A stretch of 64,000 bases of DNA from NCBI GenBank assembly GCA_913030805.1, contig CAJWDL010000002.1, positions 62,001-126,000 of the forward strand. Direction: 5' to 3'. Shown in pieces: positions 1 through 64,000 of the stretch. The notes beneath the pieces are model-generated. The model was not told the DNA's origin and ran no database searches. It saw only the letters and a program-made list of their open reading frames with translations. Each line of letters opens with the position of its first letter. Positions within the stretch are counted from its first letter, which is position 1. This DNA comes from an uncultured Candidatus Pelagibacter sp. (lineage in GTDB: Bacteria > Pseudomonadota > Alphaproteobacteria > Pelagibacterales > Pelagibacteraceae). Both the position numbers and the translations under genes were made by a program.

Positions 1-707
1 ACAACACCTATTTTTGAAGTTTTAATAAATCCTTTGGTTGTTTCTAAACCCTCAACAAGATCTCTTTTTCTTTTAATTCCTTTTACTTCACAATTTTGAA
101 TGATATCAACACCCATTGAATCGGCACCCCTAGCGTAACCCCATGCAACAGCATCGTGCCTGGCTGTTCCAGCTCTTTTTTGCAATGTACTGCCCATAAC
201 TGGATAACGAATATTTGGTGAGCAATTAATAATGGGGCAAAATTCTTTTACTTGCTTTGTATTTAGCCACTCACAATCAATACCATTTAATCTATTGGCA
301 TGAGTTCTTCTTTTTAATTCTCTAACATCATGTTGATTGTGAGCTAAATTCATAACACCTCTTTGACTAAACATGACGTTAAAATTTAATTCTTGTGATA
401 AACTTTCCCAAATTTTTAATGCATGATCATAAAGTCCAGCGCTAGCATCCCATAAATAATTTGATCTAATAATAGTCGTATTCCTGCCAGTATTTCCTCC
501 TCCAATCCATCCTTTTTCAACCACAGCTATATTTTTTAAATTATGTTCTTTTGCCAAATAATAAGCTGTGGCTAAACCATGTCCACCACCACCAACTATT
601 ACAACATCATATTTTTTTTTCAGCTCTGGATCTCTCCACGCTTTTTGCCAATTTTCATGATAATTAAAAGCATTTTTAATTAGTGAAAAAATTGAGTATT
701 TTAACAT
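1..707 (-). CDS. soxB: Sarcosine oxidase beta subunit-like FAD-dependent oxidoreductase (partial, runs off window start)
   Basis: Manual reverse translation gives [86 protein letters not shown]..., with the dinucleotide-binding GGGGHG and SoxB-like N-terminus. Not in the ORF track because it is open at the window edge. Confidence 0.85.
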
Positions 708-729
708 TATCGATTAATTTATATTTATT

Positions 730-1080
730 TTGGTTATAAACAACTATGAATTTTATTTAAAAATGGGAAATAATATCAATAAAAAAAATATAAATAAAAA
801 CGAATTTAAACATTTTTTATATAAATTAATCTCAATTTCGATAGCAATTGTAATAGTTTTTAATTTACTCTTCAATTTGATTTTTGCTGAAAGACTTGAG
901 AAACTTGATCTATTACTTTCCTTAAATGATAATAATGTTAGATCAAAATTTTCCAACAAAATAAGAAATGAGCTTAAAAAGGGACTTGAAAAAGATAATA
1001 TCTTTTATGAAGATGACAGAATTTTAATTTTTAAGCTATATAAAAAAATAGTTAATGAATTTAAAGATTTAGAGAAATAA
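730..1080 (+). CDS. Small single-TM hypothetical protein
   Basis: 116 aa ORF with one hydrophobic segment (LISISIAIVIVFNLLFNLIF). No family recognised. Confidence 0.5.
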   Translation: MVINNYEFYLKMGNNINKKNINKNEFKHFLYKLISISIAIVIVFNLLFNLIFAERLEKLDLLLSLNDNNVRSKFSNKIRNELKKGLEKDNIFYEDDRILIFKLYKKIVNEFKDLEK

Positions 1081-1096
1081 AATTTAAAATAAATTA

Positions 1097-2683
1097 ATGA
1101 GTAGCAAATTGTTTATTTTTAAAAAGATTTTACTTTTTCTAGTAATTTTTCTTGCAATAAAAAATGCTATTATATTAGGTATGTCCTGGGATGAACCTTG
1201 GCATTATAGAAATGGTATTGTTAGACTCAGGTATTTATTTTCTCTTGGTCAATATGAACATTATGACATTTGGTTTAATATAAAATATTATCCCGGATTA
1301 TATGATGTTATTAGTAGTTTTATTTCACAGATGTTCCCAAAGAAATTTTTTGTTGAGGTTCATCATTTAATTAATTTTATTTTTGGGATTTCAACAGTAT
1401 TTTGTTCATATAAAGTCACATCTAAATTATTTGATAAATTCATTGGAACAATACTTTTTATTCTAATCTTTACTAATCCAATTTTTTTTGGTCATATGTC
1501 TATCAACTCAAAAGATACAATCCTAGCATTCTGCTTCGTTTATACTTTATACTTTGCTTTGAAATATGTAGATAATTTTAAAATTGAAGAAAAAAGATCT
1601 CGTTATACATATCTGGTTGCTTTAGTTGTTGGATTGGGATCGGGCACCAGGGGAGCTTTTATAATTACACTATTACCAATTTTTGTTTTCGTAATTTATA
1701 AAATTTATTATTCAACATGGAAAAACGAAAGCAAAACAAAATTTTATGCAGACGTGCTTAAAATTGTATTCTTGGCATACTTATTAATGATTATAGCATG
1801 GCCCCAAACTCATCAAAATATTGCCTATTTGCCATTTATGCTTATTTGGGAGTCGTTAACCACAACTCCATTTGGTACAGATTGGGTTCTATTGAATGGA
1901 GAGTATTACCAAACTAGTGATACACCAAAAAACTATTTATTAATAAATTTTATTTACAAATTTCCTGAATTTATACTTTTATCAATACCTTTGTTTTTTA
2001 TATTATATAGAAAAATTTATTCATTCTTTTCAAACAAAGTTGTTAATTTTAAGGAAAATTTAATATTTATATTATTTATAATTTTTTATCCGATTACAAT
2101 AATTGTTCTTTTAGACACAAAATTAATAGATGGCTTGAGATATTTATTATACATTGTGCCATTCGTTTTAATTATTCCTTCTATTTTATTTTCTTATTTG
2201 CTACAAAATATAAATAAAACGATTTATAAAATTATTTTAATTCCAATTCTTATATTATTTATTTTTTACATTAATATTTTCTTTCGTTTAAATCCATATC
2301 AATATGTTTATTTAAATTCCTTCATAGGTAAATTTGAGAATTCACATACAAAATTTGAAAATGATTATTGGGGGTTGTCGCTTAAAGAGTTAATTAAAAA
2401 AATTAATAATAAAACTTTAAACGCAAATAAAAAAATTCCAAAAATAGCTTTTTGTGGATTTAATTATGATGTTGCTAAGCATTATCTAGATAAAAAAAAC
2501 ATAATTTATCAACATGTATACATGGATAAAGAATTTGATTATGTCATAGCTACAAATCGCCAAAATGTGAGAAAAACTAATGATAAATTTGTCCTAGAAA
2601 CATGTTTTGAAACATTTAATTTAAAGGAAGTTGCCTCGGTAGAAAGAAACGGTTTAAAGCTAGTAAAGCTTCTAAAAAAATAG
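1097..2683 (+). CDS. Multi-pass membrane glycosyltransferase, GT39/ArnT-like
   Basis: 528 aa, many TM segments; early luminal acidic motif MSWDEPWHYRNG typical of GT-C/PMT-like enzymes. Confidence 0.7.
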   Translation: MSSKLFIFKKILLFLVIFLAIKNAIILGMSWDEPWHYRNGIVRLRYLFSLGQYEHYDIWFNIKYYPGLYDVISSFISQMFPKKFFVEVHHLINFIFGISTVFCSYKVTSKLFDKFIGTILFILIFTNPIFFGHMSINSKDTILAFCFVYTLYFALKYVDNFKIEEKRSRYTYLVALVVGLGSGTRGAFIITLLPIFVFVIYKIYYSTWKNESKTKFYADVLKIVFLAYLLMIIAWPQTHQNIAYLPFMLIWESLTTTPFGTDWVLLNGEYYQTSDTPKNYLLINFIYKFPEFILLSIPLFFILYRKIYSFFSNKVVNFKENLIFILFIIFYPITIIVLLDTKLIDGLRYLLYIVPFVLIIPSILFSYLLQNINKTIYKIILIPILILFIFYINIFFRLNPYQYVYLNSFIGKFENSHTKFENDYWGLSLKELIKKINNKTLNANKKIPKIAFCGFNYDVAKHYLDKKNIIYQHVYMDKEFDYVIATNRQNVRKTNDKFVLETCFETFNLKEVASVERNGLKLVKLLKK

Positions 2684-2732
2684 ACTAAGTTACACTGGCA
2701 ATTTTTATGAGCTTTTAAAAATTGTACAAATT

Positions 2733-2772
2733 TTAGATCCCACATTCATAGGTTCGAATTCTATCGCTCCAG
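2733..2772 (+). repeat. tRNA 3' fragment (probable tRNA-Gln remnant)
   Basis: CATTCATAGGTTCGAATTCTATCGCTCCAG: 5-bp T stem (ATAGG/TCTAT), canonical TTCGAAT T-loop, then acceptor 3' strand CGCTCCA plus G. No matching 5' acceptor (TGGAGCG) or D/anticodon arms upstream. Confidence 0.65.
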
Positions 2773-2806
2773 TTATATTTTTCTTTGGTGAGCGATATTA
2801 TCTTAA

Positions 2807-3556
2807 TTATCTAAATGTTACTTTTTTTTGCTTAAACAAGTGTCTGAATTTTATTCTTAAAACGTTTAAGAAAAAGGAAAGGCTAGTTCTAATAAGTTTT
2901 ACCCCAGTTACTTCGCATTCTATCCAAAAGACAGGAACTTCCACGATCTTCATTTTTAAACTTTGCGCTAGAAACAACATCTCTGTTTCAAAGAAAAATA
3001 TTTGATTTGAGATATCAGAAGACAATCGCAGAAATGCATTTTTATGAATCGCTTTGAAACCACATTGAACGTCTTTAATTGGCAATCTTAAGAACATGTT
3101 TATCAAGAAAATATGGTATATCCTGGACAAAACATATCTTCGCAAAGATCTTTTTATCTTTGATGTTGTTAAATATCTTGAACCTACTGCGATGTCCGCG
3201 CCTTTTCTAATTTCATCTATTAACGAATTAAAAGATTTCAATGAAGTAGAAAGATCGATATCCATATAAGCAAGTATATCAGCAGAACTATTTCTCCATG
3301 CGTTTAGTACACCATAACCTTTGCCTTGATTTTTTATATATATACATGAAACAGAATCGTTTTTTCGACAGATTGATTTAGCTTTTTCAATAATTTTCTC
3401 TGGCTTGGGTCCGTTTACAGAAATGATTATCTTGAATAAATATGAATCCTGGTTTTTTTTTACATGCTTCAAAACCTCAATTATAGAATCTTCCAGAATA
3501 TCTATGTTGTCATAATAAACGGGAAAAACTATATCAACTTTCCATCTCTTTTTCAT
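2807..3556 (-). CDS. Family 2 glycosyltransferase (dolichyl-phosphate mannosyltransferase-like)
   Basis: 249 aa; VDIVFPVYYDNIDILEDSI..., AYMDIDLSTS, VGSRYL, DVQCGFKAI motifs. Confidence 0.8.
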   Translation of the reverse strand: MKKRWKVDIVFPVYYDNIDILEDSIIEVLKHVKKNQDSYLFKIIISVNGPKPEKIIEKAKSICRKNDSVSCIYIKNQGKGYGVLNAWRNSSADILAYMDIDLSTSLKSFNSLIDEIRKGADIAVGSRYLTTSKIKRSLRRYVLSRIYHIFLINMFLRLPIKDVQCGFKAIHKNAFLRLSSDISNQIFFFETEMLFLAQSLKMKIVEVPVFWIECEVTGVKLIRTSLSFFLNVLRIKFRHLFKQKKVTFR

Positions 3557-4422
3557 TTTGCAATTCGGTATATTCCTTCTTTCGGATCAGAGAATTTCAA
3601 TCGGAATATTTTCTCTGTCTCATCCATAGAATACACTCTATTAATTTTTAAGTTATCTATTTGAGATTTTTGAAGAAAGCGTAGTTTAAGTAGGGCAAGG
3701 AATTTTGCTATTATATAGCCTATTGCAAAAGGCATACGAATGACCATTGTATTTTTTCCCAATGCCATTGAAATAACTTTGATGATTTCTCTATATTCCA
3801 AAGAATTTTGTCCAGCAATTAAATGAATTCCCGAGATATTGTGTAGCAATCCCGAATCTATACATTTTACGACATCCTCCACAGAGACTGGTTGAATCAA
3901 TTGTTTTCCATTTCCTACAATAGGTACAATGGGTATGCGCTTAATCAGGGCTATTAAAAAACCTATATCTGATTTATTTTTTTTGCCATAAATTACTGTT
4001 GGTCTAAGGATGAGATGATTATTATGAATAGCTACCTCTTTTTCTGCCTTTTTTTTAGATTTTGTATAGCAATCTTCCCCAGGTAATTGAACAGATTCAC
4101 TGCTTATATAAATAAACTTTTGTACCTTATATAAAAGAGCGGCCTCAACTAATTTTTTTGTGAAATCTACATTTATTCTGAATATGTCAGGATGATTTGA
4201 AGATTTAATAGATAAGATATGAATTATAGCAAAAATGTTATTAAACATACTTTTATTGAAAATAGGATTTAAAAAGTCTACCTCACAATATTTAATGTTT
4301 GAATGCTTGGTGCGTTTCGAATTTGGACGTACCAGGCAATTAATATAATAAGATTTCTTAAATTCCTGAATAAAATGATTTCCAAGGAAACTATTTACAC
4401 CTGTTATGATTATGTTGTGCAT
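3553..4422 (-). CDS. NAD-dependent epimerase/dehydratase (extended SDR)
   Basis: 289 aa; N-terminal IITGVNSFLGNHF, YTKSKKKAE catalytic region, LRPTVIYG. Confidence 0.8.
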   Translation of the reverse strand: MHNIIITGVNSFLGNHFIQEFKKSYYINCLVRPNSKRTKHSNIKYCEVDFLNPIFNKSMFNNIFAIIHILSIKSSNHPDIFRINVDFTKKLVEAALLYKVQKFIYISSESVQLPGEDCYTKSKKKAEKEVAIHNNHLILRPTVIYGKKNKSDIGFLIALIKRIPIVPIVGNGKQLIQPVSVEDVVKCIDSGLLHNISGIHLIAGQNSLEYREIIKVISMALGKNTMVIRMPFAIGYIIAKFLALLKLRFLQKSQIDNLKINRVYSMDETEKIFRLKFSDPKEGIYRIAK

Positions 4423-4576
4423 AAAATTTCTAATTCACTATGATTAAGTATATTATATAGTGATCTTTATCAGCTTTAAATTTATCAAAAATATCTAATG
4501 AATTTTCATACAAAATTGTAGAAAAATACTATATAAATATTGAATATTAAATTTTTTCCAGTTAAACATTTATTAA

Positions 4577-4670
4577 GGAAGCGTGGGTGAGCCTGGTTTA
4601 AACCAACGGGTTGCTAACTCGTCGTAGAGGGAAACTTCTACCATCCGTTCAAATCGGATCGCTTCCGCCA
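4577..4670 (+). tRNA. tRNA-Ser (GCU anticodon)
   Basis: GGAAGCG/CGCTTCC acceptor, long class II variable arm, anticodon loop TTGCTAA, T-arm GTTCAAATC, encoded GCCA end. Confidence 0.93.
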
Positions 4671-4706
4671 ATAGTAAAATTATATATAAAATAGAAAAAC
4701 ATACAT

Positions 4707-5423
4707 ATGGAAAATAAGAAATTTTTTAAAACCAAAATATTTTGTGATACAGCAGATATTAAAATAATTAAAAAATTTAATAAAAATTCCTTGGTCAACG
4801 GATTTACTACTAATCCCACTTTGATGAGATTTTCAGGTGCAAAGAATTACAAAACTTATTCTAAAAAATTACTAAAAATCTGTAAAAAAAAACCTATCTC
4901 ACTAGAAGTTATCGCTGATAATTTTGAAGAGATAGAAAAACAGGCATATGAAATAAAATCATGGGGAAATAATGTTTATGTGAAAATTCCTGTTACTAAT
5001 TCTAAAGGAAATTTTTCTGGTAAAATTATTAAAAAATTGAGTGATAAAGGTTTAAAACTCAACATTACTGCTGTGTACACTACAAATCAAGTTAAAAAAG
5101 TAGTTAAATGTTTAAATAAAAATTCTTATTCAATAATATCAATTTTTTCTGGAAGAATGGCCGATGTAGGAAAAGATCCGGTTCCAATAATTCAAAAGAG
5201 TGTAAAATTTACAAAAAAAATTAAAAAAATCAAAATATTATGGGCAAGCACAAGAGAAGCGTATAATTATATGCAAGCAAATAATTGTAAATGCGAAATC
5301 ATTACAATGCCACCCAAAATAATTGAAAAAATTTCTAAGTTTGGAAAATCATTTAGAGAGTTAACACTAGATACGGTAAAAACTTTTTATAAGGATGCAT
5401 CAGAGGCAAATTTTAAAATATAA
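4707..5423 (+). CDS. Transaldolase / fructose-6-phosphate aldolase family
   Basis: 238 aa; FCDTADIKIIKKF...LVNGFTTNPTLM, SLEVIAD, VYVKIPVT, NITAVYT. Confidence 0.85.
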   Translation: MENKKFFKTKIFCDTADIKIIKKFNKNSLVNGFTTNPTLMRFSGAKNYKTYSKKLLKICKKKPISLEVIADNFEEIEKQAYEIKSWGNNVYVKIPVTNSKGNFSGKIIKKLSDKGLKLNITAVYTTNQVKKVVKCLNKNSYSIISIFSGRMADVGKDPVPIIQKSVKFTKKIKKIKILWASTREAYNYMQANNCKCEIITMPPKIIEKISKFGKSFRELTLDTVKTFYKDASEANFKI

Positions 5424-5436
5424 AGCAGAATCCATT

Positions 5437-7833
5437 TTAATAATGAGGTTTATCAACGAAATAATTTCGGATCTTAATAGGTTTTTTTCGCAACATATAT
5501 TTATAAACATTAACGTTTTCAAGTACTCTCTGTACATAATTTCGCGTTTCTCTAAACTTGATTAACTCAATCCAATCCACGTAATCTATTTCTCTTTTTT
5601 GGGGATTACCGTTAATTTTATTCCAGTAAGCAACTCTTTTTGGTCCAGCATTATATGCGGCGATTGAAAAAGGATAAGAGCCTTCGTATTGTTCAAGAAG
5701 TTCAGCAATATAGTATGAACCCAATTTAATATTATAATTAGGATCTGAAGTTAGTTTTTTTTTGCTATAAGAAAGTCTAGCGCGTTTAGCTACTAGCCTT
5801 GCCGTATATGTCATTATTTGCATTATGCCTTTAGCACCAGCGTAACTATTCGCCCGTGCATCAAACTCACTTTCTTGCCTAATAATTGCTAAAATAAGTT
5901 CCGGAGAAGGCATTCTTTTGTTATTAATTTTTAAAGGGACATCAATAATTGGAAAGTTTATGGTATTATGAAATCTTTTTTCATAAGAGGCCTGTTTAGC
6001 AATCTGTATTGCAAAATCATATCTTCCAATACTAACTGCTAAATCTCCCGCTAAAATTTCGCTACTTTGATTAATATTGCTAGTTGCCAAATGTTTAAGA
6101 ATATCTTTAGCATACTTAGTTTTATTTATTTCATGAAGTAAAACTACTAATTTTGTTAACTCATTTTCGGCAAATACTTTTTTTTCAATATCACCTGGTC
6201 GCATCATTTCTTTATTTAAATAAAAATCTTTGTTGGGGTAAATTTTTATAAATGCCAGTTGACCGTAATAAGTGGTTAAGTATTTAGAAGCTTCTTCAAA
6301 CCATTTTTCTGAGCTTTCTATGTCATTTAATTTTTCATATGATCTGCCAAGCCAATAAGCTCCCCTTGATAGACTTATGGGATAACCCACATTTTCAAAA
6401 AAATTATGAAAATGTTGGGTTGCCAATATAGGATCATCTAAAAAACTCAATGCAATCCATCCGGACATCCATTCTGCTTCAGCATATTCAGGACCATTTT
6501 TCATTGAATGATTGCTGGCAATTTTGTAAGCAATTGCATATTTTTTTTTATAAATTAAAGTTCTTGATATAATTTCTCTTTCAAACCACCATTTATCGGG
6601 TCTTACTAAAAACTTTGGATCGTTTTTAATTTTTAGTAATATTTCCAAAGAAGAGTCAACACGGCCTCTCTTTCTTCTCCACTTTAGCCGATCGTATAGT
6701 AAACCTGGATCTTTTTTAAGTTTACTAGGCACTTTACTAATAGCGTTATCTACACCATAAGATTTGCTCATTAGTAATAATCTTGCGTTATATAAAGCTT
6801 GATAATCTTTTGGCAAGTATCTGAGCATTCTTTTTAAATCCCAATATTTATTTTCCCAAGCTAACCAATCTGCCCTTTTGATATGATCTTCGGTATTTAA
6901 ATATTTTTTTAATTTTTTTCTTAAATATTTAAGATCTCTTTTTGATAACTTGGCATTAATCCAACCATTTTTTATTAAAGGTATTCCTTTTTCACGATTG
7001 CCTTTTGATAAATAGCTTTGACCTAACATTAATTTTCCATATCCGCTGAAAGGGTCTTTTTCATCAAATAATTTTATTACCCTATTATCAGAAATTGTTT
7101 TTGTATTAATTTTATGTTCTGATAAATACCTGAGTCTGTTTATTCTTGGATAATTTGGATTTAGGTTAATAAAATTTATGTAATCATAGAAATTTGCTTG
7201 ATTATTGGATTCTAATAAGTAAAGCCATTTAACCAATCTATAAATTGATCTATTTTTAGCGTCACTTGCCAAGTTTATTGCCCTGGTCCATCTTTTTTTA
7301 TCTATTTCAGAAAATATCTTTTTAGCTAATTTAAAATCATTTTTAGAAAAATACTTAGATTTAATAGCAACCTTTCTTTTTTGCTCCTGATATGTAATTG
7401 GTTTTTTTCTAGGAATAATTAATTCTTTATCCTCAATTTTTGCAATAATTTTTACCTTCTCACTTTCTTTTCTTTTTTCCACAAATTTGGGCTTTTCTAT
7501 TATTTGATCTTCAGGTTTTTTTTTAGGTAATAAATATTTTGTTTTCTTAGCTTCCAACTTTATGAGATCGCTGTTTATTGGCTTAATTTTTGGTAGAAGC
7601 ATTTTTTTTAATAATCTTTCATCAATTTTAGGCTTGGAATCAATTTGAGAAATTTCTTCTTTTTGTAATTTATCGTCCTCAGGCTGAGTCTTTGGTAATA
7701 CTATTTCTTTTTTTGTAATTTCTTCAATTTTTGGCTCTGGTTTTGGAATAATTATTTCCTCAGCAAGCAAATTTTCTAATAAAAATAACGCAATTATAAA
7801 AATTATTAAATTATTTATCGAAAATTTGCTCAT
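5437..7833 (-). CDS. Soluble lytic murein transglycosylase (Slt family)
   Basis: 798 aa with signal peptide; C-terminal SLT domain ILAIIRQESEFDARANSYAGAKGIMQIM...AAYNAGP. Confidence 0.88.
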   Translation of the reverse strand: MSKFSINNLIIFIIALFLLENLLAEEIIIPKPEPKIEEITKKEIVLPKTQPEDDKLQKEEISQIDSKPKIDERLLKKMLLPKIKPINSDLIKLEAKKTKYLLPKKKPEDQIIEKPKFVEKRKESEKVKIIAKIEDKELIIPRKKPITYQEQKRKVAIKSKYFSKNDFKLAKKIFSEIDKKRWTRAINLASDAKNRSIYRLVKWLYLLESNNQANFYDYINFINLNPNYPRINRLRYLSEHKINTKTISDNRVIKLFDEKDPFSGYGKLMLGQSYLSKGNREKGIPLIKNGWINAKLSKRDLKYLRKKLKKYLNTEDHIKRADWLAWENKYWDLKRMLRYLPKDYQALYNARLLLMSKSYGVDNAISKVPSKLKKDPGLLYDRLKWRRKRGRVDSSLEILLKIKNDPKFLVRPDKWWFEREIISRTLIYKKKYAIAYKIASNHSMKNGPEYAEAEWMSGWIALSFLDDPILATQHFHNFFENVGYPISLSRGAYWLGRSYEKLNDIESSEKWFEEASKYLTTYYGQLAFIKIYPNKDFYLNKEMMRPGDIEKKVFAENELTKLVVLLHEINKTKYAKDILKHLATSNINQSSEILAGDLAVSIGRYDFAIQIAKQASYEKRFHNTINFPIIDVPLKINNKRMPSPELILAIIRQESEFDARANSYAGAKGIMQIMTYTARLVAKRARLSYSKKKLTSDPNYNIKLGSYYIAELLEQYEGSYPFSIAAYNAGPKRVAYWNKINGNPQKREIDYVDWIELIKFRETRNYVQRVLENVNVYKYMLRKKPIKIRNYFVDKPHY

Positions 7834-7878
7834 ATAAATTTAGATGATTTGATTCAGTAAATTATGTTATAAAGATTT

Positions 7879-8763
7879 ATGTTTAAAGGATCAATTGTAG
7901 CAATAATTACACCTTTCAAAAATGCTAAATTGGACGAAGATACCTATATATCTTTAATTCATTATCATCTTAAAAATGGCACCTCTGGTATCGTGCCAGC
8001 TGGAACAACAGGAGAGTCCCCAACTTTAAATCACGAAGAACATATTAGAGTGATTGAATTATGTGTAAGAGAGTGCAAAGGAAAGATCCCTGTGATTGCT
8101 GGCACTGGTTCAAATTCAACAAAAGAAGCAATATCGCTAACTAGATATGCAGAAAAAGTAGGAGCAAATGCTGCTTTAGTTGTAACACCCTATTATAACA
8201 AACCTACACAAGAAGGCTTGTATCATCATTATAAATCTATAAATGACGAAACTGATATCCCTATAATTATATACAACATACCATCAAGGTCAGCTGTTGA
8301 TATGTCGGTTGATACTATGGCAAGACTTTTTGAATTAAAAAATATTATCGGGGTAAAAGATGCAACTGCAAATTTAGAGCGCGTTAACGAACAAAAGAAA
8401 AAAATTGGAAATGATTTTATTCAACTTTCAGGAGAGGATGGCACAGCATTAGAATTTAATTTGAGAGGGGGAAAAGGGTGCATTTCAGTAACCGCAAATG
8501 TTGCGCCTAAACTTTGTTCAGAATTTCAAGAAGCATCTTTGGCTAAAAATAATAATAATCTTTTATCAAGAGCAAAGGAAATTAATGACCAATTAATGCC
8601 CCTTCATAAGTCTCTTTTTATCGAAAGCAATCCTAGTCCAGTTAAATATGCAGCAAATCTATTAAAACTTTGCTCAGACGAAGTTAGACTTCCTCTAGTA
8701 GGAGTGACTGCAGAAACAAAGGAAAAAGTTAAATCTGCAATGCAACAAGCAAATTTAATTTAA
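7879..8763 (+). CDS. dapA: 4-hydroxy-tetrahydrodipicolinate synthase
   Basis: 294 aa; GSIVAIITPFKN, GTTGESPTL, YYNKPTQEGLYHH, YNIPSRSAVDM. Confidence 0.96.
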   Translation: MFKGSIVAIITPFKNAKLDEDTYISLIHYHLKNGTSGIVPAGTTGESPTLNHEEHIRVIELCVRECKGKIPVIAGTGSNSTKEAISLTRYAEKVGANAALVVTPYYNKPTQEGLYHHYKSINDETDIPIIIYNIPSRSAVDMSVDTMARLFELKNIIGVKDATANLERVNEQKKKIGNDFIQLSGEDGTALEFNLRGGKGCISVTANVAPKLCSEFQEASLAKNNNNLLSRAKEINDQLMPLHKSLFIESNPSPVKYAANLLKLCSDEVRLPLVGVTAETKEKVKSAMQQANLI

Positions 8764-8766
8764 TTC

Positions 8767-9237
8767 ATGAGGGATAAAACCAATAAAGGTTTAAAAGTTA
8801 TTTGTTTAAATAGAAAAGCAAGGTTTAATTATTTTATTAATGAAGTTTTAGAGGCAGGGATTGTCTTAAAAGGATCTGAGGTTAAATCAATAAGAAAAGG
8901 CAAAGTTAATATATCAGATTCATATGCAGTAGACAAAGGAGGGGAGATTATTTTAATTAATTCTCACATCTCTTCATATAAAGAATCTAGCTACAATGAT
9001 CATCGTCCAACCAATGATAGAAAGCTTTTATTAAATAAAAGAGAAATAAATAAATTAATTGGAAAAATTAATAGGGAAGGCTTTACAATTGTTCCTACAA
9101 AAATGTATTTTAAAAGTGGAAAAGTAAAAATTGAAATTGCAATTGCAAAGGGTAAAAAGCACTATGATAAAAGACAAGTTAAAAAACAGAGAGATTGGAA
9201 TAGAGAGAGATCTAGATTTTTTAGAAAAACAAGTTGA
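8767..9237 (+). CDS. smpB: SsrA-binding protein SmpB
   Basis: 156 aa; [24 protein letters not shown]-terminal [23 protein letters not shown]. Confidence 0.96.
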
Positions 9238-9243
9238 TTTAAA

Positions 9244-9756
9244 ATGATTTTTCTTGGATTGGGATCAAATTTACCATCCAAATATGGAGATAAATTTGCA
9301 AATATAAATCTGGCAATTTCTTTTCTTAAAGCTTGTGGAATCAAGGTAATTAAAAGATCTAGTTTTTACAAAACTCCCTCTTACCCGGACAGAGAAAACC
9401 CAAAGTTTATTAATGTTGTTATTTTAGTTGAGACTAATTTGCCACCAGTTGATTTAATGTCAGTTCTAGTTTTTATAGAAGAAAAGTTAGAAAGAAAAAG
9501 ATTTAAAAAAAACGATCCAAGGTCATGTGACATTGATATCATTGATTATAATAACCAAATATTGAATCTAAAATACAATAATTCTGATCTTACGTTACCA
9601 CACAAAGAACTCACATCAAGAAATTTTGTTTTATTCCCTTTGCAAGAAATATCACCAAAATGGAAACATCCCAAAACAAAAGAGACTATTAATTATTTAA
9701 TACAAAAACTTAATGAGGAAGATAAGAACTCTATATTAAAGATGAATAAAAATTGA
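9244..9756 (+). CDS. folK: 2-amino-4-hydroxy-6-hydroxymethyldihydropteridine diphosphokinase
   Basis: 170 aa; FLGLGSNLPSK, SSFYKTPSY, RSCDIDIIDY, LPHKEL. Confidence 0.93.
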   Translation: MIFLGLGSNLPSKYGDKFANINLAISFLKACGIKVIKRSSFYKTPSYPDRENPKFINVVILVETNLPPVDLMSVLVFIEEKLERKRFKKNDPRSCDIDIIDYNNQILNLKYNNSDLTLPHKELTSRNFVLFPLQEISPKWKHPKTKETINYLIQKLNEEDKNSILKMNKN

Positions 9757-9768
9757 TATAATAATAAA

Positions 9769-11508
9769 ATGATTAACCAGGAAGATTTGATTAACAAAGT
9801 AAAGGCCTATGATAAATTTTTAAATCCAGATACTCTATCAAAAGCATATAATTTTGCTTTAAAGGCTCATGCAAACCAACGGAGAATTTCTGGTGATCCT
9901 TTCTTAATACATCCCGTTGCTGTTGCAAATATATTGACCGATCTAAAACTGGATAGCGCAACCATCGCTACAGGACTTCTCCATGATACAATTGAGGATA
10001 CTAAAGCTACCTACAAAACTGTTAAGGATGAATTTGGTAAAGAAGTGGCAGATTTGGTTGAGGGAGTCACTAAGATTTCTGCGCTTGAAGATAAGGCTAA
10101 AAAAAATTCTAAAGCAGAAAATTTTAGAAAATTAATATTAGCAACTTCCAAAGATATTAGAGTTTTGCTAGTTAAAATCGCTGATCGATTACACAATATG
10201 AGAACTATTGAAGAATTTAGAAATATCGAAAAAAGGAAACAAATTGCAAGGGAGACTATGGAAATTTATGCTCCATTAACAGATAGAATGGGAATGAACA
10301 GAATTAGAGATGAATTGGAAGACATTTCGTTTAAAGTATTAAATCCAGAAGCAAGAGAATTAATAACTAAAAGATTAAATGTTAAAGAAGAAAACAGAAA
10401 AGATACATTTAAAAAAATTTCAGGAGAATTTATTAGTGTATTAAAAGGAAATGATATTAATGTAAAAATAACTGGAAGAGAAAAAACACCATTTTCAATT
10501 TGGAGAAAGATTCAAAAAAAAAGAACTTCTTTAGAGCAGATTTCTGACATCGTTGGTTTTAGAGTAATAGTGAATAGTATTTCAGAATGCTACAAAACTT
10601 TAGGTATTTTCCATACCAGGTGGCAAACAATTCCTGGTAAATTTAAAGATTATATTTCTACTCCTAAGATAAACAATTACAAATCTATACATACTGCAAT
10701 TATTGGTCCAGAAAAACAACGTGTCGAAATTCAGATCAGAACTAAGTATATGCATGAATTTGCTCAAAGAGGGATAGCATCTCATTGGAAATATAAATCT
10801 TCAGAAAAGTTTAGTTTGTCAGTATGGAAAGAATATGATTGGTTGGTTGATTTAGTTGAAATTGTTGATAAAGGAGCAAGTCCAGAACATTATTACGAAT
10901 ATACAAAACTACAAATGTTTCAGGACAACGTATTTTGTTTTACTCCAGGGGGATCAGTAATTAAACTTCCCAAAGATGCAACCCCAATTGATTTTGCTTA
11001 TGCCGTACATACACAAATTGGTGACACCGCTATTAGATGCGAAGTAAACGGTAAGGAGAGCCCATTACAAAGCCTATTGCATAATGGAGATATGATAAAA
11101 ATTATTACTTCTAACAAGATGTCCCCATCTTTACATTGGTTAAGCTCTGCAAAAACAGGAAAAGCCCGAGCAGCTATAAGAAGATATTGGTATGATAAAG
11201 AACCAAAGAAAGAAATAAACAAAAAATACAATACTGCTTTATGGATATCATTACCAGATTCCCCAGGAAAATTAGGAGAAGTTACTTCGTTAATTGGTAT
11301 TAATAAAGGAAATATAACTAGCGTTGAATTGACAGAAAAAAAAGAAGATCACATAAACTTTATGTTTGACATACAAATAGAAGATTTAAAAAACTTTACA
11401 AAACTTATAAGCGAGTTAAAACAAAAAGAATTTAAATTTAGAATTATAAGACATAAAAAAAAACATGCTCTCTTACAAAGATTCTTTAAACGTTTTAAAA
11501 AAAACTAG
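9769..11508 (+). CDS. RelA/SpoT-homologue (RSH) bifunctional (p)ppGpp enzyme, short form
   Basis: 579 aa; HD hydrolase (IHPVAVANIL...LLHDTIEDT), synthetase (YKSIHTAIIGPEKQRVEIQIRT), TGS (CFTPGGSVIKLPKDATPIDFAYAVH), C-terminal ACT-like domain. Confidence 0.93.
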   Translation: MINQEDLINKVKAYDKFLNPDTLSKAYNFALKAHANQRRISGDPFLIHPVAVANILTDLKLDSATIATGLLHDTIEDTKATYKTVKDEFGKEVADLVEGVTKISALEDKAKKNSKAENFRKLILATSKDIRVLLVKIADRLHNMRTIEEFRNIEKRKQIARETMEIYAPLTDRMGMNRIRDELEDISFKVLNPEARELITKRLNVKEENRKDTFKKISGEFISVLKGNDINVKITGREKTPFSIWRKIQKKRTSLEQISDIVGFRVIVNSISECYKTLGIFHTRWQTIPGKFKDYISTPKINNYKSIHTAIIGPEKQRVEIQIRTKYMHEFAQRGIASHWKYKSSEKFSLSVWKEYDWLVDLVEIVDKGASPEHYYEYTKLQMFQDNVFCFTPGGSVIKLPKDATPIDFAYAVHTQIGDTAIRCEVNGKESPLQSLLHNGDMIKIITSNKMSPSLHWLSSAKTGKARAAIRRYWYDKEPKKEINKKYNTALWISLPDSPGKLGEVTSLIGINKGNITSVELTEKKEDHINFMFDIQIEDLKNFTKLISELKQKEFKFRIIRHKKKHALLQRFFKRFKKN

Positions 11509-12055
11509 AGCATTATTAGAAGGTCACTTTCTTCTTACTTCAGGCTTGCATAGCAATAGGTATGTCCAATGTGCAAAACTTCTAAGTGATCCCAATGGTG
11601 CATCTAAAATATGTAGTTCTTTAGCAGAAAAAATATTAAAATCCTTCCCTTCAGTTGATTTGATTCTGTCCCCAGCTTTAGGCGGCATAATAATAGGCTA
11701 TGAAATAGGAAGAAGATTAAACAAAAAGTCAATATTTTCTGAAAGAGTTGAAGGCAAATTTCAATTAAGAAGAGGTTTTTCAATAAAAAAAGATACAAAA
11801 GTATTAATTGTGGAGGATGTAATAACAACTGGCAAATCCATTTTGGAATGTGCAAAATTAGTTAAAAAAGCAAATGCAATAAATTTGGGATTTGCATGTA
11901 TTATTAACAGATCAAATAAAAAAAGCTTATTAATCAAAAAAAAAAAAATAATTTCACAAATAAAAATTTCAATTCCAGTTTACAAAAAAAATGCTCTACC
12001 TCCCTATTTAAAAAGAATACCTCTAACTAAACAAGGTAGCCGTTTTCTAAAATAA
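11465..12055 (+). CDS. pyrE: Orotate phosphoribosyltransferase
   Basis: 196 aa; LTSGLHSNRYVQCAKL, PRTase motif VLIVEDVITTGKSI; overlaps end of rsh. Confidence 0.92.
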   Translation: MLSYKDSLNVLKKTRALLEGHFLLTSGLHSNRYVQCAKLLSDPNGASKICSSLAEKILKSFPSVDLILSPALGGIIIGYEIGRRLNKKSIFSERVEGKFQLRRGFSIKKDTKVLIVEDVITTGKSILECAKLVKKANAINLGFACIINRSNKKSLLIKKKKIISQIKISIPVYKKNALPPYLKRIPLTKQGSRFLK

Positions 12056-12057
12056 AA

Positions 12058-12774
12058 ATGATCAGATTAGGCGTCAATATAGATCATGTTGCTACTGTAC
12101 GTAATGCAAGAGGAGAAAATTACCCTGATCCAAATAAAGCCGCTTTAATGGCAAAAAAATCTGGCGCCAGTTCTATTACTATTCACTTAAGAGAAGATAG
12201 AAGACATATTACAGATAAAGATTTATTTAAAATCGTAAAATTAAAAAATATCCGAGTTAATTTAGAAATGGCTCCAACAAACAAAATGTTGAAAATTGCT
12301 TTAAAAGCAAAACCAAATTTTGTTTGTATAGTTCCGGAAAAAAGAGAAGAGCTTACTACCGAAGGAGGATTAAACCTTGATAAAGACAATTTTAGAATTA
12401 AGAAGATAATTTATTGTCTTAAAAAAAAAGGAATACGTACTAGTTTATTTATTGAACCTAGAATTCAGGATGTCGGAAAGGCCAAAAAATTAGGCGCAGA
12501 TTGCGTCGAATTACATACTGGTAAATTTTGTAATTTATATAATCTAAATAAAATATTTTTTAATGAATTTATCAAAATCAAAAAAGCTGCTAAATTCGCA
12601 AATATAATTGGTTTGGAAGTACATGCTGGTCATGCCTTAACCTATCAAACTGCTAAAATGATCAAAAAAATTAAAAATATTAAAGAATTAAATATTGGTC
12701 ATTTTATAATTAGCGAAGCAATTTTCGTTGGTCTAAAACAAGCTATTTTAAATTTTAAAAATGTTTTAAAATAA
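12058..12774 (+). CDS. pdxJ: Pyridoxine 5'-phosphate synthase
   Basis: 238 aa; RLGVNIDHVATVRNARGENYPDP, ITIHLREDRRHI, GLEVHAGHALTY. Confidence 0.96.
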   Translation: MIRLGVNIDHVATVRNARGENYPDPNKAALMAKKSGASSITIHLREDRRHITDKDLFKIVKLKNIRVNLEMAPTNKMLKIALKAKPNFVCIVPEKREELTTEGGLNLDKDNFRIKKIIYCLKKKGIRTSLFIEPRIQDVGKAKKLGADCVELHTGKFCNLYNLNKIFFNEFIKIKKAAKFANIIGLEVHAGHALTYQTAKMIKKIKNIKELNIGHFIISEAIFVGLKQAILNFKNVLK

Positions 12775-13163
12775 TGGCTATTTTAGGTACAGGTATAGAT
12801 ATTGTTGAAAATTATAGACTTAAAGAAATATTATTAAAAAAAAAATCTAATTTTAAAAAAAAAATATTCACCTTAAATGAGGTTGCTTATTGTGAAAAGA
12901 AATCAAATTCAATAAGTTGTTACGCCAAAAGATTTGCTGCGAAAGAAGCTTTCGTTAAAGCTCTAGGTATTGGTTTTAGAAAAAATATTAATTTTATAAA
13001 TATTGAGGTAGCAAATAACACTTATGGAAAACCATATATATCTATTAACAAAATAATTGCCAATAAAATTAAAACTCTTTTTAAAGTAAAAAAATTTAAT
13101 ATATTGTTATCTATTTCAGATGAAAAAAAATACTCTATTGCTAGTGTTATAATTACGAAATAA
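12774..13163 (+). CDS. acpS: Holo-[acyl-carrier-protein] synthase
   Basis: 129 aa; ILGTGIDIVEN, FAAKEAFVKALGIG. Confidence 0.94.
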   Translation: MAILGTGIDIVENYRLKEILLKKKSNFKKKIFTLNEVAYCEKKSNSISCYAKRFAAKEAFVKALGIGFRKNINFINIEVANNTYGKPYISINKIIANKIKTLFKVKKFNILLSISDEKKYSIASVIITK

Positions 13164-13903
13164 TGAAAATAAACAAAAAATTTTTTTATGATAATTTAAC
13201 AACGATTTTTTATGCTTTGATTATTGCGATAATTATAAGATCTCTTTTATTTCAACCATTTTACATACCATCATCTTCCATGGAACCTACATTACTGGTT
13301 GGTGACAGGCTTTTTGTTTCTAAATATACATATGGCTATAGCAAACATTCATTTCCATTTAGCCCAAAAATTTCAAACAGTAGATTTTTTTTTAAAGAAC
13401 CAGAGCGGGGAGATGTTGTCGTCTTTAAAACACCAGTTGACAATAGAACTGATTATATAAAAAGATTGATCGGATTACCTGGGGATGAAATTCAGTTCAT
13501 TGATGGTGATTTATATTTGAATAATAATCAAGTACTAAAGACAAAAAAAAATATTAAGGATTTAAAAATTTATTGTGGAAAACAAATAATAAATGCTATT
13601 GCATTCAATGAGAAACTACCAAATGGCCATTCATATATTGCCGTTTATAAAAAAGAAGGTAGTTTTAAAAACTCAGACAAATACATTGTTCCAAGGAATC
13701 ATTACTTTTTTTTGGGAGATAATAGAGATTGTTCAAAGGATAGCAGATATCTAAACAGCGTGGGTTATGTTAGTAAATTAAATTTAGTAGGCAAGGCAAG
13801 AATCATTTTTTTTTCGACTAATAAAAAAAAGGGAAATATTTTTCAAATATGGAAATGGTTTAAAATTATCCAATGGAATAGGTTTTTTAATATAATCAAT
13901 TAA
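13163..13903 (+). CDS. lepB: Signal peptidase I
   Basis: 246 aa; IPSSSMEPTLLVGDRLFVSKYTYG, RGDVVVFKTP, YIKRLIGLPGD, FLGDNRDCSKDSR. Confidence 0.96.
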   Translation: MKINKKFFYDNLTTIFYALIIAIIIRSLLFQPFYIPSSSMEPTLLVGDRLFVSKYTYGYSKHSFPFSPKISNSRFFFKEPERGDVVVFKTPVDNRTDYIKRLIGLPGDEIQFIDGDLYLNNNQVLKTKKNIKDLKIYCGKQIINAIAFNEKLPNGHSYIAVYKKEGSFKNSDKYIVPRNHYFFLGDNRDCSKDSRYLNSVGYVSKLNLVGKARIIFFSTNKKKGNIFQIWKWFKIIQWNRFFNIIN

Positions 13904-13905
13904 TA

Positions 13906-14571
13906 ATGCAGAATCAAAAAAAATTGGAAAATAAAATAAAGATTAAATTTAAAAATAAAAAATTATTATCCTTGTCATTGGTACATAAAAGTTTTGATCT
14001 TTTGAAGAACAACGAGAAGTTGGAATTTCTTGGAGATAGAGTTTTGGGATTAGTTCTATCAAAAAAATTATTTAATTTATATCCACATGAATCTGAAGGA
14101 AGCTTAGATAAGAAATTTGCTTCAGTAGTAAATCGTAAAATTTGTTTAAGAATTAGTAAAATTTTGGAGTTGGAAAAATTTCTTATTTTAGGAAATACTT
14201 ATAAAAAAAAAATAAAGATAGAGGATAAAATATTAGCAGATGCATGTGAGGCTTTGATTGGTGCTCTATATCTTGATTCTGGTTTTAACATTGTAGAAAA
14301 TTTTATTCTAAGATTATGGAATGACGAAATTAAAAAAACTGTCAAAATAGAAATAGACTCTAAGACAAAACTGCAGGAATATTCACTTAAATATTTTAAA
14401 AAATTACCAACTTACAAAGTATTATTTTGTAAAGGTCCGCAACACAAACCATCTTACAAGGTTTCTGTGAAAATTCATGACTCAAAATCTTTTTATGGAA
14501 TTGCCAATTCCAAAAATGCTGCAGAGCATAATGCTGCAAGCAATATTATTAAAGATTTAAAAATTAAGTAG
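13906..14571 (+). CDS. rnc: Ribonuclease III
   Basis: 221 aa; NEKLEFLGDRVLGLVLS, DACEALIGALYLD, C-terminal dsRBD. Confidence 0.95.
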   Translation: MQNQKKLENKIKIKFKNKKLLSLSLVHKSFDLLKNNEKLEFLGDRVLGLVLSKKLFNLYPHESEGSLDKKFASVVNRKICLRISKILELEKFLILGNTYKKKIKIEDKILADACEALIGALYLDSGFNIVENFILRLWNDEIKKTVKIEIDSKTKLQEYSLKYFKKLPTYKVLFCKGPQHKPSYKVSVKIHDSKSFYGIANSKNAAEHNAASNIIKDLKIK

Positions 14572-14574
14572 ATT

Positions 14575-15258
14575 ATGCAGTGGAATGATGAAGGTTATTT
14601 GTTATCAAAAAATAATTATTCTGAAAATTCAGTAATTATTGAAGTTTTTACATTGAATCACGGAAAATGCTCAGGAATTGTTTATGGAGGTACATCAAGA
14701 AAAATAAAAAACTATTTGCAATTAGGAAATAAAATTTATGTAAATTTAAAAACTAAAAACGAAAACAAATTAGGTTATTTTAAAATTGAAATAATTGATC
14801 CAATAAGTCCGTTTTTTTTTGATGATAACAAAAAAATAAATTGTTTATTTTCATCGCTTAATCTTTTAAAAATAGTACTCCCAGAGTTGCAAAGTTATAA
14901 TTCTATTTATATTTTATTTTCTAATTTTTTAAATGAATTAAAGTTTAGCAATAATTGGATTGTTCATTACATCTTTTGGGAAATGAATCTTCTTAAAAAA
15001 ATAGGTTTTGATATGAATTTGCCATCTAATTATGTTGAGGCATCTTATAATAAAAAAAAAATAATTACTGTTAATATAGATAATGAAAATATAAATGTTC
15101 CAAGTTTTATAGTTGATAAAAAATTTTATAACATTGATACTAAATCAATTTATTATGCTTTAACATTTATTGGTAAATTTCTTAAAAAAAATGTTTTAAT
15201 ACCAAATAATTTAAATTATCCTATATCTAGGATAAAATTAGAAAATTATTTTAGATAA
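14575..15258 (+). CDS. recO: DNA repair protein RecO
   Basis: 227 aa; WNDEGYLLSKNNYSENSVIIEVFTLNHGKCSGIVYGG, typical RecO N-terminus, downstream of rnc. Confidence 0.85.
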   Translation: MQWNDEGYLLSKNNYSENSVIIEVFTLNHGKCSGIVYGGTSRKIKNYLQLGNKIYVNLKTKNENKLGYFKIEIIDPISPFFFDDNKKINCLFSSLNLLKIVLPELQSYNSIYILFSNFLNELKFSNNWIVHYIFWEMNLLKKIGFDMNLPSNYVEASYNKKKIITVNIDNENINVPSFIVDKKFYNIDTKSIYYALTFIGKFLKKNVLIPNNLNYPISRIKLENYFR

Positions 15259-15479
15259 TGGAAGAACACAAAAAAAGGTCAATTCTAAAAACTCTTACCT
15301 GGCGTATCACCGCTTCACTAGATACATTCGTTATCGCCTGGATAATAACTGGTGATTGGAGAATGGGAGGCTCTATTGCTGGCATTGAAGTGATTACAAA
15401 AATGTTTTTTTATTATTTTCATGAAAGAATCTGGAATAAAATCAAGTGGGGTAAGAAAAAGTGGTGGTGGCTATCTTAG
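15258..15479 (+). CDS. DUF2061 family small membrane protein
   Basis: 73 aa; RSILKTLTWRITASLDTFVIAWIITGD...KMFFYYFHERIWNKIKWG. Confidence 0.85.
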   Translation: MEEHKKRSILKTLTWRITASLDTFVIAWIITGDWRMGGSIAGIEVITKMFFYYFHERIWNKIKWGKKKWWWLS

Positions 15480-16463
15480 CCTTTGGGCAATGTAATCAGC
15501 AAAATATGTTACTATTGCACTGGCTCCCGCTCTTTTAAATGACATTAAGCTTTCTTCAATTGCCTTCTCAGATATTATTTTTTTCTTAATACCATTATTA
15601 ATCAAACTATATTCTCCAGATACCTGATATGCAAATACAGGTATTTTGAAGGTATCACTAAGCAATTTGATTATATCAAGATAAGGCATTCCTGGTTTAA
15701 CTATAACAAAATCTGCACCTTCATTAATATCAAGAGCAACTTCTCTCAAAGCTTCTTTTTGGTTTAAAAAGTTCATCTGATAATTTTTTTTATCACTTTT
15801 TAAGCTTTTTTTTGATCCTATGGCATCTCTAAATGGACCATAAAAATTTGATGCATATTTGACAGCATAAGATAAAATTTGAACTAATTTAAAATTATTC
15901 TTATCTAAAGCTTTTCTTATTTTCCCTATCCTTCCATCCATCATGTCAGATGGTGCTATGACATCGCATCCCATTTCAGCTAGCAATAACGCCTGTTTAA
16001 CTAAAATTTCGACAGTTTCATCATTCTGAACATATCCTTTTTTTAATAAACCATCATGACCATGAGAAGTATAAGGATCCAAAGCTACATCACACATTAT
16101 TCCAATATCTGATTTAAATTTTTTTTTAATAAGTTTTAAAGCTTTGCATACCAGATTATTTTCATTTAATGCTTCCGATCCATCTTTGTCCTTTTTTACT
16201 ATTTGAGTATGTGGAAATAGTGCTAAAAGAGGCAATTTAAGTTTAAGTGCTTTCTCAACAACTTTTTCTATTTTATCTATTGAATATCTATATACACCGG
16301 GCATAGTAGAAATTTGATTTTTTTGATTTTTACCATCAGTTAGAAATATTGGCCAAATTAAGTCGTTGGATGACAAACTATTTTCACTTACAAGATGTCT
16401 AGACCACTCGGTTTTTCTATTTCTTCTTAACCTTGTGTTAGGATACGATCCAATAAGCTTCAT
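15471..16463 (-). CDS. hemB: Delta-aminolevulinic acid dehydratase (porphobilinogen synthase)
   Basis: 330 aa; TRLRRNRKTEWSRHLV, APSDMMDGRIG, VKPGMPYLDII. Confidence 0.95.
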   Translation of the reverse strand: MKLIGSYPNTRLRRNRKTEWSRHLVSENSLSSNDLIWPIFLTDGKNQKNQISTMPGVYRYSIDKIEKVVEKALKLKLPLLALFPHTQIVKKDKDGSEALNENNLVCKALKLIKKKFKSDIGIMCDVALDPYTSHGHDGLLKKGYVQNDETVEILVKQALLLAEMGCDVIAPSDMMDGRIGKIRKALDKNNFKLVQILSYAVKYASNFYGPFRDAIGSKKSLKSDKKNYQMNFLNQKEALREVALDINEGADFVIVKPGMPYLDIIKLLSDTFKIPVFAYQVSGEYSLINNGIKKKIISEKAIEESLMSFKRAGASAIVTYFADYIAQRLR

Positions 16464-16638
16464 TTTTCTAGTTATTAAATTATTATTTTATTATGATTAA
16501 TGCGACAAAAATAATGTATATTATTATCTTTTATAAGGTATTTAATAAAGTAGCACAATGTATTCAATGGTAGATAAGAAAATAGAGTTCTTTTGACTGC
16601 TTGTGTTTTAAATTATTAATTTAATTAAGAATATTCAC

Positions 16639-17064
16639 TTGAAAAAAATACTAATCGCATCCGATCATGCGGGCTATGAGCTTAAGGAGATTATTAAGAA
16701 ACATCTGTCAAAGAAAGAATTGATGGTTGTTGATTTGGGTCCTTTTAATTTAGTAAAGGTCGATTATCCTGACTACGCCCATAAATTATCTAAAAGAATT
16801 AATCTTAATAAAAAATTATCAGGCATTCTCGTTTGTGGATCAGGTATAGGAATGGAAATGACAGCAAATAGATATAATAATGTAAGAGCTGCACTATGCT
16901 ATAATCAAAAGTCGGCAAAATTAGCAAGATCACATAACAATGCTAATGTTATCACATTTGGCTCAAGATTGACAAAAAAAAATATTGTCCTTAAATGTAT
17001 AAATATTTTTTTGAATACGAAATTCAAAGGTGGTCGTCATACAAAGAGAATCAATAAAATATAA
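16639..17064 (+). CDS. rpiB: Ribose-5-phosphate isomerase B
   Basis: 141 aa; IASDHAGYELKEIIK, VCGSGIGMEMTANRY; TTG start, upstream of glyA. Confidence 0.93.
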   Translation: MKKILIASDHAGYELKEIIKKHLSKKELMVVDLGPFNLVKVDYPDYAHKLSKRINLNKKLSGILVCGSGIGMEMTANRYNNVRAALCYNQKSAKLARSHNNANVITFGSRLTKKNIVLKCINIFLNTKFKGGRHTKRINKI

Positions 17065-17070
17065 ATCATT

Positions 17071-18387
17071 ATGACTAAATTAAATAAATATATCTCAACC
17101 AATTATCAAAATTTTTTTGATAAAAATTTATCGTTAGTTGATCCAGAATTATATAGTTCTATAAAACATGAGTTTGAAAGACAACAGGAGCATATTGAAT
17201 TAATTGCTTCGGAAAATATTGTTTCCAAAGCTGTATTGGATGCCCAGGGTTCAATTATGACAAATAAATATGCCGAGGGATATCCATCTAAAAGATATTA
17301 CGGTGGATGTGAATTTGTTGATAAAGCGGAAGATTTGGCTATAGAAAGAGTAAGGAAACTATTTAATTGCAAGTATGCAAACGTGCAGCCTCATTCTGGC
17401 GCTCAAGCCAATGGAGCTGTATACCTTGCCCTTTTAAATCCTGGAGACACAATACTTGGTATGAGTTTAAATTCAGGAGGTCATTTAACACATGGAGCTA
17501 AAGTTTCTCTTTCAGGCAAATGGTTAAATTCATTTCATTATGAAGTAGACAAAGAAAGCGGACTGATTAACTATAATGAAGTTGAAATAATTGCAAAGCA
17601 ACATAAACCTAAACTGATTATTGCTGGTGGCAGTGCATATTCTAGAATAATTGACTTTAAAAAATTTCGTGAAATAGCAAACAAAGTGAACGCATATCTT
17701 ATGGTAGACATGGCTCATTTTGCTGGATTAGTTGCAGGAAAATGTTATCCAAATCCAATTGAACATGCTGATATTGTTACATCAACAACGCACAAAGTAT
17801 TAAGAGGCGGAAGAGGTGGAATTATTTTAACCAATAGAGAAGATTTGATTAAAAAAGTTAATTCTGCTGTTTTTCCAGGCTATCAAGGTGGACCTTTAAT
17901 GCACATTATTGCAGCAAAGGCTGTTTGTTTTCATGAAGCTCTGCAAGACAGTTTTAAGATTTATATTAAGTCTGTTATTGAGAATGCAAAAATTTTATCA
18001 GAAACGTTAAAAATCAATGGCTTTAAAATATTTTCTGGCGGCACCGATACACACCTAATGTTAGTTGATTTAAGACCATATAATGTTACTGGAAAAGATG
18101 CTGAATCAAGTTTGGAAAAAGCAAATATAACGTGTAACAAAAATGGAATTCCTTTTGACACAGAAAAAATGACAATAACTTCTGGAATAAGATTGGGCAC
18201 ACAAGCAGCTACAACAAGGGGTTTTGGTGTAAATGAATTCAGGAAGGTGGGGGAATTAATAACAAAAGTTATAGTTGGTTTGTCAAAAAACCCTAGCGAT
18301 AATAGAAAAATTGAAAATCAAGTAAAAGAAGAAGTAATCAAACTTTGTTCTTTGTTTCCTATTTATAATCATTTAAAAGATAACTAA
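17071..18387 (+). CDS. glyA: Serine hydroxymethyltransferase
   Basis: 438 aa; [53 protein letters not shown]. Confidence 0.97.
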
Positions 18388-18389
18388 TT

Positions 18390-18854
18390 ATGCTTTGTCC
18401 ATTTTGTAAAACTGGCGATACTTCAGTAGTTGACTCAAGACCTACCGAGGATGGTACGGCAATAAGAAGGCGAAGAACATGCGGTTGTGGTGAGAGATTT
18501 ACAACATTCGAAAGAATTCAATTTAGAGAAATAATGGTCCTAAAAAAAAATGGAAGAAAATCTATTTTTGATAGAGATAAATTATCAAAGTCAATATACA
18601 TTGCTCTTAAAAAAAGACCTCTAGACACTGATACTGTTGAAAAATTTATATCAAAAATATCAAGAAATTTAGAAGAAATGGGTCAAAGTGAAATAGCATC
18701 GAGCATTATAGGAAAAATGGTTATGGATGGTCTTAAAAATCTTGATCCTATTGCATATGTTAGGTTTGCCTCAGTCTACAGAAATTTTAGGGAAGTAAAA
18801 GATTTCGAGCAATTTGTGGACAAGCTGGATGTTTCCAAAAAAACACAAAACTAA
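18390..18854 (+). CDS. nrdR: Transcriptional repressor NrdR
   Basis: 154 aa; [31 protein letters not shown] zinc ribbon plus ATP-cone. Confidence 0.97.
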
Positions 18855-19935
18855 TATAAAACATAAATATTTTATGAAACTTGCTTATAATCAAGCAAGT
18901 AAGGTATTAGGAAACACAGGGAGTAACCCTGCTGTTGGCTGTGTAATTGTTAAGAATAATGAATTAGTTAGTTTAGCACATACTAATTTTAATGGTAGAC
19001 CACATGCTGAAAGAATAGCTTTATCAAATAAAAAAATTAACTTTAAAGGTTCATTGCTATACTCGACCCTTGAACCTTGCAGTCATTATGGAAAAACATC
19101 ACCATGCACTGATATTATTAAAAAGCGAAGTATCAAAACGGTATATTTTTCTAAATTTGATCCTGATAGGAGAAGTTTTAAAAAAGCAAAAAAAAAATTA
19201 AATAAATGTAATATTAAAACGTTCGAAAACATACATAAATATATAGGAGATTGCTTCTATAAAGATTTCAACATCAGGAAAAGGACTAACAATATTTTTA
19301 TTTCATCAAAATTAGCCACTTCAAAAGATTTATTTATTTCTGAAAAGTATAACAAATGGATAACAAATGTTTATTCAAGAGCTAGGGTCCATTTATTGCG
19401 CGCAAATCACGATTCTATTTTAACTACTTCGAGGACAATTTTGAAAGATGATCCAATGTTAAATTGTCGTATTGATGGATTGCAACATTACTCTCCAAAA
19501 AGATTTGTCATTGATAAAGATCTAACCATACCTATGACATCAAAAATAATTAGAACAGCTGACAATATATCAACATATCTCTTTTACAATTCAATCGATA
19601 ATAATAAATTAAATAAATTAAGTCAGGTTAAAGTTAAAACAATAAGAATCGATCTAAAGAATAAGCATTTAGATTTTAATAAAATAATACTTTTTTTAAG
19701 AAATAAGGGATTTTATAGAGTCTTTGTGGAAGCAGGAATTAAATTTAATAATTTTTTGCTTGATAATTTGTATATAAATGATTTTTATCATTTTTACTCT
19801 GATCAATTATTTGGAAATAGAGGTTTATATAATACAAAAAATTTTTTTAACAAGATGAATAAGATAAAACGAAGCAAAAGAGAAATTGAAATCAATTTAT
19901 TCCAAGATAAATTACTAAAATATTCATTAAAATAA
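18814..19935 (+). CDS. ribD: Riboflavin biosynthesis deaminase/reductase RibD (true start probably internal)
   Basis: [40 protein letters not shown]-terminal reductase domain. Confidence 0.93.
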
Positions 19936-20519
19936 TGTTTACTGGTATAATAAAAAAAAATGGAATTGTTAAAAAAATTATATCTAATAATAAAGAAATT
20001 AAGATAGGAGTAAAAAGCAGCTTAAAATTAACAAACAAAGATTTGGGATCGTCGATTAATTGCTCTGGTGTTTGCTTGACTCTTGAAAAAATATACAAGG
20101 GATTATATTTTTTTCATTTAAGCAGAGAAACTTTAAGAGTCAGTAATTTTAATAACATCAAATTAAATCAAGTTATAAATCTAGAAAAATCTCTTAAGTT
20201 TGGTAATGAAATTTCAGGACATTTTGTTCAAGGACATATAGATACAATTTCAAAACTTAAAAAGAAATGTATATATGGAAAATCTTGGTACTTATATTTT
20301 TCAATAAATAAAAGTCTTAAAAAATTTTTAAATTCTAAAAGCGCTGTTGCAATAAATGGAGTCTCGTTAACTATTGCAAAGGTATTCGTAAATAGTTTTT
20401 TGGTTGTGGTAATACCTCACACTTTAAAGTTGACAAATTTAAAAAATATTAAAAATAATGATATTGTAAATATAGAAATTGATATCATTGCAAAATATAT
20501 AAAAAACTTAAAAAAATAA
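19935..20519 (+). CDS. ribE: Riboflavin synthase alpha chain
   Basis: 194 aa; [42 protein letters not shown]. Confidence 0.94.
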   Translation: MFTGIIKKNGIVKKIISNNKEIKIGVKSSLKLTNKDLGSSINCSGVCLTLEKIYKGLYFFHLSRETLRVSNFNNIKLNQVINLEKSLKFGNEISGHFVQGHIDTISKLKKKCIYGKSWYLYFSINKSLKKFLNSKSAVAINGVSLTIAKVFVNSFLVVVIPHTLKLTNLKNIKNNDIVNIEIDIIAKYIKNLKK

Positions 20520-20521
20520 AT

Positions 20522-21613
20522 ATGTTTACATCAATTAGCAAAATCATAAAGGACGCAAAAAAAGGTAAAATGTTCATTTTGGTTGATGATATAAATAGAG
20601 AAAACGAAGGTGATTTAGTAATTCCTGCTAATAAAGTAAAACATAAAGATATAACTTTTATGGCAAAACATGGAAGGGGCCTTATTTGTCTAGCTCTCGA
20701 TTCAAAACAAGTTAAAAAATTAAATCTTCAACTTATGTCACCAACCAACCAATCTAGATCTCGAACAGCGTTTACTGTATCTATAGATGCTACAAAAAAT
20801 ATCACCACAGGTATTTCTGCACATGATAGAGCATATACAATAAAATCGGCAATAAAAAAGAACGTGTCCAGAAAAGATATTGTAACACCCGGACATATAT
20901 TTCCCTTAATATCCAAAGATGGAGGTGTATTAGTTAGAGCTGGTCATACCGAGGCTTCAGTAGATATATCAAGATTGTCAAAAAATTTACCCTCAGCCGT
21001 TATTTGCGAAATCATGAATGACGATGGAACAATGGCTAAAGGGAAACAATTAGTAAATTTTGCAAAAAAACACAAGTTGAGTCTTGGAAAAATTGACGAC
21101 CTTATATCCTATCGATTAAATCAAGAAAAATTAATAAATTTCAAAAAATCTTCAAATATCACTATTAATAAACAAACTTATAAAATTAATATTTTTGAAA
21201 ATATACTTGATGGCTCAGAACATTTTGCACTAATCAAAGGCAATATAATTAGTAATAAAAGTCCACGAGTGAGGGTTATTTCGTCAAATATAGTAAGAAA
21301 TTATTTAATGGATAATAAATTGCCAAATTTATTTAATCAAACTATTAACCACTTCAAGAAATATAAAGACTGTGTATTAGTATTTATAAGACATACAAAT
21401 CTTAAATCTGTTTCGGAAACTCTAAAGGGATATAAGGATAAAAAATATCACAATAAAGGTAATGATAAACTTATTAGAAACTCTGGTATTGGTTCACAAA
21501 TTATAAAGGCTTTGAACATTAATAAAATGATATTAGTTACCAGATCTAAAAAGAAGGTTGTAGGTTTAGAAGGTTACGGTATAAAAATTACAAAACAAGA
21601 AATTATTAAATGA
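20522..21613 (+). CDS. ribB: 3,4-dihydroxy-2-butanone 4-phosphate synthase with degenerate GTP cyclohydrolase II-like C-terminus
   Basis: 363 aa; RENEGDLVIPA, FMAKHGRGLICLAL, GHTEASVDI. The C-terminal half lacks a recognisable RibA Cys cluster. Confidence 0.92.
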   Translation: MFTSISKIIKDAKKGKMFILVDDINRENEGDLVIPANKVKHKDITFMAKHGRGLICLALDSKQVKKLNLQLMSPTNQSRSRTAFTVSIDATKNITTGISAHDRAYTIKSAIKKNVSRKDIVTPGHIFPLISKDGGVLVRAGHTEASVDISRLSKNLPSAVICEIMNDDGTMAKGKQLVNFAKKHKLSLGKIDDLISYRLNQEKLINFKKSSNITINKQTYKINIFENILDGSEHFALIKGNIISNKSPRVRVISSNIVRNYLMDNKLPNLFNQTINHFKKYKDCVLVFIRHTNLKSVSETLKGYKDKKYHNKGNDKLIRNSGIGSQIIKALNINKMILVTRSKKKVVGLEGYGIKITKQEIIK

Positions 21614-22035
21614 AAAAAAAAATTTGTCTAATCCTTGCAGATTATTATCCAGATATTTCCAATATGTTACTGGAAGGTTCATTTCGAGAATTACAGAGAG
21701 CTGAAAAACAAAATATAATTGAGATTGGCGACGACCCAATCCATGTGCCAGGAATTTTTGAAATACCTGTAACAATTTCAAAACTAATAAAAAAATATGA
21801 CGCTTTTGTAGTCTTAGGCTGTGTTATTAAAGGAAAAACACCACATTTCAATCTGATTTCTAAGGCAGTTATAAACGCAATAATGGATTTGTCTATTAGA
21901 AATAAAAAACCAATAGGTAATGGAATTATAACTTGCCTAAATAAAAAACAAGCTGTTGAAAGAGCTGATCCTGATAGAAAAAATAAGGGAGGAGAAGCAG
22001 TTACAGCGGTACTAGCCACTTTGGCAAACTTTTGA
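21610..22035 (+). CDS. ribH: 6,7-dimethyl-8-ribityllumazine synthase
   Basis: 141 aa; VPGIFEIPVTISKL, VVLGCVIKGKTPHFNLIS. Confidence 0.94.
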   Translation: MKKKICLILADYYPDISNMLLEGSFRELQRAEKQNIIEIGDDPIHVPGIFEIPVTISKLIKKYDAFVVLGCVIKGKTPHFNLISKAVINAIMDLSIRNKKPIGNGIITCLNKKQAVERADPDRKNKGGEAVTAVLATLANF

Positions 22036-22427
22036 AAATGCATAAAGAAACGCTTCAAAACCCAAGGGTTATAGTTGTTCAGAAATTATATGCTCAAGAA
22101 TTTAATAAAGAATGCGAGTTAACATTCCCCAAACATAGATACAAAAAATTTATAAAAGATATTGTCTTAGGCACATTAGAAAGAAAAGAACTAATAAAAG
22201 AAACCATACAACGGCATCTTAGTAAAGATTTAAATGAAAAAAGAACAGAAAAATTATTAATTGTTTTGTTACATGCCGCTATATTTGAATTTTTATATCG
22301 CCCACAAACTTCTCTAAATATTATAATTAACGAATATTTGCATACTGCTGATTTCTTTTTAGAACAAAGTCAAAAAAAATATTTAAATGCAATATTAGAC
22401 AAGGTATCAAAAAAGATAAGATCATAA
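22032..22427 (+). CDS. nusB: Transcription antitermination factor NusB
   Basis: 131 aa; position between ribH and thiL plus FLYRPQTSLNIIINEYLHTADFF. Confidence 0.88.
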   Translation: MKMHKETLQNPRVIVVQKLYAQEFNKECELTFPKHRYKKFIKDIVLGTLERKELIKETIQRHLSKDLNEKRTEKLLIVLLHAAIFEFLYRPQTSLNIIINEYLHTADFFLEQSQKKYLNAILDKVSKKIRS

Positions 22428-23390
22428 GTGAACGAATTTGCAGTTATAAAAAAATATTTTTCAAATTTGTCAAAAAATAACAAAGGATCTTTTGCTTTGT
22501 CTGATGATATATTTTTTGACTACAAAAAAAAAATAGGCATATCCATAGACAGTTTCATTGAAGGAAGACATTTTTTAAATTTTATAAATCCAAATCTTGT
22601 AATCAAAAAAGCTTTAAGGGGAGCTATCTCTGATTTAATATGCAAAGGAATAATCCCCAAATATTATTTTATGAGTTGTTCGGGAAATAAGAGGCATCTA
22701 ACCAAAGTCAATCTTGCTAAAATAAAGTTAGCTTTAAAAGAAGAACAAAAAAAATATAATATTTTCTTGGCAGGCGGAGATACAACTTATTCAAATAAAT
22801 TGTCAATAACAGTTGCCGTTGTTGGATATTCCAAAAAAAATCCAGTTTTGAGAAGTGGAGCAAAAATAGATGATGATATTTATATAACAAATACAATTGG
22901 GGATGCTTTTGTTGGGTTAAAAGTTTTAAAGGGTAGAATTAAACTCAGTAAAAAGAATAGTAATTATTTTATAAGGAAATTTTATCTTCCAACTTTGCCA
23001 ATAAAATTTTCAAAAAGAATTCACCTTTTTGCAAACTCTGCTATAGATATATCTGATGGCTTTTTTCAAGACTTGCAGCATATATTAGCTAGATCTAATT
23101 TATCATCTAGAATATTTAAGAATAAAATTCCTATATCTAATTTTTTAAATTCTTATCTTATTAGAACAAAAAAAAATAAATTACATTTTATCTCTAATGG
23201 CGATGACTATCAAATTTTGTTTACAGCAAGTAAAAAAAAAAGACATTTAATAAAAAAAATATCCAAATCTACCTCAACAAAGGTTGAAATAGTAGGGATT
23301 GTCAAAAACAAGTCTGTATTTAAGAACGGAAAATTAGCTGATGAAAAGTTTAAATTTCCTAAAAAACTAGGCTATATACATAATTTTTAG
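22428..23390 (+). CDS. thiL: Thiamine-monophosphate kinase (GTG start)
   Basis: 320 aa; SDDIFFDYKKKIGISIDSFIEGRHF, FLAGGDTTYSNKLSITV, DISDGFFQDL. Confidence 0.92.
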   Translation: MNEFAVIKKYFSNLSKNNKGSFALSDDIFFDYKKKIGISIDSFIEGRHFLNFINPNLVIKKALRGAISDLICKGIIPKYYFMSCSGNKRHLTKVNLAKIKLALKEEQKKYNIFLAGGDTTYSNKLSITVAVVGYSKKNPVLRSGAKIDDDIYITNTIGDAFVGLKVLKGRIKLSKKNSNYFIRKFYLPTLPIKFSKRIHLFANSAIDISDGFFQDLQHILARSNLSSRIFKNKIPISNFLNSYLIRTKKNKLHFISNGDDYQILFTASKKKRHLIKKISKSTSTKVEIVGIVKNKSVFKNGKLADEKFKFPKKLGYIHNF

Positions 23391-23472
23391 TCAACATTTT
23401 CGTTGCCTTTGTCTTTATTATTTGGCATCTTCCGTTTTTTAATTTTTAATTATTTTTTTCAAGACTTAGAAT

Positions 23473-25581
23473 ATGAACGATTTATCACCAGATTTTATTT
23501 TACAGCTTATAATTCTAAGTGGTTTTCTTGCACTTCTTTATGCATATATAACTCGAAAACAAATATTGAATTCTGAATCAGGCAATAAAAAAATGAAAGA
23601 AGTATCCGAAGCAATTCAAATTGGAGCAAGGGCTTATTTAAATAGACAATATAAAACAATTTCCATAGTTGGATTAGTTGTTTTAATTATCATCACTTTT
23701 GCTTTTAGCATTTTGGTTGGAATTGGATATTTGATTGGTGCCACTTTATCTGGAATTGCTGGTTATGTTGGAATGTTGGTATCAGTTCAAGCAAATGTCA
23801 GAACAGCTGAAGCCTCGAAGAAGGGTTTGTCACAGGGTCTATCTATCGCTTTCAAGTCAGGAGCTATCACAGGATTGTTAGTAGCTGGATTGGCATTATT
23901 GTCAATTTCTATTTATTATTATATTTTATTATTGCTTGGTGTTGAGGAAAGAGAATTAATTAATGCGTTGATTGCATTGGGATTTGGTGCATCTTTAATT
24001 TCAATTTTCGCAAGGTTAGGTGGTGGTATTTTTACAAAAGGTGCAGATGTGGGAGCTGATTTAGTAGGCAAAATAGAAGCAGGCATTCCAGAAGATGATC
24101 CTAGAAATCCAGCGGTCATTGCCGATAATGTTGGTGATAATGTTGGAGATTGCGCAGGGATGGCTGCTGATTTATTTGAAACTTACGTAGTTACTATAGT
24201 TGCTACAATGGTTTTATCTTCAATTTTCTTTCATGGCAATTCAAACATGATGATTTATCCGTTATCTATAGGTGGTGGGTGTATATTGACTACAATTCTT
24301 GGTACTTTTTTTGTTAAATTAGGAAAAAGCAAGAAAATTATGAACGCTCTTTATAAAGGATTTATCGCCACAGCTCTATTGTCATTAATAATTCTTTATC
24401 CAATTACTGATTATATAATTGGTCTAAATACAGAATATTTTATCGAAGATAAGATTTTTACTGGAACTGGTTTGTATGTGTGTGGAATAATTGGTTTAAT
24501 TATAACTGGCTTAATCATATATGTAACAGAATATTATACAGGTACAAATTTCAGACCTGTTCAAAGTATTGCCTCATCGTCAACTACTGGTCATGGCACC
24601 AATGTTATCCAGGGACTAGCGGTATCAATGGAAGCTGCTGCTTTACCAGCATTAATTATTGTAGCTGGTATACTGATTACAAATTATATAGCAGGTCTTT
24701 TTGGCATAGCAATTGCAGTTACTTCAATGCTTGCTTTAGCTGGCATGGTTGTTGCTTTAGATGCTTACGGTCCAGTGACTGATAACGCTGGTGGGATAGC
24801 AGAAATGTCTAATTTGCCAAAAAAAACTAGAAAAACAACTGATGCATTAGACGCGGTTGGTAACACAACTAAAGCAGTAACCAAAGGCTATGCTATAGGA
24901 TCAGCTGGCTTGGGAGCTTTAGTATTGTTTGCTGCTTACACAGAAGACATTAAATATTTTTCTACAATTCAAAAATCTGCTCTTGAAAATATTAATGTAA
25001 ATTTTGAACTGTCAAATCCTTTTGTTGTTATAGGTTTATTAGTAGGTGGCATGCTACCTTATTTATTTGGTTCCATGGGAATGCAAGCCGTTGGAAGAGC
25101 GGGAGGAGCTGTTGTAATTGAAGTTAGAAGACAATTTAAAAGAATTCCAGGTATTATGAAAAGAAAGGCTAAGCCAGATTATGGAAGACTCGTAGATCTT
25201 TTAACTAAAGCTGCAATAAAAGAAATGATTGTGCCATCTCTTCTGCCTGTACTGTCGCCAATAATTCTTTATTTTGTAATATTATCAATCGGTGGTATCG
25301 AGGCAGCTTTATCCGCTGTAGGTGCCATGTTACTTGGGGTTATTATTACAGGATTCTTCGTAGCTATTTCAATGACTGCAGGTGGTGGAGCTTGGGATAA
25401 TGCAAAAAAATATATTGAAGATGGAAATTATGGTGGAAAAGGTTCAGATGCACACAAAGCAGCAGTAACTGGAGACACGGTTGGAGATCCATATAAAGAT
25501 ACCGCTGGACCAGCTATAAATCCAATGATTAAAATAACAAATATTGTAGCTCTTTTATTATTAGCCTTTATTGCAAGCTAA
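23473..25581 (+). CDS. hppA: Membrane-bound proton-translocating pyrophosphatase
   Basis: 702 aa; multi-[87 protein letters not shown]. Confidence 0.98.
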
Positions 25582-26036
25582 TCTTTTCTTCTATTTACGG
25601 GTTTATTAATTTTTTGTCTTAGACTGGATAAAAAACTATAAACAAAGTTATTTTCTCGCGCTACTGTATCAGTAGTAGTTTTTGCAAATATGATTTTATT
25701 TATTTGGTTTTTATTATAAAAATCTTTTTTTATTAAAATTCCATATTCATCAAATTCCAAAGCCAGAACATTATTTTTAATAGTTATATTTTGACCAAGT
25801 TTCAATAATTTTCCCTTAGTTCTAGTTCTTTCAATATAAATCCAAATGGAATTATCAAAAACAGCAACCGTGGATGGAAGGCCAAGAATTTTTTTCACGT
25901 CATTTTTATTAGTTTTTTTAACAATTAGATTTTTTTGTTTTATATCCAAAAAGGGTACTCCATGAGTATTAATAACTGGATTTTGATGACAATTTGATAA
26001 TAATAAAAAAATTAAAATAACAGTAATCTTATGCAT
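25578..26036 (-). CDS. bamE: BamE/SmpA-OmlA family outer membrane assembly lipoprotein
   Basis: 152 aa lipoprotein (LLLSNC); [44 protein letters not shown]. Confidence 0.83.
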
Positions 26037-26543
26037 TTATTTGAATCTAAAAAAAAAAATATACTTCCTTTATATAATAAAATTGTTTTTTTAACTAGAG
26101 AAAGTTTTTTTTATAAAGATTTTAAATTAACTGATTCTTTTTCAAATAGAATTTATCTTATTTTTTTTCATCTTAGTTTTATCCTGATAATTCTTAAAAA
26201 TAAGGAAAATCAAAAAAATAATCAACAAGATATATTTGATTTTTTCTTTGAACAGATTGAATTGAACTGCAGAGAATTAGGTTATGGCGATGTCACTGTA
26301 AATAAAAAGATGAAAAGTTTAATAAAATTATTCTATGTAATTCTAATGAAATGTGAAAATTGGAAACAATTGAAGGTTGACAAGAAAAATAACCTATTAT
26401 TAAATTTTTTTTCGGATAATTCTAACAAAAAAATTTTAACTAACAAATTAGCAAATTATTTCGATAAATTTGCATTATTTATTGAAGATATGTCTTTAAA
26501 TTCAATAACAAAAGGTGTATTCAACTTTGTTTATAAGGAATAA
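26031..26543 (+). CDS. Ubiquinol-cytochrome c chaperone family protein
   Basis: 170 aa; alphaproteobacterial position between bamE and rpmF; ELGYGDVTVNKKMKSLIKLFY. Confidence 0.72.
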   Translation: MHLFESKKKNILPLYNKIVFLTRESFFYKDFKLTDSFSNRIYLIFFHLSFILIILKNKENQKNNQQDIFDFFFEQIELNCRELGYGDVTVNKKMKSLIKLFYVILMKCENWKQLKVDKKNNLLLNFFSDNSNKKILTNKLANYFDKFALFIEDMSLNSITKGVFNFVYKE

Positions 26544-26549
26544 ATAATC

Positions 26550-26729
26550 ATGGCAGTACCCAAACGGAAAACATCTAAATCAAGAAGAGATAAAAGAAGA
26601 TCTCATATTAAATTTATATCTAAAAATGTTATTGAGGATAAAAAATCAGGTGAATATAGATTGCCCCATCATGTAGATTTGAAAACTGGATTTTATAAAG
26701 GTAGACAGGTTTTCGAGCCAAAAGATTGA
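26550..26729 (+). CDS. rpmF: 50S ribosomal protein L32
   Basis: Manual translation [59 protein letters not shown] (59 aa); below the ORF-track cut-off. Confidence 0.95.
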
Positions 26730-26742
26730 TTTACCAAATGTA

Positions 26743-27753
26743 ATGAACGATAAAATTATAATTGCAGTTGATGCAATGGGAGGTGAAAATTCTCCTAAAA
26801 AGATAGTTGATGGTATTGAATTATCTTTAAAAGAAAGTAATGAAAATTTTTTCAAAATTTACGGTAATAAAGATAAATTAAATTTTTTGGTAAATGAAAA
26901 ACCTGAAATTAAAAATTATTGCGAAATTATTCATTGCGTTAATCAAATTAAGGATGAAGAAAGTCCTCTAAGCGCAGCCAAAAAAAATAAAAGTACCAGC
27001 ATGTGGCAATCTATCGAATCTCAAAATAAAGGTAAATCACAAATTACATTGTCAGCCGGAAATACAGGTGCATTGTTAATATTATCTAGATTGATATTGA
27101 GTATGATTAATGGAATTGAAAAACCTGCTCTTGCTGGTCTTTGGCCAAATAAAATAGGCACGAATGTTGTGTTAGACTTAGGAGCCAATATTGGCTGTAA
27201 CGATAAAGATTTAATCGATTTTAGTTCTATGGGAGCAGCTTTATATAAATCTCTATATCCTGAAGATAACCCAAAAATTGCATTATTAAATGTTGGGCTG
27301 GAAGAAATAAAAGGACACGAGGAAATTAAGAAAGCTTATCAACAACTTAAAGAATCGACAAAAAAAAATTTTGATTTTCATGGGTATATAGAAGGAAATC
27401 ATATTATGGATGGTAACGTTAACGTTATTGTTACCGACGGTTTTACTGGCAATATTGCCTTGAAAACAGCTGAAGGAACGGCAAACTTTATTACAAAATA
27501 TTTAAAGGAGAATTTAAACAAAGGTTTATTAAATAAAATTTCACTCTTATTTTCGTATAATGTTTTAAAAAAATTTAAAGAACAATTAGATCCAAGAAAA
27601 TATAATGGAGCTATTTTATTGGGATTAAATGGTCCGGTTGTAAAAAGTCATGGCTCAACTGATAGCAGGGGTCTAGCTAACTCTATTAAAATGTGTAATA
27701 AAATAGTTAAAGGAAGGTTAATTGAGAAAATTAAAAAATATTTAGGCAATTAA
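26743..27753 (+). CDS. plsX: Phosphate acyltransferase PlsX
   Basis: 336 aa; IIAVDAMGGENSPKKIVDGIE, SAGNTGALL, VTDGFTGNIALKT. Confidence 0.96.
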   Translation: MNDKIIIAVDAMGGENSPKKIVDGIELSLKESNENFFKIYGNKDKLNFLVNEKPEIKNYCEIIHCVNQIKDEESPLSAAKKNKSTSMWQSIESQNKGKSQITLSAGNTGALLILSRLILSMINGIEKPALAGLWPNKIGTNVVLDLGANIGCNDKDLIDFSSMGAALYKSLYPEDNPKIALLNVGLEEIKGHEEIKKAYQQLKESTKKNFDFHGYIEGNHIMDGNVNVIVTDGFTGNIALKTAEGTANFITKYLKENLNKGLLNKISLLFSYNVLKKFKEQLDPRKYNGAILLGLNGPVVKSHGSTDSRGLANSIKMCNKIVKGRLIEKIKKYLGN

Positions 27754-27772
27754 CTTTATAATATTCCCATTT

Positions 27773-28069
27773 ATGTTTAAAAAAAATATAAATAGAAAAG
27801 TTTTAGCAAATATAATTCATCAAAATATTGGTTTTTCAAAAATTATTTCTGAAAATATAGTAAATGATATTTTTTACATAATAACATCGGGTATTAAAGA
27901 AAACAAAAAAGTTAAAATTACTTCATTTGGAACTTTTCAAAAAAGAAGAAAAAATGAGCGGATAGGTCGCAATCCAAAAACCAAAGAAAAAAAAATTATA
28001 TCCGCAAGAAAAGTTATTACATTTAGAGCTTCCAAGTTGTTTAAAGATAGAATAAATCAAAAAAGTTAG
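27773..28069 (+). CDS. ihfA: Integration host factor alpha-like / HU-family protein
   Basis: 98 aa; KVKITSFGTFQKRRKNERIGRNPKTKEKKIISARKVITFRASKLFKD. Confidence 0.88.
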   Translation: MFKKNINRKVLANIIHQNIGFSKIISENIVNDIFYIITSGIKENKKVKITSFGTFQKRRKNERIGRNPKTKEKKIISARKVITFRASKLFKDRINQKS

Positions 28070-28072
28070 TTC

Positions 28073-28465
28073 ATGGAGAAAAAATCAGAAGCATATAAAA
28101 CAATCGGTGAAGTTGCTAAAATAGTTGGATTGATTGATAAAAAAAAAGGAACTTTATCTACTCACACAATTAGGTTTTGGGAAAAGAAATTTCATCAAAT
28201 TAAACCAATAATTTTATCTGGTAGAAGAAGGTATTATAGCAATAAAAAAATTCATATAATCAAATTAATTAAGTTCCTTTTAAAAGATAAAGGCATGACA
28301 ATTAAAGGGGTAAAAGCGATGTTAAATAATCCAAAATCATTGACGCTTGACGATACAACCAAATATAGTGTAACTAACCAATCTCTTGAGAAAGAGAAAA
28401 TTAAAGATAAAATAAAAAAAATATCCAAAATTATAGATGAACTTAGAGAATTGAAAAATGGCTAA
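28073..28465 (+). CDS. MerR-family transcriptional regulator
   Basis: 130 aa; IGEVAKIVGL...THTIRFWEKKFHQIKPI...RRRYYSNKKI. Confidence 0.88.
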   Translation: MEKKSEAYKTIGEVAKIVGLIDKKKGTLSTHTIRFWEKKFHQIKPIILSGRRRYYSNKKIHIIKLIKFLLKDKGMTIKGVKAMLNNPKSLTLDDTTKYSVTNQSLEKEKIKDKIKKISKIIDELRELKNG

Positions 28466-28649
28466 AAAGTCTTCCATAAAAGTTAGGTTGGTTCCAGAAT
28501 CGAAGCCAAATAGTCCCTATTTTTATTATGTTAAAAAACCGTCAACGGGTGAAAAAGCAAAAATTAAATTAAAAGCTAAAAAATATAACCCAGCTACACG
28601 TAAACATGAAGTTTTTATTGAGAAAAAATTACCCCCACATAGCAAATAA
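28458..28649 (+). CDS. rpmG: 50S ribosomal protein L33
   Basis: 63 aa; KSSIKVRLVPESKPNSPYFYYVKKPST...KYNPATRKHEVFIEKKL. Confidence 0.92.
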   Translation: MAKKSSIKVRLVPESKPNSPYFYYVKKPSTGEKAKIKLKAKKYNPATRKHEVFIEKKLPPHSK

Positions 28650-28931
28650 TTACTTTTTCTTAAAATTTCTTTTCTCAAAATCAATATAAGCTCCTATTAT
28701 ATTTTTCCAAATCTTATTAGTTATTTTCGGATCTATTTTTCTTGAAATAGATTTCTTTTTAATTAACGTTAATATTTCTTTAATTCTCACTTTATCAATT
28801 ATCTGACTTTTATATTTTTTTTGTTTTAATACACCATTTACCAAATTCGTCCTTATTTTTATTAGGTTCAATAATTTATCGTCTAACTTATCTATTTTTT
28901 GCCTTATTAATTTTAATTTTATATTTTTCAT
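28650..28931 (-). CDS. Chorismate mutase type II (AroQ-like)
   Basis: 93 aa; KIDKLDDKLLNLIKIRTNLVNGVLKQK... helical CM fold. Confidence 0.78.
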   Translation of the reverse strand: MKNIKLKLIRQKIDKLDDKLLNLIKIRTNLVNGVLKQKKYKSQIIDKVRIKEILTLIKKKSISRKIDPKITNKIWKNIIGAYIDFEKRNFKKK

Positions 28932-28934
28932 TTA

Positions 28935-30014
28935 ATGATTAAATTATATTTGTTTATATTTATAAATATATATTTTTTAAAAATGCATTTAAATAAAAAT
29001 CAAAATAATAAATTTATTTCACTTTGGTTATTGTTAATAACTTTTTTAGTAGCATTAATAATTATTGTTGGAGGGTTAACTAGGCTTACAGATTCTGGTT
29101 TATCTATAACCAAATGGGATTTGTTTACAGGTATTTTTCCCCCTTTGTCTCTAGATGATTGGAAAAAATCTTTCCTTCTTTATAAAAAAATACCGGAATA
29201 TAAATTAATAAATCCAACAATGACCCTGGAGCAATATAAAATTATTTATTGGTGGGAATACATTCATAGATTGTTGGGTAGGTTAGTAGGTTTGATTTAT
29301 ATTATACCATTGATTTATTTCACTTTTAAAAAAACGTTAAATAAAAGTTCTTTAATAACTTTTTATTTAATATTTTTTCTTATTTTATTTCAGGGTTTAA
29401 TAGGATGGTATATGGTTAAGAGTGGGTTATCCGAACGAACCGATGTAAGTCACTATCGTTTAGCCTTACATTTAACTTTGGCTTTTGTTATTTTTGTTTT
29501 ATTACTTTGGAATTATTTTAAATATAAAGCTTATCAAGATTTAAATTCCTATAGAAAATTGCCTTTCAATTTACCAATATTTTTTATTTGTCTGATTTTT
29601 CTGCAAATTATAATTGGAGCTTTTGTGTCAGGCTTAGATGCTGGACAAATCTATCAGTCATGGCCTTTAATGAATAAAAGTTACTTTCCTGATGATTCTA
29701 ATTTAAAAGATTTATTCTCCCTAAATTCCTTTAATACACCTTCGCTAGTTCAATTTATTCATAGAAATTTGGCATATATAATAATTTTAATATTTATCAT
29801 CACTGCAACAATAGTATTTAAAAATAAAGATTTTACTTATATGAGAGCAACTATTTTATTAGTTTTTGCTTCGCTATCTCTTCAAATTGTTTTGGGAATA
29901 TTCACTGTTTTATCAGGTGCACAGGTAATTCTTGCTTCTGTGCACCAAATAGGTTCTATAATTTTAGTTACAACTTCTCTTATTTTAGTTTTTAAAAATT
30001 CTAAAAAGAACTAA
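28935..30014 (+). CDS. ctaA: Heme A synthase (COX15/CtaA)
   Basis: 359 aa; GGLTRLTDSGLSITKWDLFTGIFPPLS, EYIHRLLGRLVG, GWYMVKSGLSERTDVSHYRLALHL. Confidence 0.96.
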   Translation: MIKLYLFIFINIYFLKMHLNKNQNNKFISLWLLLITFLVALIIIVGGLTRLTDSGLSITKWDLFTGIFPPLSLDDWKKSFLLYKKIPEYKLINPTMTLEQYKIIYWWEYIHRLLGRLVGLIYIIPLIYFTFKKTLNKSSLITFYLIFFLILFQGLIGWYMVKSGLSERTDVSHYRLALHLTLAFVIFVLLLWNYFKYKAYQDLNSYRKLPFNLPIFFICLIFLQIIIGAFVSGLDAGQIYQSWPLMNKSYFPDDSNLKDLFSLNSFNTPSLVQFIHRNLAYIIILIFIITATIVFKNKDFTYMRATILLVFASLSLQIVLGIFTVLSGAQVILASVHQIGSIILVTTSLILVFKNSKKN

Positions 30015-30020
30015 CTGCTT

Positions 30021-31334
30021 TTAGTTTACGCTTCCAGCAACATCTAATGCTTGTTTTAAATCTGCAATAATGTCATCAGGATGTTCAATCCCTATAGACA
30101 ATCTTACATAACCAAGTGTTACTCCAGCTGCTAGTAGTTCCTTTTCTGTTAATTGACTATGTGTAGTAGTAGCTGGATGTATAGCTAAACTTCTGGCATC
30201 ACCAATATTGGCTACGTGATAAAACATTTTTAATGCTTCAATAAACTTTTTACCTGCTTCAACACCACCTTTAACTTCAATGCCAACCAGGCCTCCATTT
30301 CCACCTTTAAAGTATTTCTTTGCCCTGTCCCCAATTTCGCCTTTATGCAGAGTAGGGTATATTACTCTTTCAACATTTTTATGCTTTTGCAAAAATTCAA
30401 CAGCCTTTTCAGCATTTGAACAATGCTGTTTCATTCTTAAAGCAACTGTTTCTAAACCTTGAATAATTCCAAAGGCATTATCCGGTGCTAAAGCAGAACC
30501 TAAATCTCTTAATAGCACTACTCTCGCACGCACTGCAAAAGCCACGTTAGCTCCTGTAAGTTCAGGAACAACTTTTCCCCAAACAGCTCCACCGTAACTT
30601 GCATCAGGTTCATTAAACAATGGTTGTCTTTTTGGATTAGTTGTCCAATCAAAATTACCTCCATCAACTAAACATCCACCAATAACTGTTCCATGTCCAC
30701 CAATATATTTTGTCAAAGAATGAACAACTACAGCAGCACCTTGTTCGATCGGTTTGCAAATTATTGGTGATGCGGTGTTATCCATTATTAAAGGTATATT
30801 ATATTTTCTTCCTATATCAGATACTTCCTCAATAGGAAAAACTCTTAAATATGGATTTGGAAGAGTTTCTGCATAAATAGCTCTAGTTTTATCATCAATT
30901 AGTTTTTCAAAGTTTTTTGGATTAACAGGGTCAGCATACCTAACTTCAATACCAAGTTTTTTTAAAGTATGAGTAAATAAATTTACTGTTCCACCATAAA
31001 GATCTGTTGAACTAATAAAATTATCTCCTGATTGACAAACATTTGTTATTGAAAATGTAGATGCTGCTTGTCCTGAACCTACTGTAACACAAGCTAAACC
31101 TTCTTCTATAGCAGCTAATCTCTTTTCCAAAGCGTCGTTAGTAGGATTCATTATACGCGTGTATATGTTTCCAAACTCTTTTAAGGCAAAAAGGTTGGCC
31201 GCGGTATCCGTATCCTTAAATTGATAAGAGGTGGTCCTATATATGGGTACTGCTACTGCAGTAGTAGCAGGATCACTTCTGTATTCACCCCCATGCAACG
31301 CTATAGTTTCTGGGTTTTTTATTTCTTTAGTCAT
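30021..31334 (-). CDS. metY: O-acetylhomoserine sulfhydrylase
   Basis: 437 aa; PLP trans-sulfuration family; ETIALHGGEYRSDPATTAVAVPIYRTTSYQFKDT, HSLTKYIGGHG, SIGIEHPDDIIADL. Confidence 0.94.
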   Translation of the reverse strand: MTKEIKNPETIALHGGEYRSDPATTAVAVPIYRTTSYQFKDTDTAANLFALKEFGNIYTRIMNPTNDALEKRLAAIEEGLACVTVGSGQAASTFSITNVCQSGDNFISSTDLYGGTVNLFTHTLKKLGIEVRYADPVNPKNFEKLIDDKTRAIYAETLPNPYLRVFPIEEVSDIGRKYNIPLIMDNTASPIICKPIEQGAAVVVHSLTKYIGGHGTVIGGCLVDGGNFDWTTNPKRQPLFNEPDASYGGAVWGKVVPELTGANVAFAVRARVVLLRDLGSALAPDNAFGIIQGLETVALRMKQHCSNAEKAVEFLQKHKNVERVIYPTLHKGEIGDRAKKYFKGGNGGLVGIEVKGGVEAGKKFIEALKMFYHVANIGDARSLAIHPATTTHSQLTEKELLAAGVTLGYVRLSIGIEHPDDIIADLKQALDVAGSVN

Positions 31335-31358
31335 TTTTTTTCTCCATTTTTATTGTTC

Positions 31359-31396
31359 TGAACTTTATTGATTGTTATTACAACCTATCTAGTTCA
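31359..31396 (-). promoter_or_regulatory. Structured leader of metY: nested hairpin (candidate cis-regulatory RNA)
   Basis: On - strand: TGAACT-AGATA-GGTTGT-AATA-ACAATC-AATAA-AGTTCA, i.e. outer 6-bp stem and inner 6-bp stem (one G:U), ending about 25 nt upstream of the metY ATG. Confidence 0.45.
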
Positions 31397-31461
31397 AAAG
31401 TGTTTAATTTATATGCGAGATCATTAATATATTCTAAAGCTATTGTCCTTTAGGAGATATG

Positions 31462-31476
31462 CGTTATTTTATAACG
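31462..31476. promoter_or_regulatory. Perfect 6-bp palindrome with 3-nt loop between divergent metY and rplM
   Basis: CGTTAT-TTT-ATAACG in the 197-bp divergent intergenic region. Confidence 0.4.
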
Positions 31477-31531
31477 ATTTATATTAAAAATTTGACTTTA
31501 TCCACAAATATAAGTAACTAAGCCCAGTTCT

Positions 31532-31990
31532 ATGACCGACTTTGTTAAAACTAAGGATATTAAAAATAGTTGGCTGTTAATTGATGCCACTGATGCAATA
31601 GTTGGAAGACTAGCTGTATTTATATCCAAAACGATAAGAGGAAAAAATAAATCTACATTTACACCTCATATGGATCATGGTGATTTTTTAATAATTAAGA
31701 ATGTAGAAAAAATAAAATTTACAGGAAACAAATTTAAAAATAAAAAATATTTTAAACATACAGGTCATCCTGGAGGAATTAAAGAAACAACTCCTGAAAA
31801 ATTAAGTTCAAAAAAGCCTGAGGAAATATTGAAATTAGCTGTTAAAAGAATGTTGCCCGGTGGACCTCTTGCAAAAAAACAAATGTCCAAATTAAAAATT
31901 TATAAGGGAGATAATCATCCTCACGAATCACAAAATCCTAAGGAAATCTTCTTGAATCAAATGAACAAAAAAAATTTACTTAGAAGGTAA
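31532..31990 (+). CDS. rplM: 50S ribosomal protein L13
   Basis: 152 aa; [60 protein letters not shown]. Confidence 0.97.
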
Positions 31991-31992
31991 TA

Positions 31993-32436
31993 ATGGAAGC
32001 CAATACAAATCTAGAAAATAAAAATCCAAAAAAAATTAAGCTAGACTTTAAAGAGAGCAAGTATGCAACTGGTCGCAGAAAAAAATCTGTAGCTAGAATT
32101 TGGATAAAAAAAGGTACTGGAAAAATTTATGTAAATGGCAAAAATATGCCTGATTATTTCACAAGATTCAATCATCAAACGCTAGTTTCCCAACCTCTCA
32201 AGGTTGCAAAAAGATCTGCTGATTTTGATGTTAGATGTCTAGTCAAAGGTGGAGGTTTATCTGGACAAGCTGGAGCAATAATCCATGGCATTTCAAGAGC
32301 TTTGTTAAAATATGAACCTGATTTAAAATCTGATCTCAAAAAAGAAAAACTTACCACAAGAGATTCAAGATCTGTGGAAAGAAAAAAATACGGTCATAAA
32401 AAAGCTAGGCGAAGTTTTCAGTTTTCTAAAAGGTAA
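31993..32436 (+). CDS. rpsI: 30S ribosomal protein S9
   Basis: 147 aa; [27 protein letters not shown]-terminal [20 protein letters not shown]. Confidence 0.97.
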
Positions 32437-32483
32437 TTATATTTATATTACCAACTATTTAGTTTTATTGTTATATTCAAAAG

Positions 32484-33509
32484 ATGAGCAAATATATAAA
32501 TGTAGCTATTGTTGGGGCAACAGGATACATAGGCCTAGAACTTATTAAACTTCTTATAAAACATCCAAAAGTTAAAATAAAAAATATTTGTGCTCAAAAC
32601 TCTATTGGTAAGTCAATGTATAAATTTGACCCTTCGTTAAAGAAAAAATCATTACCTAAGATTACTAATTTAGCTAGCGTAAATTTTGATAATATAGATA
32701 TATTATTTACTGCACTTCCAAATGGTGAAGCACAAAAAATTTCTAAAAAATTAACTCCAAAAAATAAATTAATTGATTTATCAGCAGACTTTAGAATAGA
32801 AAAACCCAGGTACTATAAAAAATGGTACAATGCGACTCATAAATCTAAAAATTTAATTAAACATTCTATTTATTCAATTCCAGAATTGATAGATATAAAA
32901 TTAGACAAATATAAAATTATATCTTGTCCGGGTTGCTATCCTACTTCAATCCAGCTACCCTTAATTCCTATTATTAAAAAAAGACTTATAAATACCAGCA
33001 ATATAATAATAGATTCAAAATCTGGGTACTCAGGAGCTGGTAAAAATTTATTTAAAAAATTTAAATTTAAAAATATTTACGATTCAATCTCAGCCTATGG
33101 TATTTCTTCACATAGACATTTAGCTGAAATAGACCAACAGTTAAAAAAAATATCTAAAAGTAAAATTGAGGTTCAGTTTACACCCCATTTATCACCCATG
33201 TTTAGAGGTATTCTTTCTACTATTTACGTAAACTTGAACAAAAATGTAACCGCAAGAAAAATTTATAAATATTTAAAAAAATATTATAAAAATAAACATT
33301 TTATAAAATTTGCAAAATTTAATACTCCAATAGGAACTGGAGATATAATGCATAGCAATTTTTGTAAAATATCTGTCTGCAATGATAGAATTAAGAATAA
33401 AGCGATAATTTTGAGTACAATTGATAATTTAATAAAGGGTGGTGCGGGTCAAGCAATACAAAATATGAACTTATTATATGGATTTAAAGAACAGATGGGT
33501 TTTAAATGA
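32484..33509 (+). CDS. argC: N-acetyl-gamma-glutamyl-phosphate reductase
   Basis: 341 aa; VAIVGATGYIGLELIKLL, SCPGCYPTSIQLPL, GKNLFKKF, HRHLAEI. Confidence 0.95.
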   Translation: MSKYINVAIVGATGYIGLELIKLLIKHPKVKIKNICAQNSIGKSMYKFDPSLKKKSLPKITNLASVNFDNIDILFTALPNGEAQKISKKLTPKNKLIDLSADFRIEKPRYYKKWYNATHKSKNLIKHSIYSIPELIDIKLDKYKIISCPGCYPTSIQLPLIPIIKKRLINTSNIIIDSKSGYSGAGKNLFKKFKFKNIYDSISAYGISSHRHLAEIDQQLKKISKSKIEVQFTPHLSPMFRGILSTIYVNLNKNVTARKIYKYLKKYYKNKHFIKFAKFNTPIGTGDIMHSNFCKISVCNDRIKNKAIILSTIDNLIKGGAGQAIQNMNLLYGFKEQMGFK

Positions 33510-33709
33510 GAAATTATTTCATAATTTTTATTTTTATCTTTACTATTAATTGTTCATTTAATGAAAAAAGATCCAATCTTACTGACAACAATATGTCGCA
33601 TAATAAAATAAATTACTCTAAAGAATATTCTTTCGAAGAATATGTAAATTTGTTATCAAATAATAATAAATCTAAGAGCTATCCAGATATAAATAATATC
33701 CCGGATTAA
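33506..33709 (+). CDS. Small putative lipoprotein
   Basis: 67 aa; signal-like N-terminus ending IFTINCSF; overlaps argC stop and precedes hom. Confidence 0.55.
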   Translation: MRNYFIIFIFIFTINCSFNEKRSNLTDNNMSHNKINYSKEYSFEEYVNLLSNNNKSKSYPDINNIPD

Positions 33710-33714
33710 ATGTT

Positions 33715-35016
33715 ATGAAAAAAAAAATTAATATAGCTGTAGTTGGCTTAGGAAATATTGGAAGTTATTTTTGCAATGAAATTATAAAAAAAAAAAAAGA
33801 TATTTTACTTAAAACAGGAAAAAATTTAAATTTATTATATGTTTCTGCGAAAAGTAAAAATAAAAAAAGACCATTTAAATTCAAAAACAAGCAATGGATT
33901 CATAAACCCTTAAATATTGCAAATAATCCTAAGGTAGATATTGTTGTTGAGTTAATTGGTGGATCAGATGGTTTGGCAAAAAAAGTTGTTATTTCTGCTC
34001 TCAAGAACAAAAAACACGTGATTACAGCTAATAAAGCGTTGATAGCAAAACATGGAAACTATATTTCACATTTAGCCGAGAAAAATAAAGTTAATTTTGA
34101 ATACGAGGCTTCAGTTGCATCAGGAATTCCAATAATTAGATGTATTAAGGAAGGGTTAATTTCAAACAAAATATCTAAATTAATAGGTATTTTAAACGGC
34201 ACTTCAAACTATATTTTATCCAGAATGGAAGAAACTGGAAAAAATTTTAACGAAATATTAAAAGAAGCAAAAAAATTTGGCTATGCTGAAAGTAATCCAA
34301 AATCTGATTTAAATGGTGATGATGTAGGTTCTAAGATTAAAATATTGTCCTCTTTATGTTTTGATACACTAATCTCAAGAAATAATATTTTAATTGACGG
34401 AATTTATAACATTGAAAACAAAGATATCATCAACGCAAAAAAATTAGGTTATAGAATAAAATTATTGGGAATTACTGAAATGATAAACAAAAATATTTTT
34501 GAAAGAGTTCATCCTTGTTTGGTTGATGTCAATTCTTATATTGGAAATATAAATGGTGTATTTAATGCTTCGATCATCAATAGTTCTCCAGTTGGACAAA
34601 CTATTATGCAGGGTAAGGGTGCTGGTCCAGGCCCCACTTCTTCAGCTTTAATGTCAGATTTATATTCTATATTAAGAGGAAATATAAAGTATCCTTTTAT
34701 TACTCCATATAAAATGCGCAAAAAAATCAAACAATTCAATTATTCTAATTATTCCTATTCTTGTTATTTAAGATTTGAAGTTAAAGATAAACCAGGCGTT
34801 TTATCGAGCATTACTAAAAATTTGGGTGAAAGTAAGATTTCAATAGAAAAATTAATGCAAATTCCAAATAAAAATAAACGCACTGCCTCAATAAATATAA
34901 TAACTCATAAAACTGTAGAAAGAAGAGTAGCTAATTGTTTACGCAAATTAAAGAAAAATAAACATATAATCAATTCGCCAACTTTCATAAGAGTTGGGGA
35001 TATCAATGGTAATTGA
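33715..35016 (+). CDS. hom: Homoserine dehydrogenase
   Basis: 433 aa; VVGLGNIGSYF, VITANKALIAKHG, GILNGTSNYILSRM; C-terminal ACT. Confidence 0.95.
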   Translation: MKKKINIAVVGLGNIGSYFCNEIIKKKKDILLKTGKNLNLLYVSAKSKNKKRPFKFKNKQWIHKPLNIANNPKVDIVVELIGGSDGLAKKVVISALKNKKHVITANKALIAKHGNYISHLAEKNKVNFEYEASVASGIPIIRCIKEGLISNKISKLIGILNGTSNYILSRMEETGKNFNEILKEAKKFGYAESNPKSDLNGDDVGSKIKILSSLCFDTLISRNNILIDGIYNIENKDIINAKKLGYRIKLLGITEMINKNIFERVHPCLVDVNSYIGNINGVFNASIINSSPVGQTIMQGKGAGPGPTSSALMSDLYSILRGNIKYPFITPYKMRKKIKQFNYSNYSYSCYLRFEVKDKPGVLSSITKNLGESKISIEKLMQIPNKNKRTASINIITHKTVERRVANCLRKLKKNKHIINSPTFIRVGDINGN

Positions 35017-35950
35017 TAAAAAATATTTAGATCCATTCATACTTGCCACGGAAAGAGCTGCCTATGGCGCATCCCTATTTAAAGGCAAGGGAGATAAAAT
35101 TGCCGCTGATCAATCTGCTGTTGATGAAATGAGAAATCAGTTAAACAAAATTAATATGAAAGGCACTATAGTAATTGGAGAAGGTGAATTAGATGAAGCT
35201 CCAATGCTATATATTGGGGAGGAAGTTGGTAATAAATTTGGTGAAGAACTAGACATTGCCGTAGATCCTTTGGAAGGTACTAATTTTGCAGCTAAAAATT
35301 TGCCAAATGCATTATCAGTTCTTGCTGTTACGAAAAAAGGTAATTTACTTCATGCCCCAGATATCTACATGGAAAAAATAGCTATTGGAGCCGGTTTTCC
35401 TGATAATTTGGTTGATCTTGATTTTGATGTGCAGAAAAATATTGAAAGACTGGCAAATGCTAAAAGAATTTCTCCTAAAAAAATAACGGCCTGCGTACTT
35501 AAACGACCAAGACATGATCAAATTGTTAATTCTTTAAATTCATTAGGTGTTAAAATTAATTTTATTACTGATGGTGATGTCTCAGGAGTTATTTCAGTTG
35601 CAGATCCAAAATCTAATATAGACATATATTTTGGAATAGGTGGAGGCCCCGAGGGTGTTCTTGCTGCCGCTGCACTAAGTTGTTTAGATTGTCAAATGCA
35701 AACTAGATTATCATTTCAAAATGAAGATGAAAAAAATAGAAGTAGAAATATGGGTATTAAAGACCTAAATCAAAAATATAATATCAACGACATGGTCAAA
35801 GGGGATGTTATATTTTGTGCCACAGGTGTTACAGATGGAGACTTAGTTAAAGGAATAAAGGATCAAGGTGATGCATTTCAAGCGGAAACATATGTTTTGC
35901 ACAAGAGCTCAAATACAAATAAAATAATCAAAAACAACATTAAAAAATGA
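34994..35950 (+). CDS. glpX: Class II fructose-1,6-bisphosphatase (likely start at 35006)
   Basis: 318 aa; ILATERAAYGASLFKGKGDKIAADQSAVDEMR, IGEGELDEAPMLYIGE, DIAVDPLEGTN. Confidence 0.95.
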   Translation: MGISMVIDKKYLDPFILATERAAYGASLFKGKGDKIAADQSAVDEMRNQLNKINMKGTIVIGEGELDEAPMLYIGEEVGNKFGEELDIAVDPLEGTNFAAKNLPNALSVLAVTKKGNLLHAPDIYMEKIAIGAGFPDNLVDLDFDVQKNIERLANAKRISPKKITACVLKRPRHDQIVNSLNSLGVKINFITDGDVSGVISVADPKSNIDIYFGIGGGPEGVLAAAALSCLDCQMQTRLSFQNEDEKNRSRNMGIKDLNQKYNINDMVKGDVIFCATGVTDGDLVKGIKDQGDAFQAETYVLHKSSNTNKIIKNNIKK

Positions 35951-37698
35951 ATTATAAATCAGTTACGGGAAAAAACTGGTTATTAAAACAATATAATGAA
36001 AACTACGCAAAAAAAATACACGAAGCATTTCATTTTAGTGAAATATTATCTAAAATTATTTCAATACGAAAAATTAAATTAGATCAAATAGAAAATTTCA
36101 TTAATCCTACAATTAAAAAAAACATTCCAAATCCTGATTCAATTAAAGACATGGATATTGCTACAAAAGCAACAATTTTACATATACAAAAAAAAAATAT
36201 TATTGGAATATTCGGGGATTATGATGTTGATGGAGCAACTTCAGTAGCTATTTTGGCAAAATATTTTAAACAAATACATCAACCTTTTGAATTTTTAATT
36301 CCTAACAGAATTAAAGATGGTTACGGACCCAATAAAAAAGGATTTGATTTCTTAATCAACAAGGGTTCAAAATTAATTATCACCGTTGATTGTGGCATTT
36401 CCTCCCATAAGGCTATTCTACATGCAAAAAATAAAAGTATAGAAACTTTAGTTATTGATCATCACCAAGGTGATGTGAAACTTCCTGAAGCAACCGCCAT
36501 TGTAAATCCCAATCGAATCAATGATGAGTCTAAACTATCATATCTTTGTGCAGCAGGAGTTTGTTTTATGTTTTTGGTATCATTGAGTAACAAATTACGT
36601 AGTTTAGATTGGTTCAAACTTAATAATATTGATGAACCCAATATTTTAAATTTTTTGGATCTAGTTAGTTTGGGAACAATTTGTGATGTTGTTCCCATTG
36701 TCGAGTTAAATAGAGCAATTGTTAAACAAGGTTTAAAAGTTTTTGGTAGACGAAAAAATATTGGCTTAAAAACTCTATACGATAATAGTAACATAAACAT
36801 CCAACCTAACATCTATCACTTAGGTTATATAATAGGTCCGAAAATTAACGCAGGAGGAAGAGTTGGTAAATCATCTCTTGCAGCTGAAATATTAATTTCT
36901 GAAAATCAAGATAGGGTTGACTACCTAGCAAAAGAGTTAAATGACTTCAATGAATTTAGAAAAAAAATTGAACTTGAGCTTTTTCGAAAAATTGAAAATG
37001 AGACAAAGGATATAAAAGACCCTATTTTATTCTTTCAAGGGAAAGATTTTCATGAAGGAATAATAGGAATAACCGCATCAAAAATTAAGGATAAATACAA
37101 TAAACCTTGTGTAATTATTTCGATTAATGGAAATATTGCAAAAGGTTCCGCAAGGTCTGTCTTTGGTTTTGACATTGGAGCCATTATTATTTCGGCCGTT
37201 CAGAATAAAATCTTAATCAATGGAGGAGGGCATAAAATGGCAGGAGGATTTTCAATCAATATTGAGAAGATTGAGGTATTTAAAGAATTTTTAATTAAAA
37301 AATATAATAGTTTAATTGTCGATAAAGGTAGTTATAAAACTTTGTATTTAGATTCTATAATTTTGCCAACTGCATTAAACGTTGAATTTTACAATGATAT
37401 TAATGTTCTATCTCCTTTTGGCACAGGAAATCCTGAGCCAAAATTTTTAATTGAAGATCTAAAATTAGCCAATTCTAAGGTTGTTGGTGACCGACATATC
37501 AAGGCGATTTTTTATAATAAAAGTAATGATGTTGTAAAAGCTATTGCGTTTAATTCGGTTGGTACTGTGCTAGAATCTTTTTTGGATAAAAATAATAAAA
37601 GTTTTATGAATATTGCAGGCACATTAACATCTAATAATTGGAATGGAAAAAATAATATTGAGTTTGTAATTAATGATATTTCTGTTAATACCATATAA
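35947..37698 (+). CDS. recJ: Single-stranded-DNA exonuclease RecJ
   Basis: 583 aa; IGIFGDYDVDGATSVAIL, VIDHHQ, INAGGRVG, NGGGHKMAGGFS. Confidence 0.96.
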   Translation: MNYKSVTGKNWLLKQYNENYAKKIHEAFHFSEILSKIISIRKIKLDQIENFINPTIKKNIPNPDSIKDMDIATKATILHIQKKNIIGIFGDYDVDGATSVAILAKYFKQIHQPFEFLIPNRIKDGYGPNKKGFDFLINKGSKLIITVDCGISSHKAILHAKNKSIETLVIDHHQGDVKLPEATAIVNPNRINDESKLSYLCAAGVCFMFLVSLSNKLRSLDWFKLNNIDEPNILNFLDLVSLGTICDVVPIVELNRAIVKQGLKVFGRRKNIGLKTLYDNSNINIQPNIYHLGYIIGPKINAGGRVGKSSLAAEILISENQDRVDYLAKELNDFNEFRKKIELELFRKIENETKDIKDPILFFQGKDFHEGIIGITASKIKDKYNKPCVIISINGNIAKGSARSVFGFDIGAIIISAVQNKILINGGGHKMAGGFSINIEKIEVFKEFLIKKYNSLIVDKGSYKTLYLDSIILPTALNVEFYNDINVLSPFGTGNPEPKFLIEDLKLANSKVVGDRHIKAIFYNKSNDVVKAIAFNSVGTVLESFLDKNNKSFMNIAGTLTSNNWNGKNNIEFVINDISVNTI

Positions 37699-37709
37699 AT
37701 TTTACTATA

Positions 37710-37784
37710 GGTCCCATCGTCTATCGGTTAGGACACATGGTTTTCATCCATGAAAGAGGGGTTCGATTCCCCTTGGGACCGCCA
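37710..37784 (+). tRNA. tRNA-Glu (UUC anticodon)
   Basis: GGTCCCATCGTCTATCGGTTAGGACACATGGTTTTCATCCATGAAAGAGGGGTTCGATTCCCCTTGGGACCGCCA; full cloverleaf, anticodon TTC, encoded CCA. Confidence 0.96.
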
Positions 37785-37804
37785 AATAAAAAAAATATTT
37801 AAAA

Positions 37805-38839
37805 TTGAAAACATTAATAATAAGAACTGATAAAGTAGGTGATATATATTTTACCCTGCCATATATAAATTCTATAAGAAAAGCTTATGGCAAAGAGAAC
37901 CTGGACTTATTAATTGCTGAAAATATTTATGATCATTTTGCTGAAAAGAACTACCTATATAATAACATTTATGCTTTTCCAAAAAAAGGAATAATAAAAA
38001 AAATTCTTTTAATTATCAAATTAAGATCAAATAATTACAAGCATATTTTGGTCTTTGATGGTAAGGATAGGTCGTTAATTTTTTCATATTTGTTAAAAGC
38101 CTCAAAGAAAATCTTTTTTTATAATAAAAAAAAAATTAATTCACTTTTAAAAATATTTTTTTTAAATAAAAAGAAACATATATTTGTAGAAGATAATAAA
38201 AAAGAAACATTGAACGATCTCTTTGCTAAAATGTTAAGCCATTTGAAATTTAACAATAAAACTATAGATTTTAAATTTATTAACTTTTGCAATTTATCAA
38301 GTATAAATTTTCCAGATATTTTACGTGAAAGATTTAAAAAATATACCTTATTTCATTTGGATGAAAGGTGGTTTTCAAAATATTATATTAAAAAATTTTA
38401 TGATATAAACTTAACAACAAATGATTTTATAGCTTTTATAAACACCTTTTTTAAAATCCATAAACATAACCTTATAATTACAACAGGTTTTATTAAATTA
38501 CCTTTTATAAATTTGCTTAAAGATAAAATATTCACATATATCCAATCTAATTTTTATGAATATAACTATAATAATTGTAAAGCAATTCTCGTTGAAAATA
38601 GCACATTAAACGAACTAGAAATCATAATAATGAATTCAAAAAATATGATTACCTGTCATACTGGTTTGTCACTGTTGGCAGGAGGATTTAATGTTAACTT
38701 AATTGATATAATAGACAAAGAAAACGACAATGAATTTAATTATCAAAGATTAACTTCTCACATAAAAAGATACAGCAAAATATATAGAAAAGAATTTAAT
38801 GAATTGTATAAAGATATATTATTAAAAATTGATCAATGA
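37805..38839 (+). CDS. Glycosyltransferase family 9 (heptosyltransferase-like)
   Basis: 344 aa; LIIRTDKVGDIYFTLPYINSIRKAYG; TCHTGLSLLAGGFN near C-terminus. TTG start. Confidence 0.75.
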   Translation: MKTLIIRTDKVGDIYFTLPYINSIRKAYGKENLDLLIAENIYDHFAEKNYLYNNIYAFPKKGIIKKILLIIKLRSNNYKHILVFDGKDRSLIFSYLLKASKKIFFYNKKKINSLLKIFFLNKKKHIFVEDNKKETLNDLFAKMLSHLKFNNKTIDFKFINFCNLSSINFPDILRERFKKYTLFHLDERWFSKYYIKKFYDINLTTNDFIAFINTFFKIHKHNLIITTGFIKLPFINLLKDKIFTYIQSNFYEYNYNNCKAILVENSTLNELEIIIMNSKNMITCHTGLSLLAGGFNVNLIDIIDKENDNEFNYQRLTSHIKRYSKIYRKEFNELYKDILLKIDQ

Positions 38840-39111
38840 AATATTATGTATATATGCTGGTAAACAAAAATAAAAATAAATTATTTTCGTATGTAGGTTA
38901 TACAAATAATATTGAAAAACGCATTATGCTTCACAATAATTCTAATGGAGCAAAATTCACCATGGGAAGGAAATGGATACTGTGTTACAAAGAAACTTAT
39001 TTAAGTAAATCAAAAGCAATGTCTAGAGAATATGAATTAAAAAAAGATAGAAAATTTAGAAATTTTCTAAAAGAAAAATTCATGAAGAAGAATAACAATC
39101 TACTATACTAA
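38836..39111 (+). CDS. GIY-YIG nuclease superfamily protein (UPF0213-like)
   Basis: 91 aa; YYVYMLVNKNKNKLFSYVGYTNNIEKRIMLHN...AKFTMGRKWILCYKETY. Confidence 0.9.
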   Translation: MKYYVYMLVNKNKNKLFSYVGYTNNIEKRIMLHNNSNGAKFTMGRKWILCYKETYLSKSKAMSREYELKKDRKFRNFLKEKFMKKNNNLLY

Positions 39112-39124
39112 AAAAAATTACACT

Positions 39125-41275
39125 ATGAAAATTTCTATCCTATTACCTTACAAAGAAAATTTTTCACCCACTTACGCTGGTGCTGTATCTTTATTTGTAA
39201 AAGATACTGTCAAATTAAGTGAATATAAAAAGAACATTACTGTTTATGGAAATACAAATTTAAAAAATATATTTAAACTTACCTATAAAAATATAGATTT
39301 AAAAAAAAATTTAATTCAAAGTGGCAGCAAACTTTATGTAAATGAATTTTTAAATTACGAAAATGAATCACCCTCTGATTTAATAGAGATTCATAATCGA
39401 CCCAATTATTTTCATTTAATACATAAAAAAATTATTAATCAAAAAATAGTTTTATATTTTCATAACGATCCTCTTACTATGACTGGATCAAAATCTTTAA
39501 CTGATAGAAAAAAATTATTAAATCATGCGTCAAAAATTATTTTTAATAGCCATTGGTCAAGAAAAAGATTTTTGCAAGGTATTGAAGGAATCCATTTAAA
39601 TTCGGAAAAAATTTCCGTAATTTGTCAGTCAATTGGTCCAACAAAAGTAAATTTAAATAAGAAAAAAAAATGGATTACTTTTGTTGGTAAATTAAACCGG
39701 GCAAAAGGTTATGATTTATTTGGAAATGCTATTTTGAAAATCCTAAAAAAATATAAACAATGGAAAGGAATGGTTATTGGAGATGAGCCCCGAGCAACTC
39801 TTATTTTTAAACACAAAAGACTTAATGTAATGGGTTTTACAAATCATAATAGGGTATTAGAAATTTTTAAGAGAACAAGTATTGCAGTAGTTTGTTCAAG
39901 ATGGAATGAACCATTAGGCAGATCAAGCCTTGAGGCTTCTAGTCGTGGATGCGCAACCATTATTAGCAATAAAGGAGGTCTGCCAGAAACTATTACCCAC
40001 GGAATCATTTTAAAAAAATTAAGTATTTCCTCTGTTTACAATGCAATTAAAGATTTAATTGAAAATGAAAATAAAAGAAAACTGCTGCAAGATTTATCTA
40101 TAAAAAATTTTTTTCATACAAATAAATTAAGTTCGAAAAAAATGGACCAATATAGAAGAAATATTTTAAAAACAAGTCCATTAAAAAGAAACTTAACTAA
40201 TCATATTCCAAAAAGTTTACGTATTTTGCATGTTACTAATTTTAACGAACGTCATGATGGTAGACTTTTTTTTAATACTGGCAGAAGAATTAATAACGGA
40301 TTCATTAGACTTGGTCATAGCGTTTTAGAATTTAGCGATAGAGATATAGTTAAACACTACAAGAGTTTTAAAGACCACACTGGTTCGAAAGCTTTAAATC
40401 GTAAATTGATCAATACCGTTTATAATTACAAACCAGATTTATTGATTTTCGGACATGCTGATCTCGTAAAACCAGAAACTATAGCCTACCTAAAAGAAAA
40501 TTATAAAGATTTAAAGGTTGCCCAATGGTTTTTAGATCCGCTTATTAAAAACGGACCAGATTATGAAAAGAATAAATCGAGAATTTTAAACAAAATTAAA
40601 TTTACTGATACAAATTTTTTAACTACTTCACCTGATGTTATAGATTTTTTACCCAAAAACAAATCATGTTTCTTTATACCTAATCCATCAGATCCATCTT
40701 TTGAAGTTTTGAATAATTACAAAAATAATCAGTGTTCTATGGACGTTTTTTTTGCTCTAAGTCATGGTGTACATAGGGGTATTTTAAAGAGGGGTAAGCA
40801 CGATGAACGTGCCGATTTTGTGAATAAACTAATGGAGAAAACACCAAACGTTAAATTTGACTTGTATGGAATAAATAACATCCAACCCATTTGGGCTGAT
40901 TCATATTTTAAATCAATAGCTAATGCAAAAATGGGAATTAATTTAAGCAGGGGTAATCCAATCAAATATTACAGCAGCGATAGAATTACTCAATTCGTAG
41001 GTAATGGTCTTCTTACATTTATTCACGACAAAACTCATTACAATAATTTCTTTTCAGAAGATGAAATTGTATTTTATAATAATGTTTCTAATCTTTCTGA
41101 AAAAATCCAAAAATTTGCAAAAGATGATTATTTAAGAAAAAAGATTGCCAAAAAAGGAAAAGCAAAATATATGAAATTTTTTAATTCTACAATAGTGGCC
41201 GATTATATAATTAAGAATACTTTTGGTCATAGTTATAAAAAAAACACTTATTTGTGGGAAGATAATAAAAATTAA
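39125..41275 (+). CDS. Two-domain glycosyltransferase: N-terminal GT4, C-terminal CgeB-like
   Basis: 716 aa; GT4 part VGKLNRAKGYDLF...SRWNEPLGRSSLEASSRGCATIISNKGGLPE; second domain LRILHVTNFNERHDGRLFF...GINLSRGNPIKYYSSDRITQFVGNG. Confidence 0.82.
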   Translation: MKISILLPYKENFSPTYAGAVSLFVKDTVKLSEYKKNITVYGNTNLKNIFKLTYKNIDLKKNLIQSGSKLYVNEFLNYENESPSDLIEIHNRPNYFHLIHKKIINQKIVLYFHNDPLTMTGSKSLTDRKKLLNHASKIIFNSHWSRKRFLQGIEGIHLNSEKISVICQSIGPTKVNLNKKKKWITFVGKLNRAKGYDLFGNAILKILKKYKQWKGMVIGDEPRATLIFKHKRLNVMGFTNHNRVLEIFKRTSIAVVCSRWNEPLGRSSLEASSRGCATIISNKGGLPETITHGIILKKLSISSVYNAIKDLIENENKRKLLQDLSIKNFFHTNKLSSKKMDQYRRNILKTSPLKRNLTNHIPKSLRILHVTNFNERHDGRLFFNTGRRINNGFIRLGHSVLEFSDRDIVKHYKSFKDHTGSKALNRKLINTVYNYKPDLLIFGHADLVKPETIAYLKENYKDLKVAQWFLDPLIKNGPDYEKNKSRILNKIKFTDTNFLTTSPDVIDFLPKNKSCFFIPNPSDPSFEVLNNYKNNQCSMDVFFALSHGVHRGILKRGKHDERADFVNKLMEKTPNVKFDLYGINNIQPIWADSYFKSIANAKMGINLSRGNPIKYYSSDRITQFVGNGLLTFIHDKTHYNNFFSEDEIVFYNNVSNLSEKIQKFAKDDYLRKKIAKKGKAKYMKFFNSTIVADYIIKNTFGHSYKKNTYLWEDNKN

Positions 41276-41283
41276 ATCTTTAA

Positions 41284-42240
41284 TTATATTTTAATTTTAT
41301 TTAGTGCATTATTTTTAAATAAATTTGCTTCTTTAATGTAACGTCTAACCATTTGAGTAGTTTTATGACCTGTCATGGCCATAATACTTCTTTCGTCTGC
41401 GCCAGATTCAGCAGTGACTGTTGCAAAACCTGATCTTAAACTATGACCTGAATAATTTTTGTTTTCTATGCCAGCAATATCTAGATAATATTTTATCAAT
41501 AATGCAACTGATTGATCTGTTAAGCGATTTTCGCTCAGTTTAAAACTTTTGGAAAAACGTCTAAATATTGGACCAGTTTTAATATTTGATAACTCAAGCC
41601 ATTTTTTTAAATGCAAAACGGGACAGTAGTTTTGATTGGAAAAGTAGGGGAGGCCTTTTACCATTCCTTCACCAAATTGGTCTGTTTTTGACCTTCTAAT
41701 GACGATTTTGACCCCTTCTTGTACTATTTCTATATCATTATAATTAATTGACACCAGTTCAGTTCTTCTAAAGCCACCTCCAAATCCAATAAGAATTAAG
41801 GTTTTATCTCTAATTTTTTTGATTTCTTTAGTCTTTTCATTATCTATTACATTAATAATTGTTTTTAACTCATTGATTAATATTGGTTTTTTACCTTGCT
41901 GAAAACTTCCCATTTTACGCTTAATACCCATTAAATTTTCAATAATTATAGGGTGTTTAGCATCAAGATAGTGGCCTTTGAGTTTATGAATAACGCCTAT
42001 TGATACCAATCTTCGTCTTAAAGTGCTAATTTTAGTACCCTTTGAAGATAGGAAAGTTAAATATAAAGCAACTATTTTTGATTCAGTGGGAAGAGGTTTA
42101 AGGCTATTTTTCGCACAAAAAGCTGAAAAATCATTAAAATCAGATCTATATGCACGAATAGTATTACTTGCCTTAGAACTTTTAAGATTGTTTAAAGTTT
42201 GGTTCTGCAAAGCTTTAATATCAGTTATAAGTTCATTCAT
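41284..42240 (-). CDS. Tyrosine recombinase / phage-type integrase
   Basis: 318 aa; N-terminal SAM-like core-binding region; catalytic residues intact: GFGGGFRRTEL (Arg), HSLRSGFAT (HxxR), TGHKT (His), RRYIKE (Tyr). Confidence 0.93.
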   Translation of the reverse strand: MNELITDIKALQNQTLNNLKSSKASNTIRAYRSDFNDFSAFCAKNSLKPLPTESKIVALYLTFLSSKGTKISTLRRRLVSIGVIHKLKGHYLDAKHPIIIENLMGIKRKMGSFQQGKKPILINELKTIINVIDNEKTKEIKKIRDKTLILIGFGGGFRRTELVSINYNDIEIVQEGVKIVIRRSKTDQFGEGMVKGLPYFSNQNYCPVLHLKKWLELSNIKTGPIFRRFSKSFKLSENRLTDQSVALLIKYYLDIAGIENKNYSGHSLRSGFATVTAESGADERSIMAMTGHKTTQMVRRYIKEANLFKNNALNKIKI

Positions 42241-42247
42241 GTTTTTT

Positions 42248-42282
42248 ATTACTATTGATAACCTTTAATTATCGTTAGTAAT
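42248..42282. repeat. Imperfect inverted repeat, candidate recombinase target or operator
   Basis: ATTACTATTGATAA-CCTTTAA-TTATCGTTAGTAAT: 14-bp arms, 12/14 complementary, 7-bp spacer, beginning 8 bp upstream of the recombinase start codon. Confidence 0.6.
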
Positions 42283-42324
42283 ATATTAAGTGATTTTAGA
42301 AGTCAATAACTATAATTTAAAAAC

Positions 42325-42762
42325 ATGATTAGAGATTTAGTTCAATCTGACAGGCAAAATTGGGAAAAATTGTATATTGATTATGCTGAGTTTTACAAAG
42401 TTCCTATGAATAATGAAATTTTGGATACTGTTTGGAGTTGGTTGTTTGATAAAAAACATGTTGTTAATGGACTTTGTTATGAAACAGAAGGTAAAATCGT
42501 TGGAATTGCTCATTATAGAACCATGCCAAGGCCATTAAATGATAAATATATAGGTTTTCTTGACGATTTGTTTGTGAACCCAAATTTTAGAGGAAAAAAA
42601 ATAGGACAAAAACTGATAATGGCTTTAAAAGACATAGCAAAATCTAATGATTGGCAAGTAATAAGTTGGATTACCCACTCTTCTAATGATACTGCAAAAA
42701 AATTATATGCTAAATTAGCCATTAATACAGAATTTGATCTATATGAACTTAAAAGGAACTAA
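42325..42762 (+). CDS. GNAT family N-acetyltransferase
   Basis: 145 aa; GKIVGIAHYRTMPRPL, FLDDLFVNPNFRGKKIGQKLI. Confidence 0.88.
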   Translation: MIRDLVQSDRQNWEKLYIDYAEFYKVPMNNEILDTVWSWLFDKKHVVNGLCYETEGKIVGIAHYRTMPRPLNDKYIGFLDDLFVNPNFRGKKIGQKLIMALKDIAKSNDWQVISWITHSSNDTAKKLYAKLAINTEFDLYELKRN

Positions 42763-43018
42763 ATTTCAGGTAAAAGTGTGGAAATACCTTAAAACTATAC
42801 CAAAAGGCAAGGTAAAAACCTATAAACAGGTCGCTATAGGCATAAATAAGCCTAAAGCAGCACGTGCTGTGGCCAATGCCTGCGCTAAGAACCCATATGC
42901 CCCTAAAGTACCATGTCATAGGGTCATTAGGTCTGATGGTACCTTAGGTGGCTTCTCCAGCCCTGGAGGAACGAAAACCAAGAAAAAACTGCTAAAAAAA
43001 GAAGGTTTTTTGCTTTAA
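42734..43018 (+). CDS. MGMT-family DNA-alkyl cysteine methyltransferase domain protein
   Basis: 94 aa; FQVKVWKYLKTIPKGKVKTYKQVA, KNPYAPKVPCHRVIRSDGTLGGFSSPGG (PCHRV active site). Confidence 0.92.
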   Translation: MIYMNLKGTKFQVKVWKYLKTIPKGKVKTYKQVAIGINKPKAARAVANACAKNPYAPKVPCHRVIRSDGTLGGFSSPGGTKTKKKLLKKEGFLL

Positions 43019-43436
43019 AAACTAGCATTATCAACGTTTTTTGCATCATATTCAATATTTTCTTCTCTAATACTAGTTACACCCTTCAGTTGTACCATTT
43101 ATCCTAAAATCTCAATATATAACCCTTCTATGCGCCTTTAAACGCTATATTCCTAGATTACAAGGCTCACTAATTCACATATATTTTGTGCTATTTAATC
43201 GACCTCTTCTCTTCAATTACCTTTACTGACTTATTAATTAATTCTTTTCTTAGATCTCTAATTTATGGCCATTTAACTTGTTTATTTCATTAATTCTTAT
43301 TTATTCTAGTGCATCTCATTATTTATTAATTTTCACACTATATTTAACATGTGCTCTTATTTATGCCTATTTTGCTCGTATATTTCTATAATATTTATGT
43401 TTTGCTCTAACAGACTGTTTTATATATTCTAATTTC

Positions 43437-43529
43437 TACTATATTATATATTACTTTAAGTATTGATAAATATTCATTAAATTCAATAACTTAAATACAT
43501 ATATTAAAGTAGAATATTATAATATAGTA
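43437..43529. repeat. Large imperfect AT-rich inverted repeat (possible bidirectional terminator)
   Basis: Left TACTATATTATATATTACTTTAAGTATTGA; right TCAATAACTTAAATACATATATTAAAGTAGAATATTATAATATAGTA; complementary with bulges, between convergent ogt-like and EamA genes. Confidence 0.5.
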
Positions 43530-43537
43530 AATAAATA

Positions 43538-44343
43538 CTAACTAGATATAAACCTCTCCCTAAATGAAATATAGACACCAGATAATACAATAATAGCTAA
43601 ACCTATCCACGTCCAAAAGTCTGGAAAATCAGAAAAGAAATAATAACCAATTGAAACGTTTGTAATAATTTCAAAGTAACTAAATGGGGCTAATTTTGAT
43701 GCATCAGCGTATTTTAAAGATGCACATAAACCTATGAAGAACATTAATATCCATTGACCAGAAGTAGGTACTACCCAAGTAAAAGGCATGTACAAAGTTA
43801 AGATAAAGGCTCCTACTACACCGGTAATCAGTAATGTTAATAAAGGAGTATCTACTGTGTGAAGTTTTCTCGTAACAATAATATATGTTCCATAAAAAAA
43901 ACCTGTTCCCAAAGCTGTTAAAGTAGCAATATTAAAATCCAACAAACCTGGGCGAATAACAATTAAACTACCCAGAAAACCCACAATCACTGCAGACCAC
44001 CTTCTATAACCAACTCTTTCACCCAAAAAAAATGGCGATAATGCAGTTACAATTAATGGTGCAACAAATGCCAAGGTAAAGATATTATTGAAATTGAATA
44101 AAAAAATAAAATGTTTGCAAAAAGCAAGATTAGACCTCGAGTAAACTGTAATTTAGGTTTGGAGGTCCATACTAATTGTTTCCTAAAAAAGAAAAACATA
44201 AAAAATAAGACAATTAGCATCGTAAAAAAATATCTTGCCCACACTATTTGCAAAACGGGTAAATCAGAACTAAGATGTTTTGCCATTCCATCCATAACAG
44301 GCAAAATAGCCCAAGCTAATAGATTATAAAAAATCGCTTTCAC
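43538..44343 (-). pseudogene. EamA/DMT-family transporter, frameshifted
   Basis: Two overlapping ORFs (44053..44343 N-terminal half; 43538..44074 C-terminal half). N-half ends ...FFYSISIISLPWHLLHH*; other frame resumes LAFVAPLIVTALSPFFLGERVG. Confidence 0.85.
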
Positions 44344-44346
44344 TAT

Positions 44347-45246
44347 TTAGTTAAAATATTTTAGAGCCAAAAACACCACTATAGGAATTGTAATAAAAGA
44401 TAAAAATGTTGAAAGCACTACTGTGCTGGCAATGCTATCTACGATTTTTCTAGGAGAATAAATTTCTCCAATTAAATATGTTAAAACAGCTGATGGCATG
44501 GATGTTTGTATAAACATTACACCCGCCTCTATGCCAGCTAAATTAAACATTCGTACAAACCCAAAACCTACTAATGGACCAATAATAATTCTAACAAATG
44601 AAAAAAATAAACTTTCATTAAATGAAAAAATTTTTAGTTTGGAAAGAGCAACACCTAAGGACATAAGTACTAAAAAAATAGTGGAATATGCAATTAAGAA
44701 TGTTGCATTTTCTATAAACTTTGGTGATGGAATTTTGAAATAAACAAAAAACAAAGAAATAATCAGAGCGTATATTGAAACACAATTTATAAGTGGTTTA
44801 AAAGAAAATTTTCTGCTTGCTAAAAGAATATTAAGACTAAAATGAAAAACAACTACCACCGAAGTAACTGCCGCTGCTATTGCTAATCCTAATTTACCAT
44901 AAGCAAAAAAACAGATTGGCAAACCCATATTTCCTGTGTTTGGAAGAATTAAAGGTGGAAGAAGTCTATATATATCTTTATTAAGAATTTTTAAAACTAG
45001 AACACCTATAACCGCGAATAATCCAACGTATAATAGCATGTAGTATAAAAATCTTAAAAATAGATCAAAATCTGCATTTGAGGATGTAAGAGAATAGAAA
45101 ATAATGCATGGAAGACCAATATTTCCTGATAAATTTGTGATGAATTTAGTGTCAAATTTAGGTTCCTTTTTTCCGTACCAATAGCCAATTCCTATAGTCA
45201 AAAATACAGGAAATAGGACCTCGAAAAGCTTTATATATAACTCCAT
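44347..45246 (-). CDS. AEC family (auxin efflux carrier-like) transporter
   Basis: 299 aa; FPVFLTIGIGYWYGKKEPKFDTKFITNLSGNIGLPCIIFYSL; LPNTGNMGLPICFFAYG. Confidence 0.88.
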   Translation of the reverse strand: MELYIKLFEVLFPVFLTIGIGYWYGKKEPKFDTKFITNLSGNIGLPCIIFYSLTSSNADFDLFLRFLYYMLLYVGLFAVIGVLVLKILNKDIYRLLPPLILPNTGNMGLPICFFAYGKLGLAIAAAVTSVVVVFHFSLNILLASRKFSFKPLINCVSIYALIISLFFVYFKIPSPKFIENATFLIAYSTIFLVLMSLGVALSKLKIFSFNESLFFSFVRIIIGPLVGFGFVRMFNLAGIEAGVMFIQTSMPSAVLTYLIGEIYSPRKIVDSIASTVVLSTFLSFITIPIVVFLALKYFN

Positions 45247-45284
45247 TTAGTCTCAAAAAATAAGAAATATTTATATGTTTATTT

Positions 45285-45452
45285 TTATTTTTTTTTCTTC
45301 TTAATAAAGTGTCTTTTAAAAATGCCTTTTTTTTCTAGTCTTTCTTCGTACAAATTGATTTCCTTTACCAAATGCCTGTCATAAAAATGAATAATAGCAA
45401 TCAATAAAATAATAAAAACTACAATTAAAATTAGCAATGAAATTTCACTCAT
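45285..45452 (-). CDS. Small single-TM protein (55 aa)
   Basis: Manual translation MSEISLLILIVVFIILLIAIIHFYDRHLVKEINLYEERLEKKGIFKRHFIKKKKK*; just upstream of the AEC gene on the same strand. Confidence 0.5.
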   Translation of the reverse strand: MSEISLLILIVVFIILLIAIIHFYDRHLVKEINLYEERLEKKGIFKRHFIKKKKK

Positions 45453-45456
45453 TTTA

Positions 45457-46497
45457 TTATGCTAATGACTCCCTTCTATACATTTCTAAATTACTTTCAA
45501 ATTCGCTTAATCGTTTCCATATACTTCTAAGCTCAGTAATTGTTGTCCAATTGTGTAAGAATAAAGCGAAACCTCCATGAACTCGTGAAAAAGCATTAGA
45601 AACCTGCACCATAACCCCAAGTGTGATTAATCCTGTAAATAAACCTGGACCCATTATTAAATATGGTGCAATAATCATAAACTGATCATAAGACGTCATC
45701 CATCCATCAAAATAACCGTAATGAAGATAAAGTCTATGATAGTTAAATCTAATACCAGTAAATAATTCCAGTAAAGTTTCTGTTTGAGCATAATTTTTCT
45801 TATCATCTTCGCCAAGAACAAGATCCTTTCTAAAGGCAGCCTCTACTCTTTGATTTTTGTATTCTAAACCGGGCAATTTAATTCCAACAAACCAAGATAT
45901 AACAATTCCACCTAATGAAATGATCAAAGTAAACCAAACTAACGAACCTTCTATATCCTTTAATATTGGAATATCTACTTTAGCACTTAAAGTCCAAAGA
46001 ATTGGAATAAATGCAATCAATGTCATAAGTGCTCTGATGACTTGAAGACCTAGTGACTCAATTATCCTTGCAAATCTATTGCAATCTTCTTGTATTCTTT
46101 GACTAGCTCCTTCTATTTCGCTTTCAACGGCTTGCCACTTAGGAATATAATTAAAGGTCATTGCCTCTCTCCATCTTAATCCGTAAATACGAGTAAACCA
46201 TCCAGTAAAGATTGCTAAGAAAATGTAAGGAAATGCAATAACCACAAAAGAAAGATCTCCCTCAAAACCATTTAAAATATAATCTAGAGAAATTAACTGA
46301 CTAAAAAAAAGTTCTATTCCTTCCTGGGGTTTGTCAACATAGTCACCTGCGTTTTGTAAAAGATCATAAAATTTTCCGTACCAGGTATTGATGGCAACAG
46401 TCATTTGAACTTGAAACCAAAGTGATGCAATTAAAAGGAACAAGCCACCCCAAGACCATAGTCTCCATTTTTTTTCTAGGAAAAAACTTTTTAACAT
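45457..46497 (-). CDS. SbmA/BacA-like peptide transporter family
   Basis: 346 aa; VQMTVAINTWYGKFYDLLQNA, WREAMTFNYIPKW, GASQRIQEDCNRFARIIESLG. Confidence 0.87.
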   Translation of the reverse strand: MLKSFFLEKKWRLWSWGGLFLLIASLWFQVQMTVAINTWYGKFYDLLQNAGDYVDKPQEGIELFFSQLISLDYILNGFEGDLSFVVIAFPYIFLAIFTGWFTRIYGLRWREAMTFNYIPKWQAVESEIEGASQRIQEDCNRFARIIESLGLQVIRALMTLIAFIPILWTLSAKVDIPILKDIEGSLVWFTLIISLGGIVISWFVGIKLPGLEYKNQRVEAAFRKDLVLGEDDKKNYAQTETLLELFTGIRFNYHRLYLHYGYFDGWMTSYDQFMIIAPYLIMGPGLFTGLITLGVMVQVSNAFSRVHGGFALFLHNWTTITELRSIWKRLSEFESNLEMYRRESLA

Positions 46498-46511
46498 TTA
46501 TTTAATGGTCA

Positions 46512-46796
46512 TTAATTTTTAAGAAAGTTATCGGCGTAAGACTTTTTGACTATTTTACTCTTTTGAGGTTCAATTATATGATATTCGATGTTATTTTCTT
46601 TAGCGAAATTAATGGCTAATTCTTTGGAATCAAACTCTAGTTTCACTTCACTCATGGTATCAGTTGATGTCTCCCAGCCCATCAAAGGATTTATTCCAGT
46701 ATCTTGAGTTTCAAATTCTAAAATCCATTTTTTTGCATTTCCTTTACCTGATTGCATTGCAGACTTTGTAGGAATATATATTTTAGCTTTTTTCAT
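46512..46796 (-). CDS. NADH dehydrogenase accessory subunit, NDUFS4-like (ETC complex I subunit)
   Basis: 94 aa; AKIYIPTKSAMQSGKGNAKKWILEFE...NPLMGWETSTDTM. Confidence 0.85.
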   Translation of the reverse strand: MKKAKIYIPTKSAMQSGKGNAKKWILEFETQDTGINPLMGWETSTDTMSEVKLEFDSKELAINFAKENNIEYHIIEPQKSKIVKKSYADNFLKN

Positions 46797-46804
46797 AAAT
46801 TTAA

Positions 46805-46881
<77 letters not shown>

Positions 46882-47240
46882 ATTGCTTAGTTTTATAGGT
46901 TATGCAGGCCTTTTTATCAATTGAAAGATGTTTGAATGTTTCTATTTGTGAATATTTGTAGATCAATTCTCATACCTATCTCATACCTGGTACTTTTTTT
47001 TGCACCTAGAATTAATCTTAAATAGTTTATTAAAGCTTATTGTGTACAATTAATTTGATAAGAGAAGCGGTGGAAATTTTTTTAGCGATACCAATCCCAA
47101 AGCCGAACGCCACCAGTGCTGCAATTGAAACAGAATATCTCCTTCACGTTTTAATGATGCAATAAAGTAGCTCCTTATTTCAGTGGCCAAATGTTTTTGG
47201 AACATTCTCGGCAAACTGAAGTACCACAATGCTGCTTAGT

Positions 47241-47294
47241 TTATTGAGTAGACCACCAAGACATAAACAGTAAAAATACGATTGCTATCTCCAT
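47241..47294 (-). CDS. Candidate 17-aa hydrophobic peptide ORF
   Basis: AAAGGAGATATTATT-ATG context; MEIAIVFLLFMSWWSTQ*. Supported only by SD plus a short hydrophobic ORF. Confidence 0.3.
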   Translation of the reverse strand: MEIAIVFLLFMSWWSTQ

Positions 47295-47352
47295 AATAAT
47301 ATCTCCTTTCTTTTTTTTATATTATTTATTCTATCAAATCAGATGAAATTGG

Positions 47353-47544
47353 ATAGATAATGTTGAGTGTATTAATAAGCGACAATTATTAGAAACAATA
47401 GATCCGAATAAAGGAACGGAAAGTGCATTGCTTGAATATCTGTTAAAAAAAGATCAGAATTCTCATTTATTGGTTGGCACTTGGCGAAATGCCGCATGGG
47501 CAATTCGATCTTCACTCAAAAGAGCAATCAACTTTATTACTTAA
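47353..47544 (+). pseudogene. Headless ORF remnant
   Basis: Open frame without canonical start: ...IDNVECINKRQLLETIDPNKGTESALLEYLLKKDQNSHLLVGTWRNAAWAIRSSLKRAINFIT*. Confidence 0.35.
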
Positions 47545-47648
47545 TAAATATTGGAAAATACCATCAAAATAAATCAAAGAATCGGTAGTTTTTGAAAGAT
47601 TTTGATAAAATAATTGAAAAATATATCTCCGATGATAATAAAAACTAA

Positions 47649-48284
47649 ATGATTCTACAATGTAAAAATTGTCTAAAAAGATTTACAGTAAAAGACAGCG
47701 ATATACCTAGTAGAGGAAGAACTGTCCAATGTGGCAATTGTTCTACACAATGGCTCCAGTTTCCTATTCAATCCGCAGTTACAACTGACAATTTAAACAT
47801 AGAAAAAAAATCTTCCAAGATTTCTCCTTCGATTGCAGCTGATAATTTAAAAGTAGAGGATGATTCAAGCGAAGACCTATCAAAAGATGAATTCATGGCT
47901 TCGGATGGCAAAAATTATAAATTTCTTGGAAGTCAGTGGGCCGAAATGTTACCTTCTGGTAAATTCGGAAGATTGGCTAGAAAAAATATTTCAAAAGAAC
48001 TAAACAAATTAGCTGGTAGAAAACAGGTTAAAAAAAATAAGACAGTTCAAAAATCAAATCAATCAGTTAATCAATATCAGGAAAAACAAGATAATGGGAT
48101 GGGAATATTTAGTTTTTTGATGGTTTCTGTTATTTCTGTTGCTGGAATGATATTACTTTTAGATACTTTCAAACATCAATTAATTTCTCTCTTTCCTAAT
48201 TTAGACAATTACTTAGTTTATATTTTTGAAACCTTAAACAATATTTATATTATTATAAAAGATCTTTTTAATAACTACAAATAA
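47649..48284 (+). CDS. MJ0042-type zinc-ribbon membrane protein
   Basis: 211 aa; MILQCKNCLKRFTVKDSDIPSRGRTVQCGNCSTQWLQ; one TM near C-terminus. Confidence 0.87.
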   Translation: MILQCKNCLKRFTVKDSDIPSRGRTVQCGNCSTQWLQFPIQSAVTTDNLNIEKKSSKISPSIAADNLKVEDDSSEDLSKDEFMASDGKNYKFLGSQWAEMLPSGKFGRLARKNISKELNKLAGRKQVKKNKTVQKSNQSVNQYQEKQDNGMGIFSFLMVSVISVAGMILLLDTFKHQLISLFPNLDNYLVYIFETLNNIYIIIKDLFNNYK

Positions 48285-49469
48285 ATGATTAGATACATAA
48301 CCGCTCCTTTTAGATGGTTTTTTAAATTAGAAGCTGCAAGTGGTTTGGTTTTACTTATAGCAGCAACTATTGCTCTGATTCTAAGTAATTCAGATTTGAG
48401 TGGACATTACTTTGGTATATTAAAAACTCACATATCGATTGGTACTCAAAATTTTGCTTTAGATTTAAGTGTTCTTCATTGGATTAATGACGTATTGATG
48501 TGTGTTTTTTTCTTTGTTGTCACTTTGGAAATTAAAAGAGAATTTATTCATGGTGAGCTTTCAAAACCTAAACAAGCCTCATTACCAATAATCGGTGCTA
48601 TAGGCGGTATGGCTGTGCCAGCGCTTATTTATGTAATAATCAACTTTGAAACTGGTAATACACTTAAAGGCTGGGCAATACCATCGGCGACTGATATTGC
48701 TTTTTCAATTGGCGTATTGTCATTATTAGGCAAGCGAGTTCCAGTTTCTTTAAAAGTTTTTTTATTGGCTTTGGCAATAATTGATGACTTGGGTGCAATT
48801 ATAATTATAGCCTTCTTTTATTCAACTGAACTTCAATATGTATATTTAATTTTAATGATGGGTTCTTTTTTAACTCTGCTCATTATTAATAAATCTGGAG
48901 TGAAAAAATTCCTACCCTACCTGTTAATTGGACTCTTCCTCTGGGATTTTACCCATGAATCTGGAATTCATTCAACAATATCAGGAGTTCTCTTAGCTCT
49001 CACTATACCCCATCGTGTTCATGAAAAAGACTTTTCACTATTATTAAAATTGGAACATTTTCTATCACCCTATGTTGCCTTTGGAATTATGCCTCTGTTT
49101 GCTTTAGCGAACGCAGGTGTTTCACTTGATGGACTCTCAATGAACTCCTTGTTGGCACCTGTTCCTTTGGGAATTTTATGTGGATTATTTTTTGGAAAAC
49201 AAATTGGAGTATTTCTATTTTCTTACCTATCTATAAAATTTAAATTTGCAGAAATGCCTTCAAATTCAAATTGGCTTAAATTTTATGGAGTTGGTATTTT
49301 GACAGGTATAGGATTTACTATGAGCTTATTTGTTGGAAATCTAGCTTTTGCTGAAAACAATCAGTATATGGATGGAGTAAAAATTGGTGTTTTATCCGGA
49401 TCAATGTTATCAGCTTTTATTGGATATTTATTACTATTGTTAGTTACAGCTAATAAGAAAAAGAAATAG
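48285..49469 (+). CDS. nhaA: Na+/H+ antiporter NhaA
   Basis: 394 aa; FFKLEAASGLVLLIAATIALILSNS, WAIPSATDIAFSIGVLSLLGKRVP, LAIIDDLGAIIIIAFFYS. Confidence 0.96.
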   Translation: MIRYITAPFRWFFKLEAASGLVLLIAATIALILSNSDLSGHYFGILKTHISIGTQNFALDLSVLHWINDVLMCVFFFVVTLEIKREFIHGELSKPKQASLPIIGAIGGMAVPALIYVIINFETGNTLKGWAIPSATDIAFSIGVLSLLGKRVPVSLKVFLLALAIIDDLGAIIIIAFFYSTELQYVYLILMMGSFLTLLIINKSGVKKFLPYLLIGLFLWDFTHESGIHSTISGVLLALTIPHRVHEKDFSLLLKLEHFLSPYVAFGIMPLFALANAGVSLDGLSMNSLLAPVPLGILCGLFFGKQIGVFLFSYLSIKFKFAEMPSNSNWLKFYGVGILTGIGFTMSLFVGNLAFAENNQYMDGVKIGVLSGSMLSAFIGYLLLLLVTANKKKK

Positions 49470-49482
49470 AAAAAGCTTCAGA

Positions 49483-50373
49483 TTAAATTCCATTATTATT
49501 TAAAACAATATTTTTTATATATTTTCTGAGATCAGTTTTACCAAAATATTTATAAACTTTATTAGATAGATTCATATTTGTTAATGCTGATGCATATCTT
49601 TCCCCAGGTCTTTTTGGCAAATATCTGATTTTTGTTCCAAACATTTTAGCCACATCTAAGATTGAATAGCTTTTATGGTTCGCAATACTATAATGCCTAC
49701 AAAGATTTTTTTTCCAGGCTTGATAACAAATTTCAACAGTATCATAAATATGAGTAAACCTTCTAGTCTGGTTACCTGGCTTTACAATTGGTAAAGGTTT
49801 TTTTGTTTTATAATGATTTTCGAAAATTCCTATTACTGTTGCCATTTCACCTTTGCTTATCTGGCTTGGCCCATAAACATTATAAAAATAAATTACTTCA
49901 TATTTAAAGTTAAACCATTTCTTTAAATTTTCTAATAATTCTAAATTTTTTGCTTTTGTAAAAGCATAAGGAGACAAGTTTTTATCACTTCCCTTGTTTC
50001 CCAATGACGCTGATGTAGCAGAATAAATAAGTTTGATTTTATTTTTTAAACAATAGTTAAAAACAGCATTACTTCCGACAGAATTTGAATTGATACATTC
50101 GTTCATTTTTGGAAAACTTTGATAAATCCTAGCAAATTCACCAAAATGAAAAATGGAATTGATACCTTTGGTATTTTTTAGAATCCGAGAAATGTCTATT
50201 GTATCTGCTTTTATATAATTTACTCTATTATTTTTGATATGATTTTTTTTTGAACCCGAAGAATAATTATCAATACTAATTATCTTATATTTTGTTTTTT
50301 TTAATAATAAATTAATTAAATTAGTACCTACAAAGCCCGCACCTCCTGTAATAACAATTTTATTTTTTTTCAT
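49483..50373 (-). CDS. NAD-dependent epimerase/dehydratase (UDP-glucose 4-epimerase-like)
   Basis: 296 aa; VITGGAGFVGTNLINLLL, IFHFGEFARI, RRFTHIYDTVE. Confidence 0.87.
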   Translation of the reverse strand: MKKNKIVITGGAGFVGTNLINLLLKKTKYKIISIDNYSSGSKKNHIKNNRVNYIKADTIDISRILKNTKGINSIFHFGEFARIYQSFPKMNECINSNSVGSNAVFNYCLKNKIKLIYSATSASLGNKGSDKNLSPYAFTKAKNLELLENLKKWFNFKYEVIYFYNVYGPSQISKGEMATVIGIFENHYKTKKPLPIVKPGNQTRRFTHIYDTVEICYQAWKKNLCRHYSIANHKSYSILDVAKMFGTKIRYLPKRPGERYASALTNMNLSNKVYKYFGKTDLRKYIKNIVLNNNGI

Positions 50374-50374
50374 T

Positions 50375-51145
50375 TCATAGTTGCATCTTTAATCCGTCAA
50401 ACGCCGGTTTTACATTGATTGGTAATTTTTGCAATAAAATATTATAATCCAGATCCGAATGTAAATTTGTCAAAATAGTATTCGCAGGTTTAATCTCTTT
50501 TAAAACATCAAGAACTTCATCAAGTGAAAAATGAGACGGATGAGGATTAAATCTCAAACAATCAATTATAAAATATTTTAAATTTTTTAATTTATTTAAG
50601 TTTGAATTTGAAAGTTCGTTACAATCACTAATGTATGCTGTATTAGCAAATATATATCCAATACTATTTATTTTTCCATGTCTCACTTTGATAGATCTAA
50701 ATTTAATTAACTCCTTTTTAGAACCTAAGGAAAAATTGCTTTTTAATTTATTAGCATTTAGTATTGCTGGATATTCAGTTCCATCATTAAAAAAATATGA
50801 AAAGTTATTTTTTAAATAAGATAAGGTTGTTTTATCAGCATAGATATTTAACTTTTTTTTATTTTTTAGAAAAAAAACCCTTAAATCATTAATTCCATGA
50901 GTCTGATCAGCATGTTTGTGTGTATACAAAACTGAAGAAATATTTTTTATTTTATTCCTTAACAATTGAGATCTAAGATCTGGTGAAGTATCGATTAAAA
51001 TATTGTTATTTCCTTTTGAAATAAGAACGGAACATCTTGTCCTGTAATTTTTTATATTTTTCTTATCACAAAAACCCCAATATCCGTCCGCCCTTGGTAC
51101 ACCCATAGAACTTCCACAACCTAAAAATGTTAGAAAAGTATTCAC
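50375..51145 (-). CDS. MBL-fold metallo-hydrolase (PhnP-like)
   Basis: 256 aa; FLGCGSSMGVPRADGYWGFCD, NILIDTSPDLRSQLL, YTHKHADQTHGINDLR; next to tatD. Confidence 0.9.
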   Translation of the reverse strand: MNTFLTFLGCGSSMGVPRADGYWGFCDKKNIKNYRTRCSVLISKGNNNILIDTSPDLRSQLLRNKIKNISSVLYTHKHADQTHGINDLRVFFLKNKKKLNIYADKTTLSYLKNNFSYFFNDGTEYPAILNANKLKSNFSLGSKKELIKFRSIKVRHGKINSIGYIFANTAYISDCNELSNSNLNKLKNLKYFIIDCLRFNPHPSHFSLDEVLDVLKEIKPANTILTNLHSDLDYNILLQKLPINVKPAFDGLKMQL

Positions 51146-51912
51146 TGATTTAGTGAAAATAATTTATTAAAATTATTAGATGTATAAAATATTAAATCTT
51201 CATAAGAAATTTGTTTGATTTCTGCCAATTTTATAGCTGTATATTTTATAAATGAAGGCTCATTGGCAGATCCTCTCTTTGGCATTGGCGCAAGGTAAGG
51301 TGAATCAGTTTCAATAAGAAGTCTGTCAATAGGTACTAAGGATGCGGTTTTCTGTAATTCTTTACTTTTATTAAAAGTAATTATTCCACTTAAAGAGATG
51401 TATGCATCTAAACTAAGCATTTTTTCTAAAAAATCGGAAGATCCAGTAAAACAATGCATAAGAATTTTTGGATTCCTGGAAGAAAAATCTTTTAAAATAT
51501 TAAAAGTATCAATTTCAGCGTTTCTAGAATGAACTATTACAGGAAGATCAAGATCAATGGCCGCCTCAATATGTTCAATAAATTTCTTTTTTTGAATTAA
51601 TTTTTTGCTATTTTGGTAGTAAAAATCCAAGCCAGTTTCACCTATGCCAATAATTTTGTTACTTTCATTCCTGAGCGAAATTAGTTTTTTTTTGTCTACG
51701 TTAATATGATCCTTAGTTTCGTGAGGATGAATTCCTATACTTCCATATATATTTTTATATTTTAAAATTATTCTTTTAATCGTTTCAAAGCTTTGTAAAG
51801 TAGTAGAAATAGTCAACAAACATTCTACACCTGACAATTCTGCCCTATTTACAATTTCATCTAATTTCTCATATAGTGGCGAATGGTCTAAATGACAATG
51901 TGAATCAATCAT
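51142..51912 (-). CDS. tatD: TatD family hydrolase
   Basis: 256 aa; MIDSHCHLDH, IGIHPHETKD, IGETGLDFYY, LLIETDSPYLAPMPKRG. Confidence 0.94.
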   Translation of the reverse strand: MIDSHCHLDHSPLYEKLDEIVNRAELSGVECLLTISTTLQSFETIKRIILKYKNIYGSIGIHPHETKDHINVDKKKLISLRNESNKIIGIGETGLDFYYQNSKKLIQKKKFIEHIEAAIDLDLPVIVHSRNAEIDTFNILKDFSSRNPKILMHCFTGSSDFLEKMLSLDAYISLSGIITFNKSKELQKTASLVPIDRLLIETDSPYLAPMPKRGSANEPSFIKYTAIKLAEIKQISYEDLIFYTSNNFNKLFSLNQ

Positions 51913-53456
51913 TCTTTATTATTAATCTTTTGAAAAAGTATTCCCTGATTTATTATTTTTGTTCCAGGCTTATTTATATGATGATCGGTGATACTGCTAA
52001 GTTTTAAACTTTTTGTGTTTAAACTTAAAGATGCAAGAGCTTTATTTGCCGAAAAAGGTATTACTGGCAATAACAAAATTGAAATTTTTCTTATTATTTC
52101 CAATGAAACATAAATTATTGTATTTAATCGTTTTTTATCTTCTTTTTTATTCCATGGAGCTTCATCATTAAAATATTTGTTTGCATTAGATGATTTATCA
52201 ATAATAAATTTAACATATTCATTAAGCTGTTGGTTATCCATTAAAGATCTAATCTTATCAATGTTGTTATTAAAAGAGTTTAAGATTTTTAAATCATCAG
52301 CATTAAAATCAATATCTTCTGGAACTGTATTTTTGCAGTTTTTTTCTATAAAAGAAAATGTTCTTTGACAAAAATTGCCATAATTGTTTGCTAAATCGCT
52401 GTTTATACAATTTTCTATATTTTTATCACTAATATTTCCATCGTTTCCAAGCGAAACTTCTTTTACAAGATAATATCGTAATTGATCTAGTCCATAAATT
52501 TTGATCACCTCAAGTGGATCAAGAATATTACCCTTTGATTTAGACATTTTTTCTTTATCCGATAAAATCCAACCATGTCCGTAAACCCTGTTGGGAGGTT
52601 TAATGTCTGCTGCCAGCAAGAAAGCCGGCCAATATATTGCATGAAATCTCAAGATATCTTTTCCAATAATATGCAAGGTTGCTGGCCAAAAACTTTTGAA
52701 TAATTTATCTTTAAGATTAGGATAATTTAATGCGCTTATATAGTTTGTAAGAGCATCTAGCCATACGTAAATTATATGTTTTTTATCATTTGGAACTTTT
52801 ATACCCCACGAAAAAGATTTCCTGCTAACGGATAAATCTTTTAATCCTCTTTTAACAAAACTTACAACTTCATTTTTTCTTGTGATAGGTAAAATAAATT
52901 TGGGATTTTTATTGTAAAACTCTAATAACCTGTCTTGAAGTGAAGATAGTTTAAAAAAAAATGATTCTTCTTCAACCCAATCTACTAAAGATCCTGAGAC
53001 TGTTGAAATTTTTTTGCCGTCTTTTTCAGCAATTTCATCTTCATTATAGTAAGCCTCGTCTGATACTGAATACCAGCCTTTATATTTAGATAAATATATA
53101 TATCCTTTTGATTCTAGCTTTTCCCAAAGAAACTGAACTGCTTTATGATGCCTTTCTTCTGTAGTTCTTATAAAATCATCATTAGAAAGATTCAAACTTT
53201 TGGTAAGATTTTTAAAAATTTTGCTAATGTTATCGCAAAAATCTTTTGGTTTTTTATTGTTTTTTTCTGCTGATTTTTGGATTTTTAATCCATGTTCATC
53301 CGTACCTGTTAGAAAAAAAACATTATAACCATCTAATCTTTTAAATCTTGCAAACACATCGGCAATGATGCTTGAATATGCATGGCCCATGTGGGGATTG
53401 CCGGACGGGTAATAAATTGGTGTAGTAATATAATAATTCTTATTATCCATGAACAA
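51909..53456 (-). CDS. metG: Methionyl-tRNA synthetase
   Basis: 515 aa; YYITTPIYYPSGNPHMGHAYSSI, FLTGTDEHGLKI, KMSKSKGN. Confidence 0.97.
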   Translation of the reverse strand: MFMDNKNYYITTPIYYPSGNPHMGHAYSSIIADVFARFKRLDGYNVFFLTGTDEHGLKIQKSAEKNNKKPKDFCDNISKIFKNLTKSLNLSNDDFIRTTEERHHKAVQFLWEKLESKGYIYLSKYKGWYSVSDEAYYNEDEIAEKDGKKISTVSGSLVDWVEEESFFFKLSSLQDRLLEFYNKNPKFILPITRKNEVVSFVKRGLKDLSVSRKSFSWGIKVPNDKKHIIYVWLDALTNYISALNYPNLKDKLFKSFWPATLHIIGKDILRFHAIYWPAFLLAADIKPPNRVYGHGWILSDKEKMSKSKGNILDPLEVIKIYGLDQLRYYLVKEVSLGNDGNISDKNIENCINSDLANNYGNFCQRTFSFIEKNCKNTVPEDIDFNADDLKILNSFNNNIDKIRSLMDNQQLNEYVKFIIDKSSNANKYFNDEAPWNKKEDKKRLNTIIYVSLEIIRKISILLLPVIPFSANKALASLSLNTKSLKLSSITDHHINKPGTKIINQGILFQKINNKE

Positions 53457-54414
53457 TATTTTCTTTTATCTCATAAAAAGTATTATTCATATCAATATTA
53501 TATTTTCTAAAAGAATTTAAACTTTCTAAAACTTTAGAATAATTTAATGATATTTTGCTTTTATTATTACTTTTTTTAAGCTCTTGGAAAAAGAAAAGTT
53601 CGATAGTATTTTGTAATAAATTTAGATTAGTATTATTTTTATTCCTTAAAATATACTTCATCAAATTAGAAATTACATTAATTAAATTTGAATCACCCAC
53701 ATCAATAGCTGCTTCGTTAATTAGTTTAACAAGATTTAGAACGATTCCTGGAGAGTCGTAAAAACTCTTTATTTTTTCAAGTAAATTTATATCAATTTTT
53801 AAATCATAATATGTTAATAGATTTTCTAATATTTTCTGCCTTTCTTGATTTGAAAAAAAAATCTTAAATTCAATACATCTAGATTTCAAAGTTTCGACTA
53901 ATTTTATAGAAGAATTATGTATAATAATAACGAAAGTGTTTAAGTTATGTTCTTCAATAATTTTAAGTAACGCATTAACCGAATGTAAATTTAAATATTC
54001 CGCATTATCAATTAAAATAAATTTAATATTTTTTTCATAATTTGTTTTATTAAGATAATTAATCATATCCTTAACCTGCTTTATGCTTATAGATTGTTTA
54101 TCAACAAAGTTTTCGATTAAATAAAAATTGGGATGATATTGCTTATTAATTAGTCGAAAAGATCTATTTAGTGGATTGATTGTAAAATTCATAAAATCAT
54201 AAGAATAATCCTCTTTATTGCTTAAAATAGAATTAATAAAATGATATGCAAAAGTTGATTTTCCTAAACCGGGCTGTCCAGAAAGTAAAATATTATTAGT
54301 TAATAAATTATTTTTATATAATTTTGTAAATAAATTAAAATATTGTTCATAAGAAAATAGCTTTTCTTGCTTACCAGGCAAGAAATCTGTAGTAAAAATT
54401 TCTTTTTTTATCAT
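53443..54414 (-). CDS. holB: DNA polymerase III delta' subunit
   Basis: 323 aa; NNILLSGQPGLGKSTFAYHFI, KFILIDNAEYLNLHSVNALLKIIEEH, LKSRCIEFKI. Confidence 0.88.
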   Translation of the reverse strand: MIKKEIFTTDFLPGKQEKLFSYEQYFNLFTKLYKNNLLTNNILLSGQPGLGKSTFAYHFINSILSNKEDYSYDFMNFTINPLNRSFRLINKQYHPNFYLIENFVDKQSISIKQVKDMINYLNKTNYEKNIKFILIDNAEYLNLHSVNALLKIIEEHNLNTFVIIIHNSSIKLVETLKSRCIEFKIFFSNQERQKILENLLTYYDLKIDINLLEKIKSFYDSPGIVLNLVKLINEAAIDVGDSNLINVISNLMKYILRNKNNTNLNLLQNTIELFFFQELKKSNNKSKISLNYSKVLESLNSFRKYNIDMNNTFYEIKENIVHG

Positions 54415-55050
54415 TTATTTTAATAATTTTTTAACTCGATTAAAAATAATATCCTGATTTATTTCGTATTTATTAGAAGAATTAATAACCATATATTTTG
54501 ATTTATTTTTATTACAAATCTTTAGAAAACCGTTTTGGACTCTTTTATAAAATGATTTTTTAAATTTATCATATCTGTTGATTGTTTTTTTATTAGATAT
54601 CCTTGATTTTAGTTTATTAACATTCAAAAACATCAAAAATGTATAATCAGGTTTAATTGTTCCAATTATTTCTTTATTAATATAATTAATGAAACGTTTT
54701 TTAACGCCTAAACCATAATGCTGATAAGCTAAAGTTGAATCTGTAAATCGATCACAAATAATTATTTTTTTTTTATGAAATGGTTTTATTTTTCTTAAAA
54801 AATTCTCATTTCTTGCTGCAAGATATAAAAGTGTGTCAGTGAGCGAATTAAATCCTTTGTTTTCTCTTTTCAGTAAGAAGCTTCTAATATGTTCTGCATT
54901 TTTTGAGCCGCCAGGTTCACGTAAATAAACACAAGGAATTTTTAGAGATTTTAGTTTTTTTATCAAAGAGAGTGAATGAGAAGATTTGCCAGAACCTTCT
55001 ATTCCTTCAAAAACTATAAAAAAAGATTTTTTATACATCTCCCCAAACAA
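54415..55050 (-). CDS. tmk: Thymidylate kinase
   Basis: 211 aa; FIVFEGIEGSGKSSHS, YLREPGGSKNAEHIR, DRFTDSTLAYQHYGLG. Confidence 0.95.
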   Translation of the reverse strand: MFGEMYKKSFFIVFEGIEGSGKSSHSLSLIKKLKSLKIPCVYLREPGGSKNAEHIRSFLLKRENKGFNSLTDTLLYLAARNENFLRKIKPFHKKKIIICDRFTDSTLAYQHYGLGVKKRFINYINKEIIGTIKPDYTFLMFLNVNKLKSRISNKKTINRYDKFKKSFYKRVQNGFLKICNKNKSKYMVINSSNKYEINQDIIFNRVKKLLK

Positions 55051-56185
55051 AAAAGTTAAATGACCTGATAAGACTTGAGAAGATATTTACTTTTTTAATT
55101 TTTTCCATTGAAAAAACATCATGTTGAGCAAATAATCCGTCATTTAAAAAAATATTTAGCACACCTAACTTAGCATCTTTTTTTATGGGTGCGGGAATAG
55201 GTCCGTTAAATTCAATATAAGCAGTGATTGTTTTTTTTTTTCTTTTGGCCACCGTAATGTAAATGTCATCTTTGACATAAATATCAACTTTGCTTTTTTT
55301 TCCCAACCATATATCTAAGGACGAAAATATTTCATTTTTTTTTGCGATTTCAACAGTGTCAAATTTAGATAAACCATGTAGTAACATTTTTCTTGACTCT
55401 TTTTTTCTAGCGGACTTACTTTTAAACCCACTACCAACAGCAGTTATTCTTCTGCCGTTTCGTAAAATCGATGAAGCCAAGGAATATTGTTCTACAGTTA
55501 AAAATCCAGTCTTCAATCCATCAACTCCGATATTTTCATATAGCAATGCATTTCTGTTACCTTGGGTTATTGGGTCACCTCCGGTTCTGTTCCATGTAAA
55601 AGATGTTTCTTTAAAATAAGTGTAATATTCTGGATAATTTTTTATTAAATGGTTAGACATTTTCAATATATCTCTGACAGTTGAATAATTATTGCTATCT
55701 CCAATACCTGAGGAATTTGAAAAATTAGTGTTATTCATTCCAATTTCTTCTGCTTTTTCATTCATTAAAACAACAAATTCCTCTTCAGATCCAGAGATGC
55801 CTTCTGCTAGAGCAACGCATGCATCGTTGCCTGAAATAATAATAATACCTTTCAATAAATTTTCGACGGATATTTCATCATTTAACATTATAAACATTGA
55901 GGAATAACCGCTCTGAGACATTCGCCAGGCTTTTTCTGATATTACAAATTTTTCATTTAAGGTAATTTCACCGTTATTCAATAATTCAAATGCGACTATT
56001 GTGGTCATTATCTTTGTCATTGAAGCTGGGTATATTTTAATATCAGGATCTTTTTCAAATAGAATTTTACCAGATAAATAATCTTGTATAATTGCTGTTT
56101 TAGCTTGGATGTTAATCTCCGCATTTAAGAAAGAATTGTTAAATAAAATTATAAAAAATAATATTTTTGCTAAAAAAGTTTTCAT
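55031..56185 (-). CDS. D-alanyl-D-alanine carboxypeptidase (DacA/DacC type)
   Basis: 384 aa; YPASMTKIMTTIVAFELL (SxxK), SGNDACVALAE (SxN), DGLKTGFL (KTG). Confidence 0.93.
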   Translation of the reverse strand: MKTFLAKILFFIILFNNSFLNAEINIQAKTAIIQDYLSGKILFEKDPDIKIYPASMTKIMTTIVAFELLNNGEITLNEKFVISEKAWRMSQSGYSSMFIMLNDEISVENLLKGIIIISGNDACVALAEGISGSEEEFVVLMNEKAEEIGMNNTNFSNSSGIGDSNNYSTVRDILKMSNHLIKNYPEYYTYFKETSFTWNRTGGDPITQGNRNALLYENIGVDGLKTGFLTVEQYSLASSILRNGRRITAVGSGFKSKSARKKESRKMLLHGLSKFDTVEIAKKNEIFSSLDIWLGKKSKVDIYVKDDIYITVAKRKKKTITAYIEFNGPIPAPIKKDAKLGVLNIFLNDGLFAQHDVFSMEKIKKVNIFSSLIRSFNFFVWGDV

Positions 56186-56937
56186 TTATTTGTATTTATT
56201 ATATTTAAATTTTCAAAGCCTAATTTATTTAAACTAAAATAAATATCTTTTACAGTATTAAAGTAAGCGTGGGGTCCTGAATAGACTTTAAATTTGTTCT
56301 TAGATATTTTCTTTATTTTAATATTTTCCAAGTTTGCTTCTTTTTCGAATCTAATTTTAACTGTTTCTGCAGATTCCAGAAAATAAAATTCAGCAATATC
56401 TATTATATACGAAGGTTCCTTTTTTTTAACTTTAATTTTAACTGTAGAAGAAGACATATCGTTTACATTTATTGATGTGACTGGCGCCTTATTTGCAACT
56501 TTTTTTTCTTCATCAAAAATAGAGGCTTCTTTTGCAATAAATTTATCATTTTCTCTGATTGATAAAACTTCAACGTAAGGATTGTTAATATCTAATTCCA
56601 ATTTATCTGCCATCTTTTTTGTAATAACAATGTTGTATATTGAAGGATAGCTAGTGGTTCTTCTAATTTTTGCCGTTAAAGATTTAGAATTAAAAGGATT
56701 AGATATGCTGACCAAGACATTGTTTTTTAAAAATGAATGCAAAACATAATTTTGATCATTGTTTAATTTTTTGTCAACAATCTTATTCTCAAAAACTGAA
56801 TTGTCATAAATTAAGGCAAAACCTTTAGAAGAAAAAGTTGGTTCTTTTATTTTTGAAGGTTTTTTTATAATTTTCATATCTTGAGTACATGAAAATAAAA
56901 AAACAAAAATATATATATAACCTAGATTAAATTTCAT
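56182..56937 (-). CDS. RlpA-like septal ring lipoprotein
   Basis: 251 aa; lipoprotein signal (FLFSC); DPBB-like SISNPFNSKSLTAKI; position between mltB and dacC. Confidence 0.72.
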   Translation of the reverse strand: MKFNLGYIYIFVFLFSCTQDMKIIKKPSKIKEPTFSSKGFALIYDNSVFENKIVDKKLNNDQNYVLHSFLKNNVLVSISNPFNSKSLTAKIRRTTSYPSIYNIVITKKMADKLELDINNPYVEVLSIRENDKFIAKEASIFDEEKKVANKAPVTSINVNDMSSSTVKIKVKKKEPSYIIDIAEFYFLESAETVKIRFEKEANLENIKIKKISKNKFKVYSGPHAYFNTVKDIYFSLNKLGFENLNIINTNK

Positions 56938-57919
56938 TTCTTATCATATTTGCTAAAGTACAAACGGTAACTCCAAACCTTAAGGATCTATTCCATTTTA
57001 ATATTTTTTCATAATTTCCATAAACCAAGAACGCCGGTGAGTTCTTATTTCCTTCTGCAACTGCTAGGTCAGGTATAATCAATGCAGCTTTATATTTATC
57101 ATTTACCTGTTGAATATCAGCTATACCTTTTTTTTTCCAAGTTTTGATTGTCAGATAATTTTTAATTTTTTTAGCGGATACATTGATATATTTTTCAGAA
57201 ATTGGTTTAGTTAATTCAACTTTATGGAAACATGATGATTTATATTTCCAACCAATTTTATTTATATAGTTAGCGGCAGATGCAACAGCGTCATGAAGGG
57301 ATTTTTTTAATTCAATTTTACCATTTTTATCATAATCAATTGCATGATTCTCAATTGCAGAAGGCATAAATTGAAAATTTCCATATGCTCCAGCCCATGA
57401 ACCATATAAAGTATCTACATCAACCAATTTTTTATCTATTAGTTTCAAAAGTATTATTAGTTGCTTTGAAAAGAATTCACTTCTTCTCTTATCAAAGCTA
57501 AGTGTAGCAAGAGATGAAATAATATCCATTTTTCCAACATGTTTGCCAAAATTTGTCTCTATTCCCCACAGCGCTAGCAACAGCTCTTTTTCCACATTAA
57601 ATTTTTTTTCAATTTCATCAAAAAGCTTTTGATTTTTTATTAATAATGCTTTTGCCTTGAGCATTCTAGAACGTGTTGCTCTTTTATTTATGTAAGTTTT
57701 CGTATCTTCAAAAAATTCTGGTTGATATCTGTCATACTTGATTACTTGTTCTAAATATTTTGCGTTTTTAAAACTACTGTTAATTGTTTCTTCGGAAATT
57801 CCTTTCTTTAACGCTCTGATTTTAAATTTATTGAGCCAAATATTAAAATCAATTTCCACATTAGAATATGAAAATTGTGGATAAATTAAGAGGAAAATAA
57901 GTAATAATTTTTTTATCAT
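56927..57919 (-). CDS. Lytic murein transglycosylase B family
   Basis: 330 aa; LLALWGIETNFGKHVGKMDIISSLATLSFDKRR, GAYGNFQFMPSAIENHAIDYDKNG. Confidence 0.92.
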   Translation of the reverse strand: MIKKLLLIFLLIYPQFSYSNVEIDFNIWLNKFKIRALKKGISEETINSSFKNAKYLEQVIKYDRYQPEFFEDTKTYINKRATRSRMLKAKALLIKNQKLFDEIEKKFNVEKELLLALWGIETNFGKHVGKMDIISSLATLSFDKRRSEFFSKQLIILLKLIDKKLVDVDTLYGSWAGAYGNFQFMPSAIENHAIDYDKNGKIELKKSLHDAVASAANYINKIGWKYKSSCFHKVELTKPISEKYINVSAKKIKNYLTIKTWKKKGIADIQQVNDKYKAALIIPDLAVAEGNKNSPAFLVYGNYEKILKWNRSLRFGVTVCTLANMIRNEI

Positions 57920-57922
57920 TGT

Positions 57923-58797
57923 TTATTTATTTTGATTTAAATCCTTTAAATAAATAATTACAGCAATCCAAATAAAAATAAAACCGATTAACTTATGAAC
58001 ACTAAATATTTCATTAAAATAAAAAATGCCAAGTAAAAACTGGCCTGTCGGCGCAATAAAAAAAATCATTCCAGAGGCACCAAGGCCAGCAAGTTCAACT
58101 CCTCGTAGATATAAATATAGCGGTATTACAGTCATTGGACCTGCCAGAAAAAGCAAAAACATAATGTTAGGATTCGAAAAACTAAAATCATTTAAGTCCT
58201 TTTGGAATATTAAATAAAAAAGAACTAAAGCTATAGGAACAATAAATGTAGTCTCTACAAAAAGACCAATATCAGTTTGAACATTAATTTTTTTTCTTAA
58301 CAGATTATAAGTGCTCCAAATAATTGCCAGAATAAGACCAATCCAAGGGATAGATTTAAAGTTAAATAAAAGATAAATAACCGAAATTAAAACTAAAAAA
58401 ATAGAAATTATTCTTGCTTTGTTTAATTTTTCATCAAAAAAAAAAATCCAAATAAAACACTTAAAATAGGAAAAATATAGTATCCAAAACTTGCATCAAC
58501 CAATCTATTGGTAACTACTGCATAAATCCATGTAAACCAATTAATAAAAATTAATAAGCCCGATACAAAAAGCATAAATAATTTTTTCTTATTATTTAAA
58601 ACTTCAAAAAATAAATACCATCTTGAATATAGGGTAATGGTTAAAAGCAAAACAAGAGCAGTCCATATTGTTCTGTGAATTACTAGTTCCACAGGACCGA
58701 CAAATGACACGTATTTAAAATAGAAAACACCAATGATTCCCCACCAAAAGGATCCTGCCGAACTAAATATAATTCCATTTAGTACTTTATTTTTCAT
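57923..58797 (-). pseudogene. RarD-family EamA transporter interrupted at an 11-nt homopolymer
   Basis: N-half 58423..58797 reads into LFGFFFLMKN*. The other frame continues without stop from T11: FDEKLNKARIISIFLVLISV...GLFVETTFIVPIALVLFYL...MFLLFLAGPMTVIPLYLYLRGVELAGLGASGMIFFIAPTGQF. Confidence 0.88.
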
Positions 58798-58951
58798 AAC
58801 TTTTGATAAAAATTTTCATTCATTCTTTTAATTTATTCGGCGTCATTACTTATTATATAAAAGTTCCTTTTTGATTGTTAATATGATATTTTGTTGATGA
58901 GGTGCTAATATATTGAACAAATACCAGGTAATCGAGTCTTAAATTAACGTT

Positions 58952-60139
58952 ATGAATTTAAAAAAAAACAAAATGATATTTGATATTGCTATTATCGGTG
59001 CTGGCCCAGTGGGAATTGCTTTCGCCTGCAGTTTCGCCAAAACAAATATGAAGATCGCTATCATTGAAAAACAATCAAAAACAATCCTTGCAAATCCAAA
59101 AATAGATGGTCGCGAAATCGCTTTAACTCACCGTTCAGCTGATATATTAAAAGAGTTGAATGTCTGGCAAAATATACCTGCCAGGTTAATAACAACAATC
59201 AAAGAAGCAAGAGTTCTAAATGGTAATTCTAAATATTTTTTAGATTTTACGCACCAAGAATTACAAAAAGAATGCCTAGGTTATCTGATTCCAAATAATT
59301 TAATTAGAAAATATCTTTATAAAAGGTTAACAAATCTCACAAATGTAACCTTGGTAGATGAGGCAAGTTGTATATCGATAGATACTAATAATAATGAATA
59401 TTCTTCAATCCAACTATCTAACGGTGAAAAAATAAAAACATCATTAGTTGTTGCTTCAGATAGTCGCTTTTCGGAATCTAGAACGTTAATGGGTATCTCG
59501 GCATTTATTCACGATTTCAATAAAAATATGATTGTTTGCAGAATGAAACATGAGAAGCCTCATAATAATATTGCTTACGAATTTTTTCGTTACACTCAAA
59601 CGCAAGCATCATTACCATACATAAATAAACAATCATCAATCGTAACAACGGTATCCAAAGAAACGTCTAAATCATTAATGAAAATGAATAATAAAAAATT
59701 TAACAAAGAAATGCAGAACAATTTCAGTAATTTTTTTGGAAAGATGAGATTAATTGGAAAACGTTACAGCTATCCAATGATTACTGTTTATTCAAAAAAA
59801 TTTGTTGCTCGGCGATTTGCACTAATTGGCGATGCCGCAGTAGGTATGCATCCGGTTACTGCACATGGATTTAATTTGGGTCTAAAAGGATTAGAAATTA
59901 TAACCAAAGAAATAAAATCAGCTATAGATCGCAAAATTGATTTTGGTTTGCCTTTGGTTCTCCAAAGATACCAATCCAAATTGCATCGCGCTGCTATACC
60001 TATATATTTAAGCACTAATGGTATAGTCAGTCTATATACAAACACCTCTATCCCAGCTATGCTTGCAAGACAATTAGTTTTAAGAGCTGTCAATAAGATA
60101 AAACCGATCAAACAAACTTTTTTACAGGTGTTGAGATAA
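58952..60139 (+). CDS. UbiH/UbiF/VisC/COQ6-family FAD-dependent hydroxylase
   Basis: 395 aa; DIAIIGAGPVGIAFACSFAKT, DGREIALTHRS, RFALIGDAAVGMHPVTAHGFNLGLKG. Confidence 0.92.
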   Translation: MNLKKNKMIFDIAIIGAGPVGIAFACSFAKTNMKIAIIEKQSKTILANPKIDGREIALTHRSADILKELNVWQNIPARLITTIKEARVLNGNSKYFLDFTHQELQKECLGYLIPNNLIRKYLYKRLTNLTNVTLVDEASCISIDTNNNEYSSIQLSNGEKIKTSLVVASDSRFSESRTLMGISAFIHDFNKNMIVCRMKHEKPHNNIAYEFFRYTQTQASLPYINKQSSIVTTVSKETSKSLMKMNNKKFNKEMQNNFSNFFGKMRLIGKRYSYPMITVYSKKFVARRFALIGDAAVGMHPVTAHGFNLGLKGLEIITKEIKSAIDRKIDFGLPLVLQRYQSKLHRAAIPIYLSTNGIVSLYTNTSIPAMLARQLVLRAVNKIKPIKQTFLQVLR

Positions 60140-60206
60140 AGCACTGTTTTAAAAAAAACTCAAAAACCATTTTTTTTGTTTTTATAAACGACGATAGAGA
60201 ATTTTG

Positions 60207-60440
60207 TTATTTATTTAATTTATTAATATGTATTATTTTCATTGGACATACTTTTGCTGATGCCTTGTTAGCTTCATATTCTGTGTCATTGACCTTAACG
60301 GTATAGAACCCTTTTTTATTTTTCGCTCCCAAAAGTAAACTTCTTCCATCTTTTTTATTCATCCTCCATCTATCTGGAGCTAACTCGATACAGTAATTGC
60401 ATCCTATGCACTTTCCTCTTTGATAAGTAATTTGTATCAT
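60207..60440 (-). CDS. Small [4Fe-4S] ferredoxin
   Basis: 77 aa; KCIGCNYCIELAPDRWRMNKKDG...KVCPMKIIHI (CxxCxxC...CP); overlaps the U32 gene by 4 nt. Confidence 0.85.
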   Translation of the reverse strand: MIQITYQRGKCIGCNYCIELAPDRWRMNKKDGRSLLLGAKNKKGFYTVKVNDTEYEANKASAKVCPMKIIHINKLNK

Positions 60441-61678
60441 TTGATATTTACAATTTTATACAGTTTATCATTTGGTCTCACAATCTGATCCAGTCTCATT
60501 GAAAAGTTATCTCCTTTTCTTACACTTTCAACTTGCTTATCATTGAGTCGTATTTCTCCAGCTACTGTTTCAATTATTCCTGTTGTCCTTCCTGTAATAA
60601 TGATATTGTCTCCTTCTTTGAGGTGTTCTGTTTCTAGATCAAATTCTGCTACTTGTATTTTTGCGAAATAGTTTTTTGCTTTACCCAGGTAAATTTTCTG
60701 TTTTGTGGCTTTGGATCCGTGAATTCCCGTCCATTCTCCTAATTTTTGCCCTAAATAATAGCCATCCCAAAAACCTCTGTTATAAACGCTTTCTAATTTA
60801 TTAATCCATCCTTTCACCTTTTCCTTATTATATGTTCCTTCCAAATATGCGTCCGCGGCTTCCCTATAACTTTGGGTAGTTGTTTTAACATATTCGGGAG
60901 ATCTTCCTCTGCCTTCTATTTTGAGAATATTTATTCCAGAATCCAAAACTTGATCTAAAAATCCTATTGTACACAAATCTTTTGGTGAAATAATGTACTC
61001 ATTATCGATATCAAATTGATGTCCATCTTCTTTATCTATAACTGTGTATGTTTTTCTACAATTTTGAATACAAGCCCCTCTATTTGCAGAAGAGTTGGCT
61101 GTATGTAAGCTCATATAGCACTTACCTGAAACGGCCATACATAAAGCTCCATGAGCAAAAATTTCAATCTGTACTAAATTTCCCGAAGGTCCTTTTATCT
61201 GTTGTTTTTCTATTTCTTTTATTATTTCTTTTATTTGAAGCAAGGATAATTCTCTCGATAAAATAACCACTTCAGCAAATTTGGCAAAAAAACGTATTGC
61301 TTCAATGTTTGTAATATTAGTTTGAGTAGAAATATGAACTTCCATATTAATAGATGCAGCATAGCTAATAACTGCTTGGTCAGAAGCAATAATGGCAGTA
61401 ATGCCCGTTTGTTTTGCTGTGTCTACAATCTTTTTCATTAATATTAAGTCGTGATCATAAATAATGGTGTTGAGAGTAATATAGGTTTTGATATTATTTT
61501 TATTACAAAATTCGGCTATTTCTACTAAATCTTTCAAAGTAAAATTGTTAGAGGATTTAGCCCTCATATTTAATTGTTCTATTCCAAAATAAATAGAGTT
61601 GGCTCCACCTTGTATTGCTGCTTGTAAAGATTGCCATGAGCCAGCGGGTGCCATTATTTCTATTGTTCTATTTTTCAT
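60437..61678 (-). CDS. Peptidase U32-family protein (TrhP/YegQ-like)
   Basis: 413 aa; IMAPAGSWQSLQAAIQGGANSIYFGIEQLNMRA, EIFAHGALCMAVSGKCYMSLHTANSSANRGACIQNCRKTY, YIISPKDLCTI...ILKIEGRGRSPEYV. Confidence 0.92.
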   Translation of the reverse strand: MKNRTIEIMAPAGSWQSLQAAIQGGANSIYFGIEQLNMRAKSSNNFTLKDLVEIAEFCNKNNIKTYITLNTIIYDHDLILMKKIVDTAKQTGITAIIASDQAVISYAASINMEVHISTQTNITNIEAIRFFAKFAEVVILSRELSLLQIKEIIKEIEKQQIKGPSGNLVQIEIFAHGALCMAVSGKCYMSLHTANSSANRGACIQNCRKTYTVIDKEDGHQFDIDNEYIISPKDLCTIGFLDQVLDSGINILKIEGRGRSPEYVKTTTQSYREAADAYLEGTYNKEKVKGWINKLESVYNRGFWDGYYLGQKLGEWTGIHGSKATKQKIYLGKAKNYFAKIQVAEFDLETEHLKEGDNIIITGRTTGIIETVAGEIRLNDKQVESVRKGDNFSMRLDQIVRPNDKLYKIVNIK

Positions 61679-61879
61679 ACTGATTTCAAAAATATAATTT
61701 ATAATCTTAACATTAAATACGATTCTCCATGAAACATTAAGATGCCATATAAATTGAATTTTGACGATTTGATTCTTTAATGGATAAAATCATACCCTTT
61801 CAGTAGATTTCAACCTTTGCCAATACTCTTGGAATAACAGCTATCTTTTTTTCTTTTTCTTCTTCTTAGTATATCTAAA

Positions 61880-62038
61880 CTATTTTTTTATTTTAAATGT
61901 ATCTTCAAAAAAATCCTGCCAAAATTTCTGAACTTGCTCCTGATACTTTTTGGCTTGTTCAGGTTGTTCGTTCATTAATTTATCCAATTGAACTTTCCAT
62001 TCTGCGTAAGTTGGAATTTCTAAATCAAATTTAAACAT
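61880..62038 (-). CDS. Small hypothetical protein (52 aa) with strong Shine-Dalgarno
   Basis: Manual translation MFKFDLEIPTYAEWKVQLDKLMNEQPEQAKKYQEQVQKFWQDFFEDTFKIKK*; preceded by AAAGGAGGAGAT-ATG. Confidence 0.6.
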   Translation of the reverse strand: MFKFDLEIPTYAEWKVQLDKLMNEQPEQAKKYQEQVQKFWQDFFEDTFKIKK

Positions 62039-62188
62039 ATCTCCTCCTTTCTTTTATTTTTCCTCAAGTTCATGCTAACATGATTTTAGTTATAATGTGT
62101 AGTCAAAAAAGTTTAAATTTCAGTAGGTTCTCTCTAAGCAATGTTTCATTTTTTATATGGATAAATCATTGCTGAATATTTAGAAAAG

Positions 62189-63022
62189 CTAGAAGGAAGC
62201 GTTATCAAAAAAAAAGTACCTATACTCTAAGGCAAGAATCGGCATATTCCTGCCCCTAGATAGACCAGATGTAAAATATTCGTTAAAATAATTTTTTGGA
62301 TTTAATAAATGCCATGCTGGTCTAGGAAGTTTATCTATGTGCTCTATTCTTTTACTTGATCCATTATTTATAAAAGTATTTTTTTCTTTATCAATAAAAC
62401 ATAGTCCCGAAATATTCCTGACGCTTTTGTTGTTGAAAAGATTATATGAAAATTCGAGCATAGAAAATTCACCTTCTCCACGTATAATATAATCAATCGA
62501 AGGACAATCTTTTAAAACATATTCTGGTATAGCAGTAGGATGTTCGCCACCAGCTATTATAATTAAATTTGGATGTTTTTCTTTTATTTTATTAATTAAA
62601 TTTCTGTGTATTACCCAATCTTGTGAAAACATTAAAGAAATACCAAAAATAAATGTATTTGGATCTATTTTTTTAATTATCTCTTCAGATGTTAGACCTT
62701 GGAGATTATATGCATTGTCTTTGGATCTTCTAATTTTAATCGGATCTTGTTCTCCAGTAGCATCAATTATTTTTACTTTGTAGCCACTTTTGTCTAGAAC
62801 ACCTCCCACGTAAGCCAAACCTAATGGCAAAGTTACAGGTGAGCTGTAAGAATTTTTTGATAAAACAGCAAAAGGTTTACATAATGTTATTATTCTTTTT
62901 TCATTTTTAGGAGCTGCAAATGAACTTAACGTGGAATCCATATGCCTACGATCTAATTCTTTAACCCACTGTTTATTGGGTGTATACATAGGCTCAAATA
63001 TTACTTCATTTTTTGAAGTCAT
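62189..63022 (-). pseudogene. Truncated B12-binding/radical SAM protein (cobalamin-binding domain only)
   Basis: 277 aa; PLGLAYVGGVLDKSGYKVKIIDATGEQ, IIAGGEHPTAIPEYVLKDCPSIDYIIRGEGE; ends ...TSGLSRGRNMPILALEYRYFFFDNASF*, where the family normally continues into a CxxxCxxC radical SAM domain. Confidence 0.75.
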
Positions 63023-63244
63023 TTATTAATTTTATAAATGAAATTAATTAATATGTAAAAAACTAATTTGGTGACCGAAATCATTAGAAAAATAAGTTTT
63101 TTTATTATGCGCCCCAAAACATATTTATTAAAATGTTCAATTGAGGTATAAACGTTTTACTTTTTATCTCAAAGCTGGAAGAAGATTGGACGATTTTAGG
63201 ATAAAAACAGAGTTTGCGACTAGAAAGTTAAAGAAACCCTTGTA

Positions 63245-63334
63245 GGAGAGGTGGCTGAGCGGTTGAAAGCACTGGTCTTGAAAACCAGCAATGGGGTAAC
63301 TCATTCGTGGGTTCAAATCCCACCCTCTCCGCCA
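63245..63334 (+). tRNA. tRNA-Ser (UGA anticodon)
   Basis: GGAGAGGTGGCTGAGCGGTTGAAAGCACTGGTCTTGAAAACCAGCAATGGGGTAACTCATTCGTGGGTTCAAATCCCACCCTCTCCGCCA; class II variable arm. Confidence 0.96.
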
Positions 63335-63343
63335 ATAAATATA

Positions 63344-63598
63344 TTAAATTTTAAAATTCTTCAAAAGCTTCGATACTTTATTATTTGGGATTTTAACTTC
63401 TACCTTTTTATTAAGATACCATTTAAATAAACTGTCATCATCGAAATTTAATAAATCATTCAATTGTTTTAATTCTGCAATACCGAAATCATTGATATAT
63501 TTTTTGATAAAATTGTTTAATAACAGCTCAGTTTCTTTAATACCTCGATATTCCGATCGATACAAAATTTTTTTTTTAAGTAGGTCAATACTATTCAT
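63344..63598 (-). CDS. sdhE: Succinate dehydrogenase assembly factor 2 / SdhE family
   Basis: 84 aa; KKKILYRSEYRGIKETELLLNNFI...LNDLLNFDDDSLFKWYLNK. Confidence 0.85.
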   Translation of the reverse strand: MNSIDLLKKKILYRSEYRGIKETELLLNNFIKKYINDFGIAELKQLNDLLNFDDDSLFKWYLNKKVEVKIPNNKVSKLLKNFKI

Positions 63599-63631
63599 AG
63601 TTCAATTAAAATAGGTATATAATATAGGATA

Positions 63632-64000
63632 ATGAGTCATTCTAATAGTTATGAATTCTTATTAAAAGACATTTCTACACTTAAAAGAGTCGGTCAAAAA
63701 ACTAAAAAAATATTAAAGAAAAAAAAAATTGAGACCTTATTTGACGTTTTGTTACATTTACCTCAAGCATTTGTGGATAGATCTAAGTTGATTAATATTA
63801 ATGAACTGGAAATTGGTAAAATCTGCACTATAAAAGTTCAAGTCATAAAATATAATATTCCAAGAATTAGAAATTTGCCAAATACTGTTAAATGCGAAGA
63901 TTCAACTGGAGAAATAAATATAGTTTTCTTTAATAGTAGAGAAGGATACATAAAAAAAATACTGCCCTTGAATGAATGGGTAATTATAAGTGGAAAAGTA
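63632..64000 (+). CDS. recG: ATP-dependent DNA helicase RecG (partial, runs off window end)
   Basis: Manual translation MSHSNSYEFLLKDISTLKRVGQKTKKILKKKKIETLFDVLLHLPQAFVDRSKL...; RecG N-terminal wedge domain; divergent from sdhE. Confidence 0.85.
   Translation, partial: MSHSNSYEFLLKDISTLKRVGQKTKKILKKKKIETLFDVLLHLPQAFVDRSKLININELEIGKICTIKVQVIKYNIPRIRNLPNTVKCEDSTGEINIVFFNSREGYIKKILPLNEWVIISGKV

Follow-up and report, generated by a model that had tools for sequence, protein, structure and literature searches.

A conserved inverted repeat beside the single Xer-like recombinase of Pelagibacteraceae is a probable dif equivalent with copies in pelagiphages

A 35-bp inverted repeat lies directly before a tyrosine recombinase gene in the window (the whole 64,000-nucleotide stretch of an uncultured Candidatus Pelagibacter sp. 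analysed here), raising the question of what it does in a member of SAR11, the bacteria that outnumber all others in the sea. The initial annotation took it for a self-encoded recombination site or an autoregulatory operator, forming with the gene a small mobile or invertible module. A 2009 survey reported Pelagibacter ubique to be without a dif/Xer system and read this absence as an indication that streamlined genomes do without one (PMC2731167). Our data speak against that survey, in that SAR11 appears to have replaced XerCD with a one-protein system. Judged from sequence, the repeat is probably the dif equivalent of Pelagibacteraceae, serving chromosome-dimer resolution and acted on by the adjacent single Xer-like recombinase (probability about 85%). 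No description of the SAR11 system was found in the open literature, to which the search was confined. The site and gene comprise the following features:

42248..42282, no strand assigned: proposed SAR11 dif, type A, a 35-bp inverted-repeat recombination site (repeat search, conservation, copy count)
42248..42261, no strand assigned: gene-proximal recombinase half-site, ATTACTATTGATAA (sequence and alignment)
42262..42268, no strand assigned: 7-bp centre, the putative crossover region (alignment of orthologues)
42269..42282, no strand assigned: gene-distal recombinase half-site, TTATCGTTAGTAAT (sequence and alignment)
41284..42240, minus strand: tyrosine recombinase, type A with FRRFSK...RLTDQ loop, 318 aa (Pfam Phage_integrase, 1.4e-18)

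The layout of the repeat is as first annotated, with 14-bp arms complementary at 12/14 positions around a 7-bp centre (ATTACTATTGATAA-CCTTTAA-TTATCGTTAGTAAT), and a gap of 7 bases separates it from the recombinase ATG. By itself this shape is only mildly unusual and is weak evidence: 12/14 repeats with 6-8 bp centres occur at about 0.09 per kb in the window, whose GC content is 28%, and chance alone places a 12/14 repeat in 0.6% of random 84-nt sequences of matching composition. The repeat exceeds chance because it is conserved across orthologous loci. The loci nearest to the window belong to Pelagibacteraceae (SAR11) single cells and metagenome-assembled genomes, and conservation upstream of orthologous recombinases, set beforehand as a condition for the claim, was found in 80/80 of the nearest loci, with the repeat in the same place directly before the ATG. 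Across orthologues the type A consensus reads ATTACTAATGATAA-TTAATTG-TTATCAATAGTAAT. In an alignment of 88 type A loci, 32 of the 35 site columns are at least 93% conserved (the other three 0.91, 0.80 and 0.76) and most lie at 0.97-1.00; columns in the 100 bases upstream are mostly 0.35-0.70 conserved outside the promoter. The centre reads TTAAAGG on the minus strand in the window, the SAR11 consensus being TTAATTG or TTAATGG.

The adjacent gene had been called an intact tyrosine recombinase, and the Pfam match and the intact catalytic R-K-H-R-H-Y residues bear this out; R158, K185, H266, R269, H292 and Y301 are invariant among 29 orthologues, and the C-terminal part is in register with XerD. 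The protein scores 81 bits with the XerD model (cut-off 329.6), 61.9 with the XerC model (cut-off 335) and 44.4 with the NCBIfam XerS model (cut-off 267), and by these cut-offs it is outside all three. An AlphaFold2 model built with 29 close orthologues was poor (pLDDT 45) and was set aside.

The distribution of such recombinases was surveyed through PF00589 matches in 148 Pelagibacterales genomes that are at least about 80% complete, covering Pelagibacteraceae (f1) and a sister family (f2). In the genome of the window (80% complete) the recombinase is the sole match. Most Pelagibacteraceae genomes likewise have exactly one, with extra phage-type integrases in a minority; nearly all sister-family genomes have two strong matches, as expected of XerC plus XerD. 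Nine Pelagibacteraceae drafts at least 90% complete gave no PF00589 match (G036, which is 99% complete, G055, G080, G096, G109, G128, G130, G144 and G149), reflecting assembly gaps or real losses. The sites follow the same division. A classical dif, for example CGTATAA-TATATA-TTATGTAAAAT, is present in most sister-family genomes searched, and a search of Pelagibacteraceae returned nothing above chance level. Near-identical versions and variants of this dif occur in the sister-family genomes G006, G016, G023, G025, G027, G022, G014, G012 and G010. Most Pelagibacteraceae have a single type A site, next to the recombinase, and none of the sister-family genomes scanned has one; the genome scan gave a few additional chance matches with 1-2 mismatches, and a reversed-pattern control almost none. 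The window and its own genome hold one copy, and the second copy that had been looked for was found in neither. One copy per genome is compatible with a dif function, since the two sites that dif recombination joins are those of a chromosome dimer.

The position of the site on the chromosome is also that of a dif. In 11/11 single-contig genomes the site lies at 0.418-0.487 of the chromosome from dnaA, nearly opposite it, although this agreement partly reflects common ancestry and does not represent 11 independent events. GC skew, which is weak in SAR11, was examined in five genomes (20 sampled windows each, about 30% of each chromosome); mean skew was positive on the arm running from dnaA to the site and negative on the opposite arm (window-shuffle p 0.0001-0.01). 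In 4/5 genomes the best-fit terminus falls within 25 kb of the site. In the fifth (G015) the skew changes sign between 985 and 1050 kb, with the site at 999 kb and one contrary window at 1245 kb. Furthermore, an FtsK gamma domain is encoded in 15/15 genomes tested; a search for KOPS-like polar 7-mers gave a weak purine-rich bias and no clear motif. Hence the features of a single-recombinase dif/Xer system are present together: one Xer-type tyrosine recombinase, with a gene-linked, palindromic, non-coding site (10-14 bp arms, 6-11 bp centre) occurring once per genome at the replication terminus. By this proposal, each arm of a site would be bound by one recombinase monomer and two such sites would synapse; strand exchange within the 7-bp centre would then resolve dimeric chromosomes to monomers at the terminus, FtsK probably bringing the sites together at the septum.

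Among Pelagibacteraceae genomes without the type A site, many encode a shorter recombinase, usually of 301-308 aa, that has no FRRFSK...RLTDQ loop (about 14 residues), and in the same place before the gene stands a second repeat, type B (TTTCCGATAA-TTAATGG-TTATCGGAAA), again once per genome. The inner GATAA-N7-TTATC core is common to both types and the outer arms differ. Across 105 loci, 87 A sites accompany a recombinase with the loop and 16 B sites one that has no loop; the two leftover rows, one pattern miss and one start-codon misassignment, are both type A, so that within these sequences site type and protein type match without exception. Protein phylogeny places the B proteins in a single group (SH-aLRT 85) and the A proteins in a second one, bar one long-branch row. 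Three genera (g2, g3 and g6) each contain both types, and the neighbours of the two are the same, with methylguanine-DNA methyltransferase and EamA and AEC transporters on one side and glycosyltransferases on the other; the complete g2 genomes G011 (A) and G005 (B) have nearly the whole context in common. Types that occupy the same slot, in the same genera and among the same neighbours, point to exchange of gene and site together in place, and A and B would then be alternative recombinase-site specificities swapped as cassettes. Matched inheritance of this kind is expected even without direct recognition, because gene and site are physically linked. Recognition is instead argued from the conservation of the site while its flanks drift, and the constancy of the repeat across the orthologous loci thereby supports the original suggestion of a self-encoded dif-like site recognised by the adjacent recombinase. 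The natural A/B switching offers a ready-made set for studying specificity change in tyrosine recombinases.

Copies of both sites were found in phages. Scanning IMG/VR, exact type A sites with a 7-bp centre were present in 26 contigs and exact type B sites with a 7-bp centre in 19; type A arms with a 6-bp centre or an 8-bp centre occurred in 11 contigs each, and the reversed-pattern control matched 0 contigs. The possibility, raised by GC content, that these contigs were elements from outside SAR11 was ruled out by terminase comparison: the terminases are close to those of HTVC010P-type (62%) and HTVC027P-type (72%) pelagiphages, two lineages. Where terL was found the site lies about 190-620 bp upstream of it (35/38 contigs), and several contigs carry A and B sites side by side. 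Of the isolates, Greip EXVC021P carries a type A site whose centre is 6 bp, HTVC100P combines a B half-site with a type A site, HTVC106P has a one-mismatch type B site and HTVC010P shows only degenerate half-sites. Separately, one contig of GC 0.50 (3300021254_003625), unrelated to the pelagiphage contigs, has an exact type B site at the end of its 42 kb. A protein search of the viral contigs for a phage-borne recombinase gave none, bar one weak 41-residue match. The phages thus carry a mimic of the host site, as integrative elements exploiting Xer (IMEX) do, and these copies would let the host enzyme act on phage DNA, for integration or for resolution and circularisation.

The phage copies might serve genome circularisation or multimer resolution, the use that phage P1 makes of loxP/Cre, and not integration at the host site, and we regard this as somewhat short of an even chance. 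Phage centres differ from one another in sequence and range from 6 to 8 bp, against host centres nearly fixed at 7 bp, a variability that fits resolution or circularisation as well as integration. Moreover, no prophage of the HTVC010P type was seen at the host site; HTVC010P-type terL occurs in 8/396 host genomes, in none of them with a site nearby. Against this, type B phage centres such as TTAATCG and TTAATTG are close to the TTAATGG and TTAATTG of the host, which makes exchange of sites between phage and host conceivable. Either use by the phage is compatible with a dif function of the host site. Greip and HTVC010P were described without lysogeny genes, and the infection curves of Greip depart from plain lysis (PMC8163748); the site provides a directly testable handle on why phages of this sort show dynamics resembling lysogeny or chronic infection. 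In its fullest form the proposal is that SAR11 has a single-recombinase dif/Xer system not recognised before, that its two specificities are exchangeable, and that abundant pelagiphages, classed as strictly lytic and devoid of lysogeny genes, might hijack it through their dif copies (often one of each type), integrating or resolving their genomes, under a pressure that might drive cassette switching in place. We advance this whole only tentatively, as something we would not yet expect to hold in every part.

The upstream sequence bears on the alternative that the repeat is an operator. Two promoter elements were assigned:

42301..42306, minus strand: putative -35 box, TTGACT (TTGACA/T conserved in orthologues)
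42278..42283, minus strand: probable -10 box, TATTAC (17 bp from the -35 box, overlapping the site by 5 bp)

In orthologues also, the predicted -10 box reaches into the outer end of the site, making autoregulation probable: bound recombinase would likely limit its own transcription. The operator role initially suggested is hence probably retained alongside recombination, and is disfavoured as the sole role. That the recombinase or another repressor binds the repeat with no recombination taking place there would account for the conserved -35 box and the overlap. It is nevertheless unlikely, since it does not explain why phages without a recombinase gene carry the site before terL, often as both types side by side, nor why the site lies at the terminus, and it would leave the sole Xer-like enzyme without a dif in genomes lacking XerC, XerD and dif.

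The remaining suggestion, that gene and repeat form a small mobile or invertible module, was not supported. If the recombinase belonged to a mobile or invertible element acquired recently, with the repeat as its attachment site, the sporadic occurrence of distant relatives would be as for mobile integrases: outside Pelagibacteraceae these show 28-42% identity and are scattered in Alphaproteobacteria (39/388 genomes matched, SAR11 included), some of them having similar GATAA/TTATC repeats upstream. The gene also adjoins a variable glycosyltransferase cluster. The recombinase is, however, a core gene occupying one syntenic slot across several genera, with one site per genome and no flanking direct copies, by which the module is largely refuted and recent acquisition becomes very improbable. 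The variable glycosyltransferase set, at 37805-41275 in the window and on the downstream sides of loci L086-L105, lies immediately beside the recombinase, so that a hypervariable surface-sugar region borders the terminus site. At 43538-44343 an EamA-type transporter that is one 280-aa frame in relatives is split into frames of 96 and 178 aa, either by a frameshift or by an assembly error.

An older mobile origin is suggested by certain of these relatives. In f123, a small-genome alphaproteobacterial family, two genomes have repeats of the TACGATAA or TTACGATAA type with 6-bp centres right before a related gene (loci L282 in G765 and L283 in G555; CGATAA-N6-TTATCG), and in G765 this relative is the sole PF00589 match; XerCD may have been replaced independently in this family. 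Such linked repeats suggest that a mobile integrase with its own site was recruited to take the place of Xer, perhaps on more than one occasion. A further repeat, AACTTCCGATAA-CGGTCA-TTCTCGGAAGTT, occurs in a genome of 65% GC (G656, locus L277), about 350 bp upstream of a gene distantly related to the recombinase, and its TTCCGATAA arm may reflect an old preference of this recombinase group.

Compared with known systems, the proposed SAR11 dif resembles XerCD/dif of the E. coli type in its proposed function, terminus position and the FtsK gamma domain in the genome, but XerCD/dif works with two recombinases on a 28-bp site whose centre is 6 bp, and is found in the sister family and absent from Pelagibacteraceae. 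XerS/difSL of streptococci and lactococci (PMC5357621) is likewise a single tyrosine recombinase with its site immediately adjacent to the gene and near the terminus; difSL, however, is 31 bp with an 11-bp centre, XerS has 356 aa, and the SAR11 protein falls below the XerS cut-off. XerH/difH of epsilon-proteobacteria (PMC2731167, PMC5357621), compared here by description, also pairs a single recombinase with an AT-rich palindromic site that is gene-linked in many species, but XerH has 354-362 aa and the site sequence is another. IMEX phages such as CTX-phi, which use host Xer (PMC5357621), resemble the pelagiphages in having a copy of the host site and, as far as found, no such recombinase of their own; here, in contrast, the phages are tailed, the site is just upstream of terL, sometimes as two types in tandem, and integration was not observed in the 396 host genomes searched. 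Finally, XerL/dif of Legionellales (PMC9765430) was demonstrated by experiment, whereas the SAR11 system is proposed from sequence, and the abstract of that work describes no site-type switching. The likeness is nonetheless twofold, in that a lineage thought to be without dif/Xer has a single-recombinase system, and in that the site is mimicked on a mobile element, through which the Legionellales system was revealed.
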